This document shows, piece by piece, positions 1 through 43,669 of a stretch of 43,669 nt of DNA (position 1 is the first letter of the stretch; the number at the start of each line of letters is the position of its first letter). Below the pieces are notes generated by a model. The model saw only the letters and a list, made by a program, of their open reading frames with translations. It had not been told where the DNA came from and made no database searches. This stretch comes from Ferrovibrio sp. (GTDB lineage: Bacteria > Pseudomonadota > Alphaproteobacteria > Ferrovibrionales > Ferrovibrionaceae), in the NCBI RefSeq assembly GCF_029255545.1, contig NZ_JANLJJ010000022.1, forward strand, positions 32,129 through 75,797, written 5' to 3'. The translations under genes were made by a program, and so were the position numbers.

Positions 1-518
1 GGATCGCCGTGCTGAACAAGGTGGAATATCCGCTGCATGTCGCCAATGCCGATGGCGGCATTGATGTGAAGGTCGGCCAAAATAAGAAAGCCGGCGGCAA
101 GACGCTCAAGGTCCGCAGCGACTGGAAGCCGGGCCAGCCCTTCTTCCGCGGCAGCGTGAGCGGCCAACCGGTGGTGGCGCGCGTTTCGGCGCGTCCCGAT
201 GGCGTGCGCGTGGTGCATGGTGGCGCCGAGCTGGATATCGCCGTGCGCACGCCGCGCGCGGCCGAACTGGCGCGGCTGATGCCCGAGAAGCTGCCGCCCG
301 ACATGTCGAAATTCCTGCTCTGCCCGATGCCGGGCCTGGTGGTTTCGATCAATGTGGCGGAAGGCGAGCCGGTGAAGGCTGGTCAGGCGCTCGCCGTGGT
401 GGAAGCCATGAAGATGGAAAACGTGCTGCGCGCCGAACGTGACGGCACGGTGAAGAAGGTCAACGCCAAGAAGGGCGACAGCCTGGCCGTTGATCAGGTG
501 ATCCTCGAATTCGCCTGA
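1..518 (+). CDS. pccA: Propionyl-CoA carboxylase alpha subunit, C-terminal part (5' truncated by window)
   Basis: The frame is open from the window edge, so this is the last 170 or so residues of a longer gene. The end of the protein is a biotinyl (BCCP) domain with the CPMPG turn and the biotin-attachment motif EAMKMEN; the modified lysine is encoded at 411-413. The roughly 90 residues before it match the BT linker region of acyl-CoA carboxylase alpha subunits, which favours propionyl-CoA carboxylase over pyruvate or acetyl-CoA carboxylase. By family knowledge, the full enzyme uses ATP and bicarbonate to carboxylate biotin and passes CO2 to propionyl-CoA in the methylmalonyl-CoA pathway. The biotin carboxylase domain lies outside the window. 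A 3-methylcrotonyl-CoA carboxylase alpha subunit is the main alternative. Confidence 0.88.
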   Translation, partial: IAVLNKVEYPLHVANADGGIDVKVGQNKKAGGKTLKVRSDWKPGQPFFRGSVSGQPVVARVSARPDGVRVVHGGAELDIAVRTPRAAELARLMPEKLPPDMSKFLLCPMPGLVVSINVAEGEPVKAGQALAVVEAMKMENVLRAERDGTVKKVNAKKGDSLAVDQVILEFA

Positions 519-542
519 GCGTTGTGATTCCAGCTTGTGGTC

Positions 543-574
543 AAGGCCCGCCATATCAGGCGGGCCTTTTCTTT
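543..574 (+). terminator. Rho-independent terminator after pccA
   Basis: A perfect 10-bp stem (543-552 pairing with 559-568) closes a six-base loop. The stem is GC-rich and is followed by a T-rich tract (TTCTTT). It lies 25 bases after the pccA stop codon and ends that transcript before MCP 1. Confidence 0.8.
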
Positions 575-666
575 GTGTATATCTCGACAAATTTTGCAGA
601 TGTCACCGGGCTGTCATGATGCGCCGCTAAGGCTGGCGTAACGAAAACAGTATCCCCGGCTTATTC

Positions 667-2910
667 ATGCGGATTTCCATCGGCCACCGAATTGGCGCGA
701 TTATTTTCGGGGCGGTTCTGGCCGTCGGCGTCGCGGTTGGAGCATATGTTATCGAGCGGATGGCTCTGGCTGAAGTGCAGCGCAGCCTCGACCGGGCCGC
801 TGACATCAAGCTTGCTGCTCATAGTCTGAATAGGCGTTTTCTGGACTTTCGGGAAACGGTCAGCCGGACCGTGTTTGGCAATGACGCAAGTCTGACTGAT
901 CGCCTCAGGATCATGCAGGTCGAAATTGAGGGCGATCTGGCAGGTATGGCTGATCTGGTGGCCGGAACAGAGCTGGCCGAGCCGCTCAAGGGCGTCACCG
1001 ACAAGGTGACCGCTGCATGGAATGCCAATGAGCGGCTTTTGCGGGCCAAGATTGCTATTGGATTCAACAATGCCAGTGGCCTGCGTGGTGATCTGGTCAG
1101 GGCCGGCGCCGTTTTCCAGCAGGCCATCCAGGCTCTACAGAAGGATTCGACGTTGGCGGGCCAACCGCCGATAGCCGATTTGGCCAGGATCGCTCTGCAA
1201 TTGCGGGCAGTAGAATTCGAGTATTCACTGGCTGCCGATCTGTATGACCTTGAAGATGGCTTCGACGCGGCCGAGCAGGCTCTTGGAAAAAACCTGCTCA
1301 CTTTACCGCTGTCGGCTGAGCGTCAGGCTGACCTAAAAAAACTGTTCGCAGCCTACAGCAATGCAGCAAAGAAATATGGCCAGACTGCGGAAGCCTTGAC
1401 TGGTGCGCAAGGTACGGCTGGCGGGCAATGGACTGAGCTGATACCGATGGTCGGCGCACTCGGAGAGCAGGCCGAGCAGATGGAGCAGGCTGAGGTCGAG
1501 CATGCCGCTACTCTGCAGAAGCAGATTCTGGCATTCTCTGCGGCCACCGTGCTGGGTATTCTGGCCATCATCCTGATTGCCAGCGTGATGGTTGCGCGCA
1601 GCATCCTGCAGCCGATCCAGCGCATGACCCTGGCGATGAAGGCACTGGCGGATGGCAATCTTGATATTGCCAGCGTCGATGCGAAACGCGAGGACGAAAT
1701 CGGAGCCATGGCATTGGCCTATGAAGTGTTCCGTGGCCATGAGAGCGAACGTCGGCAGATGGCACTGGCCGAGCAGCAGCGTGAACGCGCCCACCTAGCC
1801 GAACAACAGGCTCAACGTCAGCGCGAGGCGGCGATTGCTGCGGAAATAGCAGATTTGTCGAAAGCCGTATCGGAAGGCGACCTGGGGCGCCGGCTTGATC
1901 TGGCCGGCAAGGATGGGGATTTCCGCGAGGTCAGCCTCAGTATCAATCGCCTGACCGATACACTGGATGCCGTGATCAGTGAGTTGTCCGCCGTTCTGCA
2001 GGCTCTGGCCAATGGCGAGATTGGACGCAGCATGCAGGGTGAGTATCGTGGCGTATTCGCTGATCTGAAGCAGGCGGCAAATGTGCTGTCATCGCGGATC
2101 GGCGAGTTTGCTGGCCGCCTGGATTCCTCAACTCGGGCGGTGCGGGATGCCTCGGCGGAAATTACAGGCGGTGCTGAGGATCTGGCCCAGCGCACTGAGC
2201 GTCAGGCGGCTTCACTGGAAGAGACCGCAGCCGCCATGCATCAGGTGACGGCGACGGTGAAGCAGAATGCGGATAATGCCCGCGATGCCGATCGGCTGGC
2301 TGATGCAGCACGGCGTAATGCTGAGCGCGGAGGTGAGGTGGTGACCCAGGTGGTGGAAGCGATGGATCGCATCGCCAACGGGGCGCGCCGGATTACCGAC
2401 ATCATGGGGTTGATCGACGAGATAGCCTTCCAGACCAATCTGTTAGCGCTGAATGCCGCTGTCGAGGCGGCGCGGGCTGGCGAGGCTGGCAAGGGCTTTG
2501 CAGTGGTGGCTCAGGAGGTGCGTTCCCTGGCCCAGAGGTCGGCCAATGCCGCGAAGGAGACCGGTGCGTTGATTTCCATGTCGAATTCAGAGGTTAAGGC
2601 AGGTGCTGGCCTTGCCCATGAAGCTGGCGCAAGCCTGGGCGATATCGTCAGATCGATCCGTCAGGTTTCGACCATCGTGGCCGAAATCGCCAATGCCAGC
2701 GGCGAGCAAGCGCGCGGATTGGATCAGATCAACAATGCAATTGCCGGTATGGATGATCTGACCCAGCGCAACGCCGCGCTGGTGGAGGAAACCCACGCCG
2801 CCGCCCGCACGCTCAGCAGCCAAGCCCAGGAGTTGGCCGATCTGGTTGGCTTCTTCCGCCTGCGGATCGAGTATGCCGATCTGACTGATCTGCCAGAGGC
2901 AGCGGAATAA
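667..2910 (+). CDS. Methyl-accepting chemotaxis protein 1 (tandem HAMP, helical periplasmic sensor)
   Basis: A 747-residue transmembrane chemoreceptor. The first membrane helix is at about residues 8-30. A mostly helical periplasmic part of about 255 residues follows, then a second helix at about 286-309. A HAMP domain covers about 310-362, and a second HAMP-like segment precedes the signalling coiled coil. The conserved hairpin tip that contacts CheA/CheW is at about 580-620 and contains [20 protein letters not shown]. The C-terminus has no NWETF-type tether for CheR/CheB. The ligand cannot be read from the sequence. There is no strong Shine-Dalgarno at the ATG, so the start is less certain than the frame. 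No che genes are nearby. The gene is single, between the pccA terminator and convergent recG, four bases away. Confidence 0.93.
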
Positions 2911-2914
2911 CCAT

Positions 2915-5026
2915 TCAGCCCGATTGCAGATACTGGATCGCCGCGTCGCGCTCGAACAGATATAGCAATTCCAGCAGGGCCCGACCGCGTGGGCTGGTCA
3001 GTTTGGGGTCGCGCTCCAGGATCAGCTTCGCATCGTCGCGTGCGGTGACCAGCAATTCCGCATGGGCGGCCAGGTCGGCCAGTCGGAATTCGGGCAGGCC
3101 GCTTTGTCGCGTGCCCAGCACTTCTCCGGCGCCGCGCAGCCGTAAATCTTCCTCGGCGATCTGGAAGCCATCGTCGGTCTCGCGGATGATTTTCAGCCGT
3201 GCGCGCGCCGTTTCGCCCAGCGGGCCGGAATAGATCAGCAGGCAGGCGCCGGGTTTGCCGCCGCGTCCGACCCGGCCGCGCAACTGGTGCAGCTGCGCCA
3301 AGCCAAAACGCTCGGCATGCTCGATCACGATCAGCGTCGCCTCGGGCACATCAACGCCCACCTCGATCACCGTCGTCGCGACCAGCAGTTTCGAACGGCC
3401 GTTAGCGAATGCCTCCATGGCGGCATCCTTCTCGGCGCCGCTCATCTGGCCATGCACCAGCCCGACGCTGCCTTCGCCCAGCTCAGGCTCCAGCGCCAGC
3501 TTCAGGGCGGAATGACGCTCGGCGGCGGCGGCCAGGTCGCTCTGCTCGCTTTCCTCCACCAGCGGGCAGACCCAGTAGATCCGTTCGCCGGCCTGGATCT
3601 TGCGCTTTACGGCCCCCACCACGTCGAGGAAGCGGTCGGACGCGATGGTGCGGGTATCGACCGGCGCGCGGCCGGGCGGCTTCTCGGTCAGCTTCGAGAC
3701 ATCCATGTCGCCATAGGCGGTGAGCGAGAGCGTGCGCGGGATCGGCGTGGCCGTCATCACCAGAACGTCGACGCCGCCTTTATCGTGCTGACCCTTGGCG
3801 GCGAGGCCCAGCCGCTGGCTGACGCCGAAACGATGCTGCTCGTCGATGACTGCTAATGCCAGATCCTTGAATACGACGTCATCCTGGAACAAGGCGTGAG
3901 TGCCGACCAGGATATCGATCTCGCCGGCGGCCAGACGCTGCAGCAAAGCCCCGCGTGCCTTGCCCTTGTCGCGGCCGGTCAGCAGGGCGAGTGTCACGCC
4001 CAACTTGCTGCAATAGGGTTCCAGCGTCTCGGCATGCTGGCGGGCGAGGATTTCGGTCGGCGCCATCAGAGCGGCCTGCGCGCCGGCCTCGACGCAGAGC
4101 AGCATGGCATTGAGCGCCACCATGGTCTTACCGCTGCCCACGTCGCCCTGCAGCAGCCGCAACATGCGCCTGTCAGACGCCATGTCGCCGGTGATCTCGG
4201 CATTGGCCTGCTTCTGGGCGTTGGTCAGCGGCCAGGGGAGGCGTTTCTCCAGCCCGTCGCGCAGCCGCCCGTCGCCCTGCAAAGGCCGGCCGCTCAGGCG
4301 TTTCAGCCGCCGGCGCACCAGCAGCAGCGCGAGCTGGTTAGCCAGCAGCTCGTCATAGGCCAGGCGTTGGCGCGGCAGGCTGTCCTTTTCCAGATCGATC
4401 TGGCTGTCGGGCCGATGGGCGGCAAACAAGGCTTCGCGCCAGCCGGGCCAGTTCTGGCGGCGGCGGTATTCCGGGTCGAGCCAGTCGGGCAGGGGTGGCG
4501 CCTTAGCCAGGGCGTGGTCGATGATCTTGGCCAGCGTTCGCGGGGCCACCCCGGCGGTGAGTGGGTAGACCGGTTCCACAGCGGCGAGTTGCTCGATTTC
4601 CTCCGGCGTGCCGAAACGGTCGGGATGGGTCATCTGCACCTGGCCGTCAAACAACTCGACCAGGCCACTGACCAGCCGGGTTTCGCCTTCCGGCAGGCTG
4701 CGTTTCAGAAAGTCTTCGCGACCGTTGAAAAAGACCAGCGTGATCCGCCCGCTGCCGTCATGGGCGGTGATCTTGTAGGGCATGCGCGGGTTGCGCGGCG
4801 GCAGGTGGCGGTCGATCGTGATTTCCAGCGTGGCGATGCGGCCCGGCTCAGCTTCGGCCACGGCCGGGCGGTAGCGCCGGTCGACCAGCCCGGAGGGCAG
4901 GTGCCACCACAGATCCAGTACCCGGGCGCCGCCGACCAGCTTTTCCACCAGCGGGGCAAGCTTGGGCCCACAGCCTTTCAGGCTGGTGATCGGGGCGAAG
5001 GCGGGAAACAGCGATTCCGGGCGCAT
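2915..5026 (-). CDS. recG: ATP-dependent DNA helicase RecG
   Basis: This is the superfamily 2 helicase that remodels stalled replication forks and Holliday junctions. The wedge/OB region occupies the first third of the 703 residues. Then come the Walker A motif GDVGSGKT, the DEQH box (VIDEQHRFGV), the ATATPIPRT motif and the helicase C lobe with QLRGRVGRG. The frame is open to 5092, but I chose the ATG at 5026 because the protein then begins MRPESLFPAFAPITSLKG, the usual alphaproteobacterial RecG start with its helix-hairpin-like GCGPK. The gene is divergent from sdhE-mfd across 80 bases and convergent with MCP 1. Confidence 0.96.
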   Translation of the reverse strand: MRPESLFPAFAPITSLKGCGPKLAPLVEKLVGGARVLDLWWHLPSGLVDRRYRPAVAEAEPGRIATLEITIDRHLPPRNPRMPYKITAHDGSGRITLVFFNGREDFLKRSLPEGETRLVSGLVELFDGQVQMTHPDRFGTPEEIEQLAAVEPVYPLTAGVAPRTLAKIIDHALAKAPPLPDWLDPEYRRRQNWPGWREALFAAHRPDSQIDLEKDSLPRQRLAYDELLANQLALLLVRRRLKRLSGRPLQGDGRLRDGLEKRLPWPLTNAQKQANAEITGDMASDRRMLRLLQGDVGSGKTMVALNAMLLCVEAGAQAALMAPTEILARQHAETLEPYCSKLGVTLALLTGRDKGKARGALLQRLAAGEIDILVGTHALFQDDVVFKDLALAVIDEQHRFGVSQRLGLAAKGQHDKGGVDVLVMTATPIPRTLSLTAYGDMDVSKLTEKPPGRAPVDTRTIASDRFLDVVGAVKRKIQAGERIYWVCPLVEESEQSDLAAAAERHSALKLALEPELGEGSVGLVHGQMSGAEKDAAMEAFANGRSKLLVATTVIEVGVDVPEATLIVIEHAERFGLAQLHQLRGRVGRGGKPGACLLIYSGPLGETARARLKIIRETDDGFQIAEEDLRLRGAGEVLGTRQSGLPEFRLADLAAHAELLVTARDDAKLILERDPKLTSPRGRALLELLYLFERDAAIQYLQSG

Positions 5027-5052
5027 AAAGGGCTGAAAATTCGAGGGAAACC

Positions 5053-5082
5053 TTGAGAATCCGTGGCTTGCCGTACTATATC
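5053..5082 (+). promoter_or_regulatory. Candidate sigma-70 promoter for sdhE-mfd
   Basis: TTGAGA at 5053-5058 is five of six to the -35 consensus. TATATC at 5077-5082, 18 bases on, serves as a -10; TACTAT at 5074-5079 with a 15-base spacer is an alternative. Transcription would start near 5089, giving a leader of under 20 bases with GGAGG at 5096-5100 before the sdhE ATG. This is a by-eye match only. Confidence 0.4.
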
Positions 5083-5106
5083 GTGCCTTCACCCCGGAGG
5101 CACCCC

Positions 5107-5373
5107 ATGGCTGAGGATATCGAGACCCGGCGCAAGCGCCTGCTGCACCGCAGCCGCTATACCGGCATGAAGGAAACCGACATCCTGCTCGGCAGCTTTG
5201 CCGCGCGCCATCTGCCCACGTTCACCGACCGCGAGCTCGACCAGTATGAGAGCCTGCTGGAGAATTATGATGATCCCCAAATCTATGCCTGGGCGATCGG
5301 CCGCGATCCGGTGCCCCAGCATCTCGATACCGGAGTGATGAAACTGCTCAGGGCCTACAGGCTGCCGATCTGA
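5107..5373 (+). CDS. sdhE: SdhE-type succinate dehydrogenase assembly factor (DUF339 / Sdh5 family)
   Basis: An 88-residue protein of the family that helps attach FAD covalently to the flavoprotein subunit of succinate dehydrogenase. The family layout is clear: an N-terminal basic helix (RRKRLLHRSR), the region around the RGxxE motif, then the LLGxFA and YESLLE helices and a C-terminal segment after WAIG. The motif itself reads TGMKE here, so the normally conserved arginine is a threonine. The start is the ATG at 5107, preceded at six bases by GGAGG; an upstream in-frame ATG at 5053 has no such site. The gene lies between recG and mfd, an order common in alphaproteobacteria, and ends four bases before the mfd ATG. 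Confidence 0.92.
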   Translation: MAEDIETRRKRLLHRSRYTGMKETDILLGSFAARHLPTFTDRELDQYESLLENYDDPQIYAWAIGRDPVPQHLDTGVMKLLRAYRLPI

Positions 5374-5377
5374 TCCC

Positions 5378-8300
5378 ATGACCTTCGTCCTGCCGGATAT
5401 CCTGACCCGGCCGGGCCGCTGGGCATTGGCCGGCGCGCCCGAAGGCCAGGACATACGCCTGCTGATCGCGCTTTGCCTGCGCCAGCGGGGCGGTGGCGTG
5501 CTGCATGTCTGCCGCGACGATGCCCGCATGGCGACTGTCGAGGCGGCGCTGAAATTCTTTGCCCCCGACCTGCCGGTGCTGACCCTGCCGGCCTGGGACT
5601 GCCAGCCCTATGACCGCGTCTCGCCCAATGCCGAGATCGCTGCCCGGCGGATGGATACGCTGAACCGGCTGGCCAACCGGCAGGACGGCCAGCCCCTGCT
5701 GCTGCTCACCACGGTGAATGCGGCTTTGCAGCGCCTGCCGCAGCCGGATTATTTCGGCTCGACCGGCTTCCGCGCCGCCAAGGGTGGCCGCATCGCGCCG
5801 GAAAAGCTGATCGAATATCTCTCGCGCAACGGCTATACCCGCGTCTCGACCGTGAATGAGTCCGGCGAATATGCCGTGCGCGGTGGCCTGGTTGACCTGT
5901 TTCCACCGGGCAGCGAGGCGCCCTACCGGCTCGATTTCTTCGGCGACGAAGTGGAGAATATCCGCCGCTTCGATCCCGCCACCCAGCGCACCATCGGCGC
6001 CGCCGGCGAACTCTCGCTGACCGCGATGAGCGAGGTGCCGCTGGACGAGGATGCCATCGGACACTTCCGCAGCGGCTATCGTGAGCTGTTCGGCACCATC
6101 ACCAAGGAAGACCCGCTTTACGAAGCCGTTTCGGCCGGCCGGCGCCAGATCGGCATGGAACACTGGCTGCCGCTGTTTTTCGACCGCCTGGCGACCACTT
6201 TCGACTACCTGCCGCAGGCGGTGGTGACGCTGGATCACCTGACCGGTGACGCAGCCGACGAACGGCTGAAAACCATCGCCGACCATTACGATGCCCGTCG
6301 CGCCGCGATGAAACGCGGATTGGAGGAGGGCGGTGCGCCCTACAAGCCGCTGCCGCCGGACCGGCTGTATCTGACAGCCGGCGAATGGGCGTCCCGGCTG
6401 GAGAAAAAGCCGCTTGGTCTGCTGTATCCCTTTGATGCGGTCGGCGGCGCTGATGTCACGGTGGTAGATCTGGGCGGCAGGCCGGGCCGCGACTTCGCGC
6501 CGGAACGCACCCAGGCCGTGCAGGCTGTCGAGCACAAAGTCGCCAGCCAGGTCAGTATCTATGATGCCCTTGGCGGCCATCTGGCGAAACAGGCACAGCA
6601 GGGGCGGCGTGTGCTGTTTGCCACCTTCTCCGTCGGTGCGCGGGATCGTCTCGGTCATATCCTGAAAGACCATGGCCTGGATGCGCCGCAGCCGGTGGAG
6701 ACCGCTGCCGAGCTGGATGCCCTGCCCAAAAGCGTGGCAGCGATTGCCGTGCTGCCGATTGAGCATGGCTTCGAGGCCGCCGATCTGTGCGTGGTGGCGG
6801 AGCAGGACATTCTCGGCGACCGTCTGGTACGCCCGCGTCAGAAAAAGCGCCGGGCGGAGAATTTCATTGCCGAAGCCAGCGCATTACAGCCTGGCGATTA
6901 CGTGGTGCATATCGATCACGGCATCGGCCAGTACAAGGACCTGGTGACGCTGGACATTGCCAGCGCGCCGCATGACTGCCTGCTGCTGCATTACGACGGC
7001 GGCGACCGGCTGTATCTGCCGGTCGAGAATATCGAGATGTTGTCGCGTTACGGCTCGCCGGAAGCGGACATAGCGCTCGACAAGCTTGGCGGCGTGGCCT
7101 GGCAGAACCGCAAGGCGCGCATGAAGCAGCGCCTGAAGGACATGGCCGGCGAACTGATGAAGATTGCCGCCCAGCGCGAACTGCGCCAGGGCGAGCGGGT
7201 GATGCCGCCGGATGGCGTGTACGAGGAATTCTGCGCCCGTTTCCCGTATGACGAAACCGAAGATCAGGCCCGCGCCATCGAAGACACCCTGGACGACCTG
7301 GCCAGCGGCAAGCCGATGGATCGCCTGATCTGCGGCGATGTGGGGTTCGGCAAGACGGAAGTCGCCCTGCGCGCGGCTTTTGCCGCCGCCATGGCGGGCC
7401 AGCAGGTGGCGCTGGTCTGCCCGACCACGCTGCTCTGCCGCCAGCATTTCCGCACCTTCGTGCAACGTTTCCGCGGCCTGCCGATACGGATCGAGCAACT
7501 GTCGCGCATGGTTCCGGCCAAGACAGCGACCGAGGCCAAGAAAGGCCTGAAGGACGGCACGGTCGATATCGTGATTGGCACCCATGCCGTGCTGTCGAAA
7601 AGCATCGAGTTCAAGCGCCTGGGCCTTTTGATCATCGATGAGGAGCAGCATTTCGGCGTCAAGCACAAGGAACGCCTGAAGCAGCTGCGCGCCGAGGTGC
7701 ATGTGCTCACCATGTCGGCCACGCCGATCCCACGCACCCTGCAACTCGCGCTGTCGGGCGTACGTGAGCTCAGCCTGATTGCCACGCCGCCGGTTGACCG
7801 CCTGGCCGTGCGCACCTATGTGACGCCGTTTGATCCGGTGGTGATCCGCGAAGCCTTGATGCGCGAGCATTTTCGCGGCGGTCAGAGCTTTTTTGTCTGC
7901 CCGCGCATCGAATATCTCGATACAGCCATGGCCTTCATCCGAGAGCATGTTCCGGAACTGAAGGCCGTGGTGGCGCATGGCCAGATGGCGCCGACCGATC
8001 TCGACGACGTGATGAACGCCTTCTACGACCGGCGTTACGACGTTCTGGTCGCCACCAATATCGTCGAAAGCGGACTGGATATTCCATCGGCCAATACGCT
8101 GGTCGTCTATCGTGCCGACCTGTTTGGCCTGGCGCAAATGTATCAGCTGCGCGGCCGTGTCGGCCGCTCGAAGCTGCGGGCCTATGCCTATTTCACCTAC
8201 CAGGCCGGACGGTTGCTGAATGCATCGGCCGACCAGCGTCTGCGCGTGCTGCAGAGTCTTGACAGCCTTGGGGCGGGCTTCACCCTGGCGTCGCACGATC

Positions 8301-8917
8301 TCGATTTGCGTGGTGCCGGCAACCTGCTGGGCGAGGAGCAGTCGGGTCATATCCGCGAGGTCGGTTTCGAGCTGTACCAGGAAATGCTGCAGGACGCGAT
8401 TGCCGAAGCCCGCGCCACGGCGCGCGGCGAAGGCAGCCTGCATGGCGAAAAATGGTCGCCGCAGATCCAGATCGGCACCGCTGTGCTGATACCGGACAGC
8501 TATGTGGCGGATCTGAACCTGCGCATGCAGCTTTATCGCCGTGTTGCTGAACTGGAAAGCCGAGAAGAGATCGATGGTTTTGCCGCCGAGCTGATCGATC
8601 GTTTTGGGCCATTGCCGACAGAGGTGCAGCATCTGCTGGACATCGTGGCGATCAAGAAACATTGCCGCGATGCCAATATCCTGAAGATCGAGGCCGGGCC
8701 GAAGGGTGCGACGCTGACCTTCCGCGACAACAAATTCGCTGACCCGGCCGGGTTGGTTCTGTTCATCCAGTCGGAACGCGGCAGGGCCAAGCTGCGCCCG
8801 GATCACAAAGTGGTATTAATCCACGACTGGCCAGAGCCGGAAGATCGGCTCAAAGGCGTGCTGCATATAGCCTCACGTCTGGGCGAAGTCGCCCGGAAAG
8901 CGAATAAAGCCGCCTAG
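5378..8917 (+). CDS. mfd: Transcription-repair coupling factor Mfd
   Basis: A full-length 1179-residue Mfd. It removes RNA polymerase stalled at DNA lesions and recruits UvrA. The N-terminal third has the UvrB-like modules. A CarD-type RNA polymerase interaction domain starts near residue 503 (GDYVVHIDHGIGQY). The translocase has Walker A GDVGFGKTEVALR near 650, the DEEQHFGV box near 750, SATPIPRTLQ, and the C lobe with QLRGRVGRS. The C-terminal TRCF domain follows. It starts four bases after sdhE and is probably co-transcribed with it. Its last codons overlap the stop of the convergent PAS gene by four bases. Confidence 0.97.
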   Translation: MTFVLPDILTRPGRWALAGAPEGQDIRLLIALCLRQRGGGVLHVCRDDARMATVEAALKFFAPDLPVLTLPAWDCQPYDRVSPNAEIAARRMDTLNRLANRQDGQPLLLLTTVNAALQRLPQPDYFGSTGFRAAKGGRIAPEKLIEYLSRNGYTRVSTVNESGEYAVRGGLVDLFPPGSEAPYRLDFFGDEVENIRRFDPATQRTIGAAGELSLTAMSEVPLDEDAIGHFRSGYRELFGTITKEDPLYEAVSAGRRQIGMEHWLPLFFDRLATTFDYLPQAVVTLDHLTGDAADERLKTIADHYDARRAAMKRGLEEGGAPYKPLPPDRLYLTAGEWASRLEKKPLGLLYPFDAVGGADVTVVDLGGRPGRDFAPERTQAVQAVEHKVASQVSIYDALGGHLAKQAQQGRRVLFATFSVGARDRLGHILKDHGLDAPQPVETAAELDALPKSVAAIAVLPIEHGFEAADLCVVAEQDILGDRLVRPRQKKRRAENFIAEASALQPGDYVVHIDHGIGQYKDLVTLDIASAPHDCLLLHYDGGDRLYLPVENIEMLSRYGSPEADIALDKLGGVAWQNRKARMKQRLKDMAGELMKIAAQRELRQGERVMPPDGVYEEFCARFPYDETEDQARAIEDTLDDLASGKPMDRLICGDVGFGKTEVALRAAFAAAMAGQQVALVCPTTLLCRQHFRTFVQRFRGLPIRIEQLSRMVPAKTATEAKKGLKDGTVDIVIGTHAVLSKSIEFKRLGLLIIDEEQHFGVKHKERLKQLRAEVHVLTMSATPIPRTLQLALSGVRELSLIATPPVDRLAVRTYVTPFDPVVIREALMREHFRGGQSFFVCPRIEYLDTAMAFIREHVPELKAVVAHGQMAPTDLDDVMNAFYDRRYDVLVATNIVESGLDIPSANTLVVYRADLFGLAQMYQLRGRVGRSKLRAYAYFTYQAGRLLNASADQRLRVLQSLDSLGAGFTLASHDLDLRGAGNLLGEEQSGHIREVGFELYQEMLQDAIAEARATARGEGSLHGEKWSPQIQIGTAVLIPDSYVADLNLRMQLYRRVAELESREEIDGFAAELIDRFGPLPTEVQHLLDIVAIKKHCRDANILKIEAGPKGATLTFRDNKFADPAGLVLFIQSERGRAKLRPDHKVVLIHDWPEPEDRLKGVLHIASRLGEVARKANKAA

Positions 8918-9444
8918 CTGGCTGGCAGATCCGAGAGGCGCTCGGCTTTTCCGGGCGGAAAACTCTGTCCTGCACCGATATAGGCGACTTTACCATCTGG
9001 GCCAAACAGCGGCACGGCCACCACTTCAAACTGCCAGTCCTCGCCCAGAACCCGCGCTTGACCATGGCCATAAACCGGCTTTGCGGCATGGTAGACCATG
9101 GTTACGCCTTTCAGGATGAAAGGGCGAATGGTTGGATCGGGGTGCTCGTCGAGCCATGTCCCGGTCAACTCATAGCCAAGCCGTTGCACGATATCGGTGC
9201 CAATCAGGCGATAACGGAAGCGCAGCGGCTCTGGCTGAACCTCCAGCAGTGACAGCGAGCCCAGCAGGAAGCGCAGCCGCAAAGGGTCGAGAAAGCTTTT
9301 ATCCGGCCGCCGCCCATTTTCCCTGGCATCAAGCCATAGCTGCAGGAATTGCCGGACGTTTGAATCCCGGATAAGGCCAGGATCGGAAATGAATTCGAGG
9401 GCCGGCACGCCCTGCGGTATGGCAGTGGGGCCGGCCAGCTCCAT
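8914..9444 (-). CDS. PAS-domain protein (PAS_5-like)
   Basis: A 176-residue soluble protein with no effector domain. The segment from about residue 28 to 165 has the fold signature of small alphaproteobacterial PAS_5 proteins: LWLDAR, then RFLLGSLSLLEVQPEPLRFR, then RLIGTDIVQRLGYELTG, and a final strand pair with VVAVPLFGPDGKV. Such proteins probably bind a small ligand or a partner protein; no ligand can be named. It starts two bases after the stop of the FrnE-like gene, so the two are likely one transcript. Its stop overlaps the mfd stop by four bases in convergent orientation. Confidence 0.75.
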   Translation of the reverse strand: MELAGPTAIPQGVPALEFISDPGLIRDSNVRQFLQLWLDARENGRRPDKSFLDPLRLRFLLGSLSLLEVQPEPLRFRYRLIGTDIVQRLGYELTGTWLDEHPDPTIRPFILKGVTMVYHAAKPVYGHGQARVLGEDWQFEVVAVPLFGPDGKVAYIGAGQSFPPGKAERLSDLPAS

Positions 9445-9446
9445 GC

Positions 9447-10094
9447 TCAGCTCTCGCCTGGGTCCACCGGTTCGGCGGCGACCTTATCGATCACCTGCAG
9501 CAGCACGTCGGGGGTCTGCGCGCCGGGGACACCATAGCGGCGCTCGAAGATGAAGAATGGCACGCCGGTAATGCCCAGTTCACGGGCCATGCGGTCTTCC
9601 TCTTCGATGATCTCGGTATCGCGGCCTTCATCCAGCAGCTGCCTGACCAGATCGCCATCCATGCCCTCGGCGGCGGCGGCGGCAGCCAGAACCTGATGGT
9701 CCCCGATGTCCTTCCCCTCCAGGAAATAGAGTCGGAACAGGCGTTCCTTCAATTCGTTTTGCACGCCGGCGGTCAGCGCCCAGCGCAGCACACTATGGGC
9801 AGCAAGAGTGTTTGGCGTCCGTTTGATGCCATCGAAATTGAACGCGATATTCTCCTTGGCTCCTTCGGCTCCGACGCGCGCGTAGATTTCCTTCGCCCGG
9901 GTCGGACCACCGAACTTGGCCTCCAGATAGCTTTTCCGGTCGGCGCCTTCGCGGGGCATGTCAGGATTGAGCTGGAATGGCCGCCAGCCGATCTCGAAGT
10001 CGATATCGGGGCGCTGGGCCATGGCCTGTTCCAGTCGGCGCTTGCCAATGAAGCACCAGGGGCAAATGACGTCGGAAACAATTTCGATGCGCAT
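9447..10094 (-). CDS. DsbA-family oxidoreductase, FrnE-like
   Basis: A 215-residue cytoplasmic thioredoxin-fold protein of the DsbA/2-hydroxychromene-2-carboxylate isomerase superfamily. It has a CPWC redox motif (Cys11, Cys14), the WRPFQLNPDMP segment typical of FrnE, a helical insertion, and the cis-proline loop GITGVPFFIF near residue 180. FrnE-type proteins act as disulfide oxidoreductases or isomerases and are linked to oxidative-stress tolerance in some bacteria. The frame continues upstream to 10283, but the family start is MRIEIVSDVICPWC, at 10094. There is no signal peptide. It is the first gene of a probable two-gene unit with the PAS protein and is divergent from the SDR gene. Confidence 0.9.
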   Translation of the reverse strand: MRIEIVSDVICPWCFIGKRRLEQAMAQRPDIDFEIGWRPFQLNPDMPREGADRKSYLEAKFGGPTRAKEIYARVGAEGAKENIAFNFDGIKRTPNTLAAHSVLRWALTAGVQNELKERLFRLYFLEGKDIGDHQVLAAAAAAEGMDGDLVRQLLDEGRDTEIIEEEDRMARELGITGVPFFIFERRYGVPGAQTPDVLLQVIDKVAAEPVDPGES

Positions 10095-10190
10095 GTCGTA
10101 AAGGTAGCGCAGTCTTTTCGGCCCGGCCAGCCCCCTTGACCCCATGGCGGGCAGGGTCAACCATTGCTGGATCAGAAACTGGAGGAATCG

Positions 10191-10952
10191 ATGAGTCAGG
10201 GCGTGAATCTGAAGGGCAAGGTGGCGGTGGTGACCGGGGCAAGCAGCGGCCTGGGCGAGAGATTTGCCGAAATTCTCAGCCATGCCGGGGCGACCGTTGC
10301 CCTGGCCGCCCGCCGGACCGACCGTCTGGCGGATCTGGCCGGGAAGATTACGGCTGCCGGCGGCAGGGCCATCACGGTGAAGCTGGACGTCAATGACTAT
10401 GGCAATATCCAGGATGCTTTCAGCGAGATCGAAAAACAGCTCGGCGGTGTGGATATCCTGATCAACAATTCCGGTGTGAACAAACAGGGCCGGATTGTCG
10501 ATGTGACGCCCGAGGATTTCGATTTCGCCATGAACACCAACGCCAAGGGTGCGTTCTTTGTGGCCCAGGCGGCGGCCAGGGACATGATTGCGAAAAAGAA
10601 GGCTGGCCGGATCATCAATATCGCGTCTGTTGCCGGCCTGCGGGTGCTGAGCCAGCTTTCGGTCTACTGCATGTCAAAGGCTGCCGTGGTTCAGATGACC
10701 AAGGCCATGGCCCTGGAATGGGCGCGTTACGGCATCAACACCAATGCGATCTGCCCAGGCTATATCGAGACCGAGATCAATCGTGATTACTGGGCTACGC
10801 CGGGTGGGCAGAAGCTAGTCGAGATGCTGCCGCGCAAACGGGTTGGCGAACCCAAGGATCTGGATGGGCTTCTGTTGCTGCTGTCCTCTGACGAGGCGCG
10901 CTTCATCAATGGCGCGATCATCGCTGCCGATGATGGTCTGGCGATAACATAA
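10191..10952 (+). CDS. SDR-family NAD(P)-dependent oxidoreductase
   Basis: A classical short-chain dehydrogenase of 253 residues. The cofactor motif TGASSGLG is at about residues 15-22, NNSG follows the fourth strand, the catalytic serine is in the NIASVAGL segment, and the catalytic pair is YCMSK. Substrate is unknown; ketoacyl or hydroxyacyl-CoA reductases and sugar/steroid dehydrogenases share this layout. The ATG at 10191 has GGAGG at 10181-10185, five bases upstream, which favours it over an in-frame TTG at 10164. The gene ends about 20 bases before the flavoprotein gene and probably shares its transcript, suggesting a role in handling reactive carbonyls, but that is inference. Confidence 0.93.
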   Translation: MSQGVNLKGKVAVVTGASSGLGERFAEILSHAGATVALAARRTDRLADLAGKITAAGGRAITVKLDVNDYGNIQDAFSEIEKQLGGVDILINNSGVNKQGRIVDVTPEDFDFAMNTNAKGAFFVAQAAARDMIAKKKAGRIINIASVAGLRVLSQLSVYCMSKAAVVQMTKAMALEWARYGINTNAICPGYIETEINRDYWATPGGQKLVEMLPRKRVGEPKDLDGLLLLLSSDEARFINGAIIAADDGLAIT

Positions 10953-10972
10953 ATACGGGTCGAGGAGGGAGC

Positions 10973-11578
10973 GTGGCGGACATTCAGGCCGAGGACAAAC
11001 CGAAAATCCTGGTGCTGTTCGCGCATCCCTATCCGCATCTGTCGCGGATCAACAAGGCGATGGCAGGCGCCATCCATGGGCTGCCACATGTTACTTTGCA
11101 CGACCTGTACGAGGTCTATCCCGATTTTCATATTGATGTGAAACGGGAGCAGGCTTTGTTGGCTTCACACGATGTGATCGTCATGCAGCATCCGTTTTAC
11201 TGGTATTCCTGCCCTTCGCTGCTGAAGGAATGGATGGATTCGGTTCTCGAATACGGCTGGGCCTACGGCACTGGAGGCACGGCGCTGCAGGGTAAGCAAT
11301 TGGTCCAGGCAGTTTCCACTGGTGGGCCTGGCCATGCATATCAGCCGGATGGCTATAACGGCGTGACCATGGCGGATTTGCTGCGGCCATTCGAACGCTC
11401 GGCGATCTTGTGCGGGATGACGTATGGAAAACCATTCCTCTTCCAGGGTGCCCGTCTCAAGTCATCCGATGATATCGCCGCCCATGCCGCGGCTTACCGA
11501 CAATGGTTGAACGACTACCCGCATCCCTGCCTGCAACCGGGCTGTGACCAGCCGGCGGTGCCGGCCAGCGACCGCTGA
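10973..11578 (+). CDS. KefF/KefG-like NAD(P)H oxidoreductase (potassium efflux accessory flavoprotein)
   Basis: A 201-residue flavodoxin-fold protein. The family features are ILVLFAHPYPHLSRINKAM at the N-terminus, HDLYEVYPDFHIDV, and the FMN/quinone-site segment MQHPFYWYSCPSLLKEWMD. VSTGGPG and YGxxG-like turns follow. Relatives bind FMN, reduce quinones and activate the Kef potassium/proton antiporter. The start is GTG at 10973 with a strong GAGGAGG at 10962-10968. It ends eight bases before the Kef antiporter gene, the usual partnership, so the function is well supported by context. Confidence 0.92.
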   Translation: MADIQAEDKPKILVLFAHPYPHLSRINKAMAGAIHGLPHVTLHDLYEVYPDFHIDVKREQALLASHDVIVMQHPFYWYSCPSLLKEWMDSVLEYGWAYGTGGTALQGKQLVQAVSTGGPGHAYQPDGYNGVTMADLLRPFERSAILCGMTYGKPFLFQGARLKSSDDIAAHAAAYRQWLNDYPHPCLQPGCDQPAVPASDR

Positions 11579-11586
11579 GAGGGCCT

Positions 11587-13395
11587 ATGGACGGGTTGCT
11601 TCTCAATGCAGTGATCTACCTGGCGGCGGCCGTGATTGCCGTGCCGATCGCAAAGCGATTCGGCCTTGGCTCGGTGCTGGGCTACCTGATTGCGGGTGTC
11701 GTGGTCGGGCCATGGGGGCTGAAGCTGATCGTCGATGTGGAGGCGATCCTGCATTTCTCCGAATTCGGTGTTGTGCTTCTGCTGTTCGTGATCGGGCTGG
11801 AACTCAATCCGCGGCGGCTCTGGCAGATGCGCTGGCCCATCCTGGGGCTGGGCGGCGGGCAGGTGGCCGGCAGCACGCTGGGCCTGACGGCTCTGGGCAT
11901 ACTGCTTGGCTGGTCATGGCCGACGGCGCTGGCGGCCGGACTCGGCCTGTCGCTGTCTTCCACGGCCATCGCGCTGCAGCCCCTGACAGAGCGCAACCTG
12001 CTGGGAACACCGGGCGGGCGCTCGGCTTTTTCGATCCTGCTGTTCCAGGATATCGCGGTGATTCCCATGCTGGCGCTACTGCCGCTGCTGGCCGGAACCG
12101 CAGTGGCGGATGGCAGTGGCGAAGCCGGCTGGATCGGCGCGCTGAAAGCCGCCGCCGCGATTGCGATCATTGTGTTCGGTGGCCGTTTTTTGACCCGGCC
12201 TCTGTTCCGCATGATAGCAGGCACCGGACTGCGTGAGATTTTCACCGCCGTGGCCCTGCTTCTGGTGATGGGCATCGCCCTGCTGATGCAACTGGCGGGC
12301 CTGTCCATGGCGCTGGGCACGTTCCTGGCCGGAGTGCTGCTGGCGGAGTCGGAATACCGGCATGAGCTGGAAAGCGACATCGAGCCGTTCAAGGGGTTGC
12401 TGCTGGGGCTGTTCTTCACCGCAGTCGGCATGTCGGTCGATTTCGGCCTGCTGTTCAGCCGCCCCGGCACGGTACTGGGGCTGGTTGCCGCGTTGCTGCT
12501 GATCAAGGCTGTGGTTCTGCTGGCTGTATCGCGCTTTGCCAGGTTGCCCTGGAGCCAGACGGCGCTGTTTGCCTTTCTGCTTGCCCAGGGCGGCGAGTTT
12601 GCCTTCGTGCTGTTTGGCAGCGCAGCCGGGCTTGGCGTGATGGATGCCGATACGGTTGCGCTGCTGACCGTTGTTGTCGCGCTGTCGATGGCCACGGCGC
12701 CGCTGCTGGTGGTGATCAACGACCGCTGGATCGAACCCCGGTTTACCCAGATTGACGAACGGCCGCATGACGTGCCGGAAGACGAAGGCAATCCAGTGAT
12801 CGTTGCCGGCTTCGGCCGCTTCGGTCAGATCGTTGCGCGCCTGCTCTATGCCAACCGGATCGGCGTTACGGTTCTGGACCATGATCCGGAGATCATCGAT
12901 ACCCTGCGCCGCTTCGGTTTCAAGGTGTTCTACGGGGATGCCACGCGGCTCGACCTGCTTGAGGCCGCCGGCGCCGCCAAGGCGAAGGTGCTGGTGATCG
13001 CGGTCGACAGCCAGGAAGCCTCGCTGGCCCTGGCCGACCTGGCGCAGCAGCATTTTCCGCAGCTCAGGATCATCGCCCGGGCGCGCGACCTGCCGCATGC
13101 CGTGGAACTGATGAACCGCAACATCCCGGTGATCGAACGTGAGACCTTCCATTCAGCCCTGCGGCTGGGGGAGGAAACCCTGAAGACCCTTGGCCAGCCG
13201 GCCTATGCCGCCCGCAAGAAGACGCTCACTTTCAGGCAGCATAACGAGGAGCTGCTGAAGCAGATTCATGCCCACTGGGACGAAGACATGGACAAGCGCA
13301 TCACGTTGCAACAACAGGCCCGTGCCCGTTTGCAGCAGAATTTGGCGGCCGACGAGAAGGCGCAGGAAGAGGCGCGCGGGCTTGGTTGGGATTAA
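11587..13395 (+). CDS. KefB/KefC-like glutathione-regulated potassium/proton antiporter
   Basis: A 602-residue CPA2 antiporter. Residues 1 to about 385 are hydrophobic and contain a dozen or so helices, beginning with LLLNAVIYLAAAVIAVPIA and including the GYLIAGVVVGPWGL and VIGLELNPRRLW motifs. An RCK_N domain starts near 400 with the nucleotide motif GFGRFG and continues to about 520. A charged C-terminal tail of about 60 residues follows. By family knowledge, glutathione holds the channel closed and glutathione adducts open it, acidifying the cytoplasm during electrophile stress. The upstream flavoprotein is the expected ancillary subunit. KefB and KefC cannot be told apart here. It is convergent with the next gene. 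Confidence 0.93.
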   Translation: MDGLLLNAVIYLAAAVIAVPIAKRFGLGSVLGYLIAGVVVGPWGLKLIVDVEAILHFSEFGVVLLLFVIGLELNPRRLWQMRWPILGLGGGQVAGSTLGLTALGILLGWSWPTALAAGLGLSLSSTAIALQPLTERNLLGTPGGRSAFSILLFQDIAVIPMLALLPLLAGTAVADGSGEAGWIGALKAAAAIAIIVFGGRFLTRPLFRMIAGTGLREIFTAVALLLVMGIALLMQLAGLSMALGTFLAGVLLAESEYRHELESDIEPFKGLLLGLFFTAVGMSVDFGLLFSRPGTVLGLVAALLLIKAVVLLAVSRFARLPWSQTALFAFLLAQGGEFAFVLFGSAAGLGVMDADTVALLTVVVALSMATAPLLVVINDRWIEPRFTQIDERPHDVPEDEGNPVIVAGFGRFGQIVARLLYANRIGVTVLDHDPEIIDTLRRFGFKVFYGDATRLDLLEAAGAAKAKVLVIAVDSQEASLALADLAQQHFPQLRIIARARDLPHAVELMNRNIPVIERETFHSALRLGEETLKTLGQPAYAARKKTLTFRQHNEELLKQIHAHWDEDMDKRITLQQQARARLQQNLAADEKAQEEARGLGWD

Positions 13396-13401
13396 CCGCT
13401 A

Positions 13402-14079
13402 TCAGGCCAGGCCCATGCGACGCAGGATCTGCTGGCTTTCGCCGATGGTTCCGGCAGCACCGAAGGTCATGCGCCCACTGAACATGCTGGACATCCGCTC
13501 CATCAGGGTACTGTACCGGTTCCAGATCGCCTGCCGCTCCTCGTCATTGGCCGCAGTGCTCCATTCCTTCACATAGGCGGCGCCGGCCTGAAGGATGGCG
13601 AGATGGTCATTCTGCGCCGCGACATTGCGGTAGGCCTGGGCGAGGGCCGGATCTTCTTCGAACAGTTTGGCGATTTCGGCTGATTTCGGATGGGAGTTGT
13701 CGACTATGATGCGGCCATCAGCGCCGACGCTGAACTCGACCGGCTGGGTCGGATCGATGCCGGCGGCAGCCAGGCGGGTTTTAAGCTGCCCGGCAAATTC
13801 TGCCGTGCGCTTCTGTGCCTCGCCGGCAATTTTATCGAGCCGAACGCTCTTCGTATCTGGGTCATAGGCATTGCCGAATAACGATTTTGCAAGCAGCTCA
13901 GGGCTGGGGGCGATGCCAGTCCTGGCCACTGCCGCGGCCTTGATTGGCTGCTTTTCTGCCAGGAAATCCGCGAATTTTGCCGCAGTCGCCATGGCCGGGG
14001 TGTTAGCGGCGACGGTCTGGTGCGCAGTCATAACATCGCCGAAGGCAGCTCGGGCGGCAGCAGAAGTGGCGATACTCAT
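13402..14079 (-). CDS. Unrecognised cysteine-free, alanine-rich protein
   Basis: A 225-residue protein I cannot place in a family. It has no cysteine, no membrane helix and no typical signal peptide. The first 50 residues are rich in Ala, Ser and Thr and look weakly structured. A basic helix (EAQKRTAEFAGQLKTRLAAAG) precedes a short beta segment, VEFSVGADGRIIVDN. The C-terminal half is helical with conserved-looking DPALAQAYRNVAAQN and ends with IGESQQILRRMGLA. I prefer the ATG at 14079, which has GGGGA about five bases upstream, over the ATG at 14091. It stands alone between kef (convergent) and the CoA-ligase unit. Absence of cysteine plus a loose N-terminus is seen in proteins exported by flagellar or type I routes, but this is only suggestive. 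Confidence 0.75.
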   Translation of the reverse strand: MSIATSAAARAAFGDVMTAHQTVAANTPAMATAAKFADFLAEKQPIKAAAVARTGIAPSPELLAKSLFGNAYDPDTKSVRLDKIAGEAQKRTAEFAGQLKTRLAAAGIDPTQPVEFSVGADGRIIVDNSHPKSAEIAKLFEEDPALAQAYRNVAAQNDHLAILQAGAAYVKEWSTAANDEERQAIWNRYSTLMERMSSMFSGRMTFGAAGTIGESQQILRRMGLA

Positions 14080-14151
14080 GGTCGTCCCCATCGATTGATC
14101 TCAAGGGGACAGTTGCAAGCGGGATGCCAGCCAAGCGGCGGCCGGAGGATG

Positions 14152-15663
14152 TCAGCCCTGGGCCAGTTTTTTGCGCTGCACTTTGCCGTTGGCCGTACGC
14201 GGCAGGCCGGGAACGAAACGCCATTCGCGCGGGCACTTATAGCCGGCGAGCCGTTGCTCGGCAAAGATGGCCAGTTCGTCATGGCTCGGCATCTGGCCTT
14301 CGCGCAGAACGATGAAGGCACCGATCACGGAGACGTCACTGCGCACGCGCAACTCGGTAACCGCCACTTCTGCCACGGCGGGATGTTCGGCGATTGCCAT
14401 CTCGACCTCGACTGGCGAGACGCGATAGCCCATGGCATTCATCACATCGTCGTTGCGGCCATGGTGCCAGACATAGCCATCAGCATCGAAGCTGGCCAGA
14501 TCGCCGCCGCAGAACCATTCGCCACGATAGACCAGCGCCTCTTCCTCTGGCCGGTTCCAGTAGCCCAGCATCAATGAGGGCTCGGAGCGATGCACCGACA
14601 GAAGGCCGGTTTCACCTGCCGGCAGGGTGGCTCCGGTATCCGGATCCAGGATGGCGACGCGTCGGCCCGGTTGCGGCCTGCCGGGGCTGCCCGGTTTTAT
14701 GGTCATGCCGGGGCCGGTGGATATGTAAGTCGAAATTTCCGACATGCCCAGCGCCTCATAGAGCGGCTTGCCGGTGCGGGTCTGCCATTCGGCCAGCAGG
14801 GCCGGCGGCAGGGCTTCGCCGGCGGTGACGCCATGGCGGAAGGCGGAAAGATCATGCGCCGAAAGATCGCAGTATTTCAGGATCTGGCGATACAAAGTCG
14901 GCACCGCGGCGAACATGGTAGCGCGATGCTTTTCCAGCAGGCGTGGCCAGACCTGGATATCGCGATGGCCGTTATAGAGCACCGTGGTGGCGCCAACCGC
15001 CCAGGGATCAACCAGGCCGACGCCGAGGGTGTAGGTCCAGTTGAAGGCGCCGGCATGCAGCATCACGTCGCTTTCGCTTAATCCCAGCCAGCCCTGATGC
15101 ATGGGGCGGCGTCCCCAGGCGGCGCGATGGGCATGCAGCACGCCTTTCGGTTTGCCGGTGGTGCCGGAGGTGTACACGAGATAGGCGGGATCGTCGGCCG
15201 CCGTATCGGCATACTCGGCCAGCGGGGCGTTCTGTTTCAGTGCTGTCAGCCGGGCTGGATCCAGCAGGATCACATCTGGCGGCAATGTCAGGTCGCGGGC
15301 CAGCTCGGCGCTGGCCGCGACCACGGCGGCCCCGGAATTTTCCAGCAGATAGGCGGCTTCGGCCGGGGTGAGCTGGGCGCTGGAGGGTAGGGCGACGAAA
15401 CCGGCGGCCATGGTGGCGAAATAGGTCAGGGCATAATCCGCATCATTGGCCATGCGGATCATCACCCGGCTACCGGCAGGGAGGCCCAGGCTCTGCAGGC
15501 CGGCGGCCAGCCGCCGCACCGCCAGATCGACCTCACCGAAGGTCATGCGGAATTCGCCATCTTCACCGACCAGGACCATGGCGGTTTTGTCGGGCCGCAG
15601 CCGGGCGTTCTCGGCCAGGCAATAGCGGGCGATATTGAAGCGGGGGGCAACAGGCTCGGTCAT
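14152..15663 (-). CDS. AMP-forming acyl/aryl-CoA ligase
   Basis: A 503-residue member of the ANL adenylate-forming superfamily. The P-loop motif YTSGTTGKPKGV is near residue 161, the A5 motif is YEALGMSE, the A7-A8 hinge region is GGDLASFDADGYVWHHGRNDD, and the catalytic lysine sits in NGKVQRKKL close to the C-terminus. The overall pattern resembles benzoate- and medium-chain-acid CoA ligases rather than acetyl-CoA synthetase, which is longer. It converts a carboxylic acid plus ATP and CoA to an acyl-CoA in the cytoplasm. It is the last gene of the TRAP/MFS unit, five bases after the MFS stop, so the imported acid is probably its substrate. The exact acid is unknown. Confidence 0.9.
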   Translation of the reverse strand: MTEPVAPRFNIARYCLAENARLRPDKTAMVLVGEDGEFRMTFGEVDLAVRRLAAGLQSLGLPAGSRVMIRMANDADYALTYFATMAAGFVALPSSAQLTPAEAAYLLENSGAAVVAASAELARDLTLPPDVILLDPARLTALKQNAPLAEYADTAADDPAYLVYTSGTTGKPKGVLHAHRAAWGRRPMHQGWLGLSESDVMLHAGAFNWTYTLGVGLVDPWAVGATTVLYNGHRDIQVWPRLLEKHRATMFAAVPTLYRQILKYCDLSAHDLSAFRHGVTAGEALPPALLAEWQTRTGKPLYEALGMSEISTYISTGPGMTIKPGSPGRPQPGRRVAILDPDTGATLPAGETGLLSVHRSEPSLMLGYWNRPEEEALVYRGEWFCGGDLASFDADGYVWHHGRNDDVMNAMGYRVSPVEVEMAIAEHPAVAEVAVTELRVRSDVSVIGAFIVLREGQMPSHDELAIFAEQRLAGYKCPREWRFVPGLPRTANGKVQRKKLAQG

Positions 15664-15668
15664 GGCAA

Positions 15669-16898
15669 TCAGGCGGTTTGATGCGGTTTGGCGTCAGGGG
15701 TGCGCAGATAGAACAGCAACGCGGAAAGCAGCAATAAGGTCTGTACGCCGAACAGGATACGGTAATCCAGTTCAGTGGCCAATGCTCCCTTCGGTACCAG
15801 CCAGCCCATCAGGAACCCGGTCAGTATCTGCTGGAAAGCCCCGCCGCCCATGGTGCCGATATTCAGCGTGGTGATGCCGCGGCCGACCAGTTCGGCCGGA
15901 AAGACCGAACGGGCATGGGCGAAGATCATGACGATGCATCCATTCACCACACCCATGACGGTGAACAGGATGGTGATGGTTACGACGCCCAGACCGGGCA
16001 CCAGAACAAGGGTGAGCAGGCACAGTAGCTGGGCGCCCAGGCCTGCCGCCAGCAACCATTTACGCGTGTTGAACACGCGATCCAGCGGTCCCCAGATGAA
16101 ATACCCACCGGCGGCACCGGCTGCCATGAAGATCAGGACGTTGCCGCGCGCCGTCGCATCCATGCCATGCACGTCGTGCAGATACGGTCCGGCCCACAGG
16201 CCAAGGATGGTGATGAAGGTGGCGTAGGCCGTAAAGATGATGACGAAAAGATGTGGAAAGGCAGGATGGCGCATCACCGTCACAACACCGCGCAAGGTCT
16301 GCCCCAGGGTTTCACCCGCTCCGGGCCGGGCCTTGGTCGGGTCGGGATGGTCGTGGATGGCCCAGAAGGAGAGGGCTATCAGGGCCAGCGTCATGGCCGC
16401 CGTGACATAGAACGCCGCCCGCCAGCCGAAAGCGGCGGTGAACCAGGCCAGCGGCGCGGTGGATGCAATGACGCCAAGATTGCCGACAGCAATCAGGATT
16501 CCTGACATCTGGGCGAAACGTTCCGGACTGAACCAGCGCGAGAACAATACCATCGGGCCGGTCAGCAGCGCGGCGCAGCCGAAGCCGAGCACCACGCGGG
16601 CTAGGCTGAGTTCGGTCAGGTTGCGGCCATGGGCAAAAGCCAGTGCGCCAAAGAGGGCGATGACAAGAGTGACGATGATGGTGCGGCGCGGACCCCAGCG
16701 GTCGAGCGCGATGCCGACCGGTAGCTGGCTGACCGAGAAGGTCAGGAAAAAAGCGCCGGTCAGGATGCCAAGGTCTTCCGGGGTCAGACTCAGCTCAGTC
16801 ATCAGGTCAGGGCCAATCACCGCATTGGCGGACCTATAGAACTGGCTGATGATATAGGTAAGACAGGCGCAGATCAGGATGCGCCAGGCGATTGGCAT
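15669..16898 (-). CDS. MFS transporter
   Basis: A 409-residue inner-membrane protein with about twelve hydrophobic helices in two halves. The loop between helices 2 and 3 carries the MFS signature GIALDRWGPRRT. The N-terminal helix pair (YIISQFYRSANAVIGPDL) resembles members of the organic-anion and nitrate/nitrite-like branches, but the substrate is not readable. It starts 13 bases after the TRAP large permease stop and ends five bases before the CoA ligase, so the same transcript encodes two different transport systems. It could carry a related substrate or export a product. Confidence 0.9.
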   Translation of the reverse strand: MPIAWRILICACLTYIISQFYRSANAVIGPDLMTELSLTPEDLGILTGAFFLTFSVSQLPVGIALDRWGPRRTIIVTLVIALFGALAFAHGRNLTELSLARVVLGFGCAALLTGPMVLFSRWFSPERFAQMSGILIAVGNLGVIASTAPLAWFTAAFGWRAAFYVTAAMTLALIALSFWAIHDHPDPTKARPGAGETLGQTLRGVVTVMRHPAFPHLFVIIFTAYATFITILGLWAGPYLHDVHGMDATARGNVLIFMAAGAAGGYFIWGPLDRVFNTRKWLLAAGLGAQLLCLLTLVLVPGLGVVTITILFTVMGVVNGCIVMIFAHARSVFPAELVGRGITTLNIGTMGGGAFQQILTGFLMGWLVPKGALATELDYRILFGVQTLLLLSALLFYLRTPDAKPHQTA

Positions 16899-16911
16899 TA
16901 CTGCACCATGG

Positions 16912-18222
16912 TTATTTGCTCATCATCGTGTCCGGCAGCCAGGTGGCGATGCTGGGGAACAGGCACAGCAAAATCATGGCCACGATCATGCACAGCATGA
17001 ACGGCAGGGCGCCTTTGAGAATGGTCGGCAGCCGTACATCCGGAGCGATGCCGTTGATGACGAACAGGTTGAGTCCGACTGGTGGCGTGATCAGGCCCAG
17101 TTCCATGTTGATGGTCAGGATGACGCCAAACCAGACCGGATCAAAGCCGGCATTGGCGATGATGGGGGCCAGGATCGGCGTGGTCATCAGAATGATTGCC
17201 GCTGGCGGCAGGAAACAGCCTGCGACCAGCAGCATGAGATTGATGAACACCATGAGAACCCAGCGGTTCACCTCCAGGCCGGCGATCCACTGCGCGATCG
17301 ACTGCGTCACGAACAGGCTGGACATCATGTAGCTGAACAGGATCGACGTGCCGATGATCATCAGCAGCATGCCGGATTCACGCATGCCGTCGCGCAGGAT
17401 CTCCCACAGCTGGTGCAGGTTCCACACGCGATAGATCACGACCACCATCAGCAGGCACAGCATGGCGCCGACGCCAGCCGCCTCGGATGGCGTGGCAATG
17501 CCGCCATAGAGCGCGTAGACGACGCCGGCGATCACCAGCACAAAGGGAAGCACGCGCGGCAGCAGTTCCAGTTTTTCCGCCAGGGAATAGCGGCGGCCGA
17601 AATCAGCCAGTTTCTCGCCACGATACCAACTGATGAACAGCGCCCAGGCCATGAACAGGCCGGTCAGCAGCAGGCCGGGCAGGACACCGGCGAGGAACAG
17701 TTTGCCAATCGAAGTTTCCGAGGCGATGCCGTAGAGGATCATCGTCACGCTGGGGGGGATCAGGATGCCGAGCGTACCGCCTGCGGCAATGGCGCCAGTG
17801 GCCAAATCCGCGGAATAGCCGCGTTTACGCATCTCGGGAATGCCCATCTTGCCGATGGCGGCACAAGTGGCCGGCGAGGAGCCGGTTAAGGCGGCGAACA
17901 GGGCGCAGGCCCCGATATTGGAGATCACCAGGGACCCGGGCACCCGGTTGAGCCAGCGGTTCAGAACCTCATAGAGATCGGCGCCAGCCCGCGATGAAGC
18001 AACGGCGGCGCCCATGATCACGAACATCGGAATCGAAACGAGGGTGAAGTCGTCGAGGCCGGCAAAAATCGTATCGGCCAGAAAATCAATGCTGCCCCAG
18101 CCTTCCAGGGCAATCAGGAAGACGAGTGACACGATGCCGAGGCCGAAGGCAATGGGAATACCGGTGGCAAGAACGGCGAGGGCAACGACGCATATCAGTG
18201 CGCCGAGATGGAGTTCGCTCAC
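16912..18222 (-). CDS. TRAP transporter large permease subunit (DctM family)
   Basis: A 436-residue polytopic membrane protein, the usual DctM length. Family segments include ALTGSSPATCAAIGKMGIPEM in the first half, GTLGILIPPSVTMILYG and, near the C-terminus, GLITPPVGLNLFVINGIA. DctM forms the sodium-coupled translocation path and works with the small subunit encoded just upstream; the start codon overlaps the small-subunit stop by four bases, which fits translational coupling. The transporter imports an organic acid delivered by the periplasmic binding protein. The ATG at 18222 is within the overlap. Confidence 0.95.
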   Translation of the reverse strand: MSELHLGALICVVALAVLATGIPIAFGLGIVSLVFLIALEGWGSIDFLADTIFAGLDDFTLVSIPMFVIMGAAVASSRAGADLYEVLNRWLNRVPGSLVISNIGACALFAALTGSSPATCAAIGKMGIPEMRKRGYSADLATGAIAAGGTLGILIPPSVTMILYGIASETSIGKLFLAGVLPGLLLTGLFMAWALFISWYRGEKLADFGRRYSLAEKLELLPRVLPFVLVIAGVVYALYGGIATPSEAAGVGAMLCLLMVVVIYRVWNLHQLWEILRDGMRESGMLLMIIGTSILFSYMMSSLFVTQSIAQWIAGLEVNRWVLMVFINLMLLVAGCFLPPAAIILMTTPILAPIIANAGFDPVWFGVILTINMELGLITPPVGLNLFVINGIAPDVRLPTILKGALPFMLCMIVAMILLCLFPSIATWLPDTMMSK

Positions 18223-18737
18223 AGGCGGTCCTCAGGCTTGAGGCCGAATGGCATATCGCGACCGGTGGCGATGGCCCATATATCGGCAATGTATTGCAGG
18301 CTGAGCAGCCCCATCCCGACCGGCAGGGAAAGATAGGGTATCCAGACCCTGGCACGCCACATCGAGCTGGTCAGGCGATTGGTCGCATAGGCTTCATGCC
18401 ACCAGAAGATCGAACTCCAGAACAGGATGCCACAAAAAACCAATGCCATGGCTGAAGCGAACAAGGCCATGGCAACGCGCAGCCTGTGGCCGGCTAGCAA
18501 TGGCAGCAGGTCGACGTTGACATGTCCGCGCGTCAGCAGCACGTAGGGTGCGCCAACAAAAGTCGCGGCAATCAGGGTGAAAATGACAAATTCGGTTTGC
18601 CAGATCGTGGATTGTCCCAGCACGGCGCGCTGAAAAATCATCTGGCAGACAATGACGATGCTGAGCAGGATCAGCAGGATGGCAACCACCCCGCTGATCC
18701 GCGACAGCCATCGCACCAAAGATACGAAGTGCTCCAT
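18219..18737 (-). CDS. TRAP transporter small permease subunit (DctQ family)
   Basis: A 172-residue protein with four predicted membrane helices, beginning near residue 15 (ISGVVAILLILLSIVIVCQMIF). The conserved QTEFVIFTLIAATFVGAPYVL region and the RGHVNVDLL motif are characteristic of DctQ subunits. It pairs with the large permease to form the membrane part of a tripartite TRAP importer. It starts ten bases after the binding-protein stop and overlaps the large-subunit start by four bases. Confidence 0.92.
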   Translation of the reverse strand: MEHFVSLVRWLSRISGVVAILLILLSIVIVCQMIFQRAVLGQSTIWQTEFVIFTLIAATFVGAPYVLLTRGHVNVDLLPLLAGHRLRVAMALFASAMALVFCGILFWSSIFWWHEAYATNRLTSSMWRARVWIPYLSLPVGMGLLSLQYIADIWAIATGRDMPFGLKPEDRL

Positions 18738-18747
18738 GTGAGTTTGT

Positions 18748-19758
18748 TCAGCGTACCTGCAGGGCCTTGACGATCAGCGCCTTGCCGTTCGGAACCTTGT
18801 CGGCGAAGGTGCGATATGAACTGTTGTTGGCGACGTCACGCCATTTCCCAGCTTGTTCTTCGGTCATGGTGACGACCTTGACGTTGGCTTTCTTGAAGGC
18901 AGCCACCAACTCGTCGTCGAGTTTTTTCGACTCCGCAGCGAAATAATCCTCGGCCTTTTTAGAGGCATCCATGATCACTTTTTTCTGAGCGTCATTGAGT
19001 TTGTCGAAGCTGCGCTTGGACATCAGCACCGGCTCGTACATGAACCAAAGGGCATTGTCGCCCGGCGCGGTCAGGCAGGCAACCTGCTCATAAAGGCGGA
19101 AAGAGACGAAGCTGCCCGATGATGTGTCGGTGGCATCGGCTACGCCGGTTTGCAAGGCATTGTAGACTTCGTTTGAGGGGATCGAGACGATCGAGGCGCC
19201 GGCGCCAGCCCACATTTCAGCGAAGGTAGCGCCAGCCGAACGGACTTTCAGTCCCTTGGCATCGTTCGGTTCCAGGATGCAGTTTTTCTTGGAGCCAAAG
19301 GCGCCGGCCAGCCATGCATCGGCCAGAACCACCACGCCGGCATCATTGATGATCTTCTTGATGTCCTGCATGAAGGGCGAGGCATTAATGCGCTTGGCAT
19401 GGTCGTGGCTCTTCACCAGGCCCGGCATCAGAGTGGCGCCGAACTGGGGGTGCTGCCCGGAGGCGTAATCGAGCGGGAATGACGTAATGTCAATCTGCCC
19501 CTTGAGCATGGCATTCCATTGTTCGGTTGCCTTTACCAGGCTGGCGCCGGGATAAACCTTGATATCAAGCCCGACATTGGCCTTGGCCGCTTCGCGGGCA
19601 ATCATCTGCACCATTTCATCGCGCACATCGCCCTTGCCGCCGGGAAACTGGTGGGAGGCTTTCAGCGTGATGTCTGCCGCAACGGCCGTGCCGGCCGCGA
19701 ATAACCCGGCTGCCGCCAGCAGGGCGGCGCCGGTAAGGCGATGCATCTGTCCAATCAT
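18748..19758 (-). CDS. TRAP transporter substrate-binding protein (DctP family)
   Basis: A 336-residue periplasmic binding protein. Residues 1-28 form a Sec signal peptide with a hydrophobic core and an AVAA cleavage site before DITLKASHQFP. The mature part follows the DctP pattern, including GLKVRSAG, whose arginine normally pairs with the ligand carboxylate, and the dimer or helix segment NEVYNALQTGVAD. This indicates a carboxylate ligand but not which one. The ATG at 19758 has GGAGG seven bases upstream (19766-19770), so this start is preferred to the ATG four codons later. It leads the unit of TRAP, MFS and CoA-ligase genes. Confidence 0.94.
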   Translation of the reverse strand: MIGQMHRLTGAALLAAAGLFAAGTAVAADITLKASHQFPGGKGDVRDEMVQMIAREAAKANVGLDIKVYPGASLVKATEQWNAMLKGQIDITSFPLDYASGQHPQFGATLMPGLVKSHDHAKRINASPFMQDIKKIINDAGVVVLADAWLAGAFGSKKNCILEPNDAKGLKVRSAGATFAEMWAGAGASIVSIPSNEVYNALQTGVADATDTSSGSFVSFRLYEQVACLTAPGDNALWFMYEPVLMSKRSFDKLNDAQKKVIMDASKKAEDYFAAESKKLDDELVAAFKKANVKVVTMTEEQAGKWRDVANNSSYRTFADKVPNGKALIVKALQVR

Positions 19759-19791
19759 GGTGTTTCCTCCGTTTTGTTATGTAATTGTTTG

Positions 19792-19826
19792 ATGGTCATA
19801 CTAATAAAACGGGCCAGACCCAACAA
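19792..19826 (-). promoter_or_regulatory. Candidate promoter and operator of the TRAP unit
   Basis: On the minus strand TTGTTG (19821-19826) and TAGTAT (19798-19803) are 17 bases apart, three and four of six to consensus. The -10 overlaps the imperfect inverted repeat ATG-AC-CAT (19792-19799), the sort of site a GntR-type repressor of a transport operon could use. Both matches are weak and no regulator gene is adjacent. Confidence 0.28.
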
Positions 19827-19920
19827 GAAATCTCAGGGCTGCTGGTTTTTTGCGATGCACCCAGCGGGTTTTTGTCACTTGGGCGGCTTGGGCTGGCTCT
19901 GGCGGGCCTAATCTGCGGCG

Positions 19921-20799
19921 TCAGGAAAGGGGCAATGCCACCACTGCATCGCCATGGCTGACCATGCCGGTTGCGGTGTCGAACTGCATCAGGTCTTCGC
20001 CGATCAGAACAGGCCCCTCGTAATCGGCACGGACCTCCGCCAGCAGGGCACCAGCATCGAAAGCAACCGGAACGAAATGATTGAGGATCAGGCAGCGGGC
20101 GCGCGCCTGCGCCGCCACCTTGCCAACCTCGGTGGACAGCGTGTGATAACTGGCCACATTCTCGATGGTCTCCAGTCCGCGCACGCCGGGCAGGGCCAGC
20201 ATCTCGCGGTGGATGAAGCATTCATGCACCAGAGCATCAGCATCCTTGGCCGCCAGGATCAATTCGGGACAAAAGGCCGTATCGCCACTGAAGGCAACTT
20301 TCTGGCGGCCATCGGTGAAGACATAGCCATAGGCGGCTTTGACCGGCTGGTGCCGAACGGGCACGGCAATGACGGTCAGGTCGCCATCATGCAGAACGAT
20401 GCCCGGTTCAACCTCGGTGATGTTCAATTCCAACGCCACCGTGGAAGGCCGTTTTTCATGAGCGATGCGCTGATCCAGTTCCGGCCGCCACAAGGCCATC
20501 AGGCCATGCAGATATTGTCGCGTGCCCGGCGGGCCGAAAATGCGTTGCGGCCGATCGCGCCCCTGGTGCCAGCTCGAGATGATCAGCTGGAACAGGTCGA
20601 TGATATGGTCGGAATGCAGGTGCGTCAGGAACAGGGCATCAATGGCCTTGCCGGCACTGCCGGCTCCCAGCAACCGCTGGGTGACGCCGGAACCGCAATC
20701 GACCAGGAACTGGCGATCATTCCAGCGCAGCAGGCTGGATGGTCCGTAACGCCGGGTCGAGACCTGGGGACAGCCGGTTCCGAGCAATGTAACGCGCAT
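19921..20799 (-). CDS. MBL-fold hydrolase, ribonuclease Z-like
   Basis: A 292-residue metallo-beta-lactamase-fold protein. The zinc motif THLHSDH (His60, His62, Asp64, His65) lies after a GTGCPQ start strand as in RNase Z and arylsulfatase-type relatives. Further ligand candidates are VRH near 160, FSGDT near 185 and LNHFVP near 255. The long exosite arm of true tRNase Z is not evident, so a role on tRNA ends is doubtful; a phosphodiesterase or sulfatase-like hydrolase is equally possible. The frame extends to 20871, but MRVTLLGTGCP at 20799 is the family start. It lies four bases after moeA and is probably the last gene of the trp-moa unit. Confidence 0.88.
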   Translation of the reverse strand: MRVTLLGTGCPQVSTRRYGPSSLLRWNDRQFLVDCGSGVTQRLLGAGSAGKAIDALFLTHLHSDHIIDLFQLIISSWHQGRDRPQRIFGPPGTRQYLHGLMALWRPELDQRIAHEKRPSTVALELNITEVEPGIVLHDGDLTVIAVPVRHQPVKAAYGYVFTDGRQKVAFSGDTAFCPELILAAKDADALVHECFIHREMLALPGVRGLETIENVASYHTLSTEVGKVAAQARARCLILNHFVPVAFDAGALLAEVRADYEGPVLIGEDLMQFDTATGMVSHGDAVVALPLS

Positions 20800-20803
20800 G
20801 GCC

Positions 20804-22015
20804 TCAGCGTAGCCGCAGGATCGGCACGGCTTCGCCGGCCTTGAGCGCGGGAGCCAGCGGAGGACGCACAATCAGCACGTCGGCATCGCTCAGCAATCGC
20901 AACATCGAGCTGTCCTGTTTGCCGAATGCATCAGCCACCGGTTGGCCAGCGGCATTCAGGCTGATCCTGGCGCGCAGGTAATCCTCGCGCCTGTCATTCT
21001 CCGGCAGGTCATGGGCGGCCAGGGCCGTTTCGAACCGTACCTGCCACTCCAGCCCCAGCATGGCGCGCAGAGCCGGCACCAGGAAGTTATGGCCGCAGAC
21101 CATCGCCGAAACCGGATTGCCGGGCAGGCCCAGCAAGGCAACTGACTGGCCGCCGCCCAGATCGGCCCGGCCGAACATCAGCGGTTTCCCCGGCCGCATG
21201 GCAATGCGCCAGAAATCAATGCCGATTCCGCCACCGCCCAGTATTTTGTGGATCAGGTCGTGTTCCCCGACGCTGGCGCCGCCGAGCGTCAGCAGCAGAT
21301 CGCAGCCAGCCGCGGCGGAAGCTTTGGCGCGCAGATCGGCTTCAGTATCGCGGGCAATGCCCAGATCGATGGCGCAGCCGCCATGCATCTCGATCAGGGC
21401 ACAGAGGCCGATATTGTTGGAACTGACGATCTGGTTCGGCCCGATCGGTTCGCCGGGGCGGGCTAACTCGTCGCCGGTGGCCAGCACCGCAATGCGTGGT
21501 TTGCGCCGTACCGCCAGCCAGGGCACGTTCATCGCCGCCGTCAGCGCCAGATCGGCCGGCCCCAGCAGGCGGCCGGTTTTCAGCAGCACCTGGCCCTCGC
21601 TGAAATCCAGCCCGGCTCGGCGAATCCACTGGCCCGGTTTCGGCGCTTCGCGCACATTCAACAGGCCGTCGACGGCCAAATCGGCATCTTCCTGAATCAC
21701 GATGGCATCGGCACCGGGCGGCAGCGGGGCGCCGGTGAAAATGCGCACGCATTCACCCGGTCCGACCATGCCCTCATGGCGGCCGCCCGCGGCGGCGGCC
21801 CCAACGGGCTTCAGTCGGGCGGGAATGCTGGCTAGGTCGGCCTGACGGCAGGCCCAGCCATCCATGGCGCTCACGTCGAATGGCGGTTGCGTCCGGCGTG
21901 CCGCCACGTCCTCGGCCAGAACCCGACCAACAGCGGCGGACAGCGCCACGGTTTCGGCCGGCATCTGTGGCAGGCCGGCGACGATGCGGCCACGCGCCTC
22001 GGCGACGGGGATCAT
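20804..22015 (-). CDS. moeA: Molybdopterin molybdenumtransferase MoeA
   Basis: A 403-residue MoeA, which inserts molybdate into adenylylated molybdopterin in the last step of molybdenum cofactor synthesis. The N-terminal domain includes [11 protein letters not shown]. The MoCF-like domain has [15 protein letters not shown] and [11 protein letters not shown]. The C-terminal domain starts near residue 330 ([13 protein letters not shown]). It overlaps moaC by four bases upstream, and the MBL-fold hydrolase starts four bases after its stop. A molybdenum-enzyme gene of the sulfite oxidase type lies near the end of this window and would need the cofactor. Confidence 0.96.
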
Positions 22016-22491
22016 GGCGCGTCAAACACTCCGGATTTGCCGCCGGATTTATGCAGCAGTCTTATATCCGTGATCTGCATGCCGCGGTCGACTGCCTTGG
22101 CCATATCGTAGATGGTCAGGGCGGCCACGCTGGCTGCCGTCAGGGCTTCCATCTCTACGCCGGTACGGCCCTTCAGCTTGCAGGTGGCGACAATGTCGAT
22201 GGCATTGCCTGTCTTGTCAGGGGTGAGTTCGACGGTCACCTGACTGAGCGCCAGCGGATGACAGAGCGGGATCAGGTCGGAGGTGCGCTTGGCCGCCATG
22301 ATGCCGGCGATACGCGCGGTGGCCAGTACATCGCCCTTGGCGGCCTGGCCTGACAGGATCAGGTCCAGCGTGGCCTTCTGCATCAATATGCGGGCCCCAG
22401 CCCTGGCGACACGCTCGGTCTCGGTTTTGGCCGAGACATCGACCATATGGGCCTCGCCGGCTGCGTTCAGGTGCGTGAGCCTATCGCTCAT
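22012..22491 (-). CDS. moaC: Cyclic pyranopterin monophosphate synthase MoaC
   Basis: A 159-residue MoaC, which works with MoaA to convert GTP to cyclic pyranopterin monophosphate, the first stage of molybdenum cofactor synthesis. Conserved segments are [14 protein letters not shown] near residue 17, [35 protein letters not shown], and the C-terminal HKSGGKSG. The frame is open farther upstream, but the ATG at 22491 overlaps the trpC stop as ATGA and matches the family start MSDRLTHLN. Translational coupling to trpC is likely. Confidence 0.96.
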
Positions 22492-23294
22492 GCGGCAAGA
22501 TCCTTGCCAGTCAACAGCAGACGGGTGGCGGCCTCGACATCCGGCTGGCGCATCAGGCTTTCGCCGACCAGAAAGCAGCGTGCGCCGCATTTCGCCATGC
22601 GGTCCAGATCGGCCTTGGTGTGGAGGCCGGATTCCGCCACCAGCATGCGGTCGGCCGGCACGCGGGATGCCAGCGCCTCGGTGGTGGCCAGATCGACGAC
22701 CAAGGTTTTCAGATTGCGGTTGTTGACCCCGAGCAGGGGTGACTTGAGTTTCAGCGCCCGGTCAAGTTCTGCGCCATCATGCACCTCAACCAGAACATCC
22801 AGGCCGTATTCGGTCGCCACGGATTCCAGTTCGGCGGCCTGCGCGTCGCTGAGGGCAGCCATGATCAGCAGGATGCAGTCGGCACCCAGGGCGCGGGCTT
22901 CGATCACCTGATAGGGATCGAGCATGAAATCCTTGCGGATGATCGGCAGGCCGACAGCAGCGCGTGCCTGCCGCAGATAGTCATCCTTGCCCTGGAAATA
23001 GGGCTCGTCGGTCAGAACCGACAGGCAGGTGGCGCCACCTGCGGCATAGGCACGCGCCAGAGCCGGCGGATCGAAATCGGCGCGGATCAGGCCTTTGGAG
23101 GGCGAAGCTTTCTTGATCTCGGCAATCAGGCCATAGCCACCAGCCGTCACCGTCGCTTTAAGGGCGCGGATGAAGCCGCGCGGCGCAACGGTCGCTTTGG
23201 CCTCACGCTCCAGATCTGCCTGCGGCAGGCGTGTTTTGCTGGCAGCGATATGCTCTAGCTTGTCGGCGCAGATCTTGGCGAGAACGTCGCTCAT
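22488..23294 (-). CDS. trpC: Indole-3-glycerol phosphate synthase
   Basis: A 268-residue TIM-barrel enzyme of tryptophan synthesis that closes the indole ring of carboxyphenylaminodeoxyribulose phosphate. Motifs include [12 protein letters not shown] with its catalytic lysine, [47 protein letters not shown], and VAESGLHT. It is a single-function enzyme, not fused to TrpF. It overlaps trpD upstream and moaC downstream, each by four bases. Confidence 0.97.
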
Positions 23295-24355
23295 GATTTC
23301 TTGTCTTCCTCCGCCGGATCGGCTGGCGGTGGTTCATGGGTGATTTCGATCAGGCGGGCCAGTGCGGCGCGGGCCTTGCCACTGTCGATGGATTGCGCCG
23401 CCATGGCGGCACCCTCGCGGAGATCTTTTGCCTTGCCGGCGATCACCAGCGCGGCAGCGGAATTGAACAGTACAATATCCCGGAACGCGCCGGGGGCACC
23501 ATTCAGCACGGCCCGCAGGGCAACCGCATTGGCCGTCGGCTCGTCGCCTTTCAGTTCTTCCAGTCTGGCGCGCGGCAGGCCGGCATCTTCCGGCGTGATT
23601 TCGAAATGGCGCAGCTTGCCACCGTCCATTTCCGATACATAGGTCGGACCCGTCGTGGTGATTTCGTCCAGGCCATCGGAACCATGCACGACCCAGACTT
23701 TTTCAGCGCCCAGCTTGCCCATCACCTCGGCCAGCGGCTGCACCCACTGCCGGTCGAACACACCGATCAGCTGCCGCTTGACCAGCGCCGGATTGCTCAG
23801 GGGGCCGAGCAGGTTGAAGATCGTGCGCGTACCAAGTTCGACGCGGGTCGGGCCGACATGGCGCATGGCGCCATGATGCCGCGGTGCCATCAGAAAGCCG
23901 ACGCCGGCCTCAGAGATGGCTTTTTCAATCAGGCGGAAATCGCAGTCGATGTTGACGCCCAGGGCGGTCAGCACGTCGGCGGCGCCGGTCTTCGATGACA
24001 CGGCGCGATTGCCGTGCTTGGCTACGGGTATGCCACAGCCAGCCAGAACGAAGGCCGAGCAGGTCGAGACATTCCAAGTGCCCTTGACGTCGCCGCCGGT
24101 ACCGACGATGTCGATGGCACCGGCTGGCGCGGTCACGCCATGCACCTTTGCCCGCATCGTCATGGCGCCACCGGTAATCTCGTCCACGGTTTCGCCACGC
24201 ACGCGAAGCGCCATCAGGAAGGCGCCCATCTGCGACGGCGTCGCGTTGCCTGACATCATCACGTCGAACGCCGTGCATGCATCGCCGATATTCAGCGTCG
24301 CGCCGCCGGCCACCAGTGCCAGCAGCCGTTTGAATTCCGTTACGTCCGCACTCAT
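23291..24355 (-). CDS. trpD: Anthranilate phosphoribosyltransferase
   Basis: A 354-residue enzyme that joins anthranilate to phosphoribosyl pyrophosphate in tryptophan synthesis. The phosphate-binding loop is [14 protein letters not shown], followed by [17 protein letters not shown], and [21 protein letters not shown]-type anthranilate-site residues lie farther on. The C-terminal 20 residues are acidic and proline-rich and do not belong to the core fold. It overlaps trpG by four bases upstream and trpC by four bases downstream. Confidence 0.97.
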
Positions 24356-24963
24356 GCTGCCTGTCCGCGTACCGCCGTTTCATTCACCGGAAGGCCGCAA
24401 TACCGCACGAAATTGGCCAGCATCGCAAGGCCATGCTCCGAGGCGATGCTTTCCGGATGGAATTGCACGCCATGGATCGGCAGGTCGCGATGGGCCAAGC
24501 CCATGATCACCCCATCTTCCGACCGGGCCGTGACAGTCAGGCTGTTGGGCAGGCTGGCCGGATCGACCGTCAGGGAATGATACCGCGTGGCGAGGAAATC
24601 CTGCGGCAGGCCGGCAAACACGCTTTCGCCCGTATGATGAATGCGGCTCAGTTTGCCGTGCAGCGGCAGAGGGGCGCGAACGACCTTGCCGCCGAAGGCC
24701 TGGCCGATGGCCTGATGGCCCAGACAGACGCCAAACAGCGGCAGGCGTGCTTCGGCGGCTTTGTCGATCATGGGCAGGCAGATGCCGGCCCGGTCCGGAT
24801 CGCAGGGGCCCGGCGACAGCACGATTCCAGCCGGCTTGAGCGCCAGAATAGCCTCTGGTGTGGTTTCATCGTTGCGGAAAACCTTCATCTCGGCGCCAAG
24901 CTGCCCGAAATAATGCACCAGATTCCACGTGAAGCTGTCGTAATTATCAATCAAAACCAGCAT
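24352..24963 (-). CDS. trpG: Anthranilate synthase glutamine amidotransferase (TrpG/PabA type)
   Basis: A 203-residue class I glutamine amidotransferase. It supplies ammonia to the TrpE chorismate-converting subunit. Visible elements are [15 protein letters not shown] at the start, SPGPCDP, the nucleophile loop GVCLGHQ (Cys80), and the His-Glu pair in [13 protein letters not shown]. The frame continues to 25035, but [11 protein letters not shown] at 24963 is the family start and has AAAGGA upstream. It heads the six-gene unit. TrpE itself is not in the window, and the same subunit may also serve p-aminobenzoate synthesis. Confidence 0.96.
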
Positions 24964-25040
24964 GTTTCGGCGTCCTTTAAATATCAGACTAACATAACCT
25001 GACACCTCGGCTACAGCTATGGCCGACACCCGCACGGCGA

Positions 25041-25116
25041 GTATAAAAAGCTATTTTTTCTTTTTAAATCATAGCATTGCGGGAAAGTTTAAAATACTGA
25101 ACAATCTTTGTAGAGA
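25041..25116. promoter_or_regulatory. AT-rich intergenic block between divergent trpG and MCP 2
   Basis: Within a GC-rich window these 76 bases are mostly A and T, with runs such as TATAAAAAG, TATTTTTTC and TTTTTAAAT. It lies between the divergent trpG and MCP 2 starts and is the likely promoter region for one or both. A possible -35/-10 pair for MCP 2 (TTGCGG, 17 bases, AACAAT) is weak, and I could not fix a start site. No leader peptide or attenuator for trp was seen. Confidence 0.4.
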
Positions 25117-25137
25117 GAATCGAGAGGGGAATGCCGG

Positions 25138-27492
25138 ATGTCCGATACGGGGCAGGTTACAACGCGCCGTGGCGGTATCCGCCAGCGGTTGTTCATCGCA
25201 GTCGGAGCAATCGCGTCTTTCGCACTGATTTCGGCCGCTGCGGGCTGGTTCGCCCTGTCACGGCTTGATCGGGCCATTACGACGGTCACGGATGAGGGGG
25301 TCAACTCGGTGGTTGCCGCCCTGGCGCTGGCTGAACGGGTCGCCGATATGGCGGGTGCTGCTCCGGACCTGGTTTCGGCTTCAACGGAAAATGAGGTCAA
25401 AACCGTAGCCGATGCCAACAAGACCCGGGAAAAGGAAATCCGTTCGGTTCTGGAACTGGTGGCTCAGCGCGTGCCGGCCGAAAAGATGGCCGAGATTCAG
25501 AAAGAAGCGGACGGCCTTCTGGCCAATATCGGCCGGCTCGAACAGTTGGTGATTGCGCGGATTCGCACAACGGAGCAGCGCGAGGCGGAAACCCAGAACC
25601 TGAGCAAGGCGCACGGGGTATTCCTGCAATATGCCAATCCCCAGATCGACGACGCGGTCGTTGACCTGACCGGCAGCCTGACGTCTGTCACGCGCAGCGG
25701 CGATCTGGGCCGGATCGAACGCACTCTCAACCGGCTTGCCGGCAACGACCTGGTCCTGGTGCAGGCGACTGCGTCTCTGATCGGCGAAATCAACAATGCC
25801 GTCGGTTTGCTTGCCGTCGGTGCTCAGGCCGGCAGCCGAGAAGAACTTGCATCTGTCGCCCAGCGCTTCTCCACCGCAGCCGACAAGGCGAGGCGCGCGC
25901 TGGCCATCGTCGAAAAAGTCAATCCCCATCCGGAGTTGTCGAAAGCGACAAAGACCGTGCTGGAATTTGGCGATGAGGGTACCGGACTTTTGGGTTTCCG
26001 CGAGCAGGAGCTGGATTCATTCGAATATTCCAAATCAACCCTGAAAACGAGCCGGGATGCCGCCGGCCGCCTGGGGCTCCTCAGCCAGGCCGTGGTCGAC
26101 GATGCCAATCTTGGCGTCGCGACAGCCACCAGCGACGCTAAAGATGTCAGCATGGGCGGCAAGACGATCCTGATCATCGTGGCGGTCGCCAGCTTGATGG
26201 CGGCTACCCTGGTCGGCTGGCTTTATATTGGTCGCCGCATCGCCGATCCGCTGACTTTGCTCACTATGGCAATGGGCAAACTTGCAAACCGCGAATGGGC
26301 GACTGATGTGCCTGACCAGCAACGCGGCGACGAGATCGGCGATATGGCCCGCGCGGTTCAGATCTTCAAGGAAAATGGCCTGCAGAATGAACAGTTGCAG
26401 CAGGAAGTCGAGCGCAACCGGCAGACTGCCGAAGAACAACGCAAGGCGCAGGAACAGCTGCTTGATCGCGCCGTCGGCGAAGTGGTCGGCGCCGCGGCGG
26501 GTGGCGATCTTTCCGCCCGTATCGATACTGAAAAGCTAGACGGCATGATGGCGCGCCTGGGCGAGCGGATGAATGGCCTGCTCAAGACAGTAGAGGATGT
26601 TTTCGCCAGTCTGGGCGATGCGCTGGGCGCCATGGCGCGCGGTGATTTCACGCATCGTATCAACGCCGAATATGCGGGCGTGTATGACCGTCTCAAACAG
26701 GATGCCAATCGCACCGCGCAGCAACTGGCGGAAACTGTTGGCCAGGTGACATCGGCGGCCACCACCGTGCGTGATGCCGCCGCAGAAATCTCGACGGGCA
26801 GCAATGACCTTGCTCAGCGGACCGAACAGCAGGCGGCCAGCCTGGAGCAGACAGCGGCGTCGATGCATCAGATCACTGCCACGGTAAAGCAGAATGCCGA
26901 CAATGCCGAAGCGGCCAATCAGCTGGCAGCTACGGCCCGCGATACTGCCGAAAAGGGCGGCAGCGTGGTTCAAAACGCCGTGACAGCCGTGACGCAGATC
27001 GAGGAAAGCGCGCGCAAGATTTCCGACATCGTCGGCCTGATTGACGAGATTGCTTTCCAGACAAACCTGCTGGCACTGAATGCCTCGGTCGAGGCGGCGC
27101 GGGCCGGCGAGGCCGGCAAGGGCTTTGCCGTGGTGGCGCAGGAAGTGCGCGCGCTGGCCCAGCGTTCGGCCGATGCCTCGAAGGATATCAAGGCCCTAAT
27201 CCAGGACTCCAATGCCCAGGTCAAGACGGGCGCCAGCCTTGTGAACCAAACCGGGGCCAGCCTAGTCGAAATCGTCAGTGCCGTGAAAAAAGTGGCTGAT
27301 ATCGTGGGCGAGATTTCCTCGGCCAGCCGCGAGCAGGCTGTTGGCCTCGACGAGGTGAATACGGCCGTGGCCAATATGGACGAGATGACCCAGCGCAACG
27401 GCGCCCTGGTGGAACAGACCACGGCCTCGGCCCAGGCGATGGCCCGCCAGGCCCAGGAACTGGCGGATTTGGTAGGACAATTCCGCATCTGA
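25138..27492 (+). CDS. Methyl-accepting chemotaxis protein 2 (large periplasmic helical sensor)
   Basis: A 784-residue chemoreceptor. The first membrane helix is at about residues 18-40, a long periplasmic helical domain covers about 41-340, and the second helix is at about 342-363. A HAMP domain follows ([20 protein letters not shown]), with further HAMP-like repeats before the signalling coiled coil. The hairpin tip near 632-670 reads [20 protein letters not shown]. The C-terminal half is closely similar to MCP 1, down to QAQELADLV near the end, so the two are paralogues with different sensor parts. The ATG at 25138 has AGAGGGG about eight bases upstream. The ligand is unknown. It is divergent from the trp unit and is followed by argC in the same direction. 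Confidence 0.95.
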
Positions 27493-27509
27493 GGGTGACA
27501 ATTTAGCGT

Positions 27510-27537
27510 TTGACCCGCCCGTCCGGCGCGTTATACC
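27510..27537 (+). promoter_or_regulatory. Candidate sigma-70 promoter for argC
   Basis: TTGACC at 27510-27515 matches the -35 consensus at five of six positions, and TATACC at 27532-27537 matches the -10 at four, with a 16-base spacer. The predicted start near 27544 leaves a leader of about 24 bases containing AGGAGG (27557-27562), five bases before the argC ATG. This is the best sigma-70-like match I saw in the window. Confidence 0.5.
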
Positions 27538-27567
27538 CATCCGGCATTGTTTCCACAGGAGGTCGGT

Positions 27568-28614
27568 ATGGCCACGGACGCCATCAGGGTCGCGATTTTG
27601 GGTGCCAGCGGTTACACGGGCGCGGAGCTGCTTCGCGTCCTGCTGCGTCATCCGCGCGTCCGCGTGGTGGCCCTGACTGCCGACCGGAAAGCCGGTGAGG
27701 GGATCGAGACGGTCTTCCCGCAATTCCTCGGTCTGGGCCTGCCCAGACTGGTGACCATACAGGAAGTGGACTGGAGCGGTGTCGATGCCGTGTTCTGCGC
27801 CCTGCCGCATGGCACCACCCAGGAAGTCATCGCCGGCCTGCCGACGCATCTGAAGATCGTCGACCTGTCGGCCGATTTCCGGCTGCGGGACCCGGCTGAG
27901 TATGCCAAGTGGTATGGCCATGAACACCGGGCGCCGAAGCTGCAGGAAGAGGCGGTTTACGGCCTGACTGAGATGTACCGGTCCGGGGTTGCCACGGCGC
28001 GGCTGGTGGCCAATCCGGGTTGCTATCCCACCTCGGCCCAGTTGCCGCTGCTGCCGCTGCTGGCCGCCGACCAGATCGATCCCGATGATATCGTGATTGA
28101 TGCCAAGTCAGGCGTGTCTGGGGCCGGTCGCGCGGCCAAGGAAGGCTCGCTGTATTGCGAGGTGGGCGAGGGTACCCATGCCTATGGCGTTGGTTCTCAC
28201 CGGCATGGCCCGGAGATCGAGCAGATCCTGTCCGAGACCGTTGGCCGCCCGATCGTGGTGAATTTCACGCCGCATCTGATGCCGATGAACCGCGGCATGC
28301 TGTCGAGCATTTACGTGAAGCTGAAGCCGGGCGTGAGTGCCGACGACCTGCGGGCCACGCTGTTGCAGCGTTATGCCGACGAGCCCTTCGTGCAGATTAC
28401 GTCTCAGGGCGTGGCGCCGCAGACGCGGCATGTGCGCGGCACCAATGCCTGCCATATCGGCGTGTTTCCCGACCGGGTGAAGGGCCGTGCCATGCTGTTC
28501 TCCGTCATCGATAATCTGATGAAGGGGGCCAGCGGCCAGGCCGTGCAGAATTTCAACGTGATGTACGGCCTGCCGGAGACCACCGGCCTGGATCAGATCG
28601 CCCTGTTCCCGTGA
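27568..28614 (+). CDS. argC: N-acetyl-gamma-glutamyl-phosphate reductase
   Basis: A 348-residue ArgC, which reduces N-acetylglutamyl phosphate to the semialdehyde with NADPH in arginine synthesis. The cofactor loop GASGYTGAEL is at the N-terminus, the catalytic cysteine is in VANPGCYPTSAQ (about Cys152), and the FTPHLMPMNRGML segment holds the active-site histidine. The ATG at 27568 has AGGAGG five bases upstream, which rules out the longer reading from 27547. Its stop overlaps the GTG start of the gamma-carbonic anhydrase gene (GTGA), so the two are translationally linked. Confidence 0.97.
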   Translation: MATDAIRVAILGASGYTGAELLRVLLRHPRVRVVALTADRKAGEGIETVFPQFLGLGLPRLVTIQEVDWSGVDAVFCALPHGTTQEVIAGLPTHLKIVDLSADFRLRDPAEYAKWYGHEHRAPKLQEEAVYGLTEMYRSGVATARLVANPGCYPTSAQLPLLPLLAADQIDPDDIVIDAKSGVSGAGRAAKEGSLYCEVGEGTHAYGVGSHRHGPEIEQILSETVGRPIVVNFTPHLMPMNRGMLSSIYVKLKPGVSADDLRATLLQRYADEPFVQITSQGVAPQTRHVRGTNACHIGVFPDRVKGRAMLFSVIDNLMKGASGQAVQNFNVMYGLPETTGLDQIALFP

Positions 28615-29141
28615 GTCTGGTGCTGTCTTTTGGCGACCGGCATCCGGCCATCGCGCCGGATGCCTTCGTCGCGCCGAATGCCACCGTGATCGGCGATACC
28701 GATATTGGTGCCCGCAGCTCGATCTGGTTCGGCTGTGTCCTGCGTGGTGATGTCAACAGCATCCGCGTTGGTTCCGATACCAATATCCAGGACGGCACTG
28801 TGGTTCATGTCACGCGGGCCAAATTCGGCACCGTGATCGGCTCAGGCGTTACCATCGGCCATCTGGCCCTGGTTCATGGCTGCACCCTGGAAAACCATTC
28901 CTTCGTCGGTATGCAGGCCACGGTGATGGATGGCTGCGTGATCGAAAGCGAGGGCATGCTGGCGGCGGGCGCCTTGCTCACCCCTGGCAAGCGTATCGCC
29001 AGCGGTGAACTCTGGGCCGGTCGCCCAGCCAGGTTGATGCGTCGTCTTGATACGGATGAATTGCGGAATATCCATGAGACGGCGGCCCATTATGCCCGCC
29101 TGGCGGCCAGTTACCGGGCCCAGCTGGCAACGACTCGTTAA
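28611..29141 (+). CDS. Gamma-class carbonic anhydrase family protein
   Basis: A 176-residue left-handed beta-helix protein with hexapeptide repeats (such as ATVIGD, ARSSIWFG, and GVTIGH). The three zinc histidines of the gamma class are present at His66, His84 and His89 (VVHV, IGHLALVHG). The C-terminal helix (ETAAHYARLAASYRAQL) is usual for the group. Relatives (YrdA/PaaY/Cam-like) interconvert CO2 and bicarbonate, although several have weak or no activity. The GTG start overlaps argC. Bicarbonate supply for carbamoyl phosphate would be a plausible link to arginine synthesis, but that is inference. Confidence 0.93.
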   Translation: MSLVLSFGDRHPAIAPDAFVAPNATVIGDTDIGARSSIWFGCVLRGDVNSIRVGSDTNIQDGTVVHVTRAKFGTVIGSGVTIGHLALVHGCTLENHSFVGMQATVMDGCVIESEGMLAAGALLTPGKRIASGELWAGRPARLMRRLDTDELRNIHETAAHYARLAASYRAQLATTR

Positions 29142-29235
29142 GACTTTCTTGAATTCCGGCCGCTAGCCTCACACATTCACTGCAAGGATTCACACGGCCG
29201 CAGCGATCATGCCGGGCCGTGCAGCGGATGGAAAC

Positions 29236-30216
29236 ATGAGCGTCGGCGCCACCCATTCCCCCTGGCCGGATGATCTGTACGATCAGATCAAAGCGCATGG
29301 GGAATTTCTGTCCGGGAAACTGGGCAAGCTGACGCGGGGCAAGCAGCTCACCCTGGTTGGCGCCGACCTTACCGGCATCAAACTGGTCGGCATGAACCTG
29401 CAGCGCACCGTGTTCCGCAGCTGCCGCTTTTACTGCGCCGATCTGCGCAATTCTGATTTCAGCCAGGCGGTGCTCACCGGCTGCGACTTTTCCGGCGCCG
29501 ACCTCACCAATGCGCGTTTCGTATGGGCCAACCTGCGTGGCGCCGACCTGTCGCGGGCGATCCTCAAAGGAACCCGCTTCGAGAATGCCGACATGCGGCC
29601 GATGACCGATCCGCCAGTGCCGCCGCATGGCAAGGGTGGTGTGGTGTCGCTGAAGGACACGACGCTGCATAACACCAATCTGACGCAGGCCAAGCTGCTG
29701 GGCGCCTCTTTCGTGGGCGCCATTCTGGATGGCGCCATCCTCGACAATGCCGACCTGGAAGGCGCCGATTTTTCCTATTCGACGCTGAGCAAGGTGCAGT
29801 TCAGGAACGCCAAGCTGCATGATGCGAATTTCAACCTTGCCGACTTTCCGCCGGAAATGCTGCGTGAATTGCAGGGCACAGGCGCCAGGTTGCCAAAGGA
29901 AGTTGCGTCGGAAGTGATCGAACAGGTGCTGCGCGACCATCAGAGCTGGATCGAGTCTGAAGGCCAAACCGGCAGGCGGGCGATCATGTCGGGCTGGTAT
30001 CTGTCGCGGGCGCATCTGGCGCAGGCCAACCTGAATGGCGCCGATTTGCGGGCCGCCAATCTGTCGAATGCCAACCTGCATGGCGCCAAGCTGATCTGTA
30101 CGGATTTGCGCGAAGCCAATCTGATGTACAGCAATATGACCGATGCGGATTTCCGTGGCGCCCTGATCGAAGGATCGCGCGGACTTCCGGTGGTGCTGAA
30201 CGACAAGAAGAACTAG
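29236..30216 (+). CDS. Pentapeptide-repeat protein
   Basis: A 326-residue protein in which A(D/N)LxX-type units form two or three blocks of right-handed quadrilateral beta-helix. The first runs from about residue 40 to 125 (GADLTG, CADLRNSDFS, ANLRGADLS), the second from about 150 to 195, and the last from about 255 to the C-terminus (ANLNGADLRAANLSNANLHG). A helical, non-repeat segment of about 60 residues, PPEMLREL to EGQTGRRAIM, interrupts them. There is no signal peptide. Some relatives mimic DNA and bind gyrase; most have no known role. I chose the ATG at 29236, with GGATGG just before it; an ATG at 29209 is also in frame. It is convergent with the small downstream gene. Confidence 0.88.
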   Translation: MSVGATHSPWPDDLYDQIKAHGEFLSGKLGKLTRGKQLTLVGADLTGIKLVGMNLQRTVFRSCRFYCADLRNSDFSQAVLTGCDFSGADLTNARFVWANLRGADLSRAILKGTRFENADMRPMTDPPVPPHGKGGVVSLKDTTLHNTNLTQAKLLGASFVGAILDGAILDNADLEGADFSYSTLSKVQFRNAKLHDANFNLADFPPEMLRELQGTGARLPKEVASEVIEQVLRDHQSWIESEGQTGRRAIMSGWYLSRAHLAQANLNGADLRAANLSNANLHGAKLICTDLREANLMYSNMTDADFRGALIEGSRGLPVVLNDKKN

Positions 30217-30217
30217 G

Positions 30218-30436
30218 TCAGCGACGGCGTTGGGTCGGGCTGGCAGCGGGTTTGGGGCCGTTCGCGTTGAGGCCCTTCACCGCGCGCAGGATGCGTCGCC
30301 ATACCAGCGTGCCGGCGAAATCACCGCCCAGCGTCATTTCAGCCAGAACCTTGGTCGCATGGCTTTCCGCACGGCGGGGGCCATGGTCGGCGATCAGGTC
30401 GCGGGCGGCGCGCCAGATTTCGGCATCGGTGCTCAT
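30218..30436 (-). CDS. Small conserved protein, DUF6961-like
   Basis: A 72-residue basic helical protein beginning MSTDAEIWRAARDLIADHG. The pattern of an EIWRAA helix, a central helix with a GD turn and a VWRRILRAV helix resembles small alphaproteobacterial proteins of the DUF6961 type, for which no function is known to me. The C-terminal 15 residues are Pro- and Arg-rich. It ends one base after the convergent pentapeptide gene and has no recognisable ribosome site. The family call is from memory and moderate. Confidence 0.6.
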   Translation of the reverse strand: MSTDAEIWRAARDLIADHGPRRAESHATKVLAEMTLGGDFAGTLVWRRILRAVKGLNANGPKPAASPTQRRR

Positions 30437-30497
30437 TGGCGGCAGACTGGCGGCAAAAGGTTAGCGAAAGGTAACAGAAGCAGCCTGAGACAGTCAG

Positions 30498-31004
30498 TCA
30501 GGCCATATCCTTCACTTTGTCCACCGCGACCCGCAGGCTTTCCAGCAAATCCTTTTCCATTTTTTCGGATGGTTTATGGATGCCCTGGGCCAGAACCACG
30601 TACATGGCATCGATATGGATGCTGATCACCTCAAGCTGGGCCTCGTTCGGAATGCCGAGTTTGCCGATGAAATCTTTCAGGGATTTGGCCAACTGGCTGA
30701 GCAGGGGATAACCGAAGGTGCCGCCCATGCCTTTGATGTCGAAAGCCAGCTCGGCAATCGTTTCCATGATGAAAATGCGGGACAGCGGATCGTCTTCCGC
30801 CGCTTTCACCTGAACTCGCATTTCGCGCAGGTTATTGAGGATTTCGTTGGCAAACTCGTCGGCGGAAGCCGCGATCACGGACTCGATCTTGGCGCGCACC
30901 TCGTCGGTCAGCGTCAGGTCGAGGCCGGTGGTGAAATTCACCGCCCGCTGGCGTAAATCCTGCGGCGCCTTGATAAAGCGCGGTTTGCTGATCCCCTTGG
31001 CCAT
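30498..31004 (-). CDS. Hpt-like protein lacking the phosphorylatable histidine
   Basis: A 168-residue all-helical protein. The segment EDDPLSRIFIMETIAELAFDIKGMGGTFG looks like the histidine-phosphotransfer helix of Hpt domains, where (A)H(D/x)(I/L)KG is expected. Here the histidine position is Phe88 (codon at 30741-30743), so phosphotransfer is not possible at that site. The conserved KG and GG that follow are intact, so the fold is probably kept. It could be a non-catalytic partner that binds a receiver or kinase. The frame extends to 31127, but the ATG at 31004 (GGAG just upstream) is a better start. It has no kinase or regulator beside it. Confidence 0.7.
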   Translation of the reverse strand: MAKGISKPRFIKAPQDLRQRAVNFTTGLDLTLTDEVRAKIESVIAASADEFANEILNNLREMRVQVKAAEDDPLSRIFIMETIAELAFDIKGMGGTFGYPLLSQLAKSLKDFIGKLGIPNEAQLEVISIHIDAMYVVLAQGIHKPSEKMEKDLLESLRVAVDKVKDMA

Positions 31005-31088
31005 CGCTCCACGACCTGACCGCCTTTTGACATACGGGATATTCCCGTCTGGCGGGTTATAGACGGCCAAGCTGTGTCTGTATATGGG

Positions 31089-31125
31089 GAGTGGTCCGCC
31101 AGCCCGGCGGCTGGACGGACCACTC
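31089..31125 (-). terminator. Long hairpin after phoX
   Basis: A nearly perfect stem: ten pairs (31089-31098 with 31116-31125), then a one-base bulge, then six pairs (31099-31104 with 31109-31114) around a four-base loop. It begins six bases after the phoX stop on the minus strand. There is no T-run after it, so it may act as a barrier to read-through or to RNA decay as well as, or instead of, a classical terminator. Confidence 0.55.
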
Positions 31126-31130
31126 ATGCG

Positions 31131-33146
31131 TCAGGATCCCAGAATCCGGCCGTCTTTCTTGGTAATTACGACCACCGAGGGGCGTGGCGGCATGCCGGGC
31201 TGGAAATCGGGCCAGCGGGTGGCCGGATCCTCAAAGGTCGAACCCTTGCCACTCTTGGTGAACTTCTCGCCGCCATCGGCGGCCGGGTGCTGAACGGCCA
31301 CAAACAGGGTTTTATCATCGGGCGTAAAGCAGGGGCCGCATATTTCGGCGCCCACCGGATTGCGGAAAAACTGCTTTGACAGGCCGCGATTGGGACCCTC
31401 GGTTTCCACCGCCCAGATGCCATCCGCGGTGCCACTGGCTTTCTGCCAGGCCTCGCCCTGATCGGTGCCGACCCAGAAGCGGCCCTGGCTGTCGAAGGCT
31501 GCGTTGTCGGGGCAGGCGAACCAGCCATTGGCACTGGTCTGCGTATGATATTTGCCGGCGACTTTCGGGTCGGCCGGATTGCCGGCCTGGAGCAGAATAT
31601 TCCAGGCGAAGGTGTTGGCCGTATGATCGTTATCGGGCTGGATCATTTCGATGATCTGGCCCCACTGGTTCCCGGCGCGCGGATTGGCGGCATCGACCTG
31701 TTCGGGCTTGCGGCGGCTGTTGTTGGTCATGATCGCATAGACCTTGCCATTCACCGGATTGACCTCGATCTCCTCCGGCCGATCCATCTTGGTGGCACCA
31801 AGCAGATCGGCAGCGCGACGGGCCTCGATCAACACGTCGGCCTGGCTGCTGAAGCCATTGGCCGGGGTGAGCGGGCCCTGGCCATAAACCAGCGGCAGCC
31901 ACTCGCCACGACCATTGGCGTCGTATCTGGCGACAAACAGCGTACCGTCATCGAGCAGGTTCATGTTGGCCTGGCGATTGCCCGGGTTATAGCGGCCGCG
32001 CGTGATGAACTTGTATACGTATTCAAAACGCTCATCGTCGCCGGAATAAACCGCCACCCGACCATCCTTGTTCACCACGACCGTGGCGCCTTCATGTTTG
32101 GTGCGACCCAGCGCTGTGCGCTTCTTCGGGGTGGATTTCGGGTCATATGGGTCGATCTCCACGACCCAGCCATAGCGGTTGGCTTCGTTCGGTTCCTTGG
32201 TGACATCGAAACGGTCATGGAACTTCGCCCAGGCATACCAGTTGCCGGGGACGCCATAACGTTTGTGATTTCCTTCCTCGGGATGTCCGGCTTCCAGCTT
32301 GCCGCCGAAATAGCCATGGAAATTCTCCTCACCGCTGAGCATTGTGCCCCAGGGCGTGACGCCGCCGGCACAATTGTTCAGGGTGCCGATCACGTGCCGA
32401 CCGCTGGGGTCTGTCTTGGTTTTGACCCGGGCATGCCCAGCAACCGGGCCGCTCAGTTCGCAGAGTGAGGCCAGGCCATCGACGCGGCGGCCAAACAGGC
32501 TGCCGCTGACCAGCGACCATTTGCCATCTGCGTTCTTTTGTATCTCGACAACCGACATGCCATGGGCAGCCATTTCGATATCGACCAGATTCTGGGTCAT
32601 ATCGCGGAACAGAACTTCCTTGCTGTCCTGTCGCGCCATGCCCGGGAACATCAATTCCTCGTTCGTGTACTCATGATTTATGACGAGCATGCCACGGTTG
32701 GGGTTGCCGCTGCCCAGCGGCAGGGGCATGTAGGCGATGTAATCGTTGTTGTAGCCGAACTGCTTCTGCTGTGCGGCGGCTGTTTGCCGGTGGGGATCGA
32801 AAGGCGGTGCATCAGGCGTGACCGGATCGCCCCAGCGGATCAGTACATCAGCATCATAACCTTCCGCGATATGGTGGGTGCGGTCGACGCCATGAGGCAC
32901 TTCCTTGAAATTGAAGCTGTGGCGGGTGCCGTTGGCCTGGGCGTCTGCCTTGCCAATCGGCAATCCGGCGCTCAGGGCGATGCCAGCGGCACTGCCGGCC
33001 AGCAGGCCTTTCAGGACGTCGCGGCGGCCGTAGCGCTGCTGTACCACGTCGCCGATAGCCGGGTTGACGCTATGGTTAATGCCAACATTCTGGGAGTCTT
33101 CATAGGCTTCGCTCCGGCTGCGGCCGTCGAAGGTAGGGCGGGTCAT
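31131..33146 (-). CDS. phoX: PhoX-family (DUF839) alkaline phosphatase, Tat-exported
   Basis: A 671-residue protein of the PhoX family, which removes phosphate from organic phosphomonoesters using calcium and iron. Residues 40-70 hold a twin-arginine signal (GRRDVLKGLLAGSAAGIALS) set behind a polar leader, as in other PhoX proteins. The core includes NCAGGVTPWGTMLSGEENF at about residue 258; its cysteine is an iron ligand in the characterised enzyme. Other DUF839 marks are VVEIDPYDP, HEGATVVVNKDGRVAVYSGD and FACPDNAAFD. The ATG at 33146 has AGGAGA six bases upstream. It is divergent from MCP 3 across about 276 bases. Confidence 0.9.
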   Translation of the reverse strand: MTRPTFDGRSRSEAYEDSQNVGINHSVNPAIGDVVQQRYGRRDVLKGLLAGSAAGIALSAGLPIGKADAQANGTRHSFNFKEVPHGVDRTHHIAEGYDADVLIRWGDPVTPDAPPFDPHRQTAAAQQKQFGYNNDYIAYMPLPLGSGNPNRGMLVINHEYTNEELMFPGMARQDSKEVLFRDMTQNLVDIEMAAHGMSVVEIQKNADGKWSLVSGSLFGRRVDGLASLCELSGPVAGHARVKTKTDPSGRHVIGTLNNCAGGVTPWGTMLSGEENFHGYFGGKLEAGHPEEGNHKRYGVPGNWYAWAKFHDRFDVTKEPNEANRYGWVVEIDPYDPKSTPKKRTALGRTKHEGATVVVNKDGRVAVYSGDDERFEYVYKFITRGRYNPGNRQANMNLLDDGTLFVARYDANGRGEWLPLVYGQGPLTPANGFSSQADVLIEARRAADLLGATKMDRPEEIEVNPVNGKVYAIMTNNSRRKPEQVDAANPRAGNQWGQIIEMIQPDNDHTANTFAWNILLQAGNPADPKVAGKYHTQTSANGWFACPDNAAFDSQGRFWVGTDQGEAWQKASGTADGIWAVETEGPNRGLSKQFFRNPVGAEICGPCFTPDDKTLFVAVQHPAADGGEKFTKSGKGSTFEDPATRWPDFQPGMPPRPSVVVITKKDGRILGS

Positions 33147-33203
33147 GCTGTTCTCCTGGTCTCGGCTCTGATTCGTCCGGTACAGGATGGGTAGCGCCGG
33201 TAT

Positions 33204-33221
33204 GTGACGGGATGATGAAGT
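33204..33221 (-). promoter_or_regulatory. Possible Pho box upstream of phoX
   Basis: On the minus strand the site reads ACTTCAT-CATC-CCGTCAC. Against the PhoB site CTGTCAT-N4-CTGTCAC the second half matches six of seven bases, the first half four of seven, and the spacing is exact. It lies about 60 bases upstream of the phoX ATG. No convincing -10 follows, so the match is suggestive only. Confidence 0.28.
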
Positions 33222-33264
33222 AAATTTCTCAACTTGTGGTGCATTTTACGGGGGTGCCTTCGAC

Positions 33265-33291
33265 TAAAGTCGGGTGTAATCATTCGGATAC
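33265..33291 (+). promoter_or_regulatory. Candidate sigma-28 (FliA) promoter for MCP 3
   Basis: TAAAGTCG at 33265-33272, eleven bases, then TCGGATAC at 33284-33291. The sigma-28 consensus is TAAAGTTT-N11-GCCGATAA; the -35 matches six of eight, the -10 five of eight, and the spacing is exact. It lies about 130 bases before the MCP 3 ATG, and chemoreceptor genes are typical sigma-28 targets. No comparable match was found ahead of MCP 1 or MCP 2. Confidence 0.45.
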
Positions 33292-33422
33292 CCCCCGGGC
33301 GTTCACTTCCACAAGTACCCCCGGTTTGCGCTAATCTTCACGAGGCGCGGCATGATCGAAAAGACGACAAAACAAATCGCGCAGAACATGGATGGGGTGA
33401 AGCAGCCCATCGGGGAGGAAGT

Positions 33423-35333
33423 ATGCGGGTTCTGACCAATCTGCCACTGGGGCTGCGGCTGGGATTGGCGATGTTGGCGTTGCTCGTCGCTGCTGCCGGG
33501 TGGATGTGGAGCGCCGGCCAGGCCGGGACGCAGTATGCGGTGGCGGCAGGCATTCTGGCCCTCGTGATCGGCACCATTTTTATCGCTTCGCTCACGGCCG
33601 GCCAATCGCGCCTTCACGCGGCGTTGCAGGACTGGCCGAAATCGGCTCCGGTCGGTGAGGGGGCCGAACCCCTGCAGCGGCTGGCCCGGCTCTGGCGTGA
33701 AGGAGAAGCGCGCCAGCAGGCCCTGCAGGGCCGCATCGATGAACTCGAGGCTGAACTTGTACGGATCCGTCAGGCCGATACGGCTGTGCTCGACGAAATG
33801 GCGGAGCTCTGCCGTTCGATTGGGGGTGGCGTGCTGCACCAGCGGGTTTCCGATCATGATGGCGAGGAAGCCGCCCACCGGTTGGCTGAGCGTTTCAACC
33901 ACATGGCGGAAACGCTGGATTCGGTGGTTGGCGACCTGAAGGCCCTGTTCGGCCGTATGGCCGAGGGCGATTTGTCGGATGGCATTCCCAATCATCGCGG
34001 CGGTGACTTCGCCGTTATGCGTGAAGGCGTGGTGCAGGCGATTGATCGGCTGGGCAATGTGATCGGCACCATCGTGCAGGCGGCCAACACCATTTCTGCC
34101 GCCACGGTGCAACTGACCCGTGAAGCGAAGGGGCTGGCAGAGAGTGCCGAGGCGCAATCCACCAGTCTTGACCGCACGGCTGCCGACGCCGCGTCGCTGA
34201 GCGAGGCGGCGCGGGCCAATGAGGCCGCAGCCAAACGCGCCAACCAGCGGGCCGGAGAGGCGAGGGCGGCGGCCCAGAATGGTGTCCAGGTGGTGCGCCG
34301 TTCGATTGATGCGATGAATGAAATGGCCGATATGTCGCACCGCATCTCGGAGATCACCTCGCTGATCAACGAGATTGCCTTCCAGACCAATCTTCTGGCC
34401 CTGAACGCGTCGGTCGAGGCCGCGCGCGCTGGCGAAGCCGGCAAGGGTTTTGCCGTGGTGGCGCAGGAAGTGCGCGCCCTGGCGCAACGCTCTGCCAACG
34501 CCTCAAAAGATATTGGCGCCATCATCAAGCAATCCGACGACAAGGTGAAATCCGGCGTCACCCTGGTCAGTGAAACCGGAACGGTGCTGAACCGCATCGT
34601 CGAGGCGATTGATTCGATGGGCCAGCAACTCGGCGAGATCGAGCATGCGAGCACCGACCAGTCGAGCCGCGTGAACGGCGTGACCCATGCGATCACGGAC
34701 ATGAACGCGGCGACGCGCGGTTACCTGTCCGTGGTGCAACGGACCGGCGCTGCGATTCAGGATATCGACCAGCAGGTCGCCAACCTCGCCACCCAGATCG
34801 GGTTCGTCACGACTACGGCGGACCGGCCATTCCTGGTCGCGGCCAAGCAGGCTGCCGCCGAGATCAGTGGCCTGTTTGAAGAGGCGATCCGGCGCGGCGA
34901 GATGAGCATGGAAGATTTCTTTGACGAGAATTATGCCCCGATCAAAGGAACCAATCCGCAGCAGTTCATGACCCGCTTCGTCAAGTTCACGGATGCTCAC
35001 CTGCCGAAAATTCAGGAGCCGTTGCTGGAATCGAACTCGTCGATTGCCTTCTGCGCCGCCATCGACCGCAACGGCTTCCTGCCGACGCATAACCTGAAAT
35101 ACTCTCAGCCTCAGGGCAAGGATCCGGTCTGGAACGCGGCTAATTCACGCAACCGCCGCATGTTCAACGACCCGGTTGGCCTGGCCTGCGGCCGGAATGA
35201 AAAGTCGTATCTGCTGCAATGCTATCGCCGGGATATGGGCGGCGGCGTTTACGTGCTGATGAAGGATATGTCCGCGCCGGTGATTATCCAGGGCCGGCAC
35301 TGGGGCGGCTTCCGCATCGGCTATAAGATCTGA
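33423..35333 (+). CDS. Methyl-accepting chemotaxis protein 3 with C-terminal cytoplasmic sensor
   Basis: A 636-residue receptor. Two membrane helices at about residues 10-30 and 37-57 are joined by only a few residues, so there is no periplasmic sensing domain. A coiled coil and HAMP-like segment follow, then the signalling domain with hairpin tip [21 protein letters not shown] near 313. After it, residues about 470-636 form an extra domain ending [19 protein letters not shown], which resembles PAS/Cache-like domains placed at the C-terminus of some MCPs. That domain has three cysteines (about 544, 589, 600), candidates for redox or metal sensing. The ATG at 33423 has GGGGAGG at 33412-33418. 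The longer reading from 33234 is unlikely. Confidence 0.93.
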
Positions 35334-35343
35334 GGCAAAAGAA

Positions 35344-35369
35344 AGAGCGGGCAATTTCTTGCCCGCTCT
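35344..35369 (-). terminator. Bidirectional terminator between MCP 3 and the thiolase gene
   Basis: A perfect 11-bp GC-rich stem (35344-35354 with 35359-35369) with a four-base loop. On the minus strand it is followed by a T-rich tract (TTCTTTT), so it ends the thiolase transcript; on the plus strand it lies 10 bases after the MCP 3 stop. Confidence 0.75.
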
Positions 35370-35392
35370 GGGTCGTCAGGAAAATCCGCGGA

Positions 35393-36595
35393 TCAGACCC
35401 GCTCAATCACCATGGCAATACCCTGGCCGACGCCGATGCACATGGTGCAGAGGCCATAGCGGCCGCCGGTGCGCTCCAGATGGTTCAGCGCCGTGGTGAT
35501 CAGGCGCGCGCCGCTCATGCCCAGCGGATGGCCAATGGCAATTGCGCCGCCATTGGGATTTACATAAGTGGCATCGTCGGGAACTTTCAGTTCGCGCAGG
35601 ACGGCGAGGGCCTGCGCCGCGAAAGCCTCGTTCAGCTCGATCACATCCATGTCGCGGATGCTCAGGCCCGCCTTGGCCAGAACCTTCTCGGTGGCGGGAA
35701 CCGGCCCAATGCCCATGATGCGGGGCGGCACGCCGGCTGCGGCGGTGGCAATAATGCGACCGCGCGGCGTCAGGCCATGCTTCTTGGCGGCGGCCTCGGC
35801 GGCCAGAATCAGGGCTGCGGCGCCGTCATTCACCCCGGAGGCATTGCCGGCTGTCACCGTGCCGCCCTGGCGGAATGGCGTTGGCAGTTTGGCCAGCGCT
35901 TCGATCGAGGTGTCGCGCGGATGTTCGTCGCGGTCCACCACGACAGGATCGCCCTTGCGGCTGGGGATGGTAACCGATGTGATCTCCGCCTCGAACAGGC
36001 CAAGCTTGATCGCGTTGAGCGCGCGCTGCTGGCTGCGCAGGGCAAAGGCATCCTGATCGGCGCGGCTGATCTGGAACTGCTCGGCCACGTTCTCGGCGGT
36101 TTCCGGCATGGAATCGACGCCGTATTTCTGCTTCATCAGCTTGTTGACGAAACGCCAGCCAATGGTGGTGTCATGGATTTCAACGGTGCGCGAGAATGCG
36201 CTTTCCGCCTTGGCCATTACGAAGGGCGCGCGGCTCATGCTCTCCACGCCGCCAGCGATAACCAGATCGAGTTCACCGGTCTTGATGCCGCGGGCGGCGC
36301 TGCCCGCTGCCTCAAGGCCGGAACCGCACAGGCGATTCACGGTGGCGCCAGGAACCTTCTCGGGCAGGCCAGCCAGCAGCAGGGCCATGCGGGCGACGTT
36401 GCGGTTGTCTTCGCCGGCCTGGTTGGCGCAACCGAAAATTACGTCGTCGATGGCGTCCCAGTCGACGGCCGGGTTGCGTTGCATCAGTGCCTTGATTGGC
36501 ACGGCGCCCAGATCGTCGGCGCGGATGCTGGACAGGGCGCCGCCATAGCGGCCAACGGGCGTACGAATGGCGTCGCAGATGAATGCCTCGGTCAT
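35393..36595 (-). CDS. pcaF: 3-oxoadipyl-CoA / acetyl-CoA C-acyltransferase (thiolase)
   Basis: A 400-residue thiolase, the size of PcaF. The N-terminal [20 protein letters not shown] and the [21 protein letters not shown] segment are close to the beta-ketoadipyl-CoA thiolases. The nucleophile is Cys90 in NRLCGSG; the [10 protein letters not shown] histidine and the C-terminal CMCIGVGQG cysteine complete the active site. It would split 3-oxoadipyl-CoA to succinyl-CoA and acetyl-CoA at the end of aromatic degradation; a general acetoacetyl-CoA or acyl thiolase role cannot be excluded, because no other pca gene is adjacent. The ATG at 36595 has GGGAGA just upstream. A terminator hairpin follows its stop. 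Confidence 0.88.
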
Positions 36596-36656
36596 GTGTC
36601 TCTCCCTAGGGTCTTTCGGCCGAGTGGAACGATACCGCAGAATGGCCTGAGTCTGA

Positions 36657-37664
36657 TCAGACCGGCGGGGTGCGGCTGATGATGGCCGAGTAAAGCGCCG
36701 AGTCAACATTCCCACCCGAGGCAACGGCAATCACCGTGCGGTTAGCGCACGGCACTTTGCCATTCAGGACGCTGGCCAGCGCGGCGGCGCCGCCGGGTTC
36801 GACGACGAGTTTGAAGTAATGAAACGCGGTGGCAATGGCGGTCTCCACCTCGGCATCAGTCGCTGAAACGGCGCCGGCCAGATTGGCGCTCATCACGCCA
36901 AAGGTGATGTCGCCCGGATGCGGGGCCATCAGGGCATCGCAGAACGTATTACCCTTGCCGGCATGGCTGACGATCCTGCCTGCCTTCAGGGAAAGGTCGA
37001 TATCGTCGAACTGGTCCGGCTCGGCGCAGTAAACCTCGGTGCCGGGCAGGCGATCCTTGATCGCCAGCGCAACGCCCGAGATCAGGCCGCCGCCGGAAGC
37101 GGGCGCCAGAACCGCATCGGGAACAATATCGCGTTCGGCACATTGCGCGGCGATTTCCAGGCCGATGGTACCCTGGCCCGAGATGATGAAGGGATCGTTG
37201 AAAGGCGGGACCAGCGTCATGCCGCGTTCGTCGCAATAACGCCGCCCGATCGCCTCGCGATCTTCCTTGTAACGATCGTAGAGCACCACCTCGGCGCCAT
37301 AGGCACGCGTGTTGGCGATCTTGATCGCCGGCGCGTCGCTCGGCATCACGATCACCGCCGGCGCGCCGCACAGGCGTGCGGCCCAGGCGGCGGCCTGGGC
37401 GTGGTTGCCCGACGAGAAGGCGACGATGCCGCGTTTGCGCTCTTCGGCATCCAGCCGGCTGATTCGGTTATAGGCGCCACGGAACTTGAACGAGCCGGTT
37501 ACCTGCAAAGGCTCGGCCTTGATCAGCAGACGCCCACCGAGCTTCTCGTTCAGGAAACGGTTTTCCAGCAGCGGCGTCTGCACGGCGATGCCGCGCAGGC
37601 ATTTGGCGGCATTTTCCACATCGGCAACGGTCGGCAGCGGTGGCCGTTTGGCTGGAGCGTTCAT
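36657..37664 (-). CDS. Threonine/serine dehydratase, PLP-dependent, without regulatory domain
   Basis: A 335-residue fold-type II PLP enzyme. The Schiff-base lysine is Lys60 in GSFKFRGAYN, followed by FSSGNHAQ (substrate loop), PASGGGLISG (phosphate-binding glycine loop) and VASGGNVD near the C-terminus. It stops before the ACT-like regulatory domain of biosynthetic IlvA, so it is a catabolic or anaerobic-type threonine dehydratase or a hydroxyaspartate/serine lyase. The product would be a 2-oxo acid and ammonia. TATAAA on the minus strand at 37728-37733 could be its -10, but the -35 is poor. It is upstream of and co-oriented with the thiolase gene, about 60 bases apart. Confidence 0.9.
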   Translation of the reverse strand: MNAPAKRPPLPTVADVENAAKCLRGIAVQTPLLENRFLNEKLGGRLLIKAEPLQVTGSFKFRGAYNRISRLDAEERKRGIVAFSSGNHAQAAAWAARLCGAPAVIVMPSDAPAIKIANTRAYGAEVVLYDRYKEDREAIGRRYCDERGMTLVPPFNDPFIISGQGTIGLEIAAQCAERDIVPDAVLAPASGGGLISGVALAIKDRLPGTEVYCAEPDQFDDIDLSLKAGRIVSHAGKGNTFCDALMAPHPGDITFGVMSANLAGAVSATDAEVETAIATAFHYFKLVVEPGGAAALASVLNGKVPCANRTVIAVASGGNVDSALYSAIISRTPPV

Positions 37665-37752
37665 GAAGCGGTTCTCCGAAATCGTATTTGGCTCAACATT
37701 GCCGGACCCCGAACCCGGCAGGGCTGGTTTATATCATGCGGTCGCGCAGGCT

Positions 37753-38619
37753 CTACAGTCTGGCCAGAAAGGCGTCGATAGCAGCCACGGCTTCAGGTTC
37801 GTCCAGTTGCGGTACGTGGCCGACATCTGGCACGGTCACCGCAACCATGCCGGCATGTTCGCGTTTCATCCGCACCAGGGTCTCGGCCGTCAGGATGTCT
37901 GACAGTGTACCACGCAGGGCCAGCAGCGGGACATGGCGCAAGCCGCGAAATAGCGGCCAGAGATCAGGCAGGGGCTGCCTGGCCTGTTCGCGCATGGCCT
38001 GGGCGATGTTCAGGTCGTAATCCAGTCGCAGGCCACCACGAGAGGTATCTTCGGTGAAGGTGGCGCGGGCGATGCGCATCCAGCTGTCGCTGCCAAGCTT
38101 TGGATAGGCTGGGGCATATGTGCGCTGCAGGATGGCCATGGCCGTTTCGTAATCCGGTGCGAAAATCGGATTGCCGATATACCCCGCAATCCGCTGGCGG
38201 CCTGACTCGCTGACATCAGGGCCGACATCATTGAGGATCACGCCGGCCAGCGCGGTTGGCATGGCGGTGGCCATCGCCATGGCCATGATGCCGCCCATCG
38301 AAGTCCCGAGCACGACCACGCGATGCAGATGGGTGACGGCCAGCAGATGTTGCAGGTCGCTGAGATAAACGGATGGCTGGTAGTTGGATGAATCTGGATC
38401 GTAGGCCGAGCGGCCGCGGCCACGGAAATCGAAGCAGATCACGCGCCGTTCAGCCGCATGCCGCAGGGCGAAATCGTGAAAGTCCCTGGCGTTGCGGGTC
38501 AGGCCGGGCAGGCAGAGCAGGGGAAGGCGCGTTGCGTGGCGTTGGCCGTAATCGCGGTAATACAGACGCAGATCATCCTGGGCGTGGAAGTAATGCTCGG
38601 TGAATTCTCCGGCTGCCAT
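37753..38619 (-). CDS. Alpha/beta hydrolase
   Basis: A 288-residue single-domain alpha/beta hydrolase. The oxyanion segment is LCLPGLTRNARDF, the nucleophile elbow is GTSMGG with Ser107, an acidic residue is in RGTLSDIL near 245, and the catalytic histidine is in GHVPQLDEP near 270. The substrate is unknown; esters, enol-lactones and haloalkanoates fit the fold. It lies five bases after the lytic transglycosylase stop in the same direction, so the two are probably one transcript, but a functional link is not evident. Confidence 0.9.
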   Translation of the reverse strand: MAAGEFTEHYFHAQDDLRLYYRDYGQRHATRLPLLCLPGLTRNARDFHDFALRHAAERRVICFDFRGRGRSAYDPDSSNYQPSVYLSDLQHLLAVTHLHRVVVLGTSMGGIMAMAMATAMPTALAGVILNDVGPDVSESGRQRIAGYIGNPIFAPDYETAMAILQRTYAPAYPKLGSDSWMRIARATFTEDTSRGGLRLDYDLNIAQAMREQARQPLPDLWPLFRGLRHVPLLALRGTLSDILTAETLVRMKREHAGMVAVTVPDVGHVPQLDEPEAVAAIDAFLARL

Positions 38620-38624
38620 GTGGT

Positions 38625-40802
38625 TCAGCAGTCTTCGCCGCTGCAGGCCTGCCGCACCGTGCCGCGCATATCGACGTAGAGGCGTTCAAGATTCGTCTGC
38701 CTGTTGCCCAGCAGGACGCGGTAAATCTGCACGCCTTCCAAAACCCGCTGCACATAGTTCCGCGTTTCCGAGAAGGGAATCAATTCGATCCAGTCGATCA
38801 CATCGACATGCGGCTGACGCGGATCACCCCAATCGCGGATCCAGCGCCGAACCCGGCCTTCGCCGGCATTATAGGCGGCCAGAGCCAGCACGTAATTGTT
38901 GCTCCAGTTCTGCAGCAGGCCATTCAGGTAATAGGCGCCGAGGCGAACATTGTAACTGGCATCGTTGGTCAGGCTGGCCTGCTGGTATGCGGTTTTTATC
39001 TCTTTGGCGACGCCCTTTGCGGTTGCCGGCATCAACTGCATCAGACCACGCGCGCCGGCTGGCGAAACCGCGAACTGGTTGAACTCGCTTTCCTGTCGCG
39101 ACAGGGCCAGGACCAGGGCGGTCTCCGGCGCGCTGGTATGCAGCATCGGCTCGACCAGCGGGAAACTCTCCCGGACCAGGATGATGTTCTGCCGTGCCGA
39201 TCGTTTGGTCGCGGTCACGGCAAGATCGACCCGGCGCAGATTGCGGGCCAGTTGCGCCACCAGTTTGTGTTCTTCCGGGTTATCCGCGGTATGCACCAGT
39301 CGCAGGATGAATGGGCGTAGGCGGTCTTCCTGATCCAGTTCGACCAGGATACGGGCAACCCGCACCACCTCCCGTCGTTCGAAATGCCGCGTCGTCTCGG
39401 CGCTCACCTGGGTTGACTCGGGAAGTTCGAGCGGACTTCCGGGGTTGATGGCATGGGCAGCAAGCTGGCCGTAGAACGTGGTGCTGTGCCGGGCTGCCTC
39501 GGCATAGGATAGCCGGGCCTGTTCGGCGTTGCCGAATGCGTCATGGGTACGGCCGAGCCAGTAGCCGGCGCGGGACAGGCTGACCGGATAGCGCACGCTG
39601 TCCTGCAGCTTCGTGAAATGCTTCAGCGCCGTCTGCGGTTCCTGCAGCAGGCGCAATGCTATCCAGCCGGCCAGCCATTCGGCTTCCGCCAGGGCGCTGC
39701 CGCCTTTCAGGCCATGGCCGGCCGCCAGCCGATAGGCTTCCGAGATACGGCCCTCGGCCATCGCCTTGCGGGCGCGGTGATGCCGCTCAACCCACCATTT
39801 CTCGGCCCGGCCAAGATCGTCAGGCGCGTTGTAAAGCAGGGCTTCCACGCCGTCGTCCATGCCGCGTTTGCGCTGCCAGCGCAGGCGGTCATAGGCCAGG
39901 CCGCCATCCTCGCGCAGCTGCGCCGGCAGGCCGGCGACCAGTTTCTCCGCCCCGGCGACGTTACTGGCAAGCGCGATGCGGGTTTCCGCCAGCCGGCGGG
40001 CATCGGTGTCCAGACGTGGCAGCATGCGCCGGGCGGCCTCGATATTGGCATCCCACAACAGCCGGTCGGTGCGGGCGGCATTGTCGGCATTGGAAAAACG
40101 CTGACCGAATTCCGCCCACAGGATTTTCTCGTCGCGCAGCGCCAGATTGCCGTCCACCCAGGCGCGCCGCATCACCGGGAAGGCCTCTGCCTCGCGGCCC
40201 AGCCGCAGCAGGGCCTCTCCCAGCCGCAGCAGGCCGAGGCCGGTTTCCGGCGGGTGGGCATCGAACCAGGCAATGATGCGCCCATCGCCGGTTGCGCCGT
40301 TCATGGCCTCCTCGGCGCGACGCAGCAGGGCTTCGCGGGCCGGCCAGTCCGGCTTGGTTTCGATGAAGCTGGCGATATCCTCGAAAGAAGCGCCGCTATT
40401 GGCGGCCTGAAGCCAGAGCCAGCGGATCAGCTGCGGGATCAGCGGGTCGCGGGCGGCGGCTGCGATCCGGCGGGCGGCATCGAAACGCCTCGCTTCGGCC
40501 TCCTGCAGCGCCTTGCGGCCGATCTCGCGGTCGGCGGCGCTGAGCAGGGTATGCTTGGCAGGCAGCTGGGTCTGTTCGGGGCGGGCCGGCGGCGTGCCGC
40601 GGCGCGGCTTGCTGGCCGGCAGCGGAGCGGTGGCGGATGCCGAGGCCAGCTCGGCGGCCGGCTTGGTTTCCGGCGTCGGCTGGCGGGCGGTGGCCGATGC
40701 GGTCCAGGGGGCGAACCAGCCCAGGACAAGCCCACCCAGCAGGGCCAGGCTGAGAGGCCGGCGCCAGCGGCGGGAGGGACAATCGATACAATGCTGCGAC
40801 AC
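38625..40802 (-). CDS. Soluble lytic murein transglycosylase (Slt70-like)
   Basis: A 725-residue periplasmic peptidoglycan hydrolase. A signal peptide ([16 protein letters not shown]) and an Ala/Pro-rich linker of about 60 residues lead into a long alpha-helical superhelix. The SLT catalytic domain begins near residue 560 with [20 protein letters not shown], whose glutamate at about 571 is the catalytic acid, followed by [12 protein letters not shown] and AYNAGEGRV. It cleaves the MurNAc-GlcNAc bond to give 1,6-anhydro ends, for wall turnover and machinery insertion. The start is GTG at 40802, with no strong ribosome site, so the exact N-terminus is less sure. It is divergent from dapA. Confidence 0.92.
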
Positions 40803-40942
40803 GGCGAATCTTTCGCAAATCCAAATACATGATAACAGGCCGCGGAGCTTGGCAAAAGCGCGGCTTGCCCTTGATGGAGGCTGCCGGCACGGGTAAGGTC
40901 GCAGCTTATCCGTTTGTAACGCGCAAAGGTAAAGGAACCACC

Positions 40943-41881
40943 ATGTTCAAGGGCTCGTTCGTCGCACTGATCACCCCGTTCAGGAAGGGGAAGGTGGACG
41001 AGAAAGCGTTCGGCGATTTCGTCGAATGGCAGATTGCCCAGGGCACGCATGGCTTGGTGCCGGTCGGCACCACCGGCGAGTCCCCGACCCTGAGCCATGA
41101 CGAGCACAAGCGCGTGGTTGAGATCTGCATCGAGGCCTCCCATGGCCGCGTGCCGGTGATGGCCGGCACAGGCTCGAACTCGACCGATGAGGCGATCGAG
41201 CTGACCCGCCATGCCCAGGAAGCCGGCGCCGATGCCGCGTTGATCGTGACGCCGTATTACAACAAGCCGACCCAGGCCGGCCTGTATGCCCATTACAAGG
41301 CGATCCACGACGCGACGAAGATCCCGATCTTCATCTACAATATCCCGCCGCGCTGCGTGATCGACATGTCGGTGGAGACCATGGCGGCGTTGTCCAAGCT
41401 GCCGCGCATCCGCGGCGTCAAGGATGCTACCGGCAATATCGAGCGCCCGCTGCTGCAGCGTATCGCCTCGGGCCCGAAATTCTGCCAGCTCGATGGCGAT
41501 GATACCACCGCGCTGGCCTTCAACGCGCATGGCGGCACCGGCTGCATCTCGGTGACCGGCAATATCGCGCCCAGGCTGGTGGCGCAGATGCAGGAAGCCA
41601 GCCTGTCGGGCGATCATGCCAAGGCGTTGGCGATCCAGGAAAAGCTGATGCCGCTGCACAAGTCGCTGTTCGCCGAGACCAGCCCAGGCCCGGTGAAATA
41701 TGCCGCCGAGCTGCTGGGTATCTGCTCGGCCGAACTGCGCCTGCCGATGGTGCCGCCCAGCAAGGCAACCACCGACCGCGTGAAGGCATTGGTCAAGGCG
41801 CTCGGCCTGACCGGTCCCAAGCAGAAGTCGGGGAGCAAGAGCGCCCCCGGCAAGGCCTCGGCGAAGAAAAAGAAGAAGTAA
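40943..41881 (+). CDS. dapA: 4-hydroxy-tetrahydrodipicolinate synthase
   Basis: A 312-residue DapA, which condenses pyruvate with aspartate semialdehyde at the first committed step of lysine and diaminopimelate synthesis. The Schiff-base lysine is Lys160 (RGVKDATGN), Tyr132 lies in FIYNIPPR, and the [10 protein letters not shown] and PYYNKPTQ loops are intact. The core ends near residue 290; a Lys/Ser/Ala tail of about 20 residues ending in five lysines follows, which the E. coli enzyme lacks. The ATG at 40943 has AAAGGA six bases upstream; the frame reads farther up to 40829 but without a family start. It is followed by smpB after six bases. Confidence 0.97.
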
Positions 41882-41887
41882 TCATTC

Positions 41888-42355
41888 ATGGCATTCGAAC
41901 CGCGCACGGTGGCTGATAACCGCCGCGCGCGCTACGACTATCATCTGGACGACACCTTCGATGCCGGCATCGTATTGGTCGGCTCCGAAGTCAAAAGCCT
42001 GCGCGGCGGCCGCGCCAGCATCCAGGACGCCTATGCGGCCGAGCAGGATGGCGAGATCTGGCTGATCAACTGCCATATCCCGGAATATCATGGCGCCAAC
42101 CGCTTCAATCACGAGCCGCGCCGGCAGCGCAAATTGCTGCTCAAGCATAAAGAGATCGACAAGCTGATCGGCGCCCTGAAGCGCGGCGGCGTGACTTTGG
42201 TGCCCCTGAGCATATATTTCAACGAGCGTGGTCGGGCCAAGGTCAAGATCGCGCTCGCGCGCGGCAAGAAGCTGCACGACAAGCGCGAGACGGAGAAGGC
42301 GCGCGACTGGGATCGCGAGAAGCACCGGCTGCTGCGCACCAAAAGCAGGGAATGA
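41888..42355 (+). CDS. smpB: tmRNA-binding protein SmpB
   Basis: A 155-residue SmpB, which places tmRNA in the ribosome during trans-translation of stalled mRNAs. Family marks include [34 protein letters not shown], and the basic C-terminal tail [15 protein letters not shown]. It lies just after dapA, the standard alphaproteobacterial order, and is probably on the same transcript. The ssrA gene for tmRNA itself is not in the window. Confidence 0.97.
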
Positions 42356-42380
42356 CCGCAGTATCCTTATGGAGGCGGCG

Positions 42381-43055
42381 ATGAGTGACGAGGAGTACAA
42401 GCCGGGCCTGATTGGCCAGATCAGGGACAAGTTGATTGCCTCGAAGCAGCAATGGGCGAAAGACGGCCGCCTGCTGACGGGGGAAACCGCGACGCCGAAC
42501 CAGCGGCGCCTGCCGCCGGGCCAGCGCCTGGTGCGCGACTGGCCGGTGCTCGATCTCGGCGTGCAGCCCAACATCCTGCTCGACCGCTGGCAGCTCAGCG
42601 TTGGCGGCCTGGTGCAGAATCCGGTCAAGCTGACCTGGAACGATTTCCTCGACCTGCCGCAGATGGATACCGTATCCGACATCCATTGCGTTACCGCCTG
42701 GTCGCGCTACGACAACCGCTGGAGCGGTGTGCTGGCCAGCGATTTCCTCAGGCTGGTGAAGCCACATGCCGATGCCCGTCATATCGTGTTCCAGTCCTAT
42801 GATGGCTATGCCACCAACGTGACGCTGGAGATGTTTTCAGCCGCTGACGTGCTGCTGGCGCATTCCTGGGATGGCGCGCCGCTGACGCGCGAACATGGCG
42901 GACCCGTGCGTATCGTGATGCCGAAATTCTATTTCTGGAAATCGGCGAAATGGATCAAACATATCGCCTTCCTCGACCGCGATGCACCGGGCTACTGGGA
43001 AGTGCGCGGCTATCACAATACCGGCAACCCGTGGAAGGAAGAGCGTTACGGCTAA
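42381..43055 (+). CDS. Sulfite-oxidase-type molybdopterin-dependent oxidoreductase
   Basis: A 224-residue protein of the oxidoreductase molybdopterin-binding fold (YuiH/SorA-like family). The molybdenum-coordinating cysteine is Cys103 in IHCVTAWSRYDN, and the TREHGGPVRIVMPKFYFWKS segment is the family's cofactor-contacting region. It has no signal peptide and no dimerisation domain, so it is probably cytoplasmic; its electron partner and substrate are unknown. GGAGG at 42371-42375, five bases before the ATG at 42381, decides this start; that GGAGG lies within the reading from an earlier ATG at 42369. It follows smpB after 25 bases. Confidence 0.88.
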   Translation: MSDEEYKPGLIGQIRDKLIASKQQWAKDGRLLTGETATPNQRRLPPGQRLVRDWPVLDLGVQPNILLDRWQLSVGGLVQNPVKLTWNDFLDLPQMDTVSDIHCVTAWSRYDNRWSGVLASDFLRLVKPHADARHIVFQSYDGYATNVTLEMFSAADVLLAHSWDGAPLTREHGGPVRIVMPKFYFWKSAKWIKHIAFLDRDAPGYWEVRGYHNTGNPWKEERYG

Positions 43056-43669
43056 GCCGGCGGGGGCCATTGCATGTCGGGGTCCAGCGGATAGATCGGT
43101 CGCGGTACCTGCCGCCAGGGCACGTTCTGCAGCACCGGGGTGGTCAGGCCGGGCACATCGACCTCGACGATACGGTCATCGGGGAAAAACTCGTCGAAGG
43201 CGGCCCGGAAATGGCCGCGTGATTTCACCACCAGGCTTCGTTGCCTGGCGATGTCGATGCCGAAGGTTTCGAAATACATCGGATCCAGCGCCTGGTGCCG
43301 GATCGCGGTTACCACAACCTGGATGCCGCCAACGGCAATCACGGCCGAAGGCCCGATATCGAGCGTGCGGCCCGCCGCCATGCCGCGACGGCCGACGAAG
43401 ATGCCGTTGCTGAGCGCGACGACCTTGCCTGGTGCCGTGAAAGGCTCGGAGAAGGTGGTGGTTTCGCTGCGATTGAAGCGCGCCTTGAATTCTGCGCCGA
43501 GGCCCAGCCGATGTGCCTCGGCAGCCAGCTCCGGGTCGAAAACCGGCCCGATGGCGCAGCCGGTTACCCCCGCCTTGTGGAAGGCGGCGAGGATGTAGGA
43601 CGTGTTGCCACGACCGCCGCCGCCGGGATTGTCGGCCACGTCGGCGAACAGTAGCGCGGGCCGGGCCGC
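43052..43669 (-). CDS. M81-family peptidase (MlrC-like), C-terminal part, 5' cut by window
   Basis: The frame is open to the window edge on the minus strand, so about 205 C-terminal residues are present. The sequence ALLFADVADNPGGGGRGNTSYIL, then GVTGCAIGPVFDPE, and later VVVTAIRHQALDPMYFETFGID and VVKSRGHFRAAF match the C-terminal domain of MlrC-type proteins (microcystinase C homologues, M81). The final LPYR-like segment is VPWRQVPRPIYPLD. The zinc site lies in the missing N-terminal part. Family members degrade small peptides, but most have unknown substrates. Its stop overlaps the oxidoreductase stop by four bases in convergent orientation. Confidence 0.9.
   Translation of the reverse strand, partial: AARPALLFADVADNPGGGGRGNTSYILAAFHKAGVTGCAIGPVFDPELAAEAHRLGLGAEFKARFNRSETTTFSEPFTAPGKVVALSNGIFVGRRGMAAGRTLDIGPSAVIAVGGIQVVVTAIRHQALDPMYFETFGIDIARQRSLVVKSRGHFRAAFDEFFPDDRIVEVDVPGLTTPVLQNVPWRQVPRPIYPLDPDMQWPPPA

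Follow-up and report, generated by a model that had tools for sequence, protein, structure and literature searches.

A clade of pseudo-Hpt proteins in Alphaproteobacteria and its candidate pairing with glutamate-type Cle-like receivers

The 43,669-nt stretch of DNA from Ferrovibrio sp. that was analysed here as a whole, referred to as the window, carries an open reading frame at positions 30498-31004 (the window gene) whose product is, by its sequence, a pseudo-Hpt: a homologue of Hpt and CheA P1 domains that keeps the lysine, the glycine and the GTFGYPLL stretch around a site held by a hydrophobic residue. The protein belongs to a clade that is nested in an alphaproteobacterial Hpt family, the other members of which mostly keep the histidine. 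Clade members are often encoded next to CheY-like receivers in which glutamate stands for the phospho-aspartate, and the two kinds of protein may form signalling pairs that work free of phosphorylation.

The window protein, its orthologues and its gene neighbourhood

The phosphorylated histidine of Hpt domains lies in the motif A-H-x-[LIM]-K-G, where it directly follows a small residue and is itself followed by xxKG. The pattern of histidine and xxKG is present in the 92 His-type representatives of the family analysed below, with arginine in place of the lysine in about half of them. In the window protein the site reads ELAFDIKGMGGTFGYPLL, with Phe88 immediately after Ala87 in the slot of the phospho-histidine. 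An earlier note made from the DNA letters had recognised this replacement and placed it in the right slot, its spacing of "two residues after an alanine" being off by one. With a hydrophobic residue in that slot, phosphate relay through the site is impossible.

An orthologue with phenylalanine at the site and without inner stops was found in all ten Ferrovibrio genomes searched (that of the window and nine others), and comparison with three of the orthologues over 159 codons gave 42-52 synonymous and 41-42 non-synonymous codon differences. As phenylalanine is kept in 10/10 orthologues by way of two synonymous codons, TTC and TTT, it reflects neither a sequencing error nor decay; the possibility raised in the earlier note, that homologues carry histidine and this copy an error of sequencing, is thereby ruled out. 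The genome of the window encodes six members of the family, with F (the window protein), F, L, L, W and H at the site, and a scan of genome contigs with a single protein returned three loci.

The window gene is flanked by phoX and by an ORF of 72 aa, with two chemoreceptor genes near it (Table 1); phoX is probably outside the mechanism in which the pseudo-Hpt takes part. A profile search of the whole window found no receiver, and no Cle receiver was found at the fetched loci of the window-gene orthologues, although at one of them (L117) the opposite strand encodes an Asp receiver that lacks the tail. A pentapeptide-repeat protein is encoded at 29209-30216 beside the window gene, and a similar-looking repeat-rich ORF, judged by eye, stands beside a pseudo-Hpt of the Trp type (L121, 2878-4206). 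One genome has a pair of pseudo-Hpt genes from the window subclade, separated by 1.4 kb and with no adjoining receiver (L123, 4995-5648 and 7046-7669, minus strand).

Table 1. Features of the window gene and its neighbours, in coordinates of the window
Feature	Position	Strand	Basis
Pseudo-Hpt gene, 168 aa (MAKGISKPRF...KVKDMA)	30498..31004	-	ATG at 31004, stop ends at 30498; ORF, Hpt homology, predicted fold, orthologues in 10/10 Ferrovibrio genomes
Phe88 codon, in the place of the phospho-His	30741..30743	-	Alignment with His-bearing relatives; TTC in 8/10, TTT in 2/10 orthologues
Signature AFDIKGMGGTFGYPLL, residues 87-102	30699..30746	-	Column counts: Lys91 and Gly94 in 41/41 clade representatives
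Conserved N-terminal tail, residues 10-27 (L17, A21, V22, N23, G27)	30924..30977	-	Column counts; low-confidence part of the model
His130, further conserved histidine of the family	30615..30617	-	Column counts: 30/41 pseudo, 90/92 His-type representatives
Small ORF, 72 aa (neighbour), directly downstream of the pseudo-Hpt gene	30218..30436	-	Beside the orthologue in 8/9 other Ferrovibrio genomes
PhoX-type alkaline phosphatase gene (neighbour), upstream	31131..33146	-	Pfam PhoX, 567 bits; beside the orthologue in 8/9 other Ferrovibrio genomes
Methyl-accepting chemotaxis protein gene (neighbour)	33234..35333	+	Pfam MCPsignal; same locus in 9/9 other Ferrovibrio genomes

Hpt homology and the pseudo-Hpt clade

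Taken alone, the window protein matches the Pfam Hpt family (PF01627) at E 0.0015 with 19.2 bits, which is below the curated cutoff of 24.6, while the His-bearing paralogue of the same genome reaches 27.8 bits and lies above it; two other paralogues of the window genome (one of the Leu type and that of the Trp type) have no Pfam Hpt match at E 1. At E 0.01 such a match was obtained for 22/41 clade representatives and for 41/46 His-type representatives, the latter being every second one of the 92, which also made up the alignment for the His-type profile. Searched against solved structures, the clade profile finds CheA P1 at E 4.5e-5 and the His-type profile (46/92 representatives) at E 8.9e-9. 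The top structure match of both profiles, ahead of CheA P1, is the repeat protein BRIC1, whose alignment has a KGxxGTFGF stretch in common. Compared with each other, the clade and His-type profiles match with a probability of 100 and an E-value of 1.5e-40. Judged by these profile comparisons the homology to Hpt goes beyond chance, and the assignment to Hpt made in the earlier note is thus clear for the window protein.

Structure prediction was one of the checks proposed in the same note. The AlphaFold2 (AF2) model of the window protein, built with 4 close sequences, has a mean pLDDT of 72, with blocks between residues 51 and 140 at 80-93 and residues 1-29 below 50. In the VIA comparison with the predicted fold CheA P1 domains lead the list (Z 14.6-14.2), which agrees with an Hpt fold, but these values are not decisive, as Z comes to 13.2 for designed bundles and can by chance be about 14 for helical models of unrelated proteins. 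Foldseek returned no match for the predicted model at E 0.001 or better. With Foldseek too weak and VIA not decisive, the claim of Hpt homology rests on the sequence profiles.

Loci were collected from 385 genomes that the search tool drew from the class; a family match at E 1e-5 is present in 130 of them, and the loci taken from this sample are part of the matches listed. Seven of 201 ORFs were set aside as CheA P1, leaving 194 family members. Rows shorter than 95 aa were removed (191 left), as were those more than 90% identical (158 left), and a quick tree was built with the histidine column taken out of the alignment. In this tree 41 of the 158 representatives form one branch with an SH-aLRT value of 99 (quick tree), while the deep branches are poorly supported. 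The site residue in the 41 representatives is Leu in 19, Phe in 15, Tyr in 4, Val in 2 and Ile in 1, and none has histidine (0/41); on account of Phe88 and of this absence of histidine from all 41, the window protein is classed here among the pseudo-Hpts rather than the active Hpts. Proteins of the Trp type (5 rows) fall elsewhere on the tree.

Column counts reveal that the clade is under constraint of its own. Its representatives conserve Arg63 (38/41), Tyr135 (36/41) and Glu150 (38/41), which the His-type proteins do not, and the fifth position after the histidine is Gln in 73/92 His-type representatives as against Met or Leu in 34/41 of the clade. The N-terminal tail is likewise conserved (L17 40/40, A21 39/40, V22 37/40, N23 36/40, G27 40/40) despite the low confidence of the model in this part, as would be expected of a peptide that may serve in binding.

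Receivers linked to the clade

Neighbours were counted within 150 bases when centred on the Hpt genes and within 200 bases when centred on the receivers. Across the whole family of 194 members, a receiver gene lies directly upstream on the same strand in 104 cases and downstream in 6, is fused in 21, and is not so placed in 63. Within the clade, 31 of 59 members have a same-strand gene for a tailed CheY-like receiver within 150 bases (29 upstream, 2 downstream), and all 31 of these receivers carry glutamate for the phospho-aspartate together with an arginine-motif tail. The 28 unlinked clade members include 23 Ferrovibrio paralogues, amongst them the window gene; outside Ferrovibrio the link is present in 13 of 18 members, and the start of 3 of the remaining 5 coincides with the end of a contig. 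The tails end in [YF]FGPDRRR...GPxRR, which corresponds to the tandem [Y/F]XGP[D/E][R/K]R motif of the Caulobacter Cle proteins, where it binds c-di-GMP (PMC5677366). For a receiver to count as tailed, a single occurrence of a somewhat relaxed form of this motif was enough, and many of the tails listed carry two. Two receivers of the window genome match Pfam Response_reg with 70 and 75 bits.

The receiver-centred count, restricted to receivers that have both the tail motif and a residue at the Asp column, comprises 182 distinct tailed receivers, 42 of them of the Glu type. None of the 42 adjoins a His-Hpt. Thirty have as their neighbour a pseudo-Hpt whose site residue is F, L, I or Y, one is fused to an Arg-type Hpt, nine stand in loci with a Trp-type Hpt, a CheA and an Asp-type CheY-like receiver (9/9), and two are at contig ends; in the window genome the distance between Glu receiver and Trp-type Hpt is 2.8 kb. 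The Glu receivers keep the T/S and K positions in 42/42 and the acidic DD pair in 41/42. Columns specific to the Glu receiver clade include L20 (28/30) and D27 (30/30), which by CheY numbering we take to lie in alpha1. The neighbour of the 115 Asp receivers is a His-Hpt in 73 cases and a non-His Hpt in 30, the other 12 having none; of the 30 non-His proteins 9 have Met, 2 Lys and 1 Ala, these being remote sequences of uncertain alignment. Fourteen of 15 Asn receivers adjoin a His-Hpt.

Loss of the two sites is thus not generally coupled, given the non-His proteins beside 30/115 Asp receivers and the histidine beside 14/15 Asn receivers, and since the histidine is also missing beside Asp receivers, the claim is limited to Glu receivers never occurring with an adjacent His-Hpt in the sample. 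For a tree of the receivers, 152 of the 182 were kept after the same filtering and the Asp column was removed. This quick tree needs three origins of glutamate, two of which are forced by its starred branches, and each origin is accompanied by a non-His Hpt, be it as a neighbour, as part of a fusion or elsewhere in the locus. When change from Asp to Glu was set against loss of the histidine in a sign test controlled for the tree, there were 2 independent pairs on starred branches and the outcome was not significant, for which reason the coupling is given as counts. As read from these sequences, the coupling of Glu receivers with non-His Hpts is suggestive and rests on few evolutionary events.

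Several further arrangements were seen at the collected loci. A divergent Hpt-like group (L253, L254, L266, L286, L293, L294) has Met at the site (e.g. PVMQLKANA), though the alignment is unsure, and Asp-type Cle receivers adjacent. The reverse case is found in Asn-type Cle receivers (SNWQM) beside Hpts that keep the histidine (L057, L059, L133, L139, L162 and others). The window genome itself encodes at least six tailed receivers, three with Glu and the others with Arg, Asp and Ala. One of those of the Glu type (L121, 1620-2171, minus strand) lies beside a cheD-like gene and has the tail MDEDAVQSLLSEL, alike in 9/9 such receivers, which resembles the CheY-bound FliM peptide (LSQxEIDxLL). At the same locus the Trp-type pseudo-Hpt of the window genome (4938-5498, plus strand) is upstream of STAS-, CheY-, CheA- and CheW-like genes, as judged by eye for L121 only; a Glu-type Cle receiver, a CheY-like receiver and a CheA motif are found in 9/9 of the Trp-type loci. 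In the window genome a single His-type Hpt of the family was found (L122, 4893-5396); it faces, from the other strand, a tailed receiver whose Asp site holds Arg, and seven loci have this layout (L122, L098, L099, L102, L103, L107, L108). A receiver-like ORF of the window genome with an arginine motif has a further C-terminal region (L218, 964-1959, minus strand).

A model of phosphorylation-free pairing and its alternatives

We propose that clade members and Glu-type receivers form phosphorylation-free pairs of pseudo-receiver and pseudo-Hpt and that the window copy acts in trans on one of the Cle-type receivers of its genome, a reading to which we assign about an even chance. From the published Cle proteins (PMC5677366) we infer that the linked receivers would bind c-di-GMP and act on the flagellar switch; by this analogy they probably respond to c-di-GMP. 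The pseudo-Hpt would dock on the Glu-locked receiver the way an Hpt docks on a receiver, and its hydrophobic side chain would pack close to the inactivated site of the receiver. Binding of c-di-GMP to the receiver tail would gate the complex, with help from the conserved N-terminal peptide, and the complex would decide whether the receiver acts on the flagellar motor or on another target. As the window contains no receiver, the window protein must either act in trans or do something else; in trans it could be an extra partner of a Cle-type receiver or a competitor of the linked pseudo-Hpts. The idea in the earlier note that the protein could bind a receiver and relay no phosphate gains indirect support from the pseudo-receivers linked to its relatives, and least so for the unlinked window copy itself. 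The E70A variant of CleD is functional in Caulobacter (PMC5677366), which speaks against a strict need for the glutamate.

A wider version of this model, which we put forward tentatively and would not ourselves bet on, is that a cassette of c-di-GMP receiver and Hpt was turned from phosphotransfer to ligand-gated binding: glutamate would lock the receiver on, the hydrophobic residue would replace the contact of the phospho-histidine, the pseudo-Hpt would be the missing regulator of the pseudo-receiver, and free copies such as that of the window would wire several receivers together.

As an alternative, the pseudo-Hpt could be a dominant-negative competitor that keeps true Hpts out by occupying hybrid kinases or receivers of the ordinary Asp type, in the manner proposed for plant AHP6. 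Such a role would suit the unlinked position of the window copy, the presence in its genome of a His-type Hpt of the family (L006) alongside Asp receivers (L208; CheY-like in L121), and the retained KG signature. We nevertheless consider it unlikely, as the linked clade members (31/59) all stand beside Glu receivers that have no Asp acceptor, and the strong retention of clade-specific residues is what would be expected of a dedicated partner.

Reuse of the Hpt fold for a job unrelated to receivers, for instance together with the chemoreceptor or another protein encoded nearby, would agree with the synteny with phoX, the MCP gene and the small ORF that is kept in Ferrovibrio and with the lack of linkage of the window subclade to Cle receivers. 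The receiver linkage in other lineages of the same clade argues against it and makes it improbable in our view; PhoX, which is normally exported, would be an unlikely partner for that reason.

Cryptic phosphotransfer through another residue, with His130 as the obvious candidate given its conservation in both groups, is quite improbable: the residue is Gln or Asn in 11/41 clade representatives, the linked receivers lack the Asp acceptor, and since it is kept in the His-type proteins as well, it is more likely structural. That the window gene is a decaying Hpt gene with its function lost, to which the absence of the catalytic residue and the Pfam score under the cutoff might point, is hardly credible and is refuted by conservation, namely ten of ten genomes without inner stops, phenylalanine upheld through synonymous codons, and strongly conserved columns.

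The pairing of pseudo-Hpt and Glu receiver can be set beside several known systems. Plant pseudo-HPts such as AHP6 have an Hpt fold without the phospho-histidine, as is predicted here; they differ in being plant proteins with Asn at the site that act on active receivers within a phosphorelay. The pseudo-HPt literature among the matches listed is on plants only. To Hpt domains (PF01627), and CheA P1 in particular, the clade is alike in its profile similarity, its KG signature and a predicted helical bundle for which P1 domains head the VIA list, whereas it differs in lacking the phospho-histidine and in having the conserved N-terminal tail and the clade-specific residues. HmrX of Caulobacter crescentus (CCNA_01278), a P1-like putative Hpt linked to motility and holdfast (PMC11481889), is likewise a single-domain alphaproteobacterial protein, but its candidate histidine (H81) is kept, unlike in the pseudo-Hpt clade; this comparison draws on its published description. 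The Caulobacter Cle proteins match the linked partner in combining a receiver with a tandem arginine motif, in the phosphorylation-independent function of CleA and CleD, and in having a glutamate, E70, at the residue of CleD that was mutated as a test (PMC5677366). In the main text of that paper, as available to us, the words "Hpt" and "phosphotransferase" have 0 occurrences, and no pairing with Hpt or pseudo-Hpt genes is described there. The exact string FGPDRR gave 0 matches in the open-access literature, the Cle paper writing the motif in its general form.

A 2025 review that covers bacterial pseudo-receivers, in the text available, gives glutamate, the residue found in the linked receivers, as the most frequent replacement at the Asp site of bacterial pseudo-receivers, puts the share of Hpt domains without the histidine at 0.9% (90 of 10,312), and calls the way in which bacterial pseudo-receivers are switched a mystery (PMC12632262). 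The same text names no pseudo-Hpt family and no pair of pseudo-receiver and pseudo-Hpt, and it mentions CleD and Nesper 0 times. Among the matches listed from the open-access literature, as far as their titles and the starts of their abstracts go, there is neither a pair of Cle protein and Hpt nor a bacterial pseudo-Hpt family.

Taken with its Glu-type, Cle-like pseudo-receivers, the clade offers a concrete and testable partner and mechanism for the switching of pseudo-receivers. Such a pairing would provide the flagellar motor's c-di-GMP effectors with a helper protein absent from the Cle paper in its available text, and would give the rare Hpt domains without histidine a function; the hints are of a signalling pair that kept its fit and gave up the phosphate.
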